Virus record (IMG/VR): IMGVR_UViG_3300006733_000029
Coordinates: 1-36,069 of that record
Reading direction: 5' to 3' (one strand)
DNA length: 36,069 bases
Source of the DNA: a virus
Part shown: positions 1 through 36,069 of the stretch, in pieces
How the letters are laid out: every line of letters starts with the position of its first letter
How positions within the stretch are numbered: position 1 is the stretch's first letter
Notes under the pieces: model-generated
The model's input: the letters and a program-made list of their open reading frames with translations, nothing else
What the model was told of the DNA's origin: nothing
The model's database searches: none
Position numbers and translations under genes: made by a program

Positions 1-1350
1 CCATCGTTTCTCTCTCATAACGAACTCTGTGCCATCGTCAAACTGTGCTACGAACTGCACCTTATCCCTACCTATCTTACGAAGGACTGATTTGAACTCA
101 GTACCATCGTCATAGCGGAATATTGGGCTATCATCAGGCGTTGATTCCTGTGCGAACACGTCAACTGTGCCGTCTTGGAATACTGCACATAGGTCAGTAA
201 GTGCATCACCGCCGCCCTCAAGTGCATATATACGGGCTTTATTAGCAGCACCAGCACCGGGAGCAGACATTTCAGTAAATTCCATATAGCTTGTTGTTGT
301 AATAGCACCACTAAACGTAGCAGCACTAGCAGTTAAGGCACTTACAGTCACATTCTTATTAAAATTAAACGCTGATGCACTCACATCATAGAATATAGTC
401 ACATTACCATGTCCACCAGTGAAACCAATCCTTAACAGGTTCACATCTTCATCGGCTGCTGGACTGTAATACTGCCCCCAAGAGTCAGTCCCATTCAAAT
501 CACCAGAACCGATACGCATATAAGCATCACGGGCTGAATTTACCATAGCCAATGCTGGCTCAGTTATTCCATTGAAGAATCCAAGGTTTACGTTGACTAT
601 ATCCTTGTCGCCAAGCACAAGAACGGGCACATTATTGGCATCCTCTGACGTGTGTGGCAATGCCCATATCATAGCCTTGGCGTTGGCATCGGCTGTTTCG
701 TAGAGTATACGTGAGTCGTCACCCGCACCGAACGACAATGCTATGTCGTCACCTGCCAGAAATGTCGTGTTAATAAGCGTCAATGTGCCAGTAGTTGAAA
801 GCGTCATTTTAGATGCCCATGAACCACCGGTAAAGCTATACCAATCCATCTGACCGCCATCAGCAACAACCCATTTCCACTTATCGGCATTGTCCTCGGC
901 AGCATCAGCATACATATACAGATTGACGGCAGCACCAGAGGCAGCTTGGTTTACTATCTCGGCATTAGCTGTCACTAAACCACCAAACGTAGCACCAAGG
1001 GGGAAGTTCAATGTCTGGCTAGAACCGTCAAGGTGTATCAAGCCTTGGCTGTGACCACCGTCATTAACTGCTAGCAATATATCCCCGTCAGCAGTAGCGT
1101 TAGATATGATGAGAGAATTAGCTGCCAAGGCAGGAGTTACAGGCGTACCGATTAGCACACCCGTAAGTGCTGTATTAGCATTGAGTACCGCTGTTCTGAG
1201 GTATAAAACACCATCGCTGGTCGTACCGATAGCAGCCACCTTATTATCGGCAACAATAAGGCCGTCAGAAAACGTCTGTGTAGCAGTCCACGTATTTGTT
1301 ATGCCAAAAATATCTTCCAACTGTGATAGCATATAAAGTTTTGAAAGCAT
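1..1350 (-). CDS. Tail-fibre/appendage-like virion protein (C-terminus cut by window edge)
   Basis: An open frame of 450 codons runs from ATG at 1350 to the left edge with no stop, so the C-terminus is missing. AGGAG lies just upstream, inside the last codons of the preceding gene. The product is rich in Gly, Ala, Thr, Asp and Asn with alternating hydrophobic stretches, as in beta-rich phage fibres. Around residues 360-376 it reads EMSAPGAGAANKARIY, a phrase that I know recurs in phage fibre or appendage proteins; it is followed by a repeated D-D-G-T-E-F. It is the last visible gene of the virion operon, a usual place for receptor-binding or appendage genes. No enzymatic domain was seen. Fibre function is inferred from composition, phrase and position. 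Confidence 0.6.
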   Translation of the reverse strand, partial: MLSKLYMLSQLEDIFGITNTWTATQTFSDGLIVADNKVAAIGTTSDGVLYLRTAVLNANTALTGVLIGTPVTPALAANSLIISNATADGDILLAVNDGGHSQGLIHLDGSSQTLNFPLGATFGGLVTANAEIVNQAASGAAVNLYMYADAAEDNADKWKWVVADGGQMDWYSFTGGSWASKMTLSTTGTLTLINTTFLAGDDIALSFGAGDDSRILYETADANAKAMIWALPHTSEDANNVPVLVLGDKDIVNVNLGFFNGITEPALAMVNSARDAYMRIGSGDLNGTDSWGQYYSPAADEDVNLLRIGFTGGHGNVTIFYDVSASAFNFNKNVTVSALTASAATFSGAITTTSYMEFTEMSAPGAGAANKARIYALEGGGDALTDLCAVFQDGTVDVFAQESTPDDSPIFRYDDGTEFKSVLRKIGRDKVQFVAQFDDGTEFVMREKRW

Positions 1351-1353
1351 GGC

Positions 1354-1671
1354 TTAACTCCTTACACCGCATACGCGGAAGGTTCTGTCTGCGGCCTGTC
1401 CTGCGGAAGTTCCTATCTTGATGTGCTGAAACCCACCTATGTTCCATATATCGGCATAAGCACCAGTTCCCGCAGCAACGGTCAAACTGCTCCCAAGCGC
1501 ATAGTAAGTACCACCCTTGGTTTCTGAGCCATAGCAAGTGAGATCGGATGAGGTTAAGGTGGGGATTAAGACTATCAGGGTTTCGTATGATTTCTCTAGG
1601 TCTACTTCTGCGGTTAAATCGTCGTCAGTTGCTATTGTGATTACTGCGTCTTTCCATAAACTGTGTATCAT
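1354..1671 (-). CDS. Small hypothetical virion-region protein (105 aa)
   Basis: The ATG at 1671 is preferred over an in-frame GTG at 1680 because GGAG sits about 10 bases upstream of it. The product is a mixed beta-type sequence without Cys clusters or membrane segments; the C-terminal half contains GGFQHIKIGTSAG and ends FRVCGVRS. The stop is three bases before the start of the fibre-like gene, and its last codons carry that gene's ribosome-binding site, so the two are probably translationally coupled. Position suggests a small head, neck or tail component, but no family was recognised. Confidence 0.6.
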   Translation of the reverse strand: MIHSLWKDAVITIATDDDLTAEVDLEKSYETLIVLIPTLTSSDLTCYGSETKGGTYYALGSSLTVAAGTGAYADIWNIGGFQHIKIGTSAGQAADRTFRVCGVRS

Positions 1672-1734
1672 TACACACACACTCCTTTTTTAAAGTAGCG
1701 ATGTTTCTTAGGCACACCGCCGAAGCCCTTTATT

Positions 1735-2349
1735 CTATTTTGTCTTGCGCCTCTTCTTTTTTTCCTTTGGTTTGGCTGGTTTATCAGAGACATAAAGCGG
1801 AGCTTTTTCTTCCGGCGCTCCGGTTGAGGCCATTGTAATCATCGATCGCTGGAAAGCCCTGTCCTCGGCTTCTTTGATATCCTTGGCCTCTTTCTCTATG
1901 ATACCCCACTCCATTTTGTGCCTAGTCTGCATATGCCTCATTACATGGAATGGCGCCGTCAAGTTACTCTTTCTGCATGTTGGCAATCCCAATTCATTAT
2001 AATGAGCTCTTTCAGGGTTGTCTTCGTGCAACATGCACTTGAGAGCACCCTTGAATGGTTTTTCCTTTGGCTTGTGCGTGGTGAATACATTTGACCCATC
2101 TGGACGCTTTTTCTTTAACTGCGTCGTTAGCATGTTCCGGTTCGTTAAGCTCGGCTCATGCGTTACAGTGTCATATATATACACATAACCGGCACTCGTT
2201 AATTTGCTTGCCACCATTGGCATAGAGGTTTCGGCACCAGGGCTAATAACCTTCTCTGTGGCTATTAGCCCTGGTTCTGGTGCGCTTTCCGCGTCTCTCA
2301 CCATTTCATCTACGATTGCTTGGTTTTCTTCTTTTGTTTGTGTTTCCAT
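1735..2349 (-). CDS. Hypothetical protein with C2H2-like Cys/His cluster and lysine-rich tail
   Basis: The ATG at 2349 is chosen over a GTG at 2364 because GGAGG lies 8 bases upstream of it. The 204-residue product has a hydrophilic N-terminus, then a segment with CMLHEDNPERAHYNE, PTCRK and HVMRHMQTRHKMEW, whose Cys and His spacing suggests a zinc-binding fold, then an E/K/A-rich helix and a strongly basic tail (KPKEKKKRRKTK). Similar Cys-His proteins occur among phage structural genes in my recollection, but I cannot name a family. The basic tail could contact DNA; that is inference. A run of seven T (A on the coding strand) at 1757-1763 lies in the tail. Confidence 0.65.
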   Translation of the reverse strand: METQTKEENQAIVDEMVRDAESAPEPGLIATEKVISPGAETSMPMVASKLTSAGYVYIYDTVTHEPSLTNRNMLTTQLKKKRPDGSNVFTTHKPKEKPFKGALKCMLHEDNPERAHYNELGLPTCRKSNLTAPFHVMRHMQTRHKMEWGIIEKEAKDIKEAEDRAFQRSMITMASTGAPEEKAPLYVSDKPAKPKEKKKRRKTK

Positions 2350-2383
2350 CAGACTGTCCTCCACGATTTTTAATCGGTTCCCG

Positions 2384-2725
2384 TTAGTCTTTTATTCTGT
2401 GGACACCAGCTAATTCCGCTTTATCAAAGGGACAATCACCCCTCAAATCATCAGCTATGTTCATTAGTTCCCCTACTGTGTGTAAAATCTGAAACTTGTT
2501 ACCGTCAACCACGCCGCCAGGTATGCGTAACTGATCGATGCCTTTGAATTGTGAAACCGGACCCAGATCTTTGCGGTATTCTGCCGGTCGATCATTCCTT
2601 ACCACATGCACGATCTGGTAACGGTGGAAGCCTTTGTTGCCTAGGGATTGCTCGTTTATCTCATACAACCCCATGCAAGGCTCATCTTTAATCACATAAT
2701 GAGTGCCAACTACAACACCTGGCAT
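2384..2725 (-). CDS. Hypothetical virion-region protein (113 aa)
   Basis: ATG at 2725 follows GCGAGG by about 7 bases. The sequence opens MPGVVVGTHYVIKDEPC and is otherwise a mixed alpha/beta hydrophilic protein without membrane segments or a recognisable motif. It lies between the broken small gene at 2739-3050 and the Cys/His protein at 1735-2349, all in the same direction with short gaps, so it belongs to the virion operon. Function unknown; a completion or adaptor protein is one possibility from position only. Confidence 0.6.
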   Translation of the reverse strand: MPGVVVGTHYVIKDEPCMGLYEINEQSLGNKGFHRYQIVHVVRNDRPAEYRKDLGPVSQFKGIDQLRIPGGVVDGNKFQILHTVGELMNIADDLRGDCPFDKAELAGVHRIKD

Positions 2726-2738
2726 CTATAAACCTCGC

Positions 2739-3050
2739 TTAGATAGTTGCAAAACAAGGAACGTATGCTACAGTTCCGCCGACTTTAATTGCTATTGCAA
2801 ACTTCGGATCTTCATCATCAGAGCCATCGGCGCCAGCAGAAGCGGCCAACCAGGTAGTCATATCAGTAGACCCAGAAGCATTTACACTGGTCAAAGTCTG
2901 GCCGGCAAGGTCGAAACCATCCACTTCAACAATCAATCCGTTAGTTTTGTGGATACTAAATACCTTTGTGCCATTGCAATATGCCTGTAGCTCTTCATCG
3001 CTTTCGCTCTAGGTCCAGCCACGTTTTATTGCACCTGTATTCTTCGCCAT
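2739..3050 (-). pseudogene. Small virion-region gene interrupted by an in-frame amber codon
   Basis: GGAG, 7 bases, then ATG at 3050 opens a frame reading MAKNTGAIKRGWT, a TAG at 3009-3011, then SESDEELQAYCNGTKVFS and onward to a TAA at 2739. Without the TAG this would be a 103-residue protein. No ATG or GTG with a good ribosome-binding site lies just after the TAG; the first plausible restart is a TTG at 2936 without one. The reading frame is clean on both sides, so this is a single-base lesion (for example CAG to TAG), a base-call error, or suppressed translation. TAG is a true stop elsewhere in the window (capsid gene, giant gene). Function unknown; it sits among capsid-proximal genes. Confidence 0.6.
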
Positions 3051-3134
3051 TTGATTTCTCCCTAAAAGCGGATAACACCGCAGTTGATTTTAGGTGCCGG
3101 TGTTTCAGGCACACCGGCGAAGCCTATTATTCAA

Positions 3135-3857
3135 TTATACAGTCCAATCGACATAGCCACGGGCGAGGAAGTAGTCAACTTCCAGCACGCTTGCGGCACC
3201 AGATCGGTTCTCGATACCCAGGCACATCCAACCAACATCGGACGTGGTTACAACCGAGTCAACCGCTTTTATCAGTCTACCGTTCAGATAGACCTCACCG
3301 CGTCCACTCGGTCCAACAAAGACACGAATTACATCGTATTCATCGTTGACAGCCGCTTCATTGGCTCTGGTGCCGTTGGCATCGGCATCGCTATTAACAG
3401 CGCCACCGTCACCAAATACAGCACGCCAATCGTCCGTTGTGCCATCAGAGTCAAACTGTGCACCGACAATTCCACCAGACCCGTTATAGGTCATGGTAGC
3501 GGTTGCAAACTCAGCCGGCATTACCGGAGTCGTGGCATCGAGAGTTTCCGTCCAGCCCACATACAGAGCGCCGGTGGTGATATCGGCCATCTTCAGTCTG
3601 GCTTCCATAACAACCCCACCATCGGCGGGTTTGAATGGGCCAATCATCAGAAAGCAGTTGTCGTTATCGCCGGTATCTGTGGTGATCTGAAGAACCCCAC
3701 CAGGTTCGTCCGTGACTGCGGCAAAACTACCCTCGTTTACCGAAACGTAGTTTACGCCATTGCTACCACACGGCAGCATGGTTGTTCCCATTGTGGCCGT
3801 CTCAAAGCCAAGAAAGTGATCTTTTACTTCCAGTACTCCAAATTCTCCATAAGACAT
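3135..3857 (-). CDS. Putative capsid-associated beta-sandwich (lectin-like) protein
   Basis: ATG at 3857 is chosen because GGAG lies 9 bases upstream; a TTG at 3872 would overlap that site. The 240-residue product follows the capsid gene directly. It reads as an all-beta protein: many short strands, Gly/Asp turns, and segments such as CFLMIGPFKPADGG, ALYVGWTETLD and GRGEVYLNGRLIKAV, the style of concanavalin/LamG-type sandwiches. Phages often encode decoration or minor head proteins right after the capsid, which is the basis for the call; the fold is inferred by eye. A stretch of 84 bases without a good gene separates it from the amber-interrupted gene. Confidence 0.55.
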   Translation of the reverse strand: MSYGEFGVLEVKDHFLGFETATMGTTMLPCGSNGVNYVSVNEGSFAAVTDEPGGVLQITTDTGDNDNCFLMIGPFKPADGGVVMEARLKMADITTGALYVGWTETLDATTPVMPAEFATATMTYNGSGGIVGAQFDSDGTTDDWRAVFGDGGAVNSDADANGTRANEAAVNDEYDVIRVFVGPSGRGEVYLNGRLIKAVDSVVTTSDVGWMCLGIENRSGAASVLEVDYFLARGYVDWTV

Positions 3858-3910
3858 TTCTTTAATCTCCAATCTTTTTTCTATATTCTTTGGCTATGTC
3901 TTAACTAGCT

Positions 3911-4786
3911 CTAGCTAGTAGGTGCGGTTGCATCGCTGTATACCTCATACAGCCAGTTTCCGGCGCTTCTCTCACCGTAGGCATACTCATCATAGTGGTA
4001 AAGAGAAGTTCCGCCGCCGCCACGCTCCGGTCTGCGCTTGGGTTCTACCCTAGGTGCACGGCCTTGTACGAGGACAATGGCTTCTCTGGCGAATACACCG
4101 CCCTTGGCATCGTCCGAAGAGTCAATGCCGATATTGCCGTCCTCATATACTTTCGCGCCACCGATCATCCCCCTGAAGCCCTCACTGAACACCCTCGCGG
4201 TAAGACCTTTATCCACGTTGTAAGTGCCTATACCAGCGGTCAACTCATCGGAGATATCTCTGATCTGGTAGCCATGCAGCACGCAGTTGTAAGGCGGGTT
4301 TCCGGGCTCAGTTGTATTAGAGCTAATCCTTACCACCGCAGCGCTGATTATGCCATGAGCAAGAGTGGTACCAGCACCAGAGAGCGAAGTGGTAGCACCA
4401 TCAAGGGCAGTGAGGCCGTCTTCGTCTTTTTTCCGCTGGATTGCGTTCTGTGCCAAAGCACCGGTTCTGGCGAGTGCGTTCTTGGAGATCCGTGCAGCAA
4501 CCCTATCTGTTATGAAAGTTTCTATCCCCACCACGGTCGGTGTGATCGTGATTAGAGAGTCTTCAAGCTGCTGCGGGTTGTCGAGCTCGGTAGTTTCCGT
4601 GATCGCCTGGGCGGTCAACTGTGCAAGACTTACCTCGTTCCAGGATAGGCCAACGCCCTCTCCCAAAGTAACCCTGTCACATAGTTGGGGCATAACACCC
4701 TCGTTTTCCCTTACTATTCGAGCCGAAGCAATCAGAGTGGGTAAACTATCGGCTAATGCATCAGTGGTCGTATTTCCTGTAGCCAT
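3911..4786 (-). CDS. Major capsid protein (candidate)
   Basis: The 291-residue product lies directly after a scaffold-like gene and downstream of terminase and portal, the canonical place for the major capsid gene. It starts MATGNTTTDALADSLP and has a pattern compatible with HK97-fold coats: helical N-terminal half, then VGIETFITDRVAARIS, a central alpha/beta part and a C-terminal strand-rich part with RAPRVEPKRRPERGGGG, a likely flexible loop. The leader contains AAAGTGAGGG, close to the GTGAGG leader repeated before the early genes. It ends with TAG, followed two codons later by another in-frame TAG, so TAG is read as stop. Identity rests on order and general features, not on a diagnostic motif. 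Confidence 0.72.
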   Translation of the reverse strand: MATGNTTTDALADSLPTLIASARIVRENEGVMPQLCDRVTLGEGVGLSWNEVSLAQLTAQAITETTELDNPQQLEDSLITITPTVVGIETFITDRVAARISKNALARTGALAQNAIQRKKDEDGLTALDGATTSLSGAGTTLAHGIISAAVVRISSNTTEPGNPPYNCVLHGYQIRDISDELTAGIGTYNVDKGLTARVFSEGFRGMIGGAKVYEDGNIGIDSSDDAKGGVFAREAIVLVQGRAPRVEPKRRPERGGGGTSLYHYDEYAYGERSAGNWLYEVYSDATAPTS

Positions 4787-4804
4787 TTAACTAGCCCTCA
4801 CTTT

Positions 4805-5524
4805 TTACAAATTTGCGAGTATTTTTTCAGCCCTGGCGTGGTCATTGACTTTACCTTCACCATAGGCCGTCAAATAGTCTGTGTCGGAAAGGTGATCGCC
4901 TCCGCTATTATCGTTAGAATCTACAGGAACATCGGGTGTCTCTGGTTCTGGTTCTGCACTCAATGGTTCCCACTTAGTTTCTGCCGCTTTGCGGATTTTA
5001 TCGATGTCAGCCCCTACTCCAAACGTATCGCAAATTTCTGTGAGTGCTTCAATATTGCTGTCTTTATATTCGGCTGCTATCTTTGAAATGAAGACTTCGC
5101 GTCTGTCTGTATCTAAATCGTTTCTGCTTGCCTCAATCTCAACTTTTGCCGCCGCGTTTTCTCTTTTCTCAACCTGAACACTCTTCTTGGCAGAAGTCAA
5201 ATCACGGGTCAATCGAGCAATATTTTTCTTATCAGGGTCGTCTTTCGACAACTCATCAAGAGTATTATTGACTGTTTCAACCTCCATTTTTTGTCCTTCA
5301 ACGGTTCCTTTGAGGTTAGTGTTTTCAGTAGTCAGGGTCTTAATCTTACCGTTCAGATTGTCTTTTTCCAGTTTGAACGTTTGCCCCTGTTTGCCGGTAG
5401 CCTCTCGGACCGCTTTTTCTACCATCTTGTCAACTTCCGTCTTAGAATAGGTTTTGCCATCAGGCGGATTCGGATTGTCACCAGGTTGAGTGGCTATCAC
5501 TTGGTTTTTATCTTTCTCGGCCAT
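4805..5524 (-). CDS. Capsid scaffold-like coiled-coil protein
   Basis: The ATG at 5524 follows AAGGAG. The product (239 aa) is highly charged, with Lys/Glu/Asp/Asn-rich heptad-like sequence at about residues 50-130 (for example KLEKDNLNGKIKTLTTENTN), an acidic, Pro-rich linker near residues 190-215, and a short helical C-terminus. This is the typical make-up of phage scaffolding proteins, and the gene sits immediately before the capsid candidate with an 18-base gap. Scaffolds diverge quickly, so the call rests on composition and neighbourhood. No protease motif was seen, so cleavage or exit of the scaffold cannot be predicted. Confidence 0.62.
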   Translation of the reverse strand: MAEKDKNQVIATQPGDNPNPPDGKTYSKTEVDKMVEKAVREATGKQGQTFKLEKDNLNGKIKTLTTENTNLKGTVEGQKMEVETVNNTLDELSKDDPDKKNIARLTRDLTSAKKSVQVEKRENAAAKVEIEASRNDLDTDRREVFISKIAAEYKDSNIEALTEICDTFGVGADIDKIRKAAETKWEPLSAEPEPETPDVPVDSNDNSGGDHLSDTDYLTAYGEGKVNDHARAEKILANL

Positions 5525-5597
5525 TAGATCACTCCTTGTTGTTTATTTATATAGGACAAATTATCTAATTTGTCAAGTCCTAGCTTTACTTTTCATT

Positions 5598-8500
5598 CTA
5601 CCTCCTAAGTTGTTCTAATAATTCATCAAGGTTTAGATTTTCAAATTCTTCCTGTAGAGCTATCAATTTTAATGCGTTTCTATCAGCTTCAGTAAGTTCG
5701 ACACGTTGCCATGCCGGTACTGAAACCTTACCTGTTTGCATCATCCAATCATCTAGTGCGGGGTTCTCATATCGGAAATTAAGGCGAGTATTCGCTGTGG
5801 CACTTACCTCCGGGTCATTTATATAGATATCATATAAATCTTCGACCTCTTCAGTCGGCACTTTATCGAACTCTATAGTATCAGTCCACTCTTTAACCTC
5901 TTTAATCTTATAATAGAACTCCAGGTGGTCCGCGAGATATCGTTCTTGTGCCCATCCCGTTTGAGGCAGTAGATAATATTCTACATAGTTGTCCACGTAC
6001 TCTTCTGGCATGAACACACCCCACGCTTGACGGCGATAATAGATTTCCTTAAACGCCTCGGCTGTATCGGCATCCCACAACCCATCAGCCACCATCTTAT
6101 CAGACCATTTAACAGCATTCAGATTAAGAGCATCACCTGTTCGGTCAGCAAACGCATCAAATAAAGGCTGATATTGTTGGTATAACTGGTCATATTCTAT
6201 ATTTGGAATAGTTGATGGGTCTACCGCCGTGAGCCCGTGAGCCTCGGTAAGAATGGCATCAAAGTCCGGGTGTTCATGCCTGAACCTATCTCGCCAGTGA
6301 CCAGTATCAGGTAAGTTCATATACTCCACATACTCGGCAGGGTCCGTATATCCTAACTCATATCCCGCACGTTCAAGCCTCGCGGTACGGTAATCGCTGT
6401 TTTCCGGCAAAGCAAGGAAATCTGCTATAGCCTTGTCACGACTTGTATGGTCTTGACTGTACTTGTCAAGTATAGATTGGTATTGATTATCCTGTTCTTT
6501 ATAGGTATCGGATATCCGCCATATCGGTATGCGGGATTCATCAATAGGTTGAAGTTTTGAGTCACCCCAAATGAGTTCACTGGTACGCATATCATTGTAT
6601 TCAGGATTGTCAACGCGGTACAGTTTAGCGCCTATGGTATCCCCGGCATCCTCAAGCCTCATATAGCCTACGTGCCACGCAACTATATCATCATCGGCGC
6701 CGTATCCGAGTTTTACGATATCTATGGTGCGTTCTATATCCCTGAACTCGGTATCCGCTGGTAGTTCTGTGAAATGTTCACCAGCCTCTATCACTGTTTG
6801 CCTTAAATCTATTATCGCTTGGGCCCGTAGTTCATCATCCGCGATATAAAAATCAGATGTTTCATCGCTGTAGCCATCAAGTTCTATGAAGAGGTCGTGA
6901 TGGTCTACCTGTAACTGCAATACTTCAATCGGTATTTCGGTTTCTTTATACCCAAGGAAGTCGTTTAGGTCAGGGTTCTCGGCGAGGTACAACTTATCTT
7001 CCCAAGATCCACGGCCAAATTCATTAACGATATCTATGCGCTCAAAGTATTCATTTGCAATCGTTGGGTTGGGCAGATATTCTGTAACCGATATCTCTGG
7101 TATGCCTAACTCTTTAACAAGGCTCTCAGCCCTTGTTAGGGCTTGTTTTGAGTAAATTGGTGCCTGTCCCCAAATGGCAAGTAAGGCGTTTTCATCAGGT
7201 CGGTCGGTTAAATATTCCTGTTGCCGGTTTTGGGTGAGTTCCGGGTGAACATCTAAGAAGTCAGGCTGGTCATACTCATCGAGTAGATAATACTGTTTGA
7301 GTAATGAATATTGCGATTGTGTCATATTACCCATATATGCTTTCGAGGTAACATCACCGTGCGGTGTTTCACCTTTATCGAATGCTTCTAAAGCAGCTTG
7401 GTCGCCAGCAGCTACCAGGGCTTGCCTTTGTTGCCATAGTGCATAATAGTCCTCGAAAGTAGAACCCTCGGCAGGGTCGGCATTGAGTTCGATTACAGAT
7501 TGCGATGGTATGTGCTTAAGCGTTTCATTCTTTAAGAATACCGCCTCAACGAATTTAATCATATAAGGTTCAAAGCCCCTATCCTCACTGGCAAATTCAG
7601 GGTCGGTTCCGGAGAACGATGCAGCGTTATCAGCCCAAAAATCCTTAACATCGTATAGAGGGATTACATCACCGTAAAATTCGTTGTCCTCATATTTTTG
7701 CGTACCGAGAAGGGCAAAGTCCTCTCTCCAATCACCAGTATATGTTTGGGCACCCATTCCTATGAAAGCGAATGGTGCAACACCTAATCCAGCGAACTCG
7801 TTTTCTAGGAACGATTCCATGATATCAAGTACGGAGAACGGTAACGTTGCCTCAAGCCATTGCCTCGGATTTTTAACATCTATCTCTTCACCTACATAGT
7901 TTTTACCGGTATAGAAATTAAGGGCTTCAGCGGACATTGGTGCAGCTTTACTTCTCATAAAATCAAAGAGGATGCTTCCGATATCTGTATCACTGGTTGC
8001 ACCGGTCGTCGATGATTTCATGGTTTCTACAGTTGGGTCCACTTGTGCGATTATGATAGATGCCAGCCGGGAGTACAGCACCGCATATTGCTTAAAACCG
8101 CCCCAAGGGTCAATACGAGTATTCCCCACCCTGGCGGTCATAAAGTCGGCACTACGTGGGTCAAACTCAACTTCCCAAAGGTCAAGCAGTTTACCGAGTA
8201 ATAATACACCGGTGAACATACCGATAAACGTGGTCATATCTTTCCATGCTTGTTTGCGGATATATTTGTTACTATTGAACAGGTGCCTCGGCGCCACCAA
8301 GCGTGATACCATAAGTCTCGGTGCAAAGAAGAAAGCGTTGAGGAACCTGGCACCGCCTGATAGTGTTTTACCAAGGCTGGCACGACCGGTCATTTCCGCA
8401 AGATACACCGCCCATTCGTGCATTTCCTTGACTATATCCGGGATATCACCTTTACGCTTACCATCAATAATATCCTCGCGTTCTTGGAGTAATTGTTCAT

Positions 8501-11500
8501 GGCGTGCCTCATAGAGTGCCCAAGTCATATCATTAGTCATAGTAATAAATGCACGTTCAGACATTCGCACACCGACAAATAGTTTTTGGGCAAGTGTTTG
8601 CCATCCCTCGGTGAACTCACCCTCAACTAGTTTTGGTATCAGGCGTTCTTGCCCCTTCATTTGACCGAACTCTTCTCCAAGTGCAACATCAGGTGTTGCC
8701 GCATCCGGGTTTATAACATGAGGTCGCAAGAAGTCACCTTTACCTCCACCGGGGCCGCCACCGTAGTCTTTAAGCCCCTTTTGGTATACCAAATTGTATA
8801 GATTTGAATTTGTTATCCGAGTCCATGCGGCATCAGCCGAATTAGGCGACCACATAGCCGACCATGCTTTTCTAACTGCATTGGTAAACTTAACAGGGTG
8901 TGACACTATCAAAGGTGCCAACTGTCGGCCGGCGGATAAGTCAATCGATGTTCGGATAGCACGTATCATATTACCTATGTCCATAGCGAACAAGCCGATT
9001 TTCTTAAGCCATCTAACTATCCGAGTTGGGTCCGGAGTTGTCCTCACCGGTGCCCCTGGTCGACGCGGTGGGGCAAGGGCAAGTTCCAACCTCAGTAAGT
9101 TCACATCATCCTTAACGTTTTGAGGTAAGCTATCATAATTTGGGTCCGCCGGGATTTCTTTGATGTATTCACCAGTTTCAGCATCTACCATACTAGGCGG
9201 TTGCCCTTGGTTCACCCAATCCTCAACAAGATTACCAGCCGCTTCAGCAAGGGACCGCTTCTCATCAGCCAGTTGTTCGATAGCCTGTATCACCGAAGGG
9301 TCAGAACCGAATACTTTATATAACCGAGTGAAGGCCGATCGACCAGTAGTACCAGGGTCACGCGGGATTGGTTTGCCCATAAGGGCATTGGCAAGTGCAG
9401 TCTCAGTATTCATTATCTCATAGGCATCTGTTAATACCTCATGTATTTGTTCAAAGAGCACTCTACGCATTCTCCCGGTAACATCTTGGACATACTCTTC
9501 TGTTAATGTGGGGAACTTGCCAGACATAGTTTCACGCCTTGCCTGTCTGCTTATTCTCTCCATATTAGGTATCTTGCCGGCAGCCTTAACTTCTGCTATT
9601 AGCTGTTCAAGCCTCGCGAAATAGTTTTGTGCCCTGGTAGCTCTGATATCGGTCCTCAATGCCTTAACTAAATCCCAAGCATTGATAGCATCCGGACTTA
9701 TAAGGTACTGTGCAAACAGTTGGACTATCTTGCGTTTCTGTGCCGGTGTCAGATCTGTCGCCTGTTTAGGCTTGATGGTCGTAACTTCAGTTTCTAACAG
9801 TTTGACTTGGTTTCGGATATCCCTTATGTGCATAGCCTGTTCTGCTATCTCATCAGGTGCCATATCAAGTTTCTTTGTTAAATCATCCAGCACTTCATCC
9901 TTGGGGATATGATTATATAGCCGAGTGCCCTTTTGTTCGTATTTACTCCAATTATGGTTCGGCATGAGTATCTTGGCTTGTTTCACGGTAAAATACTCAG
10001 GGAATGTCTGTTCACGGATGCTGATAAAGTATGTGATATCGACTTCTCTAAAGCCCTTGCCCTTTTCAGTTTCAACACCATCAACTACAACCCTCTTTTT
10101 CTTTACCGGTACTTGGAAGCGGATTTGAGCTAATGGGTCCGAAGTAAGTTCCTCGTTATAACTATCTATCTTGGCAAGAACCTCATCGATACTCGGATAG
10201 ATACCCTCTGGAATAGGGGCGGCCAAACTATCAATATCTAATGCTTCAGCCGGGTCAAAGCCTATAACTTGGTTGATTCTATTGCTATCACGTTCTAAAA
10301 CAACCATCCCATCATAACCTTGTTCTTTCAGCTTCATAGCCTCTTCATGGGACAGGTACATAGGAATATTCTCTGTAGTGGTTATATATGGGTTATTCAT
10401 TTTAATGTCTACCGGGATAACCCTGATTTCACCTTTGGTTTCTACTGTTTTGCCTCGCCCATAGTGTTCTGCTACATCGTAATCAGGTGTTATATAGACA
10501 CCGAATGGTCTATCACCTTCAGGTATTTCTGAATCCCTAATCCACTCCTCTCTGTCTAACCGTGCGGCATCCGGTTCTATTACAGCGTAGTTTTCAACAC
10601 CAGGTCGTGTAGCAGTACCGTGATATCCCCTGAATGTAGCACCACCGCTGAAGTTATCTGGTAATGTGTCCGTGACTAATCTCTCTTCAGTTTGCCCCTC
10701 TCGTTGAGCTTCCCATCGGTCGTGCAATCTACCCCTTACATTACTAGCATCATCAGACATATTCCATGTAGGGTCAACCGCCAGTAAGTATTCATCAAAT
10801 GTCATATCTTCAAGTGATTTGCCTATACGTGCTACGCGCTCTTCTTTAGAAAGCCTTGAGAATGCTTCCCACTCGCCCGGTTCTAATGTGAACTCATGTG
10901 CGACCTCGGTTTCTTTTGGTGCGACTGATTTTCGTGCTTGTTCTTGCTGGAACTCATAGTAAGTTTGTGCAAACGCTTTATCCTTAAATGCTTGGTCAGG
11001 GAACATATTGATACCTGTTATTTGGTCGTGGATTGTCCACGCATCGCCTCGCTTTTCATAACGTGCTGGCGGGAGTTCGTACATATACTCTTGCCCAGGT
11101 GCGACCTCTTGCCCAATGATATCAAGGTCTTTATCTGTAATCCCAATCTCTTCCGGTTTAACATCAAGTTCATTTAATGTCTTGTCTAAGTTATGCCTTA
11201 TAGTCTCAACTGTCGCTTTATTATCGGTAACAACTTGCTGTGCGATATCTAGGGCTATTGTGGCTTTGATAATGTTTTCTGCCCTCTGAACGATTGAAGG
11301 GTCTTCCGCGGCCATTTCTTCTAATGTCTGCTTTATAGCAGCAGTATTATCTACACCACCTTTTACGAGTTCAGCTTTTCTCGTGTGATATTGTGTTTGC
11401 TGTTCAGGGGACAACCGGGAAAGAATACCAAGTTCAAGGCGGTTCATTTGAACTTTAGTTGTCCCTAGCCCATTGCGTTGCATAACATCCCCGGCTAGAC

Positions 11501-13490
11501 CAAAGCCTACACCCATCACGGCACCTATAGCGAAGACCTCACGCATTTCAGGGTCATTCAGCATTTGTGTCCAGGCGCGTTCATCACCTAAAGCCTTGTT
11601 TTGTATAATCGCTTGGTATACCTCTTCACCGCCCTCGGTAAGCCCTTCTATGATGAATTTAGCACCTGTCCACGCAACTTGTGCTAAACCCCTGTTTACG
11701 ACATTCTTTATAGCTGCAACTCTGGCTGGCACCTTCAGAAAAGCAAGGGCCAACTGTGGTGCATCAGACAGCACCAACACCATATTGCCTTTGAATGTTT
11801 GTTGGGCAGCAGCGGATGCTTCAGCATGTGTTAGCCCTTTTGCCCTAGCGGTATCATAGGTTTGTGCGGCTTCAAGTGCGGACTCGAGTGGGCGAGAAAT
11901 CAACGCACCACCTATTGCCCCTACTAGAGTTTGACCAATCGACCCAAGCCCCAAAGCAGCAGCACCACCGGCGGCAAGGCTGAATGCACCCATACTCGGT
12001 ATCATAAGTGCCAATGTTGTAGGAAGAGAAGATGCAACACTTGTTGCCCAAAATTCAGGATTGAGTAAATGTCCCCATTGGAACGTGCCCAAGTCGCTTC
12101 CTATCCCAAGTTGCACAAGAGGTCTAGCCTCTTCGGATATCCTGTTACCAATACCTTCAGCCCCTAGCCACCGAAACACACCACCTATATTATTAACAAG
12201 TGCGCCAGTACCGGATATTAGGTTGCGACCGAACTTATATGCAGTTTCCGTTTTGAGAGTTTCGTAGCGTTCCAACACCTTCAAAGTGAGGCCATAGAAC
12301 TCCCTCGCAGTATAAGCATCACGATCAATCACATATAAATTCCCTTTCGGTGCCCAACCAAAAGGTGTTGCCTCTAAATCACTTGAACTTACATTTGAAC
12401 GTTTCGTCTTAAATGGGAAATCGCCTGTCATACCCTGATAGGCCTTGCCCATCATATAGAGACTAGGCAAATCAAGGGCTTGTAATCCTTGTAGTTCAGG
12501 GTTAAACAAAGCCCCTGGTGGCAATTCCCCACCAAACTCTTCAGCGATTAAGTCCTGTTCAAACATCAAATCAGCCAATCGCTTCAAAGCGCTGTCTTCA
12601 CCGAAGATACCAAGCAAATCATTGGGTGTGAGTTCACCGAACATCATACTCAATAGGTCAATCGTGGCATCGTTCCATCCGACCGACTGTAAATCCTTTA
12701 TAAAACTCGCTGCTTTATCACCCTCAAATACACCGGTCATATAGCTGATAATAGATTCATCACTCATATTGGTAGTAGGGAATGCGTTTTTATATATACC
12801 AATAGCCTCTTCTGTTCTGGCATGACCGGCATACATTTCGACTAAATCCTCTTCCTCAAACTCAAAGAACTGTGAAAGAATACGTCGACCATCAGCCATA
12901 GTAGTATTGCCAACTACATCACCTATAAAACCATCCGGATTGGTGCGAGCTTGTTCAAGCATAATGTTGAACATCTGCCCTTCAGGTACACCACGCTGGA
13001 TTACACTGAACTTCTCCCCACCATGCGGACCGACGCCATATACATCTTCAAGCGGTATGCCAAAAGCCTGACGGTACAGATCTGACACCGCTGTTTGCTC
13101 ACCGATTATCGCTTGTTGTTCTATTAAATCGGCTAATGAGTATGTTTCACCTGTAGGCAAGGTAGTAGTGTAATCTGTAATGAGGCCATCATCATCCCTC
13201 ACGACATTACCGTAGGTCAATCCTTCAGGCGATACATAACCGAATGGGTCCGCGGCTGTAGGGTCAATCCGTAGTTGCCATTGGTCTGTAGGCAAAGTAA
13301 CATCAAACTGTTCTTGTGCTTCAACGGAAGAAAGATTAGTTAATTCATTAGGTAAATTACCATACGCCTCTTCAGCTATTTTGCCAAGGCGTATCTGTTC
13401 TATTACACCAGCTTTTTCATATTGCTGAGTCAATCCCATATCAGCTAATCTGGTTTGTAAGCCGGCGCCGAGATTGCGCGTGGCCATCAT
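5598..13490 (-). CDS. Giant polyvalent-type virion protein (2,630 aa) with ADP-ribosyltransferase-like domain
   Basis: One uninterrupted frame of 7.9 kb lies between portal and scaffold. Visible parts: helical N-terminus; a hydrophobic Gly/Ala-rich stretch near residues 485-535 and another near 640-673; an ADP-ribosyltransferase-like domain near 950-1085 with FRGYHGTA (His957), FGVYITPDYDVAEHYG and GYDGMVVLE followed by VIGFDP, as in the ART domains of phage polyvalent proteins; a long helical core; a membrane-like segment near 1748-1770; and a C-terminal third with loose repeats of the form R-x2-E/D-[NH]-P-x2-D/E (near 2163, 2400, 2515 and 2567). Polyvalent proteins are known as very large multi-domain phage or plasmid products thought to enter the host with DNA. 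The membrane stretches and position fit an internal or ejection protein. The start overlaps the preceding stop (ATGA). Confidence 0.72.
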   Translation of the reverse strand: MMATRNLGAGLQTRLADMGLTQQYEKAGVIEQIRLGKIAEEAYGNLPNELTNLSSVEAQEQFDVTLPTDQWQLRIDPTAADPFGYVSPEGLTYGNVVRDDDGLITDYTTTLPTGETYSLADLIEQQAIIGEQTAVSDLYRQAFGIPLEDVYGVGPHGGEKFSVIQRGVPEGQMFNIMLEQARTNPDGFIGDVVGNTTMADGRRILSQFFEFEEEDLVEMYAGHARTEEAIGIYKNAFPTTNMSDESIISYMTGVFEGDKAASFIKDLQSVGWNDATIDLLSMMFGELTPNDLLGIFGEDSALKRLADLMFEQDLIAEEFGGELPPGALFNPELQGLQALDLPSLYMMGKAYQGMTGDFPFKTKRSNVSSSDLEATPFGWAPKGNLYVIDRDAYTAREFYGLTLKVLERYETLKTETAYKFGRNLISGTGALVNNIGGVFRWLGAEGIGNRISEEARPLVQLGIGSDLGTFQWGHLLNPEFWATSVASSLPTTLALMIPSMGAFSLAAGGAAALGLGSIGQTLVGAIGGALISRPLESALEAAQTYDTARAKGLTHAEASAAAQQTFKGNMVLVLSDAPQLALAFLKVPARVAAIKNVVNRGLAQVAWTGAKFIIEGLTEGGEEVYQAIIQNKALGDERAWTQMLNDPEMREVFAIGAVMGVGFGLAGDVMQRNGLGTTKVQMNRLELGILSRLSPEQQTQYHTRKAELVKGGVDNTAAIKQTLEEMAAEDPSIVQRAENIIKATIALDIAQQVVTDNKATVETIRHNLDKTLNELDVKPEEIGITDKDLDIIGQEVAPGQEYMYELPPARYEKRGDAWTIHDQITGINMFPDQAFKDKAFAQTYYEFQQEQARKSVAPKETEVAHEFTLEPGEWEAFSRLSKEERVARIGKSLEDMTFDEYLLAVDPTWNMSDDASNVRGRLHDRWEAQREGQTEERLVTDTLPDNFSGGATFRGYHGTATRPGVENYAVIEPDAARLDREEWIRDSEIPEGDRPFGVYITPDYDVAEHYGRGKTVETKGEIRVIPVDIKMNNPYITTTENIPMYLSHEEAMKLKEQGYDGMVVLERDSNRINQVIGFDPAEALDIDSLAAPIPEGIYPSIDEVLAKIDSYNEELTSDPLAQIRFQVPVKKKRVVVDGVETEKGKGFREVDITYFISIREQTFPEYFTVKQAKILMPNHNWSKYEQKGTRLYNHIPKDEVLDDLTKKLDMAPDEIAEQAMHIRDIRNQVKLLETEVTTIKPKQATDLTPAQKRKIVQLFAQYLISPDAINAWDLVKALRTDIRATRAQNYFARLEQLIAEVKAAGKIPNMERISRQARRETMSGKFPTLTEEYVQDVTGRMRRVLFEQIHEVLTDAYEIMNTETALANALMGKPIPRDPGTTGRSAFTRLYKVFGSDPSVIQAIEQLADEKRSLAEAAGNLVEDWVNQGQPPSMVDAETGEYIKEIPADPNYDSLPQNVKDDVNLLRLELALAPPRRPGAPVRTTPDPTRIVRWLKKIGLFAMDIGNMIRAIRTSIDLSAGRQLAPLIVSHPVKFTNAVRKAWSAMWSPNSADAAWTRITNSNLYNLVYQKGLKDYGGGPGGGKGDFLRPHVINPDAATPDVALGEEFGQMKGQERLIPKLVEGEFTEGWQTLAQKLFVGVRMSERAFITMTNDMTWALYEARHEQLLQEREDIIDGKRKGDIPDIVKEMHEWAVYLAEMTGRASLGKTLSGGARFLNAFFFAPRLMVSRLVAPRHLFNSNKYIRKQAWKDMTTFIGMFTGVLLLGKLLDLWEVEFDPRSADFMTARVGNTRIDPWGGFKQYAVLYSRLASIIIAQVDPTVETMKSSTTGATSDTDIGSILFDFMRSKAAPMSAEALNFYTGKNYVGEEIDVKNPRQWLEATLPFSVLDIMESFLENEFAGLGVAPFAFIGMGAQTYTGDWREDFALLGTQKYEDNEFYGDVIPLYDVKDFWADNAASFSGTDPEFASEDRGFEPYMIKFVEAVFLKNETLKHIPSQSVIELNADPAEGSTFEDYYALWQQRQALVAAGDQAALEAFDKGETPHGDVTSKAYMGNMTQSQYSLLKQYYLLDEYDQPDFLDVHPELTQNRQQEYLTDRPDENALLAIWGQAPIYSKQALTRAESLVKELGIPEISVTEYLPNPTIANEYFERIDIVNEFGRGSWEDKLYLAENPDLNDFLGYKETEIPIEVLQLQVDHHDLFIELDGYSDETSDFYIADDELRAQAIIDLRQTVIEAGEHFTELPADTEFRDIERTIDIVKLGYGADDDIVAWHVGYMRLEDAGDTIGAKLYRVDNPEYNDMRTSELIWGDSKLQPIDESRIPIWRISDTYKEQDNQYQSILDKYSQDHTSRDKAIADFLALPENSDYRTARLERAGYELGYTDPAEYVEYMNLPDTGHWRDRFRHEHPDFDAILTEAHGLTAVDPSTIPNIEYDQLYQQYQPLFDAFADRTGDALNLNAVKWSDKMVADGLWDADTAEAFKEIYYRRQAWGVFMPEEYVDNYVEYYLLPQTGWAQERYLADHLEFYYKIKEVKEWTDTIEFDKVPTEEVEDLYDIYINDPEVSATANTRLNFRYENPALDDWMMQTGKVSVPAWQRVELTEADRNALKLIALQEEFENLNLDELLEQLRR

Positions 13491-13672
13491 TCACCTTCTA
13501 CTTCAGGTATTTCTCCAGGTGTTTCGGTAGCAACCGGGCTTGCGGTTTTCGTATCTTTTAATCCCAACTTACTCTTAAATCCTTTGATACTCGGTTTAGG
13601 CAATGCATCACCGCTTGCCTCACTCATCATTGCGTTTAAGTCTTCTACTGTGAACTTGTATTTACTGGCCAT
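13487..13672 (-). CDS. Small hypothetical protein between portal and giant protein (61 aa)
   Basis: ATG at 13672 follows GGGGTG by a few bases. The product begins MASKYKFTVEDLNAMMSEA and has a Lys-rich middle and an acidic, Pro/Glu-rich end. Its TGA overlaps the ATG of the giant gene, so the two are very likely translationally coupled. No Cys cluster or membrane segment. It could be a small accessory or chaperone for the giant protein, but that is inference from coupling only. Confidence 0.65.
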   Translation of the reverse strand: MASKYKFTVEDLNAMMSEASGDALPKPSIKGFKSKLGLKDTKTASPVATETPGEIPEVEGE

Positions 13673-13682
13673 ATCACACCCC

Positions 13683-15473
13683 TTAGAAGTTCATTACATT
13701 GTCTATCATCGGGCCGGTAGCATTACCTGGGTTATCTTTGCCCTCTTCTGCTGTTGGCGCAATTACATTATCAGGAACCTTACCATTGCCACCACCATTG
13801 CCGTTCTGTTGACCTTGTCCGAGAAGTTGCTGCTTGCGAGCTTTCAGTAATGTTGATGCTTCAATACCTAAAGTCTTCGCAGATATATAGTAGTAATCGG
13901 CTCTCTCTGGGTCCGTCTTCTCTAGTTTCTCGGCTTTTCTTATTGAAGAGAACGCTTGGCAATACATATCAAATATCGGGTTTGTTCGCCTCATGCGATA
14001 GATATCGTTGTCCTCTTCGACAATATCAGGGTTTTCAAGCATCATTATGTTTTTATACACGAAATTAGGCGGTAACACTTTCAAGGCATTCATACCCACC
14101 ATCATGTTCGTATAGTCCAACTTCTTTGATTTGGTCATTAGTTTGCTCTTAATGGTATATCTATCGGGTTTCGGTATGCTTTTATATTCATCTTTATTAC
14201 CTAAACGACCTATTGTAATCCCACCCTTATGCTCGGTTAATTGTTTCAACATCAAACGGATAAGGTCTTCCCGGAAATACTGCAATGCGTTCTTGCGTGA
14301 GGTATGCCGCTTGCTACGCATTTCAGACTCTTCCAGCACCAATAGGGCAGATGGCGGTGTTTGCCCCTGGCGGTCATTGTTGGTTGATGCTACCGCACCA
14401 CGCGATATCATGTAATCAACACTTTGGGTAGATTGTATCGATGCATTTTTGATATCTCCGGTATCTACTATCTGATGCATACCATCTTCAGGTACACCCA
14501 ATGTTTGCCCATCTTTCGGCACCTTTTGGGCGTTAGCAGGGTTCTTTAATTGTTGTTCATATGCAGGGCGAACACTTTTCATACTCACTGTCATATTGAT
14601 AGTTTCGTTGCGAGACTTCGTATCAAGCAAATCCCTGATAAGAAACAGTATGTCCTCATCCTCATGCTTCTTTGAGTCCTTATCATTCAGCATAAAACCA
14701 GAACTCGTGCCGGCAACCACGAAGCGGAGATAGCCACGATTATGTTTAATACTTTCTTCAGGTTTATCCATGTATGTCCGAGGGACCAAGATTGAATCCT
14801 CAGATCCGTCACCAACCCACAACTCATCTTTCTCGGCATCATGCCAATCCCATACTTGTATCAACTCTTTAGTAAACTCTAGCTTTGGTTCTAAACTCGG
14901 ATACTCTTTTATGAGAGAGTACCAAGTGCGCCATGTAACAGGGCAAATCCAGCCATCATCAAGCCCTTCAACACCGTATTCAAAAGGCGTATTCAGCATA
15001 TCGCACGGCTTACAAGTTATCTTCAGTTTTCCATCAACCACCTCGGCAATCCACCGTACACCGATTAGTCCGGTATGGCAAATATGATTTGAAATCCATT
15101 CCTGTAATGATGATATTCGTTTTGACTTACGCAAAGTTTCATCTGTTTGTTCCATAAGACTTTCGACTAAAAGAAACAGTCTGTTATTTTGGTCCGGACT
15201 GATATCGCCCTTGTATGTATCTTGCCACTTTGCCCCCACCAAGTCTTGAATAACATCTTCAGCAAACGTAGCCGCAAGGTTATGGTTGACCGGATAGCAG
15301 TCTTCTATCTTATTACCTTTCCAATCCCGCATAACATACGGTTCGTCCATGAGTATGCGTGAACGAGTATTCTTTATACGTTCACGTTTTGATTGCTCAG
15401 ATTCAAGTTTTTTCCGCGCTATCTCGATAGTAGTCATTGGTTTGTGTAGTGCCGCTGTTTCAGATGAAGCCAT
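13683..15473 (-). CDS. Portal protein
   Basis: The product (596 aa) has the size of podovirus-type portals and lies immediately downstream of the large terminase, the canonical place. It starts MASSETAALHKPMTT with a GGGGG ribosome-binding site about 5 bases upstream. The N-terminal half has conserved-looking segments LQEWISNHICHTGLIGVRW and DMLNTPFEYGVEGLDDG, in the style of the wing and clip regions of portals; the middle is helical (QYFREDLIRLMLKQLTEHKG) and the C-terminus ends in a Gln/Gly/Asn-rich flexible tail. The portal forms the dodecameric DNA channel at one capsid vertex. No single diagnostic residue was recognised, so order and size carry much of the call. Confidence 0.78.
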   Translation of the reverse strand: MASSETAALHKPMTTIEIARKKLESEQSKRERIKNTRSRILMDEPYVMRDWKGNKIEDCYPVNHNLAATFAEDVIQDLVGAKWQDTYKGDISPDQNNRLFLLVESLMEQTDETLRKSKRISSLQEWISNHICHTGLIGVRWIAEVVDGKLKITCKPCDMLNTPFEYGVEGLDDGWICPVTWRTWYSLIKEYPSLEPKLEFTKELIQVWDWHDAEKDELWVGDGSEDSILVPRTYMDKPEESIKHNRGYLRFVVAGTSSGFMLNDKDSKKHEDEDILFLIRDLLDTKSRNETINMTVSMKSVRPAYEQQLKNPANAQKVPKDGQTLGVPEDGMHQIVDTGDIKNASIQSTQSVDYMISRGAVASTNNDRQGQTPPSALLVLEESEMRSKRHTSRKNALQYFREDLIRLMLKQLTEHKGGITIGRLGNKDEYKSIPKPDRYTIKSKLMTKSKKLDYTNMMVGMNALKVLPPNFVYKNIMMLENPDIVEEDNDIYRMRRTNPIFDMYCQAFSSIRKAEKLEKTDPERADYYYISAKTLGIEASTLLKARKQQLLGQGQQNGNGGGNGKVPDNVIAPTAEEGKDNPGNATGPMIDNVMNF

Positions 15474-15482
15474 GATGCCCCC

Positions 15483-16991
15483 TTAATAATCCTCTGGTTC
15501 TGGTAATTCATTTGAGGTTATGCCCACTTCGTATTCCGGTGCCAAGTACCTTAACCCGGCAAAATAGTGGTATTTACTCTCGTTTGCTATCTTATTCGTC
15601 GGCATGTTTTCATCATCAAGTTCCCACATCATATTACAGAACTCAAGGTACAAGCCGTTCTCATCATTGAAGATATACATACTATTGTTTTCTTGTAACT
15701 TAACAATATGCTGAATTTGAGGCCCAACGGAGTTAGGACCGGTTATCAGCGGTTCGTACATCGGCCAGCCTATATCTGTAAACCCCTGTCTTATTTGGTC
15801 TTCACCAGATTTATTACCGCCGACACTCTTCACAACCCTATAATCACGAGTGATATCTTCCCAATTCTGTACGTGCTGTTTGTTCGACCGAGCCCCATCA
15901 GGCTTGTACTGCTTAAAAATAACCATATCGCCGGCACGCATATGCTTCGGTGCGCCCGGTGGTAACGGCAATCGTGCTTCAGCCGCGGCAAGCATAACGG
16001 TATTTGCTGGTCCGAAGTCGTGCCCGGTTTTAACCGGCCAGTTTTTCGGTATGGGGAAGCGGTCTACTCTACAAAGGTGTTCATTCCAGTTTTGGTTCAC
16101 AAGCCACAGGTCTTGTATATCATCATCTTGGGCAAGAATTTCACGCCTGTACGCATCCTTGTCCATATCTTCGAGCATTTCATCAAGGGCATCCGGGTCC
16201 AAGTCCGGATTATCATGTGATGTACCGTGGAAGCACAACCAGCGCTGTAGACCGGTCTTATCAGGTTTATCATCCTTGTGCTTATTGAACAGTTTAGAAG
16301 CGTGCCGAGGGTCTTTAGCCCAACTCTTCTGTTCGGAACCGAGACGCGGTGGAGTGAATATAAATACAGCGGTACCGCGATATCTAGCCAGCATCGGGAT
16401 ACCAACCTCACCCCATGTCTCCTCTTTCATCAGCTGGAACTCTTCAAGTATCAGTAATTGCCACGTACCACCACGAAGCGTATTCGGGTTATACGCGGTC
16501 TTGGCCTTAAGTTTAATATCGGTTCCTACGGCTATTATCTCTTTCTTAGTTTCATCCTTTTTGAATATCCCCAATGCAATCGGATGAGCTAGGGCAGTAC
16601 ATACCTCAAACCAAAACTTTGCTACCTGTTCGTCGGTCGGTGCGGCGTACAAAACACGCTGTTGGTCTACAATATACCCACTACCCTTGCAGAGACGGCA
16701 CTCCTCGTTCCCCTGCTTACCGTGACAGGTTGGGCATTCCTTCACCACATTACCTGTACCGTGGCAATGCGGACAATCGGTATCCCCAGGTAGACCGCGG
16801 CAATCGAAACATACACCTACAAAAGCGCTGGCTGCCTTTATCGCTGCACCCACCGTTTTACCCAACTGCCGACCAGCCTTTATGATTTGCCGAAGATGAG
16901 TGTCCCAAACGAAGTCCGTCTGAATTTCAGAGTTAGGCTTCCTTATCTTTATGCGTACACGCGTAGTTTTCTCTGGTGCTGCTACTGGCAT
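15483..16991 (-). CDS. terL: Terminase large subunit with DnaJ-type zinc-finger insert
   Basis: The 502-residue packaging motor has an ATPase and a nuclease half. Visible: Walker A-like AGRQLGKT at residues 39-46, Walker B LLILEEF near 180-186, a coupling-type segment AVFIFTPP near 205-215, and the nuclease start KTGHDFG near residue 325, with later acidic residues. Directly after the Walker A helix, residues 61-105, is an insert with four CxxCxG repeats (Cys 61, 64, 73, 76, 86, 89, 98, 101), the pattern of the DnaJ cysteine-rich domain. The ATPase resumes with RVLYAAPTDEQVAKFW. Terminases do not normally carry this insert. The start overlaps the upstream stop (TAATG). Confidence 0.92.
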   Translation of the reverse strand: MPVAAPEKTTRVRIKIRKPNSEIQTDFVWDTHLRQIIKAGRQLGKTVGAAIKAASAFVGVCFDCRGLPGDTDCPHCHGTGNVVKECPTCHGKQGNEECRLCKGSGYIVDQQRVLYAAPTDEQVAKFWFEVCTALAHPIALGIFKKDETKKEIIAVGTDIKLKAKTAYNPNTLRGGTWQLLILEEFQLMKEETWGEVGIPMLARYRGTAVFIFTPPRLGSEQKSWAKDPRHASKLFNKHKDDKPDKTGLQRWLCFHGTSHDNPDLDPDALDEMLEDMDKDAYRREILAQDDDIQDLWLVNQNWNEHLCRVDRFPIPKNWPVKTGHDFGPANTVMLAAAEARLPLPPGAPKHMRAGDMVIFKQYKPDGARSNKQHVQNWEDITRDYRVVKSVGGNKSGEDQIRQGFTDIGWPMYEPLITGPNSVGPQIQHIVKLQENNSMYIFNDENGLYLEFCNMMWELDDENMPTNKIANESKYHYFAGLRYLAPEYEVGITSNELPEPEDY

Positions 16992-17191
16992 TACTTCTTT
17001 CTCTCTCTCCCATAAAAGTGCATTAAGACTATCGTTAGCGCACTACTCGCTACAGCTAATACAGTGGTTATCATCTGTCTATCTAAAAATCCGCCTTTGT
17101 CAGCATAGTAGAAGCATTGCTGAATGGTATAAATTGCCATCCCAACAATAGACAGAGCAATTACATTACTCGTCTTTATCCGCTTCCACAT
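16991..17191 (-). CDS. Small membrane protein, possible holin
   Basis: Two hydrophobic segments are visible, NVIALSIVGMAIYTIQQCF and MITTVLAVASSALTIVL, followed by a basic end (HFYGRERKK). ATG at 17191 (MWKRIKTSN) is preferred because GGGAG lies 6 bases upstream; an earlier in-frame ATG at 17251 would give 86 residues. The stop overlaps the large-terminase start (TAATG). Two membrane helices plus a basic C-terminus resemble class II holins, but no endolysin is adjacent, so a role in lysis is only a possibility. Confidence 0.62.
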   Translation of the reverse strand: MWKRIKTSNVIALSIVGMAIYTIQQCFYYADKGGFLDRQMITTVLAVASSALTIVLMHFYGRERKK

Positions 17192-17291
17192 TACGAACTC
17201 CCTTTTTAGCCTCTTCATACCGATGATAGTTCTTTTTAGATAAAGGCTCATGAGAGTAACCTTTAGTTATTCCATGTCTGGGTTTTGGCAT
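17166..17291 (-). CDS. Tiny basic protein (41 aa)
   Basis: GGAT and 5 bases precede ATG at 17291, which overlaps the stop of the Cys-rich gene upstream (TAATG). The product reads MPKPRHGITKGYSHEPLSKK and continues with a Lys/Glu-rich helix to its TAA. It overlaps the start of the membrane-protein gene by 26 bases. The sequence is compositionally protein-like (charged, low in rare residues) and the chained overlaps on both sides support translation. Function unknown. Confidence 0.5.
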   Translation of the reverse strand: MPKPRHGITKGYSHEPLSKKNYHRYEEAKKGVRNVEADKDE

Positions 17292-17590
17292 TACTTATCC
17301 TTTTTGATCTTACCGCAAGTCGGACACCTTTCAACCACTTCCCCGCAATCAGGGCAAATATCCTCTGGCACAGGGTTCCACGGCCACGGGTAGTAGTAGG
17401 GATTGGAACAAGGACAAACATGGCTCTCACCCCAATTCACCCATAAACCGCAACCCTGGCACCAATAACCGTATGTGTATTCCGGCCAAACACCTGAACT
17501 GAATGTTATGCTTGAAATGTCCGGCTGAACGTAATTTTCATCCTCAACGTGGTAATAATTCGCAGTAACAGCGACTACAGCTTCCATCAT
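17291..17590 (-). CDS. Cys-rich double zinc-ribbon-like protein (99 aa)
   Basis: ATG at 17590 follows a full GGAGG by 8 bases, which decides the start against longer readings. The N-terminal half is beta-like and rich in Tyr and Val; the C-terminal half has WCQGCGLWVNWGESHVCPC, then a Pro/Tyr/Trp-rich link, then ICPDCGEVVERCPTCGKIK. The CxxC pairs suggest two zinc knuckles. It sits between terminase subunits in a chain of overlapping small genes (ATGA with the gene before, TAATG with the gene after). Function unknown. Confidence 0.62.
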   Translation of the reverse strand: MMEAVVAVTANYYHVEDENYVQPDISSITFSSGVWPEYTYGYWCQGCGLWVNWGESHVCPCSNPYYYPWPWNPVPEDICPDCGEVVERCPTCGKIKKDK

Positions 17591-17745
17591 CTTGTTGTCC
17601 TCCAACCTAATTTTAATCCGCAGCGACACTTTTCCACCGGCCAAGCACACCAGCACTCGTGTACCGGGTGGGTTTCTGGCGCGTTCATTCTGTCAACGAC
17701 TAGCGCGCCAGCGCTCGATTTTGATTTCTGCTTGCCATCAGCCAT
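17587..17745 (-). CDS. Small Cys-containing protein (about 52 aa), start uncertain
   Basis: The frame ends at a TGA that overlaps the ATG of the next gene. The C-terminal half, ETHPVHECWCAWPVEKCRCG, has a His/Cys pattern compatible with a metal site. The ATG at 17745 would overlap the upstream gene by 46 bases; another ATG at MNAPETHP would shorten the product to about 33 residues. No strong ribosome-binding site decides between them. Coupling to both neighbours supports expression; function unknown. Confidence 0.42.
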   Translation of the reverse strand: MADGKQKSKSSAGALVVDRMNAPETHPVHECWCAWPVEKCRCGLKLGWRTTR

Positions 17746-17873
17746 CCCGGACAGCCTTTCTGACCGCAATCGCACGGCTCAGCGTACAACCCGCACACCC
17801 GCAAATCCTCCACATCAATTCCGCTCTGCTCGGCGTAGTCTCGCTCGAACTCTTCCTTGCTCACTCCACTCAC
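17700..17873 (-). CDS. Small phage protein with PCDCG-x2-GCPGW motif (57 aa)
   Basis: The frame starts at GTG 17873, with GGGG about 7 bases upstream, and ends at TAG 17700. It reads KEEFERDYAEQSGIDVEDL and then EPCDCGQKGCPGWLMAS. The pattern F-E-R-x-Y-A-x2-S-G followed by P-C-D-C-G-x3-C-x-G-W is one I recognise as recurring in small phage proteins of unknown function: a short helix pair and a tight four-Cys metal site. It is the first small gene after the small terminase subunit, separated from it by about 300 bases without a confident gene. Confidence 0.6.
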   Translation of the reverse strand: MSGVSKEEFERDYAEQSGIDVEDLRVCGLYAEPCDCGQKGCPGWLMASRNQNRALAR

Positions 17874-18172
17874 AACAAACCCCCTTATCTCAAACCGAAG
17901 CTAGGGACCAAGTTTTCGAGTTAGCCACCTCACACTCATATCGCATTGGGGCGCACGCGTTGCCGCTTTTTTTCCTGCCCCCCAAAACGAAGCCCACGCA
18001 CGCCCGGATCATACGCAATAATAACGGCTTAGATATAACTAACCGCGCGGACCTGGGCACGCACACGCTGGAAAAGTTTATAATACCTAATACAACAAAC
18101 AAGTACCGGGCACTCGATGGTATTGTACTGTTTGCGTTTATCGTATTGTTATATAAGATACGCATATCGTAC
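17874..18172 (-). other. About 300-base gap without a confident gene
   Basis: An open frame covers much of this stretch on the minus strand, but it runs into the end of the small-terminase gene, lacks a ribosome-binding site and its product has no protein-like pattern. A homopolymer of seven T lies near 17968 followed by runs of C. I see no clear terminator or promoter. Confidence 0.4.
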
Positions 18173-18655
18173 TCACTCCAACATAATAGCATCATCGGCG
18201 GCCTCGTTTGGTTCACCGGTTACAAACTCAATATCAAATACAATACGCCCAAGCATAGCGTGCTTAATTGGGGCATACTCGCCTGTCATTTTATTAACTA
18301 TATCTATCGCGTTCATATTGGGGCTAGGTGTAATTATATCGCCATCTTTACCATGATAGTACGTATTTCGTGCTATTTTACTCAATATTTCGAGAGATTC
18401 AGCACGATTTATAATATTGGGAGATAATAAAGACTGTTTTATAATAGATATATAGGTCGATATCTTAATATTGCTTAACATGGTATTAGCAAGCACGCCG
18501 GCAGAATTATCGCTTGATATATCATAATGTGCAGCCTTGATTGCTTCAGTACCATTATTATTAAATGCGTAGTGAATGCAAAAATCAGCCTCTTTTTGAG
18601 TATATGTATACTCTTTAGGCGGTTGTGGCATGTTATCAGGAACTATAGCACCCAT
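18173..18655 (-). CDS. terS: Terminase small subunit
   Basis: The 160-residue product has the pattern of phage small terminases: after a Pro-rich N-terminus comes YTQKEADFCIHYAFNNNGTEAIKAA, a helix-turn-helix in which a Thr/Glu-containing turn is followed by A-I-K-A-A, then a stretch ending in LANTMLSNIKISTYI. It would bind the packaging site and load the large subunit. It is the first gene of the minus-strand operon. No ribosome-binding site is visible and a consensus promoter ends only 6 bases upstream, so its transcript may be leaderless. A run of very small genes and a gap of 300 bases separate it from the large subunit, which is usually next. Confidence 0.82.
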   Translation of the reverse strand: MGAIVPDNMPQPPKEYTYTQKEADFCIHYAFNNNGTEAIKAAHYDISSDNSAGVLANTMLSNIKISTYISIIKQSLLSPNIINRAESLEILSKIARNTYYHGKDGDIITPSPNMNAIDIVNKMTGEYAPIKHAMLGRIVFDIEFVTGEPNEAADDAIMLE

Positions 18656-18661
18656 AAGAGT

Positions 18662-18690
18662 TATATAATAGATTGCCCGGTTAATGTCAA
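18662..18690 (-). promoter_or_regulatory. Sigma70-type promoter of the virion operon
   Basis: Reading the minus strand, TTGACA (18690-18685) is separated by exactly 17 bases from TATATA (18667-18662). Only 6 bases separate the -10 box from the ATG of the small terminase at 18655, so the predicted transcription start falls on or within a base or two of the start codon. No other gene start lies nearby on this strand. Confidence 0.72.
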
Positions 18691-18710
18691 GCCTAACAGC
18701 GTTAAAACTT

Positions 18711-18870
18711 GGCTAATTAGATAATAAAAGTCTACAATATATATTTATGTTTAAGTTTATCTTTTATCTTTTAGTGAGTGTAATACTTGGCTAGTTTGAT
18801 AATTTTATTTATCAAATTAGATAAATCATGTTATCAAGTTAGATAATTGGCTAATTAGATAAATCATGTT
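18711..18870. repeat. Five iteron-like copies with TTAGATAA core
   Basis: Copies are at 18711-18724 (GGCTAATTAGATAA), 18789-18802 (GGCTAGTTTGATAA), 18811-18832 (ATCAAATTAGATAAATCATG plus TT), 18833-18846 (ATCAAGTTAGATAA) and 18849-18870 (GGCTAATTAGATAAATCATG plus TT). Core starts of copies 2, 3 and 4 are 22 bases apart, two helical turns, and copy 5 follows after 16. The first copy lies just upstream of the -35 box of the small-terminase promoter. This fits a protein-binding array, either a repressor or activator operator or replication-origin iterons; sequence alone does not decide. Confidence 0.7.
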
Positions 18871-19054
18871 AAGAAATCAGCACAACCGGGCATATCGAGT
18901 GTAAACGAAGCTATAAATATTATTTTTGAGAGTGGACTGCTATTTTATCAGCTACGAATTATAGCTAGTGCGTAGCTAAAAATGCCAAAACACGCCCAAA
19001 TTGGACCCTAGAGGGCTCTATTAGCTTCAGAATGGGTAATTATATACCCCCAAA

Positions 19055-19368
19055 CAGTCCGCCAGTTTTAGCTACGAAAAAGCAGTCCGCCGGGCAGTCC
19101 GATAAAAAATAAAGTGCCTGGACTTTTTCCAGCGTTCAAAAATGCAGTCCGAAAAATAAATAGGTGCCGGCCCACCGCCACAATGGACCGACACCGAAGG
19201 AAAGAGAACCGACCGAGGCCGGCACGCTTTCATATCAATTATATAACATATGCAGTCCGCAGTCCGCAACCTCAAAGCCTGGACTTGGACTGTATTTAGC
19301 TTCAAAATTGATTTATGAATTATTGTAGCTAAAACTGGCTAAATCACGTTCAAAAATCATGCAGTCCG
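19055..19368 (+). repeat. Seven CAGTCCG heptamers in the early control region
   Basis: Exact CAGTCCG starts at 19055, 19083, 19095, 19145, 19253, 19260 and 19362; two are back to back at 19253-19266. All have the same orientation. Most are preceded by G or A and followed by C or A. The last copy ends four bases before the candidate -35 region of the early promoter. Spacing is irregular, so this is not a CRISPR array. It looks like multiple binding sites for one phage or host factor. Confidence 0.65.
19164..19225. repeat. Inverted repeat GTGCCGGCC / GGCCGGCAC
   Basis: Nine bases at 19164-19172 are the perfect reverse complement of 19217-19225, with 44 bases between them. It lies inside the CAGTCCG array and is much more GC-rich than its surroundings. 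It may form a hairpin in RNA or DNA. No T run follows on either strand, so a simple intrinsic terminator is unlikely. Confidence 0.5.
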
Positions 19369-19372
19369 ACTA

Positions 19373-19400
19373 TTGCGTATATATGAAACATATCTATAAT
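19373..19400 (+). promoter_or_regulatory. Candidate early promoter
   Basis: A perfect TATAAT at 19395-19400 lies 16 bases after a weak -35-like TTGCGT at 19373-19378. The first early gene starts at 19431, which would give a leader of about 25 bases that begins just before the start-associated repeat. A CAGTCCG copy (19362-19368) directly abuts the -35 region, as expected if an activator or repressor acts there. Confidence 0.55.
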
Positions 19401-19430
19401 GAAGCTATCAATCGAAAGCGAGGCACCACC

Positions 19431-19844
19431 ATGTTAAAGGAAATCACAATAACAAAGGAAACCCATTGCAACCACTGTCAAGACTACGATGAAATCAAAG
19501 GCGACAACCCACCCACCACTTGCAACCGGCAACGTTGCACATTCTACGGCACCGAGGGGCAACCCCCTGCTATTCAATCGCTTACTATTATTGGCCGTAA
19601 ATGGTTCGATGGAGTAAACGGCAATACATACCACACAAGTCAGATCATAGTAAACGGCGAAACCATACACAAGACCCCAATGGAATACGGTTATGGCGAA
19701 CAATATTTAGAGACAGCCAGGCAGTACCTAGTAGCAAAGGAATATATTATAACCGAGGAATACACCCCACTATGGCGTTATTGCAGAGAGAACAACATCA
19801 AATTTGAATATATGGAGTTCAGCGGCCGAAAGAAAGATTTATAA
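19431..19844 (+). CDS. Early hypothetical protein, N-terminal Cys cluster (137 aa)
   Basis: ATG at 19431 directly follows the first copy of the start-associated repeat; an in-frame ATG upstream has no such leader. The N-terminal third has HCNHCQDYDE and TTCNRQRCTFYG, a four-Cys metal-site pattern. The rest, IIGRKWFDGVNGNTYHTSQI followed by NGETIHKTPMEYGYGEQYL, is a stretch I recognise from phage proteins of unknown function with G-N-T-Y-H and Y-G-Y-G-x-Q-Y signatures. It is the first gene of the early operon and therefore likely among the first expressed. Function unknown. Confidence 0.75.
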   Translation: MLKEITITKETHCNHCQDYDEIKGDNPPTTCNRQRCTFYGTEGQPPAIQSLTIIGRKWFDGVNGNTYHTSQIIVNGETIHKTPMEYGYGEQYLETARQYLVAKEYIITEEYTPLWRYCRENNIKFEYMEFSGRKKDL

Positions 19845-19845
19845 G

Positions 19846-19998
19846 ATGAATAAGTGTGATAAATGCCAATATAAAGAATATCCGGCAGAGTGCGAAGCCC
19901 ACCGCCATGTATGCGAAGAAATCGAGGCATACAATAAGAGAGAGCAAGCACGGACCGAAGCCGGCGAACAACTAGCGAGAGAGTACCGCAATAAATAA
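19846..19998 (+). CDS. Small Cys/His protein (50 aa)
   Basis: ATG at 19846 is one base after the preceding stop, suggesting coupled translation; this is one of the few early starts without the repeated leader. The product reads MNKCDKCQYKEYPAEC, then HRHVCEE, then a Glu/Arg-rich helix. The C-x2-C and later Cys/His residues suggest a zinc knuckle. Function unknown. Confidence 0.6.
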   Translation: MNKCDKCQYKEYPAECEAHRHVCEEIEAYNKREQARTEAGEQLAREYRNK

Positions 19999-20013
19999 AA
20001 GTGAGGCACCAAA

Positions 20014-20178
20014 ATGAGTAAAGCGAAGCCAGTATGTAAAGATTGCCCGGCAAACGTTGAGGAATACCAAAAAGAAACTGATAGAGTGATATGGGTATGC
20101 ACACGCTACAATATGGGCAGCACGGCCATTACATATTGCCCATTCAAAGAGGCGAACCTTAATTGGAACGCTGAATAA
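20014..20178 (+). CDS. Small Cys-rich protein (54 aa)
   Basis: The ATG follows AAAAGTGAGGCACC. The product has VCKDCPANVEEY near the N-terminus, WVCTRYNMG in the middle and TYCPFKEANLNW near the end, giving four Cys in C-x2-C, C, C spacing, typical of small phage zinc-binding proteins. It stands in a series of similar small genes and ends two bases before the next leader repeat. Function unknown. Confidence 0.65.
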   Translation: MSKAKPVCKDCPANVEEYQKETDRVIWVCTRYNMGSTAITYCPFKEANLNWNAE

Positions 20179-20197
20179 TAGAAAGTGAGGCAGAACA

Positions 20198-20431
20198 ATG
20201 AGATACAGTATTGAAATTATCCAGGACCCATCAGGCATACCACACACACACTTCGCAACATGGACGAAGGACGAAAAACTAGTTGAGCGTGTTACTGCTT
20301 ATATAAAAATGCTGATGGACAAGGAACACGCAAAGAATATAAAACGCATAGATAAAATATGTAGCGCTTGTGAGAGTGTATATAAGACCGATGATGGTTG
20401 CACTCTTAAAGATTGCCCAAAATTGATATAA
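20198..20431 (+). CDS. Early hypothetical protein, C-terminal Cys cluster (77 aa)
   Basis: The leader is GAAAGTGAGGCAGAACA, a slightly altered copy of the repeat. The N-terminal part is alpha/beta (MRYSIEIIQDPSGIPHTHF, then a helix VERVTAYIKMLMDKEH), and the C-terminus carries ICSACESVYKTDDGCTLKDC, a C-x2-C plus two Cys cluster like the one in neighbouring early proteins. Function unknown. Confidence 0.68.
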   Translation: MRYSIEIIQDPSGIPHTHFATWTKDEKLVERVTAYIKMLMDKEHAKNIKRIDKICSACESVYKTDDGCTLKDCPKLI

Positions 20432-20473
20432 ATAGAACGCTGGAAAAATATTTAGAAAGTGAGGCACCGACTG

Positions 20474-20782
20474 ATGGACCGCACATATACAAGTGTAGGA
20501 AAAGAATACACAAAGGACCGCGATAAAATCGACGCAATACTTGACCGGCTACAATGGCAAGCACCACCGCTGAAGCTATCGCGAATGGATGCGGATGCGA
20601 TAGAGGAAGCTATTGCACAATGCCGGATACCCAAAGTTAGCCACGTTGCAGTAAGCAATGAACTAGCACCGTTTGGGCTTGAGGGTATCCGAGCACAATA
20701 TAAAAATGGTTTAGCTCAAATTTACTTGCTACACATAGGCACCGAGGTTGTAATAATAGCAACCGACTTTGAAGCTAACTAG
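20474..20782 (+). CDS. Early hypothetical protein (102 aa)
   Basis: ATG at 20474 lies six bases after the repeated leader; a GTG inside the leader is in frame but would place the ribosome-binding site inside the gene. The product has a charged helical N-terminal half (DRDKIDAILDRLQW, DADAIEEAIAQCR) and a hydrophobic strand-rich C-terminal half (GLAQIYLLHIGTEVVIIATDF). No known motif. The last base overlaps the next leader repeat. Confidence 0.65.
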   Translation: MDRTYTSVGKEYTKDRDKIDAILDRLQWQAPPLKLSRMDADAIEEAIAQCRIPKVSHVAVSNELAPFGLEGIRAQYKNGLAQIYLLHIGTEVVIIATDFEAN

Positions 20783-20798
20783 AAAGTGAGGCACCAAA

Positions 20799-21017
20799 AT
20801 GAGATACCACCGACGAAATTTTTACGATAACGAACCACGAGACATAACAGCCAAGTTTGATAGTATATGCAAGTGTGGCCGGCACATAACAAAGGGCGAT
20901 GAAATAAGATACTACCCCAAGACACGAACCGCGATATGTGGAGAGTGTGCAATACCAGAACGCCAGGCATTTAACGAAATGCGAGCCGATGAAACATATT
21001 TATCAGTAACATTATAA
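20799..21017 (+). CDS. Zinc-ribbon-type early protein (72 aa)
   Basis: The standard leader repeat precedes the ATG. The core, ITAKFDSICKCGRHITKGDE followed by YYPKTRTAICGEC, matches a pattern I know from small phage and bacterial proteins: A-K-F, C-x-C-G, I-x-K-G-D, Y-Y-P, C-x2-C. It is presumably a single zinc ribbon of unknown binding partner. The downstream gene begins after a full leader repeat with a 16-base gap before it. Confidence 0.7.
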   Translation: MRYHRRNFYDNEPRDITAKFDSICKCGRHITKGDEIRYYPKTRTAICGECAIPERQAFNEMRADETYLSVTL

Positions 21018-21050
21018 CGCCGGATTGCCGGCAGAAAGTGAGGCACCAAA

Positions 21051-21674
21051 ATGGGTTGCTTTAGTCAAAAATGTAATATATGTGGAGAACCAGTTAATAG
21101 TGACAGCTTCAGCGGTGAGTATGTATATCTATTCTTACTAAAGAACGGCAAAGTCATAGAACAAATGCAAGGGCAGTATGATAGCTATGGGCGTGTTTTT
21201 GATGATGATATGAATAGTATTGAATGGAAAATGGATTGGGGCGAGGTTTGCACTCTATGGTTTAATGATAACGAGGGCGATGGACTCGCGTACATACATG
21301 GAGATTGCTACAGCGGAACGCCCCCCACTACCATATCAGAACGAGACCCAAATCAAGGTTGGGGCAGATACAAGCACCCCACAACGGCACCGAATCCGGA
21401 ACCAACAGCACCACCCAAGGAACCAACCCCAAGTTATACAATCACTGATAAAGAACGTGATACCATAGCCGGGATTGCAAAAAAACATAGCTTTACAAAT
21501 CTACTCTATTGCATTGCCGAGATTGCCGACACTCAAAACGATATATGGCACAATAACGCCACAAATGAGGGTTGCGATAAGCAAGTGGAAACTTGGGCAG
21601 AAATGAGCCGACACATAGGGGCAACGATTGAAACCATAACAGAGGAAAACCTTGACGAACCAATGATGTTTTAA
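21051..21674 (+). CDS. Early two-part protein with N-terminal CxxC domain (207 aa)
   Basis: A perfect leader repeat precedes the ATG. Residues 1-90 form a domain starting CFSQKCNICGEPVNSDSFSG with YVYLFLLKNGKVIEQMQGQY, SYGRVFDDDMNSIEW and a later HGDC, a zinc-containing beta fold. A Pro/Thr-rich linker (about residues 105-130) follows, then a helical C-terminal domain (ERDTIAGIAKKHSFTNLLYC, then an acidic tail). I recognise the N-terminal style from proteins of unknown role in phages and large viruses. Function unknown. Confidence 0.7.
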   Translation: MGCFSQKCNICGEPVNSDSFSGEYVYLFLLKNGKVIEQMQGQYDSYGRVFDDDMNSIEWKMDWGEVCTLWFNDNEGDGLAYIHGDCYSGTPPTTISERDPNQGWGRYKHPTTAPNPEPTAPPKEPTPSYTITDKERDTIAGIAKKHSFTNLLYCIAEIADTQNDIWHNNATNEGCDKQVETWAEMSRHIGATIETITEENLDEPMMF

Positions 21675-21695
21675 TAACGAAAGTGAGGCACCAAA

Positions 21696-22031
21696 ATGAT
21701 AACGAGTTACTATGCAGGAATCTATAACGACGACCGCGGTAAAGTGCTGCAAGTCAGCGATGATATCGATTGCTTGAGTTGCGAGATACTGGCAAAACCC
21801 GGCGTATGTCATGGCCAGCCAATGAGTACCGCCCATATGATACACGTTGCCAAAATATCCGCCAGTTTCTTTAGGTGCCACCACCTAGAGATAAATTGCA
21901 GCCGAGGGCGAGGCAGTTACCAATGGATACCTATTAAGGGCACCGAGAGCTATAAGCGAATAGATCAGCTACAGCATGAAAGTGAAATATCAAGATGGTT
22001 AGACAACAAAGAAAGTGAGGCACCGGCATGA
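21696..22031 (+). CDS. Early hypothetical protein reading through the next leader repeat (111 aa)
   Basis: A perfect leader repeat precedes the ATG. The product contains CLSCEILAKPGVCHG and later FRCHHLEINCSRG, so it is again Cys/His-rich, and ends in the residues ESEAPA. Those last codons are the next leader repeat itself, and the TGA overlaps the following ATG. No family recognised. Confidence 0.66.
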   Translation: MITSYYAGIYNDDRGKVLQVSDDIDCLSCEILAKPGVCHGQPMSTAHMIHVAKISASFFRCHHLEINCSRGRGSYQWIPIKGTESYKRIDQLQHESEISRWLDNKESEAPA

Positions 22032-22045
22032 TAATGGCAAAATAA
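22011..22045 (+). other. Leader repeat followed by a 5-codon open frame
   Basis: A full GAAAGTGAGGCACC copy is followed by ATG at 22028, but this frame encodes only MIMAK before TAA at 22043-22045. The next leader repeat follows after 21 bases. It is either the remnant of a deleted small gene or a minimal leader peptide. Confidence 0.5.
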
Positions 22046-22082
22046 AGTTTCCAGCGAAATAATAACGAAAGTGAGGACCGCC

Positions 22083-22214
22083 ATGAGTGCAAAGTTATGC
22101 CACAAGTGCAAACGCTATAAGAGGGATTGCACAAGCCACAGCCCCAAGGACACACGCAAGGGCCGCGAGTGTAAGTTTGAGGCCGGTAGTAACGACCCCA
22201 ACGATGGAGAGTAA
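22083..22214 (+). CDS. Small Cys-rich basic protein (43 aa)
   Basis: The leader is GAAAGTGAGGACCGCC, a repeat copy shortened by one or two bases. The product opens MSAKLCHKCKRYKRDCTSHS and later has GRECKFEAG, giving C-x2-C, C and C and a high Lys/Arg content, consistent with a small nucleic-acid-binding or structural zinc protein. Function unknown; similar tiny four-Cys proteins lie on both sides. Confidence 0.62.
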   Translation: MSAKLCHKCKRYKRDCTSHSPKDTRKGRECKFEAGSNDPNDGE

Positions 22215-22242
22215 ATAAATATAAGAAAGTGAGGCACCAGCC

Positions 22243-22635
22243 ATGAACAAGGCAGAAATCATAGCACACTGGAAAGCATTGCAACCAGACGCACCGGTAA
22301 TGATGCAAGAGGTACCGTATAAGCACAAGGGCAGTACATACGATCAGGATGGTATAAGGTTGACCGGCAGTAAACAGTTTATTGATAGCGTGCTATCTAA
22401 TATGAAAGAGTTGCTAGACTTTGAGAGCGATACAACTAGGTTGCAACTCGTTTACAAGCGTAGCACCGACAACAAAACCGGGGCCGAGATTGATGGTTAC
22501 AACTGCTATATACAGGTACATGAGCGAGGCGGTGAGGCTAAAATGATGAATGCGTTTATCAGCAGTATCAAGCACAAGAACAACGCATATCAGGTTGCAG
22601 CCGAGGACATGATTCAAGAGGCTATGGCAATATAA
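22243..22635 (+). CDS. Early hypothetical protein (130 aa)
   Basis: A perfect leader repeat precedes the ATG. The product begins MNKAEIIAHWKALQPDAPVM, has a helix GSKQFIDSVLSNMKELLDFE, then paired strands (TRLQLVYKRSTDNKTG, YNCYIQVHERGGEA) and a C-terminal helix. The mixture looks like a compact alpha/beta domain. No catalytic motif recognised. A strong hairpin follows 20 bases after its stop. Confidence 0.66.
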   Translation: MNKAEIIAHWKALQPDAPVMMQEVPYKHKGSTYDQDGIRLTGSKQFIDSVLSNMKELLDFESDTTRLQLVYKRSTDNKTGAEIDGYNCYIQVHERGGEAKMMNAFISSIKHKNNAYQVAAEDMIQEAMAI

Positions 22636-22655
22636 GCAATACAAAATAATAACAA

Positions 22656-22679
22656 GGGTGCCGGCGAGAGTCGGCACCC
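22656..22679 (+). promoter_or_regulatory. Perfect 8-bp hairpin GGGTGCCG / CGGCACCC
   Basis: Arms at 22656-22663 and 22672-22679 are exact reverse complements with an 8-base loop GCGAGAGT. No T run follows, so it is not a standard terminator. It ends one base before a shortened leader repeat, so it could affect ribosome access to the next start or shield the mRNA from decay. Confidence 0.6.
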
Positions 22680-22693
22680 GGAGAGGCACCACA

Positions 22694-23278
22694 ATGTTTG
22701 ACAACAAACAGAAAGACACAATCATAAATGAATATGTGAGCTGGCGGGATAGCATGGAAGATAGATACGAGGAACTACCTATAGTTGATGGTACCGACAT
22801 TGATAGCGTGATAGTCGGCCACCTAGTAGCACCGATATCCGAACAGACACTAGAGGCAATCCAAAACACCCTTGAGGATATCCGCGATGTACTTGAGGTA
22901 AGCATTATTGATGAGGGTGAGTTGAGCCACACCATTGAGTGTTTGGAAAACTATATCAAAGACAAGCGGAAAGATGAGGTATCAGTTTACCGTAGCAAGA
23001 ACGGTTGTAATTGCTGCGATACCACCGGCGATGTAACGACATTCGTGCATGAGAACGTAGGATTTACCGTAAATATATGTGATGAGTGTCTAGCAAAGGC
23101 ACCGGCCCAAACAGTCAACATTGATATACGTGAGGGCTTGATTGATGGATTGTTAGTGCCGAAGAATGTAGAGGTTAATATCCGGGATTATGATGTTTAC
23201 GATGAAGAAGCCGAGGGTGTAAAGCATGATGAGAACGGAGTACCGTACACCGAGAGTATTTATAGCAACCATCTATAA
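22694..23278 (+). CDS. Early hypothetical protein with internal Cys cluster (194 aa)
   Basis: ATG at 22694 follows a shortened repeat (GAGAGGCACCACA); an in-frame ATG at 22658 falls inside the hairpin and is disfavoured. The N-terminal 90 residues are acidic and helical (EQTLEAIQNTLEDIRDVLEV). Then SKNGCNCCDTTGDV and NICDECLAKAP form a zinc-type Cys cluster, followed by a strand-rich acidic C-terminus. Function unknown. Confidence 0.66.
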   Translation: MFDNKQKDTIINEYVSWRDSMEDRYEELPIVDGTDIDSVIVGHLVAPISEQTLEAIQNTLEDIRDVLEVSIIDEGELSHTIECLENYIKDKRKDEVSVYRSKNGCNCCDTTGDVTTFVHENVGFTVNICDECLAKAPAQTVNIDIREGLIDGLLVPKNVEVNIRDYDVYDEEAEGVKHDENGVPYTESIYSNHL

Positions 23279-23304
23279 AATTCCAGCAAAGGCGGAATAG
23301 TGTT

Positions 23305-23436
23305 ATGCAAGATAATAGAATACCGACACATAATAACGATACCCGCGTTGTCTATCATATACCGCGAATAACGCGGATAACAACGCCGGAGAGCAGACTT
23401 AAGCGGTTATTCAAGTGGATATTCAGGGTGAAATAA
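23305..23436 (+). CDS. Tiny basic protein (43 aa)
   Basis: ATG at 23305 follows AGGCGGA by about 8 bases, not the leader repeat used by its neighbours. The product reads MQDNRIPTHNNDTRVVYHIP and ends with a basic, hydrophobic helix (SRLKRLFKWIFRVK) that could be amphipathic. It fills a gap of about 190 bases between two repeat-led genes. Support is moderate: open frame, a ribosome-binding site and a plausible peptide. Confidence 0.45.
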   Translation: MQDNRIPTHNNDTRVVYHIPRITRITTPESRLKRLFKWIFRVK

Positions 23437-23471
23437 AACACCGCTATCAGCGGAGAAAGTGAGGCACTAAA

Positions 23472-23753
23472 ATGCACGAGTGTAATGTATGTGGAGTGAG
23501 TTTTGATGAGGGATACAGCCAAACCTATTGTAGTGAGGCGTGTTTTAAGGCAGATCAAATGAGGGGCGAGGTATTAAATCAGCGTTTGAAGAATAGTAAG
23601 TGCGAGTACATAATCCGGAACGAACTATCGAACACGCTTGAAAGAATACTTAAGCTCGGTGAACAGTTTGATGAAAACCCTAGTGATGTACGACTTGCTA
23701 CAGCCAGCTATGTAATGGGTTATATGGGAGTACACTACGGGCTCACGACTTAA
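23472..23753 (+). CDS. Early zinc-knuckle protein (93 aa)
   Basis: The leader repeat GAAAGTGAGGCACT precedes the ATG. The N-terminus has MHECNVCGVSFDEGYSQTYC followed by SEACFK, a C-x2-C plus C-x3-C zinc motif close to MYM/TRASH-type knuckles. The rest is helical (NELSNTLERILKLGEQF) with a short hydrophobic end. Function unknown; the knuckle suggests protein or nucleic-acid contact. Confidence 0.68.
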   Translation: MHECNVCGVSFDEGYSQTYCSEACFKADQMRGEVLNQRLKNSKCEYIIRNELSNTLERILKLGEQFDENPSDVRLATASYVMGYMGVHYGLTT

Positions 23754-23763
23754 AAACAGGGGC

Positions 23764-23791
23764 TTGACAAATAAAAAACAAGTGGTATTAT
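23764..23791 (+). promoter_or_regulatory. Internal early promoter candidate
   Basis: TTGACA at 23764-23769 is followed after 16 bases by TATTAT at 23786-23791, in the gap after the stop at 23753. Predicted transcription would start about 25 bases before the ATG at 23826. It could separately drive the block with the ATPase and RecT genes. Confidence 0.6.
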
Positions 23792-23825
23792 GTGATGGCA
23801 CGCCACTTTAGAGAGTGAGGCACCA

Positions 23826-24020
23826 ATGCAACCACAAGAGGCACAAATCGATTTTAGCGATGGTAATATCTACTTTAAGGAAATCGCACGCCCACCGCTA
23901 GATTTAAGGCGGAATCAGTACGACCTATTTGCCGGCGAAACACATCTATGGAACTACAAGCGTTTAGTCCGCCGTTGCAGACCGAAACCGATACCCAAAG
24001 AACAGGCACCATTATTCTAA
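23826..24020 (+). CDS. Small early protein (64 aa)
   Basis: The leader is GAGAGTGAGGCACC, two bases from the ATG. The product begins MQPQEAQIDFSDGNIYFKEI and has a basic C-terminal part (YKRLVRRCRPKPIPKEQ) ending in APLF. It is the first gene after the internal promoter candidate. No metal cluster or membrane segment; no family recognised. Confidence 0.62.
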   Translation: MQPQEAQIDFSDGNIYFKEIARPPLDLRRNQYDLFAGETHLWNYKRLVRRCRPKPIPKEQAPLF

Positions 24021-24041
24021 TAACGAAAGTGAGGCACTACC

Positions 24042-24482
24042 ATGAGTACAAGGCAGGAAATAGAACAACAGATTGAAAATGAGATAATCGCACTTACAGC
24101 CAAACCGTTGCCGGAATTAGTCGGTAGCTATCTTATGTGGCAAGAGGAACATAAGAAACTCGAAGCCGAGGACAAGCTATTCAAGAGGCCAGAAGCACCA
24201 CCGTATCTTAAGGACCTGGCAGAAGCTAAAGAACTTGCCGAAGCGATTGAGGTATTTCAGGCACGCCAAACCGCTATGAACGAGAAGATACATAACGCCG
24301 AATGGAAAGCGGAGTATCACAAGAGGGCTATCATCCGGGTATTGCCATTCAAGAATACTTGGCTACAGGTCGGCAGTCAGCTTGTAGCATACTGGAAAAC
24401 CCACTTTGGCGGAGAACTTAAACTGGAAATAAAGACCTTTGAGGCCGATGGCACCGCACCCCCACCGCCACGCGACCGATAA
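24042..24482 (+). CDS. Helical protein preceding the SbcC-like ATPase (146 aa)
   Basis: The leader repeat GAAAGTGAGGCACT precedes the ATG. The product is largely helical and charged (RQEIEQQIENEIIALTA, LAEAKELAEAIEVFQARQTA), then has a short strand region (IRVLPFKNTWLQVGSQLVAY) and a Pro-rich end. It lies 15 bases before the ATPase gene. A helical protein just before a recombination ATPase may be a partner, which is inference; host-nuclease inhibitors also occur in such places in other phages. No motif decides. Confidence 0.62.
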   Translation: MSTRQEIEQQIENEIIALTAKPLPELVGSYLMWQEEHKKLEAEDKLFKRPEAPPYLKDLAEAKELAEAIEVFQARQTAMNEKIHNAEWKAEYHKRAIIRVLPFKNTWLQVGSQLVAYWKTHFGGELKLEIKTFEADGTAPPPPRDR

Positions 24483-24497
24483 GAAAGGAACGCCACA

Positions 24498-26390
24498 ATG
24501 AAACTGCAAACATTAAAGCTACACAACTTTAAGGGGCTCAGGGATTATGAACTCAAACCACTCGGCGAGGACTTGGTTATCAAAGGCGATAACGGCACCG
24601 GCAAAACAACAGTGATGGATGGAGTTACTTGGCTACTCTTTAATAAAGATAGTCAAAACCGCACCAACTTTGAAATCAAGACTATCGGCACCGATGGAGT
24701 AACTTTGCACAAGTTGGACCACGAGGTTGAGGCGGTATTCCAAATAGATACCCAACCGAACACCCCACCAACTGATATAAAGTTGCGTAAAGTCTATAGA
24801 GAGAAGTACACCAAAAAGAAAGGCACCGCCCTGGCGGAGTTCACCGGCCACGATACCGACTATTATATAAACGATGTGCCGGCCAAAGCCAAAGAGTATC
24901 AGGATTATATAAGCACCCTTATTGATGAGGACTTGTTTAGAATGCTTACGAACCCCAAGTATTTTAACGAACATATCAGTTGGCAGAAAAGGCGTGAGAT
25001 CTTACTGGATATATGCGGTGATGTTAGTGATGAAGATGTTATCGCCAGCGACGACCGTCTTGAGGATATCGGTATCATGCTGGAAGGGCAAACTATGGCT
25101 AACTATGAGAAGATAGCCAAAGACAAGCGTGCTGCTATCAGTAAAGACCTGAAGGAAATACCGTGGCGGATTGATGAGGATACGCGTTTACTGGTTGATG
25201 CCGGTGATATTGATAGCATACAAGCCGAGGTCGATGCTATAGGCGAAGAGAGGCAAGAGAAGCAAGCCGAGATTGATAACGTTGTGTCTGGTGGTGCCCT
25301 CGCATTGAAGAAAGCAGAACATCAGAACCTAGTGAACGCCTCGCGAGGGCTTGATAACGATATTCGGCAGCAGATTACGGACCTTGATATTCAGGCACAA
25401 AAGCTACGTGGTTCTATCATGGCGTATGAACAGACTATTGCCGGTAACAAGACCAGCATTGACAATAAAGAGACACGCAAGGCGGACTTCACAAAGAAAT
25501 GGCATGAGGTTAATAACCGAACCCATAACGCTTCTACGGAAGCTATTTGCCCAACTTGTGCCCAACCTATTCCGGAAGCCAAGATTGCCGAAGCCAATGC
25601 CGAAGCACTTAAACAGTTCAATGAGGAAAAGGCATCAATGAAAAAGATAATTGAAGCGGATGGTTTTGCTTGTAAGGATGCAATCAATGTCCTCACGCGA
25701 GAGAACATAGACCTGGAAGAAAGGATTGCAGGGAACCGCGATGAACTTGAGGTAATAGAGGCAGATATCAAAGCACTTGAGGACCAGCCGGCACCAGATG
25801 GCGGTGAAACCAAGGCCAAGATTGAGGCACTTGAGGGTGAGATAAAACTACTTGAGGATGAAAGCCAAGATATCTTCGACCGACTGAAAGATGAACTCAC
25901 GGTTATAATCGGTAAACGTGAGGAAGCGGAACAACGTTTGGCAGAAGCCAAGCAATCCGAGGGGATAAAGGAACGCATAAATAAATTGCGTGAAAAAGAG
26001 AAAACGCTGGCCACCGAGTTTGAGGCAATCGAAAAGCAACTCTATATGATAGAACTGTTTGAGAAAGCCAAGGTCGATTTACTTGAGGATAAGATAAACT
26101 CGCAGTTTACATTGGCTAGGTTTAAGTTATTCAAGCAGAACATCAATGGCGGAACCGAACCGTGTTGTGAAACGATGGTAAACGGCGTGCCCTATAGCGG
26201 CGGACTTAATAACGGTATGCAGATAGCCGTGGGCATCGATATAATCAATCGGCTTGAAGCCTATTACAATGCTACAGCACCTATCTTTATAGACAATGCC
26301 GAGGCAATAACAGATATCCCGGCGACCGAGGCACAACAGATACGAATGTATGTGAGTGCCGACGATAAAAAGTTGAGGGTATTGGCATGA
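24498..26390 (+). CDS. SbcC/Rad50-like AAA ATPase
   Basis: The 630-residue protein has the arrangement of SMC/Rad50-type ATPases. Walker A GDNGTGKTT is at residues 30-38 after a strand-rich start (MKLQTLKLHNFKGL). Two long coiled-coil arms flank a CPTC at residues 351-354, the zinc-hook position. The C-terminal part has a signature-like YSGGLNNGMQIAVG near 566-579 and Walker B APIFIDNAEAI near 594-604. The protein is shorter than bacterial SbcC, like phage versions found next to RecT. It probably works with a nuclease on DNA ends. The ribosome-binding site is ordinary (AGAAAGGA). Its TGA overlaps the next start (ATGA). Confidence 0.85.
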   Translation: MKLQTLKLHNFKGLRDYELKPLGEDLVIKGDNGTGKTTVMDGVTWLLFNKDSQNRTNFEIKTIGTDGVTLHKLDHEVEAVFQIDTQPNTPPTDIKLRKVYREKYTKKKGTALAEFTGHDTDYYINDVPAKAKEYQDYISTLIDEDLFRMLTNPKYFNEHISWQKRREILLDICGDVSDEDVIASDDRLEDIGIMLEGQTMANYEKIAKDKRAAISKDLKEIPWRIDEDTRLLVDAGDIDSIQAEVDAIGEERQEKQAEIDNVVSGGALALKKAEHQNLVNASRGLDNDIRQQITDLDIQAQKLRGSIMAYEQTIAGNKTSIDNKETRKADFTKKWHEVNNRTHNASTEAICPTCAQPIPEAKIAEANAEALKQFNEEKASMKKIIEADGFACKDAINVLTRENIDLEERIAGNRDELEVIEADIKALEDQPAPDGGETKAKIEALEGEIKLLEDESQDIFDRLKDELTVIIGKREEAEQRLAEAKQSEGIKERINKLREKEKTLATEFEAIEKQLYMIELFEKAKVDLLEDKINSQFTLARFKLFKQNINGGTEPCCETMVNGVPYSGGLNNGMQIAVGIDIINRLEAYYNATAPIFIDNAEAITDIPATEAQQIRMYVSADDKKLRVLA

Positions 26391-26554
26391 GTGCTTGGAA
26401 TAAAATGGTAGAGAAACTAAAAGCAGCGTGCGATTACCAGTGTGAAACAGGCGGTTGTAACACATATATGTACGACCGTTGCCAAGGTGAACAGGATTGT
26501 CTATGGTGCTCAGAGGTAGTAGAAATAGTTATCAAAGAAAGTGAGGGTAAATAA
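26387..26554 (+). CDS. Small Cys-rich protein between ATPase and RecT (55 aa)
   Basis: ATG at 26387 overlaps the ATPase stop and the TAA ends one base before the RecT ATG, so three genes are tightly coupled. The product has ACDYQCETGGCNTYMYDRCQ and later QDCLWCSEVV: six Cys, enough for one or two metal sites. Its last codons (ESEGK) are the leader of RecT. Function unknown; coupling suggests a role with the recombination proteins. Confidence 0.62.
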   Translation: MSAWNKMVEKLKAACDYQCETGGCNTYMYDRCQGEQDCLWCSEVVEIVIKESEGK

Positions 26555-26555
26555 A

Positions 26556-27893
26556 ATGGAACAGGCATTAACAGTAGAGAAACAGGAAGCAGCGTTAGCG
26601 GTATTGAAACCGCACGAACTGGTGCAACACACCGAGGACCGTATAATGGCACTCATCAACGACGGTTCTATCATAATGCCACCGAATTACAGCGCCGGGA
26701 ACGCGTTGAAGTCGGCATGGCTCAAGCTACAGGAAACCGAAACCAAGGACCATAAACCGGTTTTAGAGGCTTGCACCAAGGTAAGTATTGCAAACGCAAT
26801 GCTTGATATGGCTATACAGGGGCTTAATCCGAGTAAGGACCAATGCTATTTCATAGCCTATGGCAAGAAACTGGCAATGATGCGTTCCAGGTTCGGTAAT
26901 CAGGGTTTGGCCAAGCGGTTCGGTGCCAAAGAGGTTTATTCCAGCGTGATATATGCCGGCGATGAGGTTATATTCCGCACCGAAAAGGGTCGCAAAATCA
27001 TTGATAAGCACATTCAGAAGTTTACCAATGTGAATGATGCTAATATCACTGGTGCTTATTGCACTATTGAGTTCACCGATGGCCGACCAGACTACTCGGA
27101 GATAATGAACATAGATCAAATTCATAAGTCATGGAACCAAAGCAAACTTGATTGGGAAAAGGCGGACAGTACGCACGCTAAGTTCCCGGTTGAAATGTGT
27201 CGGCGGACCGTGGAGAACAAGGCGTGTAAGTTCGTTATCAAAACAAGTAACGATAGCAACCTGTTTAGAGAGTCGTTTGACAGGTCGGATGATGAACTTG
27301 CCTTGGCACAACACGATGAGAACGTGGAGAGTGCCAATTCGGAGAAGTTGGAGATACCGGAAACTATCGTGGAAACCGAAACCAGCGCCGAAGTTCAGGA
27401 GTTTGAAAAAGCTATGGCACCTGAAGAGGCTAAAGTCGGTGAGGTAGTAACAGAAGCCGAAGTGGTATCAGAAGCCGAGGTAATGGAAAAGCCGGAAGAA
27501 CCGCCTCCGCCAGTAGCACCGTGGTTCGGCATTTGCCCATTGCATGAGTGCGACTTGGAGAAAGATACAAGGGGATGGTCAAAGACAGGTTTCTATTGCC
27601 CATGCAAGATGCCGGGAATGCAGAACGGTCAACTCTCAATGGAGAAAGAGGTCGGTTGCAGGGCCCACGGACTACAAGCCGATGGCGAGCTTATGTCTAT
27701 AGATAAGATACGCAAGTATCGCGACTTCATAGGCAGAGGTACACCGGAAGATGAACGGCTGGCCGAAGCCCTTGGATATACCGATGGCAAGGAACCGTTT
27801 GAACCGGAGAAGCCACAAACCCAAGCCGAGATAATCGAGGAACACGAAGCCGAGGATGCCGAGGAAAATACCGCCGACACCCCACCGTTTTAA
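26556..27893 (+). CDS. recT: RecT-family single-strand annealing protein with long C-terminal extension
   Basis: ATG at 26556 follows GAAAGTGAGGGTAAATAAA. Residues 1-240 resemble RecT: helical N-terminus, ACTKVSIANAMLDMAIQGLN, KDQCYFIAYGKKLAMM, FGNQGLAKRFGAKE and a conserved-looking KFPVEMCRRTVENKACK. RecT anneals complementary single strands, normally with an exonuclease partner. A further 200 residues are unusual: an acidic Glu/Val-rich linker (about 255-315), a Cys/His cluster ICPLHECDLEKDTRG with FYCPCKMPG and GCRAHG near 324-370, and an acidic Pro-containing tail. RecT proteins are usually about 270-310 residues, so the tail is an addition, possibly for DNA or partner binding. Confidence 0.83.
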   Translation: MEQALTVEKQEAALAVLKPHELVQHTEDRIMALINDGSIIMPPNYSAGNALKSAWLKLQETETKDHKPVLEACTKVSIANAMLDMAIQGLNPSKDQCYFIAYGKKLAMMRSRFGNQGLAKRFGAKEVYSSVIYAGDEVIFRTEKGRKIIDKHIQKFTNVNDANITGAYCTIEFTDGRPDYSEIMNIDQIHKSWNQSKLDWEKADSTHAKFPVEMCRRTVENKACKFVIKTSNDSNLFRESFDRSDDELALAQHDENVESANSEKLEIPETIVETETSAEVQEFEKAMAPEEAKVGEVVTEAEVVSEAEVMEKPEEPPPPVAPWFGICPLHECDLEKDTRGWSKTGFYCPCKMPGMQNGQLSMEKEVGCRAHGLQADGELMSIDKIRKYRDFIGRGTPEDERLAEALGYTDGKEPFEPEKPQTQAEIIEEHEAEDAEENTADTPPF

Positions 27894-27902
27894 GTCGGCA
27901 CT

Positions 27903-27983
27903 ATGGTTTGGATATATATTGGCATGATACTTGGGTTTATCATTATGGCTTTGATTATCCATTTACTATTAAATCATAAGTGA
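27903..27983 (+). CDS. Single-membrane-helix micropeptide (26 aa)
   Basis: ATG at 27903 opens MVWIYIGMILGFIIMALIIH and then LLLNHK, a single hydrophobic helix with a basic end. The TGA lies inside the next leader repeat. No clear ribosome-binding site is seen, but it starts nine bases after the RecT stop, so reinitiation is possible. A chance frame of 26 codons is not rare; the uninterrupted hydrophobicity is the main support. Confidence 0.4.
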   Translation: MVWIYIGMILGFIIMALIIHLLLNHK

Positions 27984-27990
27984 GGCACGC

Positions 27991-28686
27991 ATGGATATAC
28001 AGGTAATAGCATCAGGTAGCAAGGGTAACGCATATAGATTGAGTGATGGCAAAACATCGTTGCTGCTTGATGCTGGCATACCCTTTAAGGAACTCCAAAT
28101 TGCCCTAAATCACGGCATATCTTCGCTGACAGGTGCCTTGATAAGCCATGAGCATAAGGACCATTGCAAAGCGGTAGAAAAGTTGTGTACGGCGGGAATT
28201 ACCTGTTTTATGTCGCCGGGCACGGCTGAAGCCCTGGCGATAAAGCATCATCGGATATATCCTATGGCTACAGGGCGAGCTTATAAGATAGGCAGTTGGG
28301 CGGTGATGCCCTTCGACACGGTACATGATGCTAAACAACCATATGGTTTTGTGGTGGTTGCCGGCAGTACAACCTTGCTGTATGCTACCGATACCGAGTA
28401 TATAAAGTACCAGATTAAAGACCTCACACACGTAATGATAGAATGTAATTACAGCGAGACAATAATCAAGCAGAACACGGACAATGATACGATAGAGAAT
28501 GAACGGTTCCGGAGAACCGTGCAATCGCACATGAGTTTGGAGTCGGTCATAGAGTTCTTTAAGGCAAATGATTTAAGCAAAATGGAAAAGGTTTACTTAT
28601 TGCATTTATCAAATGATAACTCGGATGCTGAACTATTCAAAGATGTAGTCCAGCAAATAACGAATTGCGAGGTAATAGCGGCATGA
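27991..28686 (+). CDS. MBL-fold metallo-hydrolase, possible nuclease partner of RecT
   Basis: The leader AAGTGAGGCACGC precedes the ATG. The product (231 aa) has the metallo-beta-lactamase core: MDIQVIASGSKGNAY, LLLDAGIPF, the metal-binding HEHKDH at residues 53-58 after GALIS, a later YATDTEY with Asp134, and LLHLSNDNSD near the C-terminus. The overall pattern is closest to YycJ/WalJ-type and phage MBL proteins, some of which are nucleases. Phages often place such a gene next to recT, and no other exonuclease is visible here, so a DNA-end-processing role is plausible but inferred. Confidence 0.8.
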   Translation: MDIQVIASGSKGNAYRLSDGKTSLLLDAGIPFKELQIALNHGISSLTGALISHEHKDHCKAVEKLCTAGITCFMSPGTAEALAIKHHRIYPMATGRAYKIGSWAVMPFDTVHDAKQPYGFVVVAGSTTLLYATDTEYIKYQIKDLTHVMIECNYSETIIKQNTDNDTIENERFRRTVQSHMSLESVIEFFKANDLSKMEKVYLLHLSNDNSDAELFKDVVQQITNCEVIAA

Positions 28687-28919
28687 GGAAGTATGAAACA
28701 AAGTACATGATATTTGCAGAGGTTAGAAAGAAACCAAAAACAAGCGTATGGGAAGTATTGAACAGGAAAGGTTTATATTCTTTAGGTGGAATTGAGTGGT
28801 ACTCTCCCTGGCGACAATATGTATATATCCCAAACCCAGGCACGGAATACAACAATTCATGCCTAACTGAAATAGCCGAGTTTTTAACAAAGCTCAATAA
28901 AGAGCAAAAGGAGAAGTAA
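28683..28919 (+). CDS. Hypothetical protein (78 aa)
   Basis: ATG at 28683 overlaps the TGA of the MBL gene. The product begins MRKYETKYMIFAEVRKKPKT and contains aromatic-rich strands (LGGIEWYSPWRQYVYIP) and a C-terminal helix. This looks like a small beta-sheet domain of the kind found in many phage accessory proteins. No function can be assigned. Confidence 0.65.
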   Translation: MRKYETKYMIFAEVRKKPKTSVWEVLNRKGLYSLGGIEWYSPWRQYVYIPNPGTEYNNSCLTEIAEFLTKLNKEQKEK

Positions 28920-28920
28920 A

Positions 28921-29094
28921 GTGAAATGTCCATTGAACGGCATAATAGCCGAGTATTACGCATCTAGCGACCTAGAGCTATTACCAGAAGCCAAAGAAGT
29001 AGAAACAACAATACGGAACGGCAACTGCACTTACAGCGATTGCGGGTTTTACAACCCTGAAGCTGGCCGGTGCGGAATATCAATGATACAATAA
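28921..29094 (+). CDS. Small Cys protein with GTG start (57 aa)
   Basis: GGAG lies 7 bases before a GTG at 28921, which directly follows the previous stop. The product starts VKCPLNGIIAEYYASSDLEL and ends with NCTYSDCGFYNPEAGRCG, four Cys in all. It is followed by a long RNA hairpin before the next gene. Function unknown. Confidence 0.58.
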   Translation: MKCPLNGIIAEYYASSDLELLPEAKEVETTIRNGNCTYSDCGFYNPEAGRCGISMIQ

Positions 29095-29097
29095 CGA

Positions 29098-29155
29098 CCC
29101 TGCTAGTTGGGGTTGGGGAGTGGGTGGTGCCTCTGCCTCGACCCCGGCTAGTGGG
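29098..29155 (+). promoter_or_regulatory. Long imperfect RNA hairpin upstream of the Gp37/68-like gene
   Basis: The arms 29098-29115 and 29139-29155 can form about 17 pairs with one bulged U (29101), including G-U pairs; CUAG pairs with CUAG and GGGGU with ACCCC. The loop has 23 bases. It ends about 6 bases before the GTGAGG leader of the gene at 29172. There is no T run after it. It could control translation or mRNA stability. Confidence 0.55.
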
Positions 29156-29171
29156 ACTTAAGTGAGGGATT

Positions 29172-29954
29172 ATGAACAAAACAAAAATCGAGTGGACAGA
29201 CTACACATGGAACCCGATAACTGGCTGCACCAAAGGTTGCAGCTATTGTTATGCACGGAAGTTGGCAAACGGTCGGCTAAAAGATAACATGCTTATCAAT
29301 ATGATTGTTGCCAAAGCCCACGAAAGGTCTATCAAATCAGCCATTGAGGACCCGTTTACGCCTCGCTTCTGGCCGAACCGGCTGAATGATGTAAACGTAA
29401 AGACACCGAGAAAGATATTCGTATGTAATATGGGTGATATGTTCGGTGATGAGATACCGGATAGCTGGCAACAGCTTATCTTTACTGCAATCAAAGCCAA
29501 CCCCCAACATACATTCCAACTACTTACCAAACAACCGCAGAACCTACCTAAATGGTCGCCGTACCCTGATAATTGTTGGGTAGGCGTAAGCGCTACAAAC
29601 GAAATTCAATATCTCAGGGCTATTGAACAATTAAGGTTGATTGAAGCAAAAACGAAATTCATTAGCTTTGAACCATTACTAGAAAGCATCCCTGTAACTA
29701 ATGGATTACTAGCCGTTGATTGGGTTATCATAGGTGCTCAGACAAAGCCTGATAAAGCCGTGCCGATAGAGTGGATACAAGATATAACCAACGCTTGCGA
29801 CAGGGCAAAAGTACCCGTGTTTTTGAAGAATAATTTGAAGAGGGCCAGCTTACACCCTGATGGTAAATATAGACAGGAGTTTCCAAATGAAGAGGCTATC
29901 GTTTACGCAAGAGAACCTAAAAAAGTTTTTATCTTGCCAAAAATCGCAAACTAG
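29172..29954 (+). CDS. Gp37/Gp68-family (DUF5131-like) phage protein with radical-SAM-type cysteines
   Basis: The N-terminus KIEWTDYTWNPITGCTKGCS followed by YCYARKLA is the hallmark of the phage Gp37/Gp68 family; Cys19, Cys23 and Cys26 form the CX3CX2C pattern of radical SAM iron-sulfur enzymes. Further typical segments are IFVCNMGDMFGDEIP, TFQLLTKQPQNL, WVGVSATNE, KFISFEPLLE and WVIIGAQT. Length (260 aa) is normal for the family. The reaction is not known to me; such enzymes might modify DNA, RNA or a small molecule. The 3' end overlaps the ASCH-like gene by 68 bases and the stop is TAG. Confidence 0.85.
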   Translation: MNKTKIEWTDYTWNPITGCTKGCSYCYARKLANGRLKDNMLINMIVAKAHERSIKSAIEDPFTPRFWPNRLNDVNVKTPRKIFVCNMGDMFGDEIPDSWQQLIFTAIKANPQHTFQLLTKQPQNLPKWSPYPDNCWVGVSATNEIQYLRAIEQLRLIEAKTKFISFEPLLESIPVTNGLLAVDWVIIGAQTKPDKAVPIEWIQDITNACDRAKVPVFLKNNLKRASLHPDGKYRQEFPNEEAIVYAREPKKVFILPKIAN

Positions 29955-30606
29955 GCGAGTTATCACCGCCGGGACCAGTACGGTTTGCGGTTACAACGTA
30001 TCTAGTAAATATTTTAGTGGCCTCCAATGGGACAGTCGTGTATATAAAGATAGCGGACCACATATCTTACACCCATTCCCTAGCGGGTATCTGCATGTGC
30101 CATTCATAGAACCAGATGGGACAGATGATGGGCGAGTCTTCAGAGTGCGTGCAAGGCTTGAGATTGATGATAAGTTTTGGGTCCCAGAGAAGCACATACT
30201 CGCAGTTGATTTTAGCAACCACAATACCATGCTTTCAGTCAGGTGTTTGTATGCAGATGGGGAAACGAGGGAATGGAACCCTAAAGATATCCCTATGAAA
30301 GCATATGAAAAGCTATGGGACTATGAGGGCAGACAACCTATGTTGCGACCATATATATTTATGTTTGAGTTCATGCACCGCTACGAGGGAATAATCACCA
30401 GTGTCGGCGGTGAACGGTTGCAGGATATAAGTTACAACGATACGGTGGCAGAGGGCATTGATAAACAATATGGCATTTGGGGATTTCAAGTGCTTTGGGA
30501 CAGCATAAACGGCAAACCTAAAAAAAAGAAAGATGGCACAGTTATAGATAATTCATGGAAAACTAACCCTTGGGTATGGAAATATGGGATAAAGCCAATA
30601 TGCTGA
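29887..30606 (+). CDS. ASCH-like phage protein (239 aa)
   Basis: ATG at 29887 is chosen because AGGAG lies 7 bases upstream; it starts inside the preceding gene. The N-terminus MKRLSFTQENLKKFLSCQKS followed by QTRRVI is the typical opening of phage ASCH-like proteins (T-x-E-x2-x-x-[IL]-x-[GS]-x-K-x-Q-T-R-R). Other matching segments are KFWVPEKH, GERLQDISYNDTVAEGI and FQVLWDSINGK, ending NPWVWKYGI. ASCH domains are thought to bind RNA or modified bases. Its end overlaps the methyltransferase start (ATG at 30600, TGA at 30604). Confidence 0.72.
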   Translation: MKRLSFTQENLKKFLSCQKSQTRRVITAGTSTVCGYNVSSKYFSGLQWDSRVYKDSGPHILHPFPSGYLHVPFIEPDGTDDGRVFRVRARLEIDDKFWVPEKHILAVDFSNHNTMLSVRCLYADGETREWNPKDIPMKAYEKLWDYEGRQPMLRPYIFMFEFMHRYEGIITSVGGERLQDISYNDTVAEGIDKQYGIWGFQVLWDSINGKPKKKKDGTVIDNSWKTNPWVWKYGIKPIC

Positions 30607-32300
30607 AGCACTTTGACTTGTTTAGTGGCATAGGTGGTTTTGCCCTTGCAGCACATTGGGCTGGCTTCCAAACCGTAGGGTTTGTTGAGATCGACCAGTA
30701 TTGCCAAAAGGTGCTGAAAAAACATTGGCCAAACGTGCCGATAGTAGAGGATATACATGACAGAGAAAAAATCAAAGAAGTCGCCGGACAAGTTAATACC
30801 GACACCATCAGCGACACCGAGGGGACCGCACTCAGGCAGAAAGTTGACCAAGGGCGGTCAGACAATCAGCCACACGACAGGGACCGCTTGGGGTCCGACC
30901 CTGGAGACATACGCGAAGCTCTATCCGACACCGACAGGTTCGCAAGCGAGGTCCGAGGGGATGATAAAGATGATGAGGGCGAAAGTGGAAGCAGGGGAGA
31001 TAACGAGAGAGGAAGCCGAAGCGATGATACAAGGGTCACTGGAACCGAACCGCATGGAACCGATAAAAGAGAAAGAGGGCAGCCAACAGTTGACCTTATT
31101 ACCGGCGGGTTCCCTTGCCAACCTTTTAGTGTCGCCGGGAAGCAAACAGGCACAACAGACGACCGTTACCTCTGGCCAGCAATGCTCAATGTCATTAAAG
31201 ACCTCAGACCAACTTGGGTACTTGCTGAAAACGTTGTCGGCATCAACAACATTCTTTTCCCGGCTACAACTGCTGAAATGGAACTTGCTGCCCTTCAAAG
31301 TTTTCAGGACTGTGACATACGGTTTATCTCTGAGTTCGAGAAGCATAGTCAAACAGAAATTAAGTGGAAGATTGTTCAAACCCGAATACTGGATGAAATT
31401 ATCCAAGACCTTGAAAAAGCGGGATACGAAGTTCCACGAACTAAACAAGGGCAACCCGTCCTATTATGTATTCCAGCTTGTGGCGTCAACGCCCCCCACC
31501 GACGATATAGGTACTGGATTGTGGCTAGGAACACCGAGGGCAACCGAGGCGAAGAGAAGTCACGAGTTCCGCAAGGGGCGGACACCGAGCCCGGAAGAGT
31601 TTGTGGACCAAGAACCGCAGAAGTTGTGGGCAACCCCACAAGCGATGGACAGCAGATCAGACACGAGGAAACCGGAAGAGAGGTCGGACGCAGCGAACAA
31701 GGGCGGTTGTTCCAACTTGAGGGAACAAGTGATGTGGCCGACACCGCGAGTGGGGGGACAAGAGGGATACGAAACGAGAGCGAAGCGGAAAGGTCACGAT
31801 GTAGCGATGAACTATCTGGAGAGTGCGGTGGAACACGCGGAAATGCTACCGACTCCAACTCAGAGGGATTACAAGGACACGCTGAACAGCCGGCCCAACA
31901 AGCAGGAACACTTGACCGACCGGATACGGAAACTCCTGCCGACTCCGAAGGCATTGGAAGTGGACGAAACACCGGAACAATGGGAGAAGAGACGTCAGAA
32001 TCCCAAAGCAAAGCAGATGGGACCGAGCTTGTCAGTAGCAGCAAAGATGTTGCCGACAATGACAGGGGACGATGCGAAGAACAATGCGGGTCCGAGCCAG
32101 TACAATCGACTGTCGAATGGGAAGCCGAGGGCGTTGAACCTCAATGCGGAGATTGGTGGGGCATTGAACCCAACGTGGGTAGAGTGGCTCATGGGATACC
32201 CGCTAGGGTGGACCGACTTAAAGGACTTGGAAACGCCATTGTCCCCCAAGTAGCGTATGAAATACTCAGAATAATAGCGGAGATAGAGACTATTGGCTAA
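30600..32300 (+). CDS. C5 cytosine DNA methyltransferase (frame A of a dual-coding region)
   Basis: ATG at 30600 (MLKHFDLFSGIGGF) is the usual family start; longer readings from ATG 30576 or TTG 30570 are possible. Motifs: I DLFSGIGG at 6-13, IV GGFPCQPFS at 169-177 with catalytic Cys173, VI ENV at 210-212, VIII HRRYRYW at 300-306, and X GLGNAIVP at 542-549. The product (566 aa) methylates cytosine in an unknown sequence, for modification or protection from restriction. Residues 60-163 and 312-515 are long hydrophilic, low-complexity inserts (rich in D, E, G, S, R, T) where the +1 frame codes for a second protein. The motif I to IV distance (about 160) is about twice normal. The TAA overlaps the next start by 8 bases. 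Confidence 0.88.
   Translation: MLKHFDLFSGIGGFALAAHWAGFQTVGFVEIDQYCQKVLKKHWPNVPIVEDIHDREKIKEVAGQVNTDTISDTEGTALRQKVDQGRSDNQPHDRDRLGSDPGDIREALSDTDRFASEVRGDDKDDEGESGSRGDNERGSRSDDTRVTGTEPHGTDKRERGQPTVDLITGGFPCQPFSVAGKQTGTTDDRYLWPAMLNVIKDLRPTWVLAENVVGINNILFPATTAEMELAALQSFQDCDIRFISEFEKHSQTEIKWKIVQTRILDEIIQDLEKAGYEVPRTKQGQPVLLCIPACGVNAPHRRYRYWIVARNTEGNRGEEKSRVPQGADTEPGRVCGPRTAEVVGNPTSDGQQIRHEETGREVGRSEQGRLFQLEGTSDVADTASGGTRGIRNESEAERSRCSDELSGECGGTRGNATDSNSEGLQGHAEQPAQQAGTLDRPDTETPADSEGIGSGRNTGTMGEETSESQSKADGTELVSSSKDVADNDRGRCEEQCGSEPVQSTVEWEAEGVEPQCGDWWGIEPNVGRVAHGIPARVDRLKGLGNAIVPQVAYEILRIIAEIETIG
30757..32253 (+). CDS. Overlapping +1-frame PTP-repeat protein inside the methyltransferase gene (498 aa)
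   Basis: This frame has ATG at 30757 with AGAGG 6 bases upstream and runs 498 codons without a stop inside the methyltransferase gene. About eight short repeats centred on [LMW]-P-T-P occur near residues 13, 55, 257, 290, 326, 363, 393 and 431 (LYPTPTGSQARSEG, MWPTPRVGGQ, MLPTPTQRDYKD, LLPTPKALE). Near the C-terminus it reads LNPTWVEWLMGYPLGWTDL, a phrase I recognise from many phage and prophage hypothetical proteins. Residues 110-250, opposite catalytic motifs IV-VIII, lack repeats. Length, ribosome site and ordered repeats make chance unlikely. Function unknown. Confidence 0.7.
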   Translation: MTEKKSKKSPDKLIPTPSATPRGPHSGRKLTKGGQTISHTTGTAWGPTLETYAKLYPTPTGSQARSEGMIKMMRAKVEAGEITREEAEAMIQGSLEPNRMEPIKEKEGSQQLTLLPAGSLANLLVSPGSKQAQQTTVTSGQQCSMSLKTSDQLGYLLKTLSASTTFFSRLQLLKWNLLPFKVFRTVTYGLSLSSRSIVKQKLSGRLFKPEYWMKLSKTLKKRDTKFHELNKGNPSYYVFQLVASTPPTDDIGTGLWLGTPRATEAKRSHEFRKGRTPSPEEFVDQEPQKLWATPQAMDSRSDTRKPEERSDAANKGGCSNLREQVMWPTPRVGGQEGYETRAKRKGHDVAMNYLESAVEHAEMLPTPTQRDYKDTLNSRPNKQEHLTDRIRKLLPTPKALEVDETPEQWEKRRQNPKAKQMGPSLSVAAKMLPTMTGDDAKNNAGPSQYNRLSNGKPRALNLNAEIGGALNPTWVEWLMGYPLGWTDLKDLETPLSPK

Positions 32301-32940
32301 ACCGGAATTAAGTAACGGCTACGTGAAGATAGCTAATGAACTGGAAGAGGCGTTCTGCAAGCTGAAAGTCAGCGGTGAGGAATGGCAAGTTATCCGTGCC
32401 GTGATAAGAATGACTTATGGTTTTCACAAGAAAACCGCAGATATCAAGCCCAAGAAAATAATAGAGTTGACCGAAATGCTACCAACATCAGTAAGCAGGG
32501 CAAAAGCATCCCTGATAGAAAGGTTGGTACTCTTTGAAGATGAGGATGGGAAAATTGGAATACAGAAAGATTATACCCGGTGGATTGGGAAGAGTAGAGC
32601 TAGTCGCAAGCCTGTTGAAGTGCAACCAGCATTATTGCCCAAGCCCAAACCGGCGAAAGAGAAGAAAAAGAAAGAAGTGGTCAGGCACCGATACGGCGAG
32701 TTCAAGAATGTACTATTAAGCGATGAGGAATACGCCCACTTGGAAGAGAAGTATGGCGAGGACCGATTGAAGCGGTTGATTGAAGAGGTCGGATTATATG
32801 AGAAAACGAATAAGCGAGGTTATAAAGACTTCCAAGGCGCCGTGATAACATTCGCTAATAATGAACAGAAGCGTGGGGATAAGAACCCCAATAAGCCAAG
32901 GGAAGCAAGTAAATATACGAGGTTAGAAAATGTCAAATAA
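32293..32940 (+). CDS. Replication protein O-like initiator (215 aa)
   Basis: A TTG at 32293, 10 bases after GGAG, gives the complete domain; no in-frame ATG lies upstream. Residues 1-95 match the N-terminal winged-helix domain of lambda-O-type initiators: LSNGYVKIANELEEAFCKLK, EWQVIRAVIRMTYGFHKKT, then a second helix pair TSVSRAKASLIERLVLF. A Lys/Pro-rich linker (PKPKPAKEKKKKE) leads to a C-terminal helical domain. Protein O binds origin iterons and recruits the helicase through its loader, encoded next. The start overlaps the methyltransferase end by 8 bases and the stop overlaps the DnaC-like start by 11. Confidence 0.8.
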   Translation: MAKPELSNGYVKIANELEEAFCKLKVSGEEWQVIRAVIRMTYGFHKKTADIKPKKIIELTEMLPTSVSRAKASLIERLVLFEDEDGKIGIQKDYTRWIGKSRASRKPVEVQPALLPKPKPAKEKKKKEVVRHRYGEFKNVLLSDEEYAHLEEKYGEDRLKRLIEEVGLYEKTNKRGYKDFQGAVITFANNEQKRGDKNPNKPREASKYTRLENVK

Positions 32941-33808
32941 CATGAGGCAGATACTAGACAAGATATTTGATACACCGGAACGCAAAGACCGACTTAAGAA
33001 GTTCATGGAGTGGAAAGCAAACGCCACGCCGGAAGAGTATGCTGCTTTTAAGAAAGAGTGTGAACTTGACAGCAACACAACTCAATCGCAATGGAAGTTG
33101 AATGAGGATGGTTTCACGTTCCGACCAAACTGCTATTGCGCTCAGTCTGGTGGTTGGGTACAAATCGATGTAGTTGGCAAGGGTAAGAAACTTATATATT
33201 GCACCGAACCCGGCTGTATGCAAGACAGCCATGATGCTTATATAGCCGGGGAGAAGAACTATGTTCAGGGTGGAGTCGACTACCACCAAACATTCGATGT
33301 ATTCCGCGTGCCAGCCAAGGGTGAATTAAGGGATATCTTATCGGCATCTAAAGCATGGGCTAAAGGTGAACTTCAGAACATACTTATAGTGGGACCAACC
33401 GGCAACGGTAAAACTCACATGGGTCACGCTGCAACATTATATCTAATGGCCAATCACGATGAGGTAAAGTTCATACGTGTAGCTGAAGTGTACGCTGGAC
33501 TGAAATCAGCCATGAACAGCACGGACAGGACCGAGTACCGCCGGCAGATGGATTACTATAAAGAGATACAATTCCTTGTTTTGGATGAGCTGAAGATATC
33601 CGAGGACAAGTATTGGGAACTTGATACCATCGAGGAAATACTTGGTGCCAGGTACAACGATTATAAGTCAACCATGATTAACTCAAACATTGATGCCCAA
33701 ACCTTAAAGGATATGGCACCGAGGATATGGAGTAGGTTCAACGATGTTGAGCAGTCAAAGACTTTCGTGAACACGGCACCGGATTACAGATTGAGGAAAA
33801 GAAGTTGA
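32930..33808 (+). CDS. DnaC/IstB-like helicase loader ATPase
   Basis: The product (292 aa) has an N-terminal Cys module (Cys68, Cys70, Cys91, Cys96; NCYC and CTEPGC) and a AAA+ core: Walker A GPTGNGKTH at 155-163, Walker B FLVLDEL at 215-221, a sensor-like STMINSN near 250 and PRIWSRFND near 264-272. This is the DnaC/DnaI family, which loads replicative helicase at the origin marked by an O-like initiator. GAGG lies 8 bases before ATG 32930; an in-frame ATG at 32942 is less favoured. No replicative helicase or polymerase gene is visible in the window, so the host enzymes or genes outside are used. Confidence 0.86.
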   Translation: MSNNMRQILDKIFDTPERKDRLKKFMEWKANATPEEYAAFKKECELDSNTTQSQWKLNEDGFTFRPNCYCAQSGGWVQIDVVGKGKKLIYCTEPGCMQDSHDAYIAGEKNYVQGGVDYHQTFDVFRVPAKGELRDILSASKAWAKGELQNILIVGPTGNGKTHMGHAATLYLMANHDEVKFIRVAEVYAGLKSAMNSTDRTEYRRQMDYYKEIQFLVLDELKISEDKYWELDTIEEILGARYNDYKSTMINSNIDAQTLKDMAPRIWSRFNDVEQSKTFVNTAPDYRLRKRS

Positions 33809-33828
33809 AATGAAACGAGTTTCATGTT

Positions 33829-33957
33829 GTGTGTCCGAAGTGCGGCATGGAGTTCTTATGTTATATAACGCCGGGAGAGGGTCAGCCGACCGCCCTGAAG
33901 AGAATTGAACAACACAAACGAAACTGTAAAGGAGAAAAGAATGAGCATAAAATGTAA
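33829..33957 (+). CDS. Tiny zinc-finger-like protein with GTG start (42 aa)
   Basis: The frame from GTG 33829 reads VCPKCGMEFLCYITPGEG and then LKRIEQHKRNCKGEK: C-x2-C ... H-x4-C, a C2HC-type finger. A GAG at 33817-33819 is the only ribosome-binding element seen. The stop overlaps the next gene by 17 bases. The zinc-finger pattern is the main evidence; the start is uncertain. Confidence 0.45.
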   Translation: MCPKCGMEFLCYITPGEGQPTALKRIEQHKRNCKGEKNEHKM

Positions 33958-34054
33958 ATGCCTTAAATGTGGTCACGTTTGCAAAACAAAACAACTAAAG
34001 AATAAGCGCTATTGCCCGGAGTGCGGTAGCGACTTGATAAGTGAGGGTGAATGA
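33941..34054 (+). CDS. Tiny zinc-ribbon protein (37 aa)
   Basis: GGAG stands 6 bases before ATG 33941. The product is MSIKCKCLKCGHVCKTKQLK followed by RYCPECGSDLISEGE: two CxxC knuckles, the form of a minimal zinc ribbon. The TGA overlaps the RusA start (ATGATG), so translation is coupled. Its last codons contain the GTGAGG leader of RusA. Function unknown. Confidence 0.62.
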   Translation: MSIKCKCLKCGHVCKTKQLKNKRYCPECGSDLISEGE

Positions 34055-34455
34055 TGAATATAATAGTATATGTCGAACCAGCAGCCAAGCAACGACCGAG
34101 AGCTAGTTCATATAAAGATGGCGACAAGGTGCGGACCCGCGTATATACACCAAGCAAAACAGTTAAGCTAGAAATGCAAATCAGGAACGAGGCTATGAAA
34201 ACAGGCATCAAGTTCCCGGCCGGCTGTCCGTTGAGGCTTAACGCGGACTTCTATATAGAGAAGCCCAAAAGCATACCCAAGAAAGTCCTCAAGCCGGTGA
34301 AACGACCTGATATAGACAATATGCTTAAGGTTGTCTTGGATGCCCTGAACAAATACGCTTACCATGATGATGCCCAAATAGTCCGACTAACCGCGAACAA
34401 GTATTACGGCAGCCCACCGCGAATAGAAATCGATATAACTGATTGGACCGACTGA
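34051..34455 (+). CDS. rusA: RusA-type Holliday junction resolvase
   Basis: The 134-residue product matches RusA in size and pattern: N-terminal MNIIVYVEPAAKQRPRASSY, a basic middle (KPKSIPKKVLKPVK), and the catalytic stretch KRPDIDNMLKVVLDALNKYA followed by YHDDAQIV, with Asp87, Asp89 and Asp106/107 in the places of the family's metal-binding acids. It cleaves branched DNA made by recombination and replication, useful before packaging, and fits next to RecT and the replication genes. Its TGA overlaps the next ATG (TGATG). Confidence 0.9.
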   Translation: MMNIIVYVEPAAKQRPRASSYKDGDKVRTRVYTPSKTVKLEMQIRNEAMKTGIKFPAGCPLRLNADFYIEKPKSIPKKVLKPVKRPDIDNMLKVVLDALNKYAYHDDAQIVRLTANKYYGSPPRIEIDITDWTD

Positions 34456-35234
34456 TGAGTGTTCTGCAACTTAACTTCGATGGCAAGAACAAGATAGAGG
34501 TAGCCATTGAGAGGATAAAGAACTTTGAACCACCTGAAGGATACTATCTTGCATTCTCTGGTGGTAAAGACAGCATTAGCCTCTTGAACTTGGCTGTAAC
34601 CGCAGAAGTTAAGTTTGATGCGCACTATTCACCGACCACGATAGATCCACCGGAACTGGTGCGGTTTATCCGGCGTAACTATCCCCAAGTCCACTTTGAG
34701 AAAGTAAGGAAGTCTATCTTTGAGAATATACTTACTCGCGGTTTGCCTATTGCCCAAAAGAAGTGGTGTTGTGCCGAGTATAAAGAACAGCACGGCAATG
34801 GGCGTATCGTTTTGACCGGCATCCGTTGGGCGGAATCATCCAGGCGTTCAGCAAGGCAGATGGTTGAACCATGCTATAAGACTTCAAAGCGTTATGTGCA
34901 TCCTATGATAGATTGGGACAACCAGGAGATATGGGAATATATAAGGTTTACCGAGTTAGAATATTGTTCGTTATATGATGAGGGTTTTAAGAGGATTGGT
35001 TGTGTCTTGTGCCCTAACCAATCATATGAACACAAACAACGAGATATAAAACGCTGGCCGGATATTGCACGCCGGCTGAGAAAAGCCACGAACAAGTTAT
35101 ATGATAAGAGAGTAGCCGAGGGAAAAGAAAGTGTCAAAAGATGGCCTGATGGCGACGCAATGTTTGATTGGTGGACCGGGCGAGAAAGTTCCGTGAAGCT
35201 AGACACCGATGGGGAGTTGTTTGCATTCGATTAA
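34455..35234 (+). CDS. PAPS-reductase-like (PP-loop) protein with likely iron-sulfur cysteines
   Basis: ATG 34455 overlaps the RusA stop; a TTG at 34443 is in frame but less likely. The product (259 aa) has the PP-loop SGGKDS at residues 35-40, TTIDPPELVRFI near 61-72, the GIRWAESSRRSAR motif near 122-134, and cysteines 105, 106, 183 and 186 (WCCAEYK, GCVLCPNQ) spaced as in proteins with an iron-sulfur cluster, including DndC-type sulfur-transfer proteins. It would activate a substrate with ATP or handle sulfur. Whether it makes 3'-5' DNA phosphorothioate or serves metabolism is open; no other dnd-type gene is visible. Confidence 0.78.
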   Translation: MSVLQLNFDGKNKIEVAIERIKNFEPPEGYYLAFSGGKDSISLLNLAVTAEVKFDAHYSPTTIDPPELVRFIRRNYPQVHFEKVRKSIFENILTRGLPIAQKKWCCAEYKEQHGNGRIVLTGIRWAESSRRSARQMVEPCYKTSKRYVHPMIDWDNQEIWEYIRFTELEYCSLYDEGFKRIGCVLCPNQSYEHKQRDIKRWPDIARRLRKATNKLYDKRVAEGKESVKRWPDGDAMFDWWTGRESSVKLDTDGELFAFD

Positions 35235-35235
35235 A

Positions 35236-35264
35236 GTGCCCTCATACATCGCCTGAGAGGGCAC
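35236..35264 (+). terminator. Perfect 8-bp hairpin GTGCCCTC / GAGGGCAC
   Basis: Arms at 35236-35243 and 35257-35264 flank a 13-base loop, beginning one base after the PAPS-reductase-like stop. It is followed by CGTTTAAG, only a short T run, so termination would be weak. It could also protect the upstream mRNA. It marks the end of the tightly packed block that began at 32293. Confidence 0.5.
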
Positions 35265-35310
35265 CGTTTAAGAAAAGCTGAACTTTGGGTCATGGAGATT
35301 TGAAGCTAAC

Positions 35311-35850
35311 ATGAAAATACCATCATCAACAAATGGGTTTGATAACTTCCAAACACCGCCTTTGGCACTAGAACCATTATTGCCTTTTATAAAGAGGAAG
35401 TGGATTATTTGGGAATGTGCTGCTGGAAAGAGATATCTAAGCAGTTTTCTGGAAAGCCAAGGGCACCAAGTAATAGCATCCGATGTACTTACCGGGGAGA
35501 ACTTTCTAACCTACGAACCAGATAAATACGACTGCATTATCACTAATCCCCCATTCTCAATCAAACAGAAGTTCTTGCATCGGTGCTACCAGTTAGGAAA
35601 ACCGTTTGCCCTGCTTCTACCCTTAACGACCTTGGAAACCCGGAAGAGACAGGCATTATTCAAGAAGCATGGTATAGAGATAATCCTGTTCGATAAGAGA
35701 ATAAACTTTGAAACACCTAGCGGTAAAAGCAGCAGTAGTTGGTTCGCGACCGCTTGGTTCACATCTGGACTAGAGATAGGACAGCAACTAACATTTGTTT
35801 CACTTAAGGCCTGTGAGGATAAATACAGTCAGCAACTTAAATTGCTATAG
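35311..35850 (+). CDS. Small SAM-dependent methyltransferase-like protein with NPPF motif
   Basis: The 179-residue product has the order of amino-methyltransferases: IIWECAAGKRYLSSFLESQG in the motif I position, VIASDVLTG (acidic end of strand 2), and DCIITNPPFS at residues 74-83, the catalytic NPPF of adenine or exocyclic-amine DNA methyltransferases. The C-terminal part is alpha/beta (KPFALLLPLTTLE). Motif I has C-A-A-G-K-R instead of the common D-P-x-x-G. It lacks an obvious target-recognition domain, so the substrate might be DNA at any site, protein, or nothing if inactive. GGAG is about 13 bases before the ATG. Confidence 0.72.
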   Translation: MKIPSSTNGFDNFQTPPLALEPLLPFIKRKWIIWECAAGKRYLSSFLESQGHQVIASDVLTGENFLTYEPDKYDCIITNPPFSIKQKFLHRCYQLGKPFALLLPLTTLETRKRQALFKKHGIEIILFDKRINFETPSGKSSSSWFATAWFTSGLEIGQQLTFVSLKACEDKYSQQLKLL

Positions 35851-35886
35851 GGCAACTTGCCAAACTTTTATAAAGGTGGTATATAG

Positions 35887-36069
35887 ATGTTAATAGGAAT
35901 TGTTGTGTGTACGCATTACTGGAAGTGTGGAGAACCGAAAGGTGGCTTCACCCACGCAGTATGTAGGGAGTGCGGTGAGAAGGTGGTCTTTCGGCAAAGT
36001 TATATACAGGCACCGACACTCGTAAAGGAGTCCACAGTAGACAAGATGAATTCGGATAAACGTTATGCA
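35887..36069 (+). CDS. Cys/His small protein, truncated by the right edge
   Basis: GGTGG lies about 7 bases before ATG 35887 and the frame is open to the window end (61 codons). It starts MLIGIVVCTHYWKCGEPKGG, followed by FTHAVCRECGEKVVFRQSY, with C-x-H, C, H and C-x2-C spacing of a zinc-binding domain; the rest is hydrophilic. The C-terminus is missing, so no family can be assigned. Confidence 0.6.
   Translation, partial: MLIGIVVCTHYWKCGEPKGGFTHAVCRECGEKVVFRQSYIQAPTLVKESTVDKMNSDKRYA

Follow-up and report, generated by a model that had tools for sequence, protein, structure and literature searches.

A cysteine-rich, probably zinc-binding insert in a viral large terminase resembles the DnaJ cysteine-rich domain, most likely by convergence

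Our question was whether a DnaJ-like cysteine-rich stretch inside a viral packaging ATPase is a captured chaperone domain or an element that arose within the terminase itself. The window, by which we mean the whole 36,069-base virus record analyzed here, encodes a large terminase (TerL) in which a first-pass annotation had noted four CxxCxG repeats just after Walker A and had read them as the exact layout of the DnaJ domain. The four motifs are indeed present in the 502-residue open frame (Cys 61/64, 73/76, 86/89, and 98/101, every pair as CxxCxG), and they follow the Walker A helix. That helix, given as residues 39–46 in the annotation, spans residues 45–58 in our model, and the Walker A motif residues 40–46. 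The claim of an exact DnaJ layout does not hold. The features of the gene are as follows:

15483..16991, minus strand: large terminase (TerL), 502 aa, with ATPase and nuclease domains
16854..16874, minus strand: Walker A motif GRQLGKT, residues 40–46
16659..16817, minus strand: Cys-rich insert region, residues 59–111, delimited by loop length against 105 TerLs and by a 26-residue gap against the closest relative
16752..16811, minus strand: unit 1, residues 61–80, CFDCRGLPGDTDCPHCHGTG, probable first zinc site
16677..16736, minus strand: unit 2, residues 86–105, CPTCHGKQGNEECRLCKGSG, probable second zinc site
16635..16658, minus strand: strand beta2, RVLYAAPT, residues 112–119, directly after the insert
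16626..16628, minus strand: Q122, aligned with Q72 of P74-26 TerL
16473..16475, minus strand: R173, aligned with R139 of P74-26 TerL

The frame is open across all 502 residues and matches the PHROG terminase large subunit family phrog_2 (8.4e-26); Pfam Terminase_6N scores 12.1 bits, below its 22-bit cut-off. An AlphaFold2 model of the whole protein, calculated from an alignment of 56 TerLs (mean pLDDT 89.0), has the ATPase fold of P74-26 TerL (4zni, 4znl; VIA-align Z 22.8 for the ATPase domain) and of HK97 TerL (6z6d; Z 18.9 for the full protein). Model residues 292–488 align with the P22 nuclease domain (Z 18.4, rmsd 3.0, 174 residues), and Asp-325 in the motif GHDFG is nearly invariant among the 56 aligned TerLs. 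Profile alignment to P74-26 TerL (4zni and 4znj; published numbers are the 4zni chain index minus 5) pairs the Walker A motifs, Q122 with Q72, and R173 with R139, which we take to be the trans-acting arginine finger; the entry titled R139A (4znj) has an alanine at the position aligned with R173. Q72 has been described as the glutamate switch (PMC9410871). Residues at the Walker A, Walker B acidic, arginine finger, and glutamate switch positions (G40, R41, K45, T46, Q122, R173, and E184) are invariant in the 56 TerLs, as are R112, L114, Y115, P118, and T119 of strand beta2. By alignment, the packaging ATPase residues are intact in the window TerL. P74-26 TerL differs at the insert site, where it has a short turn (ELFARPGSQGW). 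The nearest named relative, the TerL of Methanosarcina virus MetMV (MK170447.1; 48.6% identity over residues 111–291), has no zinc insert. Its Walker A motif is interrupted by an intein-like insertion (L002:6795-9092), as are those of two IMG/VR relatives (L073, L085); the site at which other relatives have the zinc insert follows a few residues later.

The insert sits between helix 45–58 and strand 113–117 of the model and makes the loop 50 residues longer than in TerLs that lack it. It consists of two units in one register with the common pattern C-x2-C-x-G-x2-G-x3-C-x2-C-x-G-x-G and a period of 25, so that the internal spacing of unit 2 equals that of unit 1; 9 of 25 residues are identical between them, 8 of these being Cys or Gly. 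The window contains a single instance of a six-Cys version of this geometry, and 100 dinucleotide shuffles contain none. In the whole-protein model the insert reaches pLDDT values of 57–79 (57–62 over unit 2), a moderate and for unit 2 moderate to low confidence, too low for the model to prove a zinc geometry. Modeled alone without an alignment, it gave a mean pLDDT of 41.8, which is uninformative and was not used in the fold search. No DnaJ or other zinc fold is among the fold matches listed for the whole model, which says little, as low-confidence stretches were omitted. The metal bound by the insert cysteines is probably zinc.

To place the insert among related proteins, we searched IMG/VR with the window and MetMV TerLs and obtained 155 relatives, 80 of which were analyzed; eight of these 80 have cysteines in the loop between Walker A and beta2. 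A second search and two insert-pattern scans brought the set to 105 related TerLs with a readable Walker A (L041, L073, L085, and L120 were left out of the loop-length count). No insert is found in 93 of the 105, which for this family bears out the annotation's remark that large terminases generally lack a zinc domain at this place. Among the 93, the loop has its basic length of 17 residues in 89 and is a Cys-free 24-residue loop in two, and the last two fall outside the measuring pattern but contain no Cys insert. A two-motif form with 20 extra residues is present in 11 TerLs, and one further TerL (L006), 75% identical to that of the window, has a two-motif insert of 24 extra residues matching the first half of the window insert; unit 1 is thus orthologous to the entire L006 insert. 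Four motifs occur in the window alone among the window and the 105 related TerLs. The same loop therefore shows a series of zero, two, and four motifs, the common form of the insert adding about 20 residues with the pattern CxxCxGxGCxxCxxTG. Two TerLs (L105:7923-9551 and L115:7926-9527) have a loop that is seven residues longer at this site and free of Cys, which indicates that the site tolerates other insertions.

In IMG/VR, 11 stretches fit the strict pattern GKT-x14-CxxCxGxGCxxC, all of them TerLs of the same family as the window protein, and a relaxed version hit 64 stretches, 31 with an open frame, including 12 TerLs. A scan of viral contigs for the six-Cys geometry returned 77 stretches, none recognizable as a terminase, which leaves one sequence with the four-motif form. 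Two scans of cellular genome contigs found no relative. The carriers are a small group of viruses known solely from environmental DNA; at title and abstract level we found no description of such an insert in a phage TerL in the literature, and we found no experimental study of any TerL that carries one.

The four cysteines are conserved over divergent relatives: they are kept in all eight carriers found without the insert as bait and in 13 of 13 overall, a conservation that is partly built in for L123, L124, L128, and L131, which were found by their Cys pattern. In the 11 short inserts the cysteines and three knuckle glycines are invariant and a Thr-Gly is near-fixed; the remaining positions accept up to nine different residues, and apart from the cysteines the inserts are 36–77% identical. 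Over the 22 codons of the unit 1 region (G59–G80), window and L006 differ by 10 synonymous and 2 nonsynonymous changes, the other 10 codons being identical. In the DnaJ central domain, two zinc ions are held by a nested pairing of repeats 1–4 and 2–3. In 12 of the 13 carriers there are no motifs beyond 1 and 2, so the pairing in the window insert is probably 1–2 and 3–4 rather than nested.

We calculated a tree from which the insert columns had been removed (35 rows chosen from a 93-row tree, which gave the same picture). Twelve of the 13 carriers, including the window and L006, form one clade nested among TerLs without insert (bootstrap/SH-aLRT 98/96), within which the window and L006 proteins are sisters (100/100). 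The remaining carrier, L124, groups with the no-insert TerLs L018, L025, and L029 (100/97). A single origin of the 13 inserts was rejected, as the AU test discards a one-clade constraint (p-AU 2.8e-6); on this phylogeny the L124 insert is a second gain or a transfer.

How unit 2 arose can be asked at the DNA level. Units 1 and 2 share 38 of 75 nucleotides, which is what their amino acid sequences alone would impose (null mean 38.0, sd 2.4), and a recent tandem duplication is not visible in the DNA. That unit 2 arose by duplication is thus suggested by its geometry and not by residual nucleotide similarity. Nowhere else in the window are 40 or more of the 75 nucleotides shared with unit 2. An origin in the Cys-rich gene next door was likewise discarded: the resemblance (VVERCPTCGK versus VVKECPTCHGK, 16 of 36 nucleotides identical) was taken as chance.

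TerL is flanked by the genes expected around a terminase, with the small subunit (TerS) upstream and a probable portal gene, assigned by position and relatives only, directly downstream:

18173..18655, minus strand: small terminase (TerS), Pfam Terminase_2 (PF03592, 1.3e-10) and phrog_51 (1.1e-12)
17291..17656, minus strand: small Cys-rich protein between TerS and TerL, with weak zinc-ribbon matches
13683..15473, minus strand: probable portal protein, 596 aa, assigned from its position and from relatives beside other TerLs

The probable portal has no Pfam or PHROG match. Between L006 and the window it is 89% identical and TerS 49%, and the insert goes from two to four motifs, a contrast from one genome pair that may only reflect a generally slower portal. 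The small Cys-rich protein has an L006 homologue that is 57% identical overall, with the last 21 residues (CPDCGEVVERCPTCGKIKKDK) identical. Leaving L006 aside, the probable portal is matched best among 24 loci by L124:2700-4427 (32%); L124 is also the one carrier that falls outside the main clade, and this hints at module exchange. A portal-based search for close kin returned six loci: L262, which is the L006 contig, L124, already known, and four new ones. In L263, L264, and L265 the related portal adjoins an unrelated TerL-like gene, and in L266 there is a weak TerL match beside it (29% from residue 233).

Two further loci of the window deserve mention in their own right. A 2630-aa protein (5598-13490, minus strand) has no Pfam match above cut-off and no PHROG match, is 76% identical to a partial L006 homologue, and has counterparts in similar giant ORFs that follow the portal in several relatives. 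A 498-aa open frame (30757-32253, plus strand, inside 30570-32300, plus strand) overlaps the gene of a C5 cytosine methylase, which is read in a different frame. The 498-aa product matches phrog_1008, labeled 'DNA methyltransferase' (6.3e-32, three stretches); the frame that encodes the methylase has matches to phrog_363 and PF00145. A tblastn search with the 498-aa frame hit 53 phage records, 48 of them from Paenibacillus phages, and the feature names are methyltransferase among the 12 matches listed. The 498-aa frame seems to be a conserved overlapping gene, and its family seems to have taken its label from the methylase with which it overlaps.

Taken together, we favor, with reasonable though not high confidence, a Cys4 zinc knuckle that was born inside TerL, was later doubled, and is probably a docking knob on the portal-distal ATPase domain. 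The knuckle would have arisen in one TerL branch, at the turn that leads from the Walker A helix into beta2, as some 20 extra residues binding one metal ion. In the window lineage the linker would then have grown by four residues and a second unit of equal geometry would have been added, and the resulting four motifs would probably form two zinc sites. The HK97 motor has its nuclease ring immediately under the portal and the ATPase domains below that ring (PMC10359639), an arrangement that would put the insert in the portal-distal ring. There it could act as a rigid knob contacting TerS, an adjoining TerL subunit, or DNA on its way in. The near-zero net charge of the inserts leads us to favor a protein contact over a bare DNA contact. 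Of the partners the first-pass annotation had suggested (portal, TerS, or DNA), the portal is the least likely.

The knuckle may have no partner and merely stiffen the crossover from the Walker A helix to beta2, tuning the hydrolysis-driven motion of beta2 and the glutamate switch. We regard this as a minor but real possibility. The insert directly precedes beta2, with Q122 soon after it, and little beyond Cys, Gly, and a Thr-Gly is close to fixed; yet an insert of about 50 residues with a second unit exceeds what a staple needs, and 93 of the 105 relatives manage without any.

We judge it rather unlikely that the insert is a finger touching DNA on its way into the motor, in the manner of the metal-binding accessory domains that XPD and DinG helicases carry within their first helicase domain. 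The net charge of the 13 inserts is close to neutral (−2 to +2), the largest being the most acidic, and the ASCE fold implies that the turn lies at the edge of the sheet and away from where beta2 ends on the ATP side. DNA contact would be in keeping with the Trp that 6 of the 11 short inserts have in their first knuckle, with the place of the ATPase domain on the portal-distal, DNA-entry side in HK97 (PMC10359639), and with the accessory domains reported within HD1 of DinG/XPD-family helicases (PMC10450177).

We consider it improbable that the cysteines bind an iron-sulfur cluster or form a redox switch. A set of four cysteines arranged as two CxxC pairs is able to bind iron as well as zinc, but Gly-rich CxxCxG knuckles are typical of zinc, and the insert's matches with a recognized metal are all zinc sites (DnaJ, anti-TRAP, and antiterminator Q). 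The accessory domains of the XPD/DinG family are described as iron-sulfur domains (PMC10450177). Their cluster is held by four cysteines within an insertion in the first RecA-like domain, and the likeness to the window insert is one of position only.

That the insert is a cysteine-rich domain taken over from a DnaJ of host or viral origin, and that it binds an unfolded or partly folded partner, was the reading that the first-pass annotation had placed beside separate evolution, and we now find it very improbable. It draws on a real likeness, four CxxCxG motifs within one compact stretch. Among Pfam families PF00684 matches the isolated insert best (27.4 bits, 4.2e-6), and the insert's best PDB sequence match is E. 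coli DnaJ (1exk; 2e-4). The search with the DnaJ central-domain model proposed in the annotation nevertheless leaves the insert under the curated cut-off of 32.7 bits, and the whole window TerL scores 21.8. Motif starts are spaced 12/13/12 in the insert versus 17/22/14 in 1exk (taken from alignment coordinates), and motifs 1 and 3 read CxxCxGxxG, so that the four CxxCxGxG motifs of DnaJ at their spacing are not there. A Pfam scan of the whole window TerL, a packaging ATPase, detects neither a J domain nor DnaJ substrate-binding domains. Two-motif relatives speak for stepwise growth in the same loop, and PF00684 does not recognize the short form well: of two short forms tested, L008 is unmatched and L131 weak (16.0 bits), and the L006 insert is also weak (16.2 bits). 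On spacing, score, and the series of zero, two, and four motifs we rejected descent from DnaJ; the resemblance most likely reflects convergence, and of the two origins proposed in the annotation it is the separate one that stands.

Partial DnaJ domains do occur in phage enzymes. Two CXXCXGXG motifs are reported in the DNA polymerases of HMO-2011-type phages, which are family A enzymes with the insertion between exonuclease and polymerase domains (PMC9038755), and a partial DnaJ-type domain is reported in the Q-like Loki gp45 (PMC5313236). By these accounts phage proteins carry such knuckles elsewhere. Antiterminator Q (7ubj, 4mo1) has a zinc knuckle pair (CxxCxGTG ... CxxCxGxGY) that gives a weak sequence match to the insert; it differs in being a transcription antiterminator with a longer linker, and we see no sign of descent. 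In herpesvirus terminases, zinc-finger patterns are reported for pUL56/pUL28 and pUL89/pUL15, including a 'pUL89-ZF' in the TerL homologue; the pUL56/pUL28 pattern is C-C-C-H, and the passages cited describe no CxxCxG repeats (PMC7920273).

A disordered, neutral, and functionless expansion is equally far-fetched: the moderate to low pLDDT of unit 2 and its occurrence in a single sequence would fit, but the four cysteines of the independently found carriers, the excess of synonymous changes in unit 1, and the second acquisition in the same loop (L124) speak against it.

One may speculate, with little confidence, that the loop is an evolvable accessory site that gained a zinc knuckle at least twice and doubled it once. 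The knob would then serve as a swappable specificity element, with beta2 and the glutamate switch relaying a particular signal from TerS or DNA to the ATPase, and its size would track the evolution of TerS and not that of the portal. How the TerL ATPase ring communicates with the small subunit and with DNA is still unsettled, and an accessory domain confined to one fixed loop offers a natural experiment, with related phages that carry zero, two, or four motifs. The DnaJ-like four-motif cysteine pattern appears to have been reached here stepwise and independently, and such motifs in viral proteins should not be taken for chaperone domains.

Follow-up and report, generated by a model that had tools for sequence, protein, structure and literature searches.

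The gene for the small polypeptide of M.EcoHK31I lies inside that for the large polypeptide, in another reading frame. In M.EcoHK31I (YGGCCR) the large polypeptide carries motifs I–VIII and X and the small polypeptide motif IX only, whilst the predicted recognition domain has been assigned to the large subunit (PMC3404938). The C5 methyltransferase M.AquI also consists of two polypeptides and is split within the variable region, its second subunit having motif X too. In the literature searched we found no publication on nested phage methyltransferase genes. A nested pair is present in the record of Paenibacillus larvae phage Shelly (gp55/gp56), in which gp56 is annotated as "g55 internal gene" and no function is proposed for the overlap.

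Here we analyzed a 36-kb virus record (36,069 nucleotides, hereafter the window) in which a C5 cytosine methyltransferase frame (A) contains a second long frame (B) at +1. By the published description of M.EcoHK31I, the window pair shares its division of motifs (I–VIII and X against IX), but differs in that the constraint on the recognition region lies in B, the frame of the small subunit (dN/dS 0.31, against 1.18 for A), and in that B is much longer and bears both a repeat array and an N-terminal module. Unlike in M.AquI, motif X is located in A. The Shelly pair is likewise nested, but its B has about half the length and lacks the N-terminal module.

Layout of the locus

The methyltransferase gene has phage replication genes as neighbors, which code for replication protein O, a helicase loader-like ATPase, RusA and PAPS reductase. 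Frame A (Table 1) matched Pfam PF00145 at 5.8e-33 and phrog_363 at 9.6e-67, and all of the C5 cytosine methyltransferase motifs I, IV (PCQ), VI (ENV), VIII (RxR) and X (GN) were located in it. Motif IX was sought in the A chain and was absent, sitting in B instead. The stop codon of A occupies 32298–32300, and its start overlaps the stop codon of the upstream gene (30604–30606) as ATGCTGA, suggesting that A may be translated in a coupled manner with that gene. Frame B matched phrog_1008 at 6.3e-32, and its top family matches were phage "DNA methyltransferase" groups. Eight PTP-type motifs occur in B (residues 14, 56, 257, 291, 327, 364, 394, and 432). The DNA at 31504–32163 reads in A as an unconserved low-complexity linker. 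B carries LNPTWVEWLMGYPLGWTDL at its C-terminal end, where the same DNA gives GRVAHGIPARVDRLKGLGN in the A frame. A preliminary description of this DNA had noted the methyltransferase frame, the 498-codon second frame with AGAGG 6 bases before its ATG, about eight LPTP-type repeats, and an end of B whose DNA doubles as the methyltransferase end motif, and in all of these respects the two frames proved to be as described.

Two further features of the region were observed. The DUF5131 gene (29172–29954) and the next ORF (29860–30606) lie in different frames and share 95 bases (29860–29954) when the ORF is taken from its first ATG, although it may start later. Close downstream of the methyltransferase, the window has a PAPS-reductase-like gene (34443–35234), as do two Bacteroides phages and the mycobacteriophage ShiLan (coordinates in relatives: L002, 2860–3765; L008, 3034–3906; L004, 2231–3079). 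This recurrence may be functional or may merely be shared phage gene order.

Table 1. Features of the nested methyltransferase locus, in window coordinates.
Feature	Position	Strand	Details and basis
Putative subunit A: C5 cytosine methyltransferase, motifs I–VIII and X	30600..32300	+	566 codons, ATG at 30600; PF00145, phrog_363
A motif I, DLFSGIGG	30615..30638	+	alignment A1
AGAGG, Shine-Dalgarno-like	30746..30750	+	ends 6 bases 5' of the B ATG
Putative subunit B: +1-frame protein within A, predicted recognition region and motif IX	30757..32253	+	498 codons; phrog_1008, shuffle test
A residues 60–163, insert separating motifs I and IV	30780..31091	+	low-complexity in A
A motif IV, GGFPCQPFS, catalytic Pro-Cys	31104..31130	+	alignment A1
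A motif VI, ENV	31227..31235	+	alignment A1
A motif VIII, RRYR	31500..31511	+	alignment A1; selected frame passes from A to B past here
Predicted B recognition region, six PTP-type modules	31504..32163	+	dN/dS; match to variable region of fused enzymes
B motif IX, LNPTWVEWLMGYPLGWTDL	32164..32220	+	hhalign to fused enzymes, probability 97%
A motif X, LGNAIVP, overlaps B end	32226..32246	+	alignment A1

Distribution of the pair and selection on the two frames

A search of viral contigs with B returned at least 597 relatives, the best 80 of which formed the B-found viral set. All 80 of these loci had A in frame 0 with B in the +1 frame, and among the best 80 none had B without an overlapping A; by motif pattern, 63 of the 64 classifiable loci were nested and 1 was fused. 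Viral and bacterial loci were also searched for with A as the only query. Every A-found locus with a placeable motif IV (57 viral, 75 genomic) gave a B-profile match at +1. As part of the B-profile score stems from DNA conserved by A, a stricter test was based on motif IX, which was found at +1 in 98/100 A-found relatives where it could be placed. Of the A-found viral loci, 50 were nested, 0 were fused, 7 were unclear and 22 could not be classified; the genomic loci comprised 48 nested and 2 fused ones, along with 12 unclear and 18 unclassifiable ones. The nested fraction is no census, as nested members had supplied the A query. The nested arrangement is also present in named phages.

In a tree of motifs I–VIII, 30 fused and split rows formed one clade with 99% local support, and 118 nested rows, from phages and from bacteria of at least eight phyla, lay outside it; the root of this tree is arbitrary and it gives no direction between nested and fused forms. 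The nested arrangement appears to be old and to be common both among phages and in the genomes of bacteria. Split pairs of mycobacteriophages, such as Arturo gp76/gp75 and Smooch gp7/gp6, show a third arrangement, with partial overlap, and look nearer to M.AquI. The records of Arturo, Smooch and ArV1 each list two adjacent, partly overlapping "DNA methylase" genes (L169, 649–1744; L170, 598–1543; L171, 406–1876), which, in the mycobacteriophages at least, look like halves of one enzyme, not two methyltransferases.

Nested pairs from different genera of Paracoccaceae and Roseobacteraceae (L291–L317) share about 91–93% nucleotide identity with both frames fully open, suggesting recent transfer or double-frame constraint. 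An Escherichia coli prophage copy (L331, 2500–3261) is annotated as a pseudogene, and in this one copy a single stop point breaks both frames.

Substitutions were counted in 42 largely independent pairs of 70–97% identity, a few of them from the fused class. At A codon positions 1/2/3 there were 240/155/385 substitutions upstream of B, 347/188/709 over motifs IV–VIII and 1448/705/775 from motif VIII to the end. Position 1 of A is position 3 of B, and the wobble therefore moves from A to B at motif VIII. The dN/dS was also calculated for 34 nested pairs. Before B begins it was 0.25 for A; over motifs IV–VIII it was 0.20 for A (bootstrap interval 0.16–0.24) and 1.02 for B, and from motif VIII to the end 1.18 for A and 0.31 for B (0.25–0.37). 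These Nei-Gojobori values come from a simple counting method that is biased in overlapping frames, and for this reason single-frame relatives were used as a control. In the fused control the wobble stayed at position 3 throughout (368/333/600 after motif VIII) and the +1 frame after motif VIII contained 1–9 stops. The frame under selection thus changes from A to B at motif VIII. Both frames are open beyond chance and under purifying selection, which is strong in each frame's own half only. The first ~100 residues of B, over motifs IV–VIII, show no clear protein-level constraint. The synonymous rate of A falls there from 0.55 before B to 0.31, a greater drop than that of the fused control's position-3 rate over the same step (0.40 to 0.33), which is suggestive of weak constraint on the B leader.

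The preliminary description had proposed a real overlapping gene pair in which repeats and catalytic motifs avoid each other, and the switch of the constrained frame at motif VIII bears this out. It had named stops in the +1 frame of relatives, or a lack of purifying selection on that frame, as evidence against such a pair. Homologs of B do lie in the +1 frame of other methyltransferase genes, nested relatives keep that frame open with its motif IX, and B is constrained after motif VIII.

Start and identity of B

We consider it very probable that A (motifs I–VIII and X) and B (recognition region and motif IX) are two subunits of one split C5 methyltransferase. The start of B was sought by scanning from the opening of its frame to motif IV for ATG or GTG codons with a Shine-Dalgarno sequence of at least 5 bases. 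A strong Shine-Dalgarno sequence with a start was present in the +1 frame of 56/159 non-redundant loci, compared with 1 locus for the +2 frame and 2 for frame 0 (by start codons: 56/350, 1/142, and 2/121, respectively); typical examples in relatives are AAAGGAGATAGGCAATGA. Because strong Shine-Dalgarno sequences precede B-frame starts, these signals favor independent initiation of B rather than frameshifting, although only this minority of the loci (56/159) carry a strong one.

A +1 ribosomal frameshift near motif VIII would instead give an A-B fusion (motifs I–VIII, recognition region, and IX), with full-length A giving motif X. The change of selected frame at motif VIII is in keeping with this, as are the single-frame relatives, which join exactly these parts, and the little constrained B leader over motifs IV–VIII. 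Set against the strong starts upstream in the B frame, with only 1–2 in the other frames, a B that is open far upstream of the switch point, and a fusion product that would be without motif X, frameshifting seems improbable.

The identity of B was examined through relatives that have the whole enzyme in one frame, found in actinophages and Streptomyces (ShiLan gp70, prophiGD91-2 gp27, L090). These have the same parts in the same order as the window pair (I–VIII, PTP region, IX, X), but in one frame and one protein, with the +1 frame broken past motif VIII. Against the fused enzymes, the A profile aligned to positions 5–165 only (E 4e-56) and the B profile to positions 222–372, which comprise their PTP region together with motif IX (probability 97%, E 5e-11; hhalign). 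One fused protein matches both phrog_363, the family of A, and, over residues 188–381, phrog_1008, the family of B. Relatives with motif IX in frame A have a broken +1 frame. The M.HhaI sequence LHPRECARVMGYPDSYKV was collinear with motif IX of B in a profile alignment whose score is too low to stand alone. No solved structures similar to B by sequence were found. An AlphaFold model of B alone had a mean pLDDT of 50.5 and was informative only for a helical hairpin and for the helix of motif IX. The fused-enzyme model resembles M.HhaI (E 2e-14), and its N- and C-terminal parts are confident and its PTP region low-confidence. These alignments indicate that B most likely holds the target-recognition region and the motif IX that A is without.

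Might B be a separate protein that merely overlaps the methyltransferase, for example a regulator or an antirestriction factor? Its conservation and its own start signals would suit such a protein. However, B aligns with the part of single-frame methyltransferases that holds the recognition region and motif IX, A is without motif IX, the +1 frame is broken where frame A has motif IX, and the best 80 B-found loci include no B without an overlapping A, all of which makes this very unlikely. The preliminary description had suggested a partner, regulator or antirestriction protein. The partner has held up, as the bearer of a predicted recognition region and motif IX; for an independent regulator or antirestriction protein there was no match in support, the best families being "DNA methyltransferase" groups, and this candidate was rejected.

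Still less likely is a decaying methyltransferase in which compensating indels have put the recognition region out of frame, leaving B as a relic. The A reading of the recognition region does look unconstrained (dN/dS 1.18), but B is conserved over the same region (0.31), both frames would not stay open in such a case, and the state is old, with 118 tree rows across phages and at least eight bacterial phyla.

When synonymous codons of A were shuffled, the longest +1 frame had a mean of 132 codons and a maximum of 354, compared with 501 observed, and 0/20,000 trials gave a frame as long. Codons drawn at the usage of other window genes gave a maximum of 247, and +1 frames within those genes run to 32–66 codons. 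In the reciprocal shuffle of B, A was open over its length in 0/5,000. A chance frame arising from codon bias, which the preliminary description had weighed and thought very unlikely, gains something from the G+C-rich low-complexity inserts that lower stop frequency, but given these shuffles, the conservation of B and its start signals, we rejected it as the least credible reading of all.

A predicted split enzyme and its possibly modular subunit

For the split methyltransferase we propose that A, in frame 0, would provide cofactor binding and catalysis (motifs I–VIII), with motif X closing the large domain. B would begin independently inside A, from its own Shine-Dalgarno sequence and ATG in the +1 frame, and would bring motif IX and, in its PTP modules, the target-recognition region as the small, DNA-reading domain. 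The two chains would then assemble into an active heterodimer. The A reading of the recognition DNA would be mainly a linker, held open so that motif X stays attached. From the sequence we infer that B is produced and binds A, that both chains are required for methylation, and that specificity lies with the modules. Probably the phage methylates its own DNA with the split enzyme against host restriction; no restriction gene was identified among the neighbors searched.

In the B reading, the insert at A residues 60–163 is an N-terminal module of two PTP motifs and the helical hairpin (B residues 61–95), whose blocks reach pLDDT 70–98 in the model of B alone. L172, which is the nearest relative (61% identity across 148 columns), has a comparable extension. 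Downstream of motif VIII the number of PTP motifs ranges from 0 to 9 across loci, a variation that would fit a modular recognition array. It is conceivable, though we hold it only tentatively, that B is a modular recognition subunit in which PTP number varies and modules may be placed at either end; phages could change or stack specificities and the catalytic chain would tolerate the insertions, the window module being an enlarged permissive loop of A. If this is true, the evolution of one frame reshapes the enzyme of the other.

An enzyme of this kind is already known from characterized restriction-modification enzymes, a few of which resemble the nested arrangement. What is new is its wide spread, the placement of the predicted recognition region within the nested subunit, and the extra N-terminal module of B in the window. 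In phages, C5 methyltransferases are commonly annotated in one frame only, or with both genes as "DNA methyltransferase", and one subunit is often missed; A cloned alone would then yield a false negative. The results suggest looking for the recognition domain of split enzymes of this kind in the small nested subunit. Because single-frame and partly overlapping relatives serve for comparison, the origin of the overlapping genes is directly testable in this nested pair, which seems unusually old and widespread and whose two products make up the halves of one enzyme.
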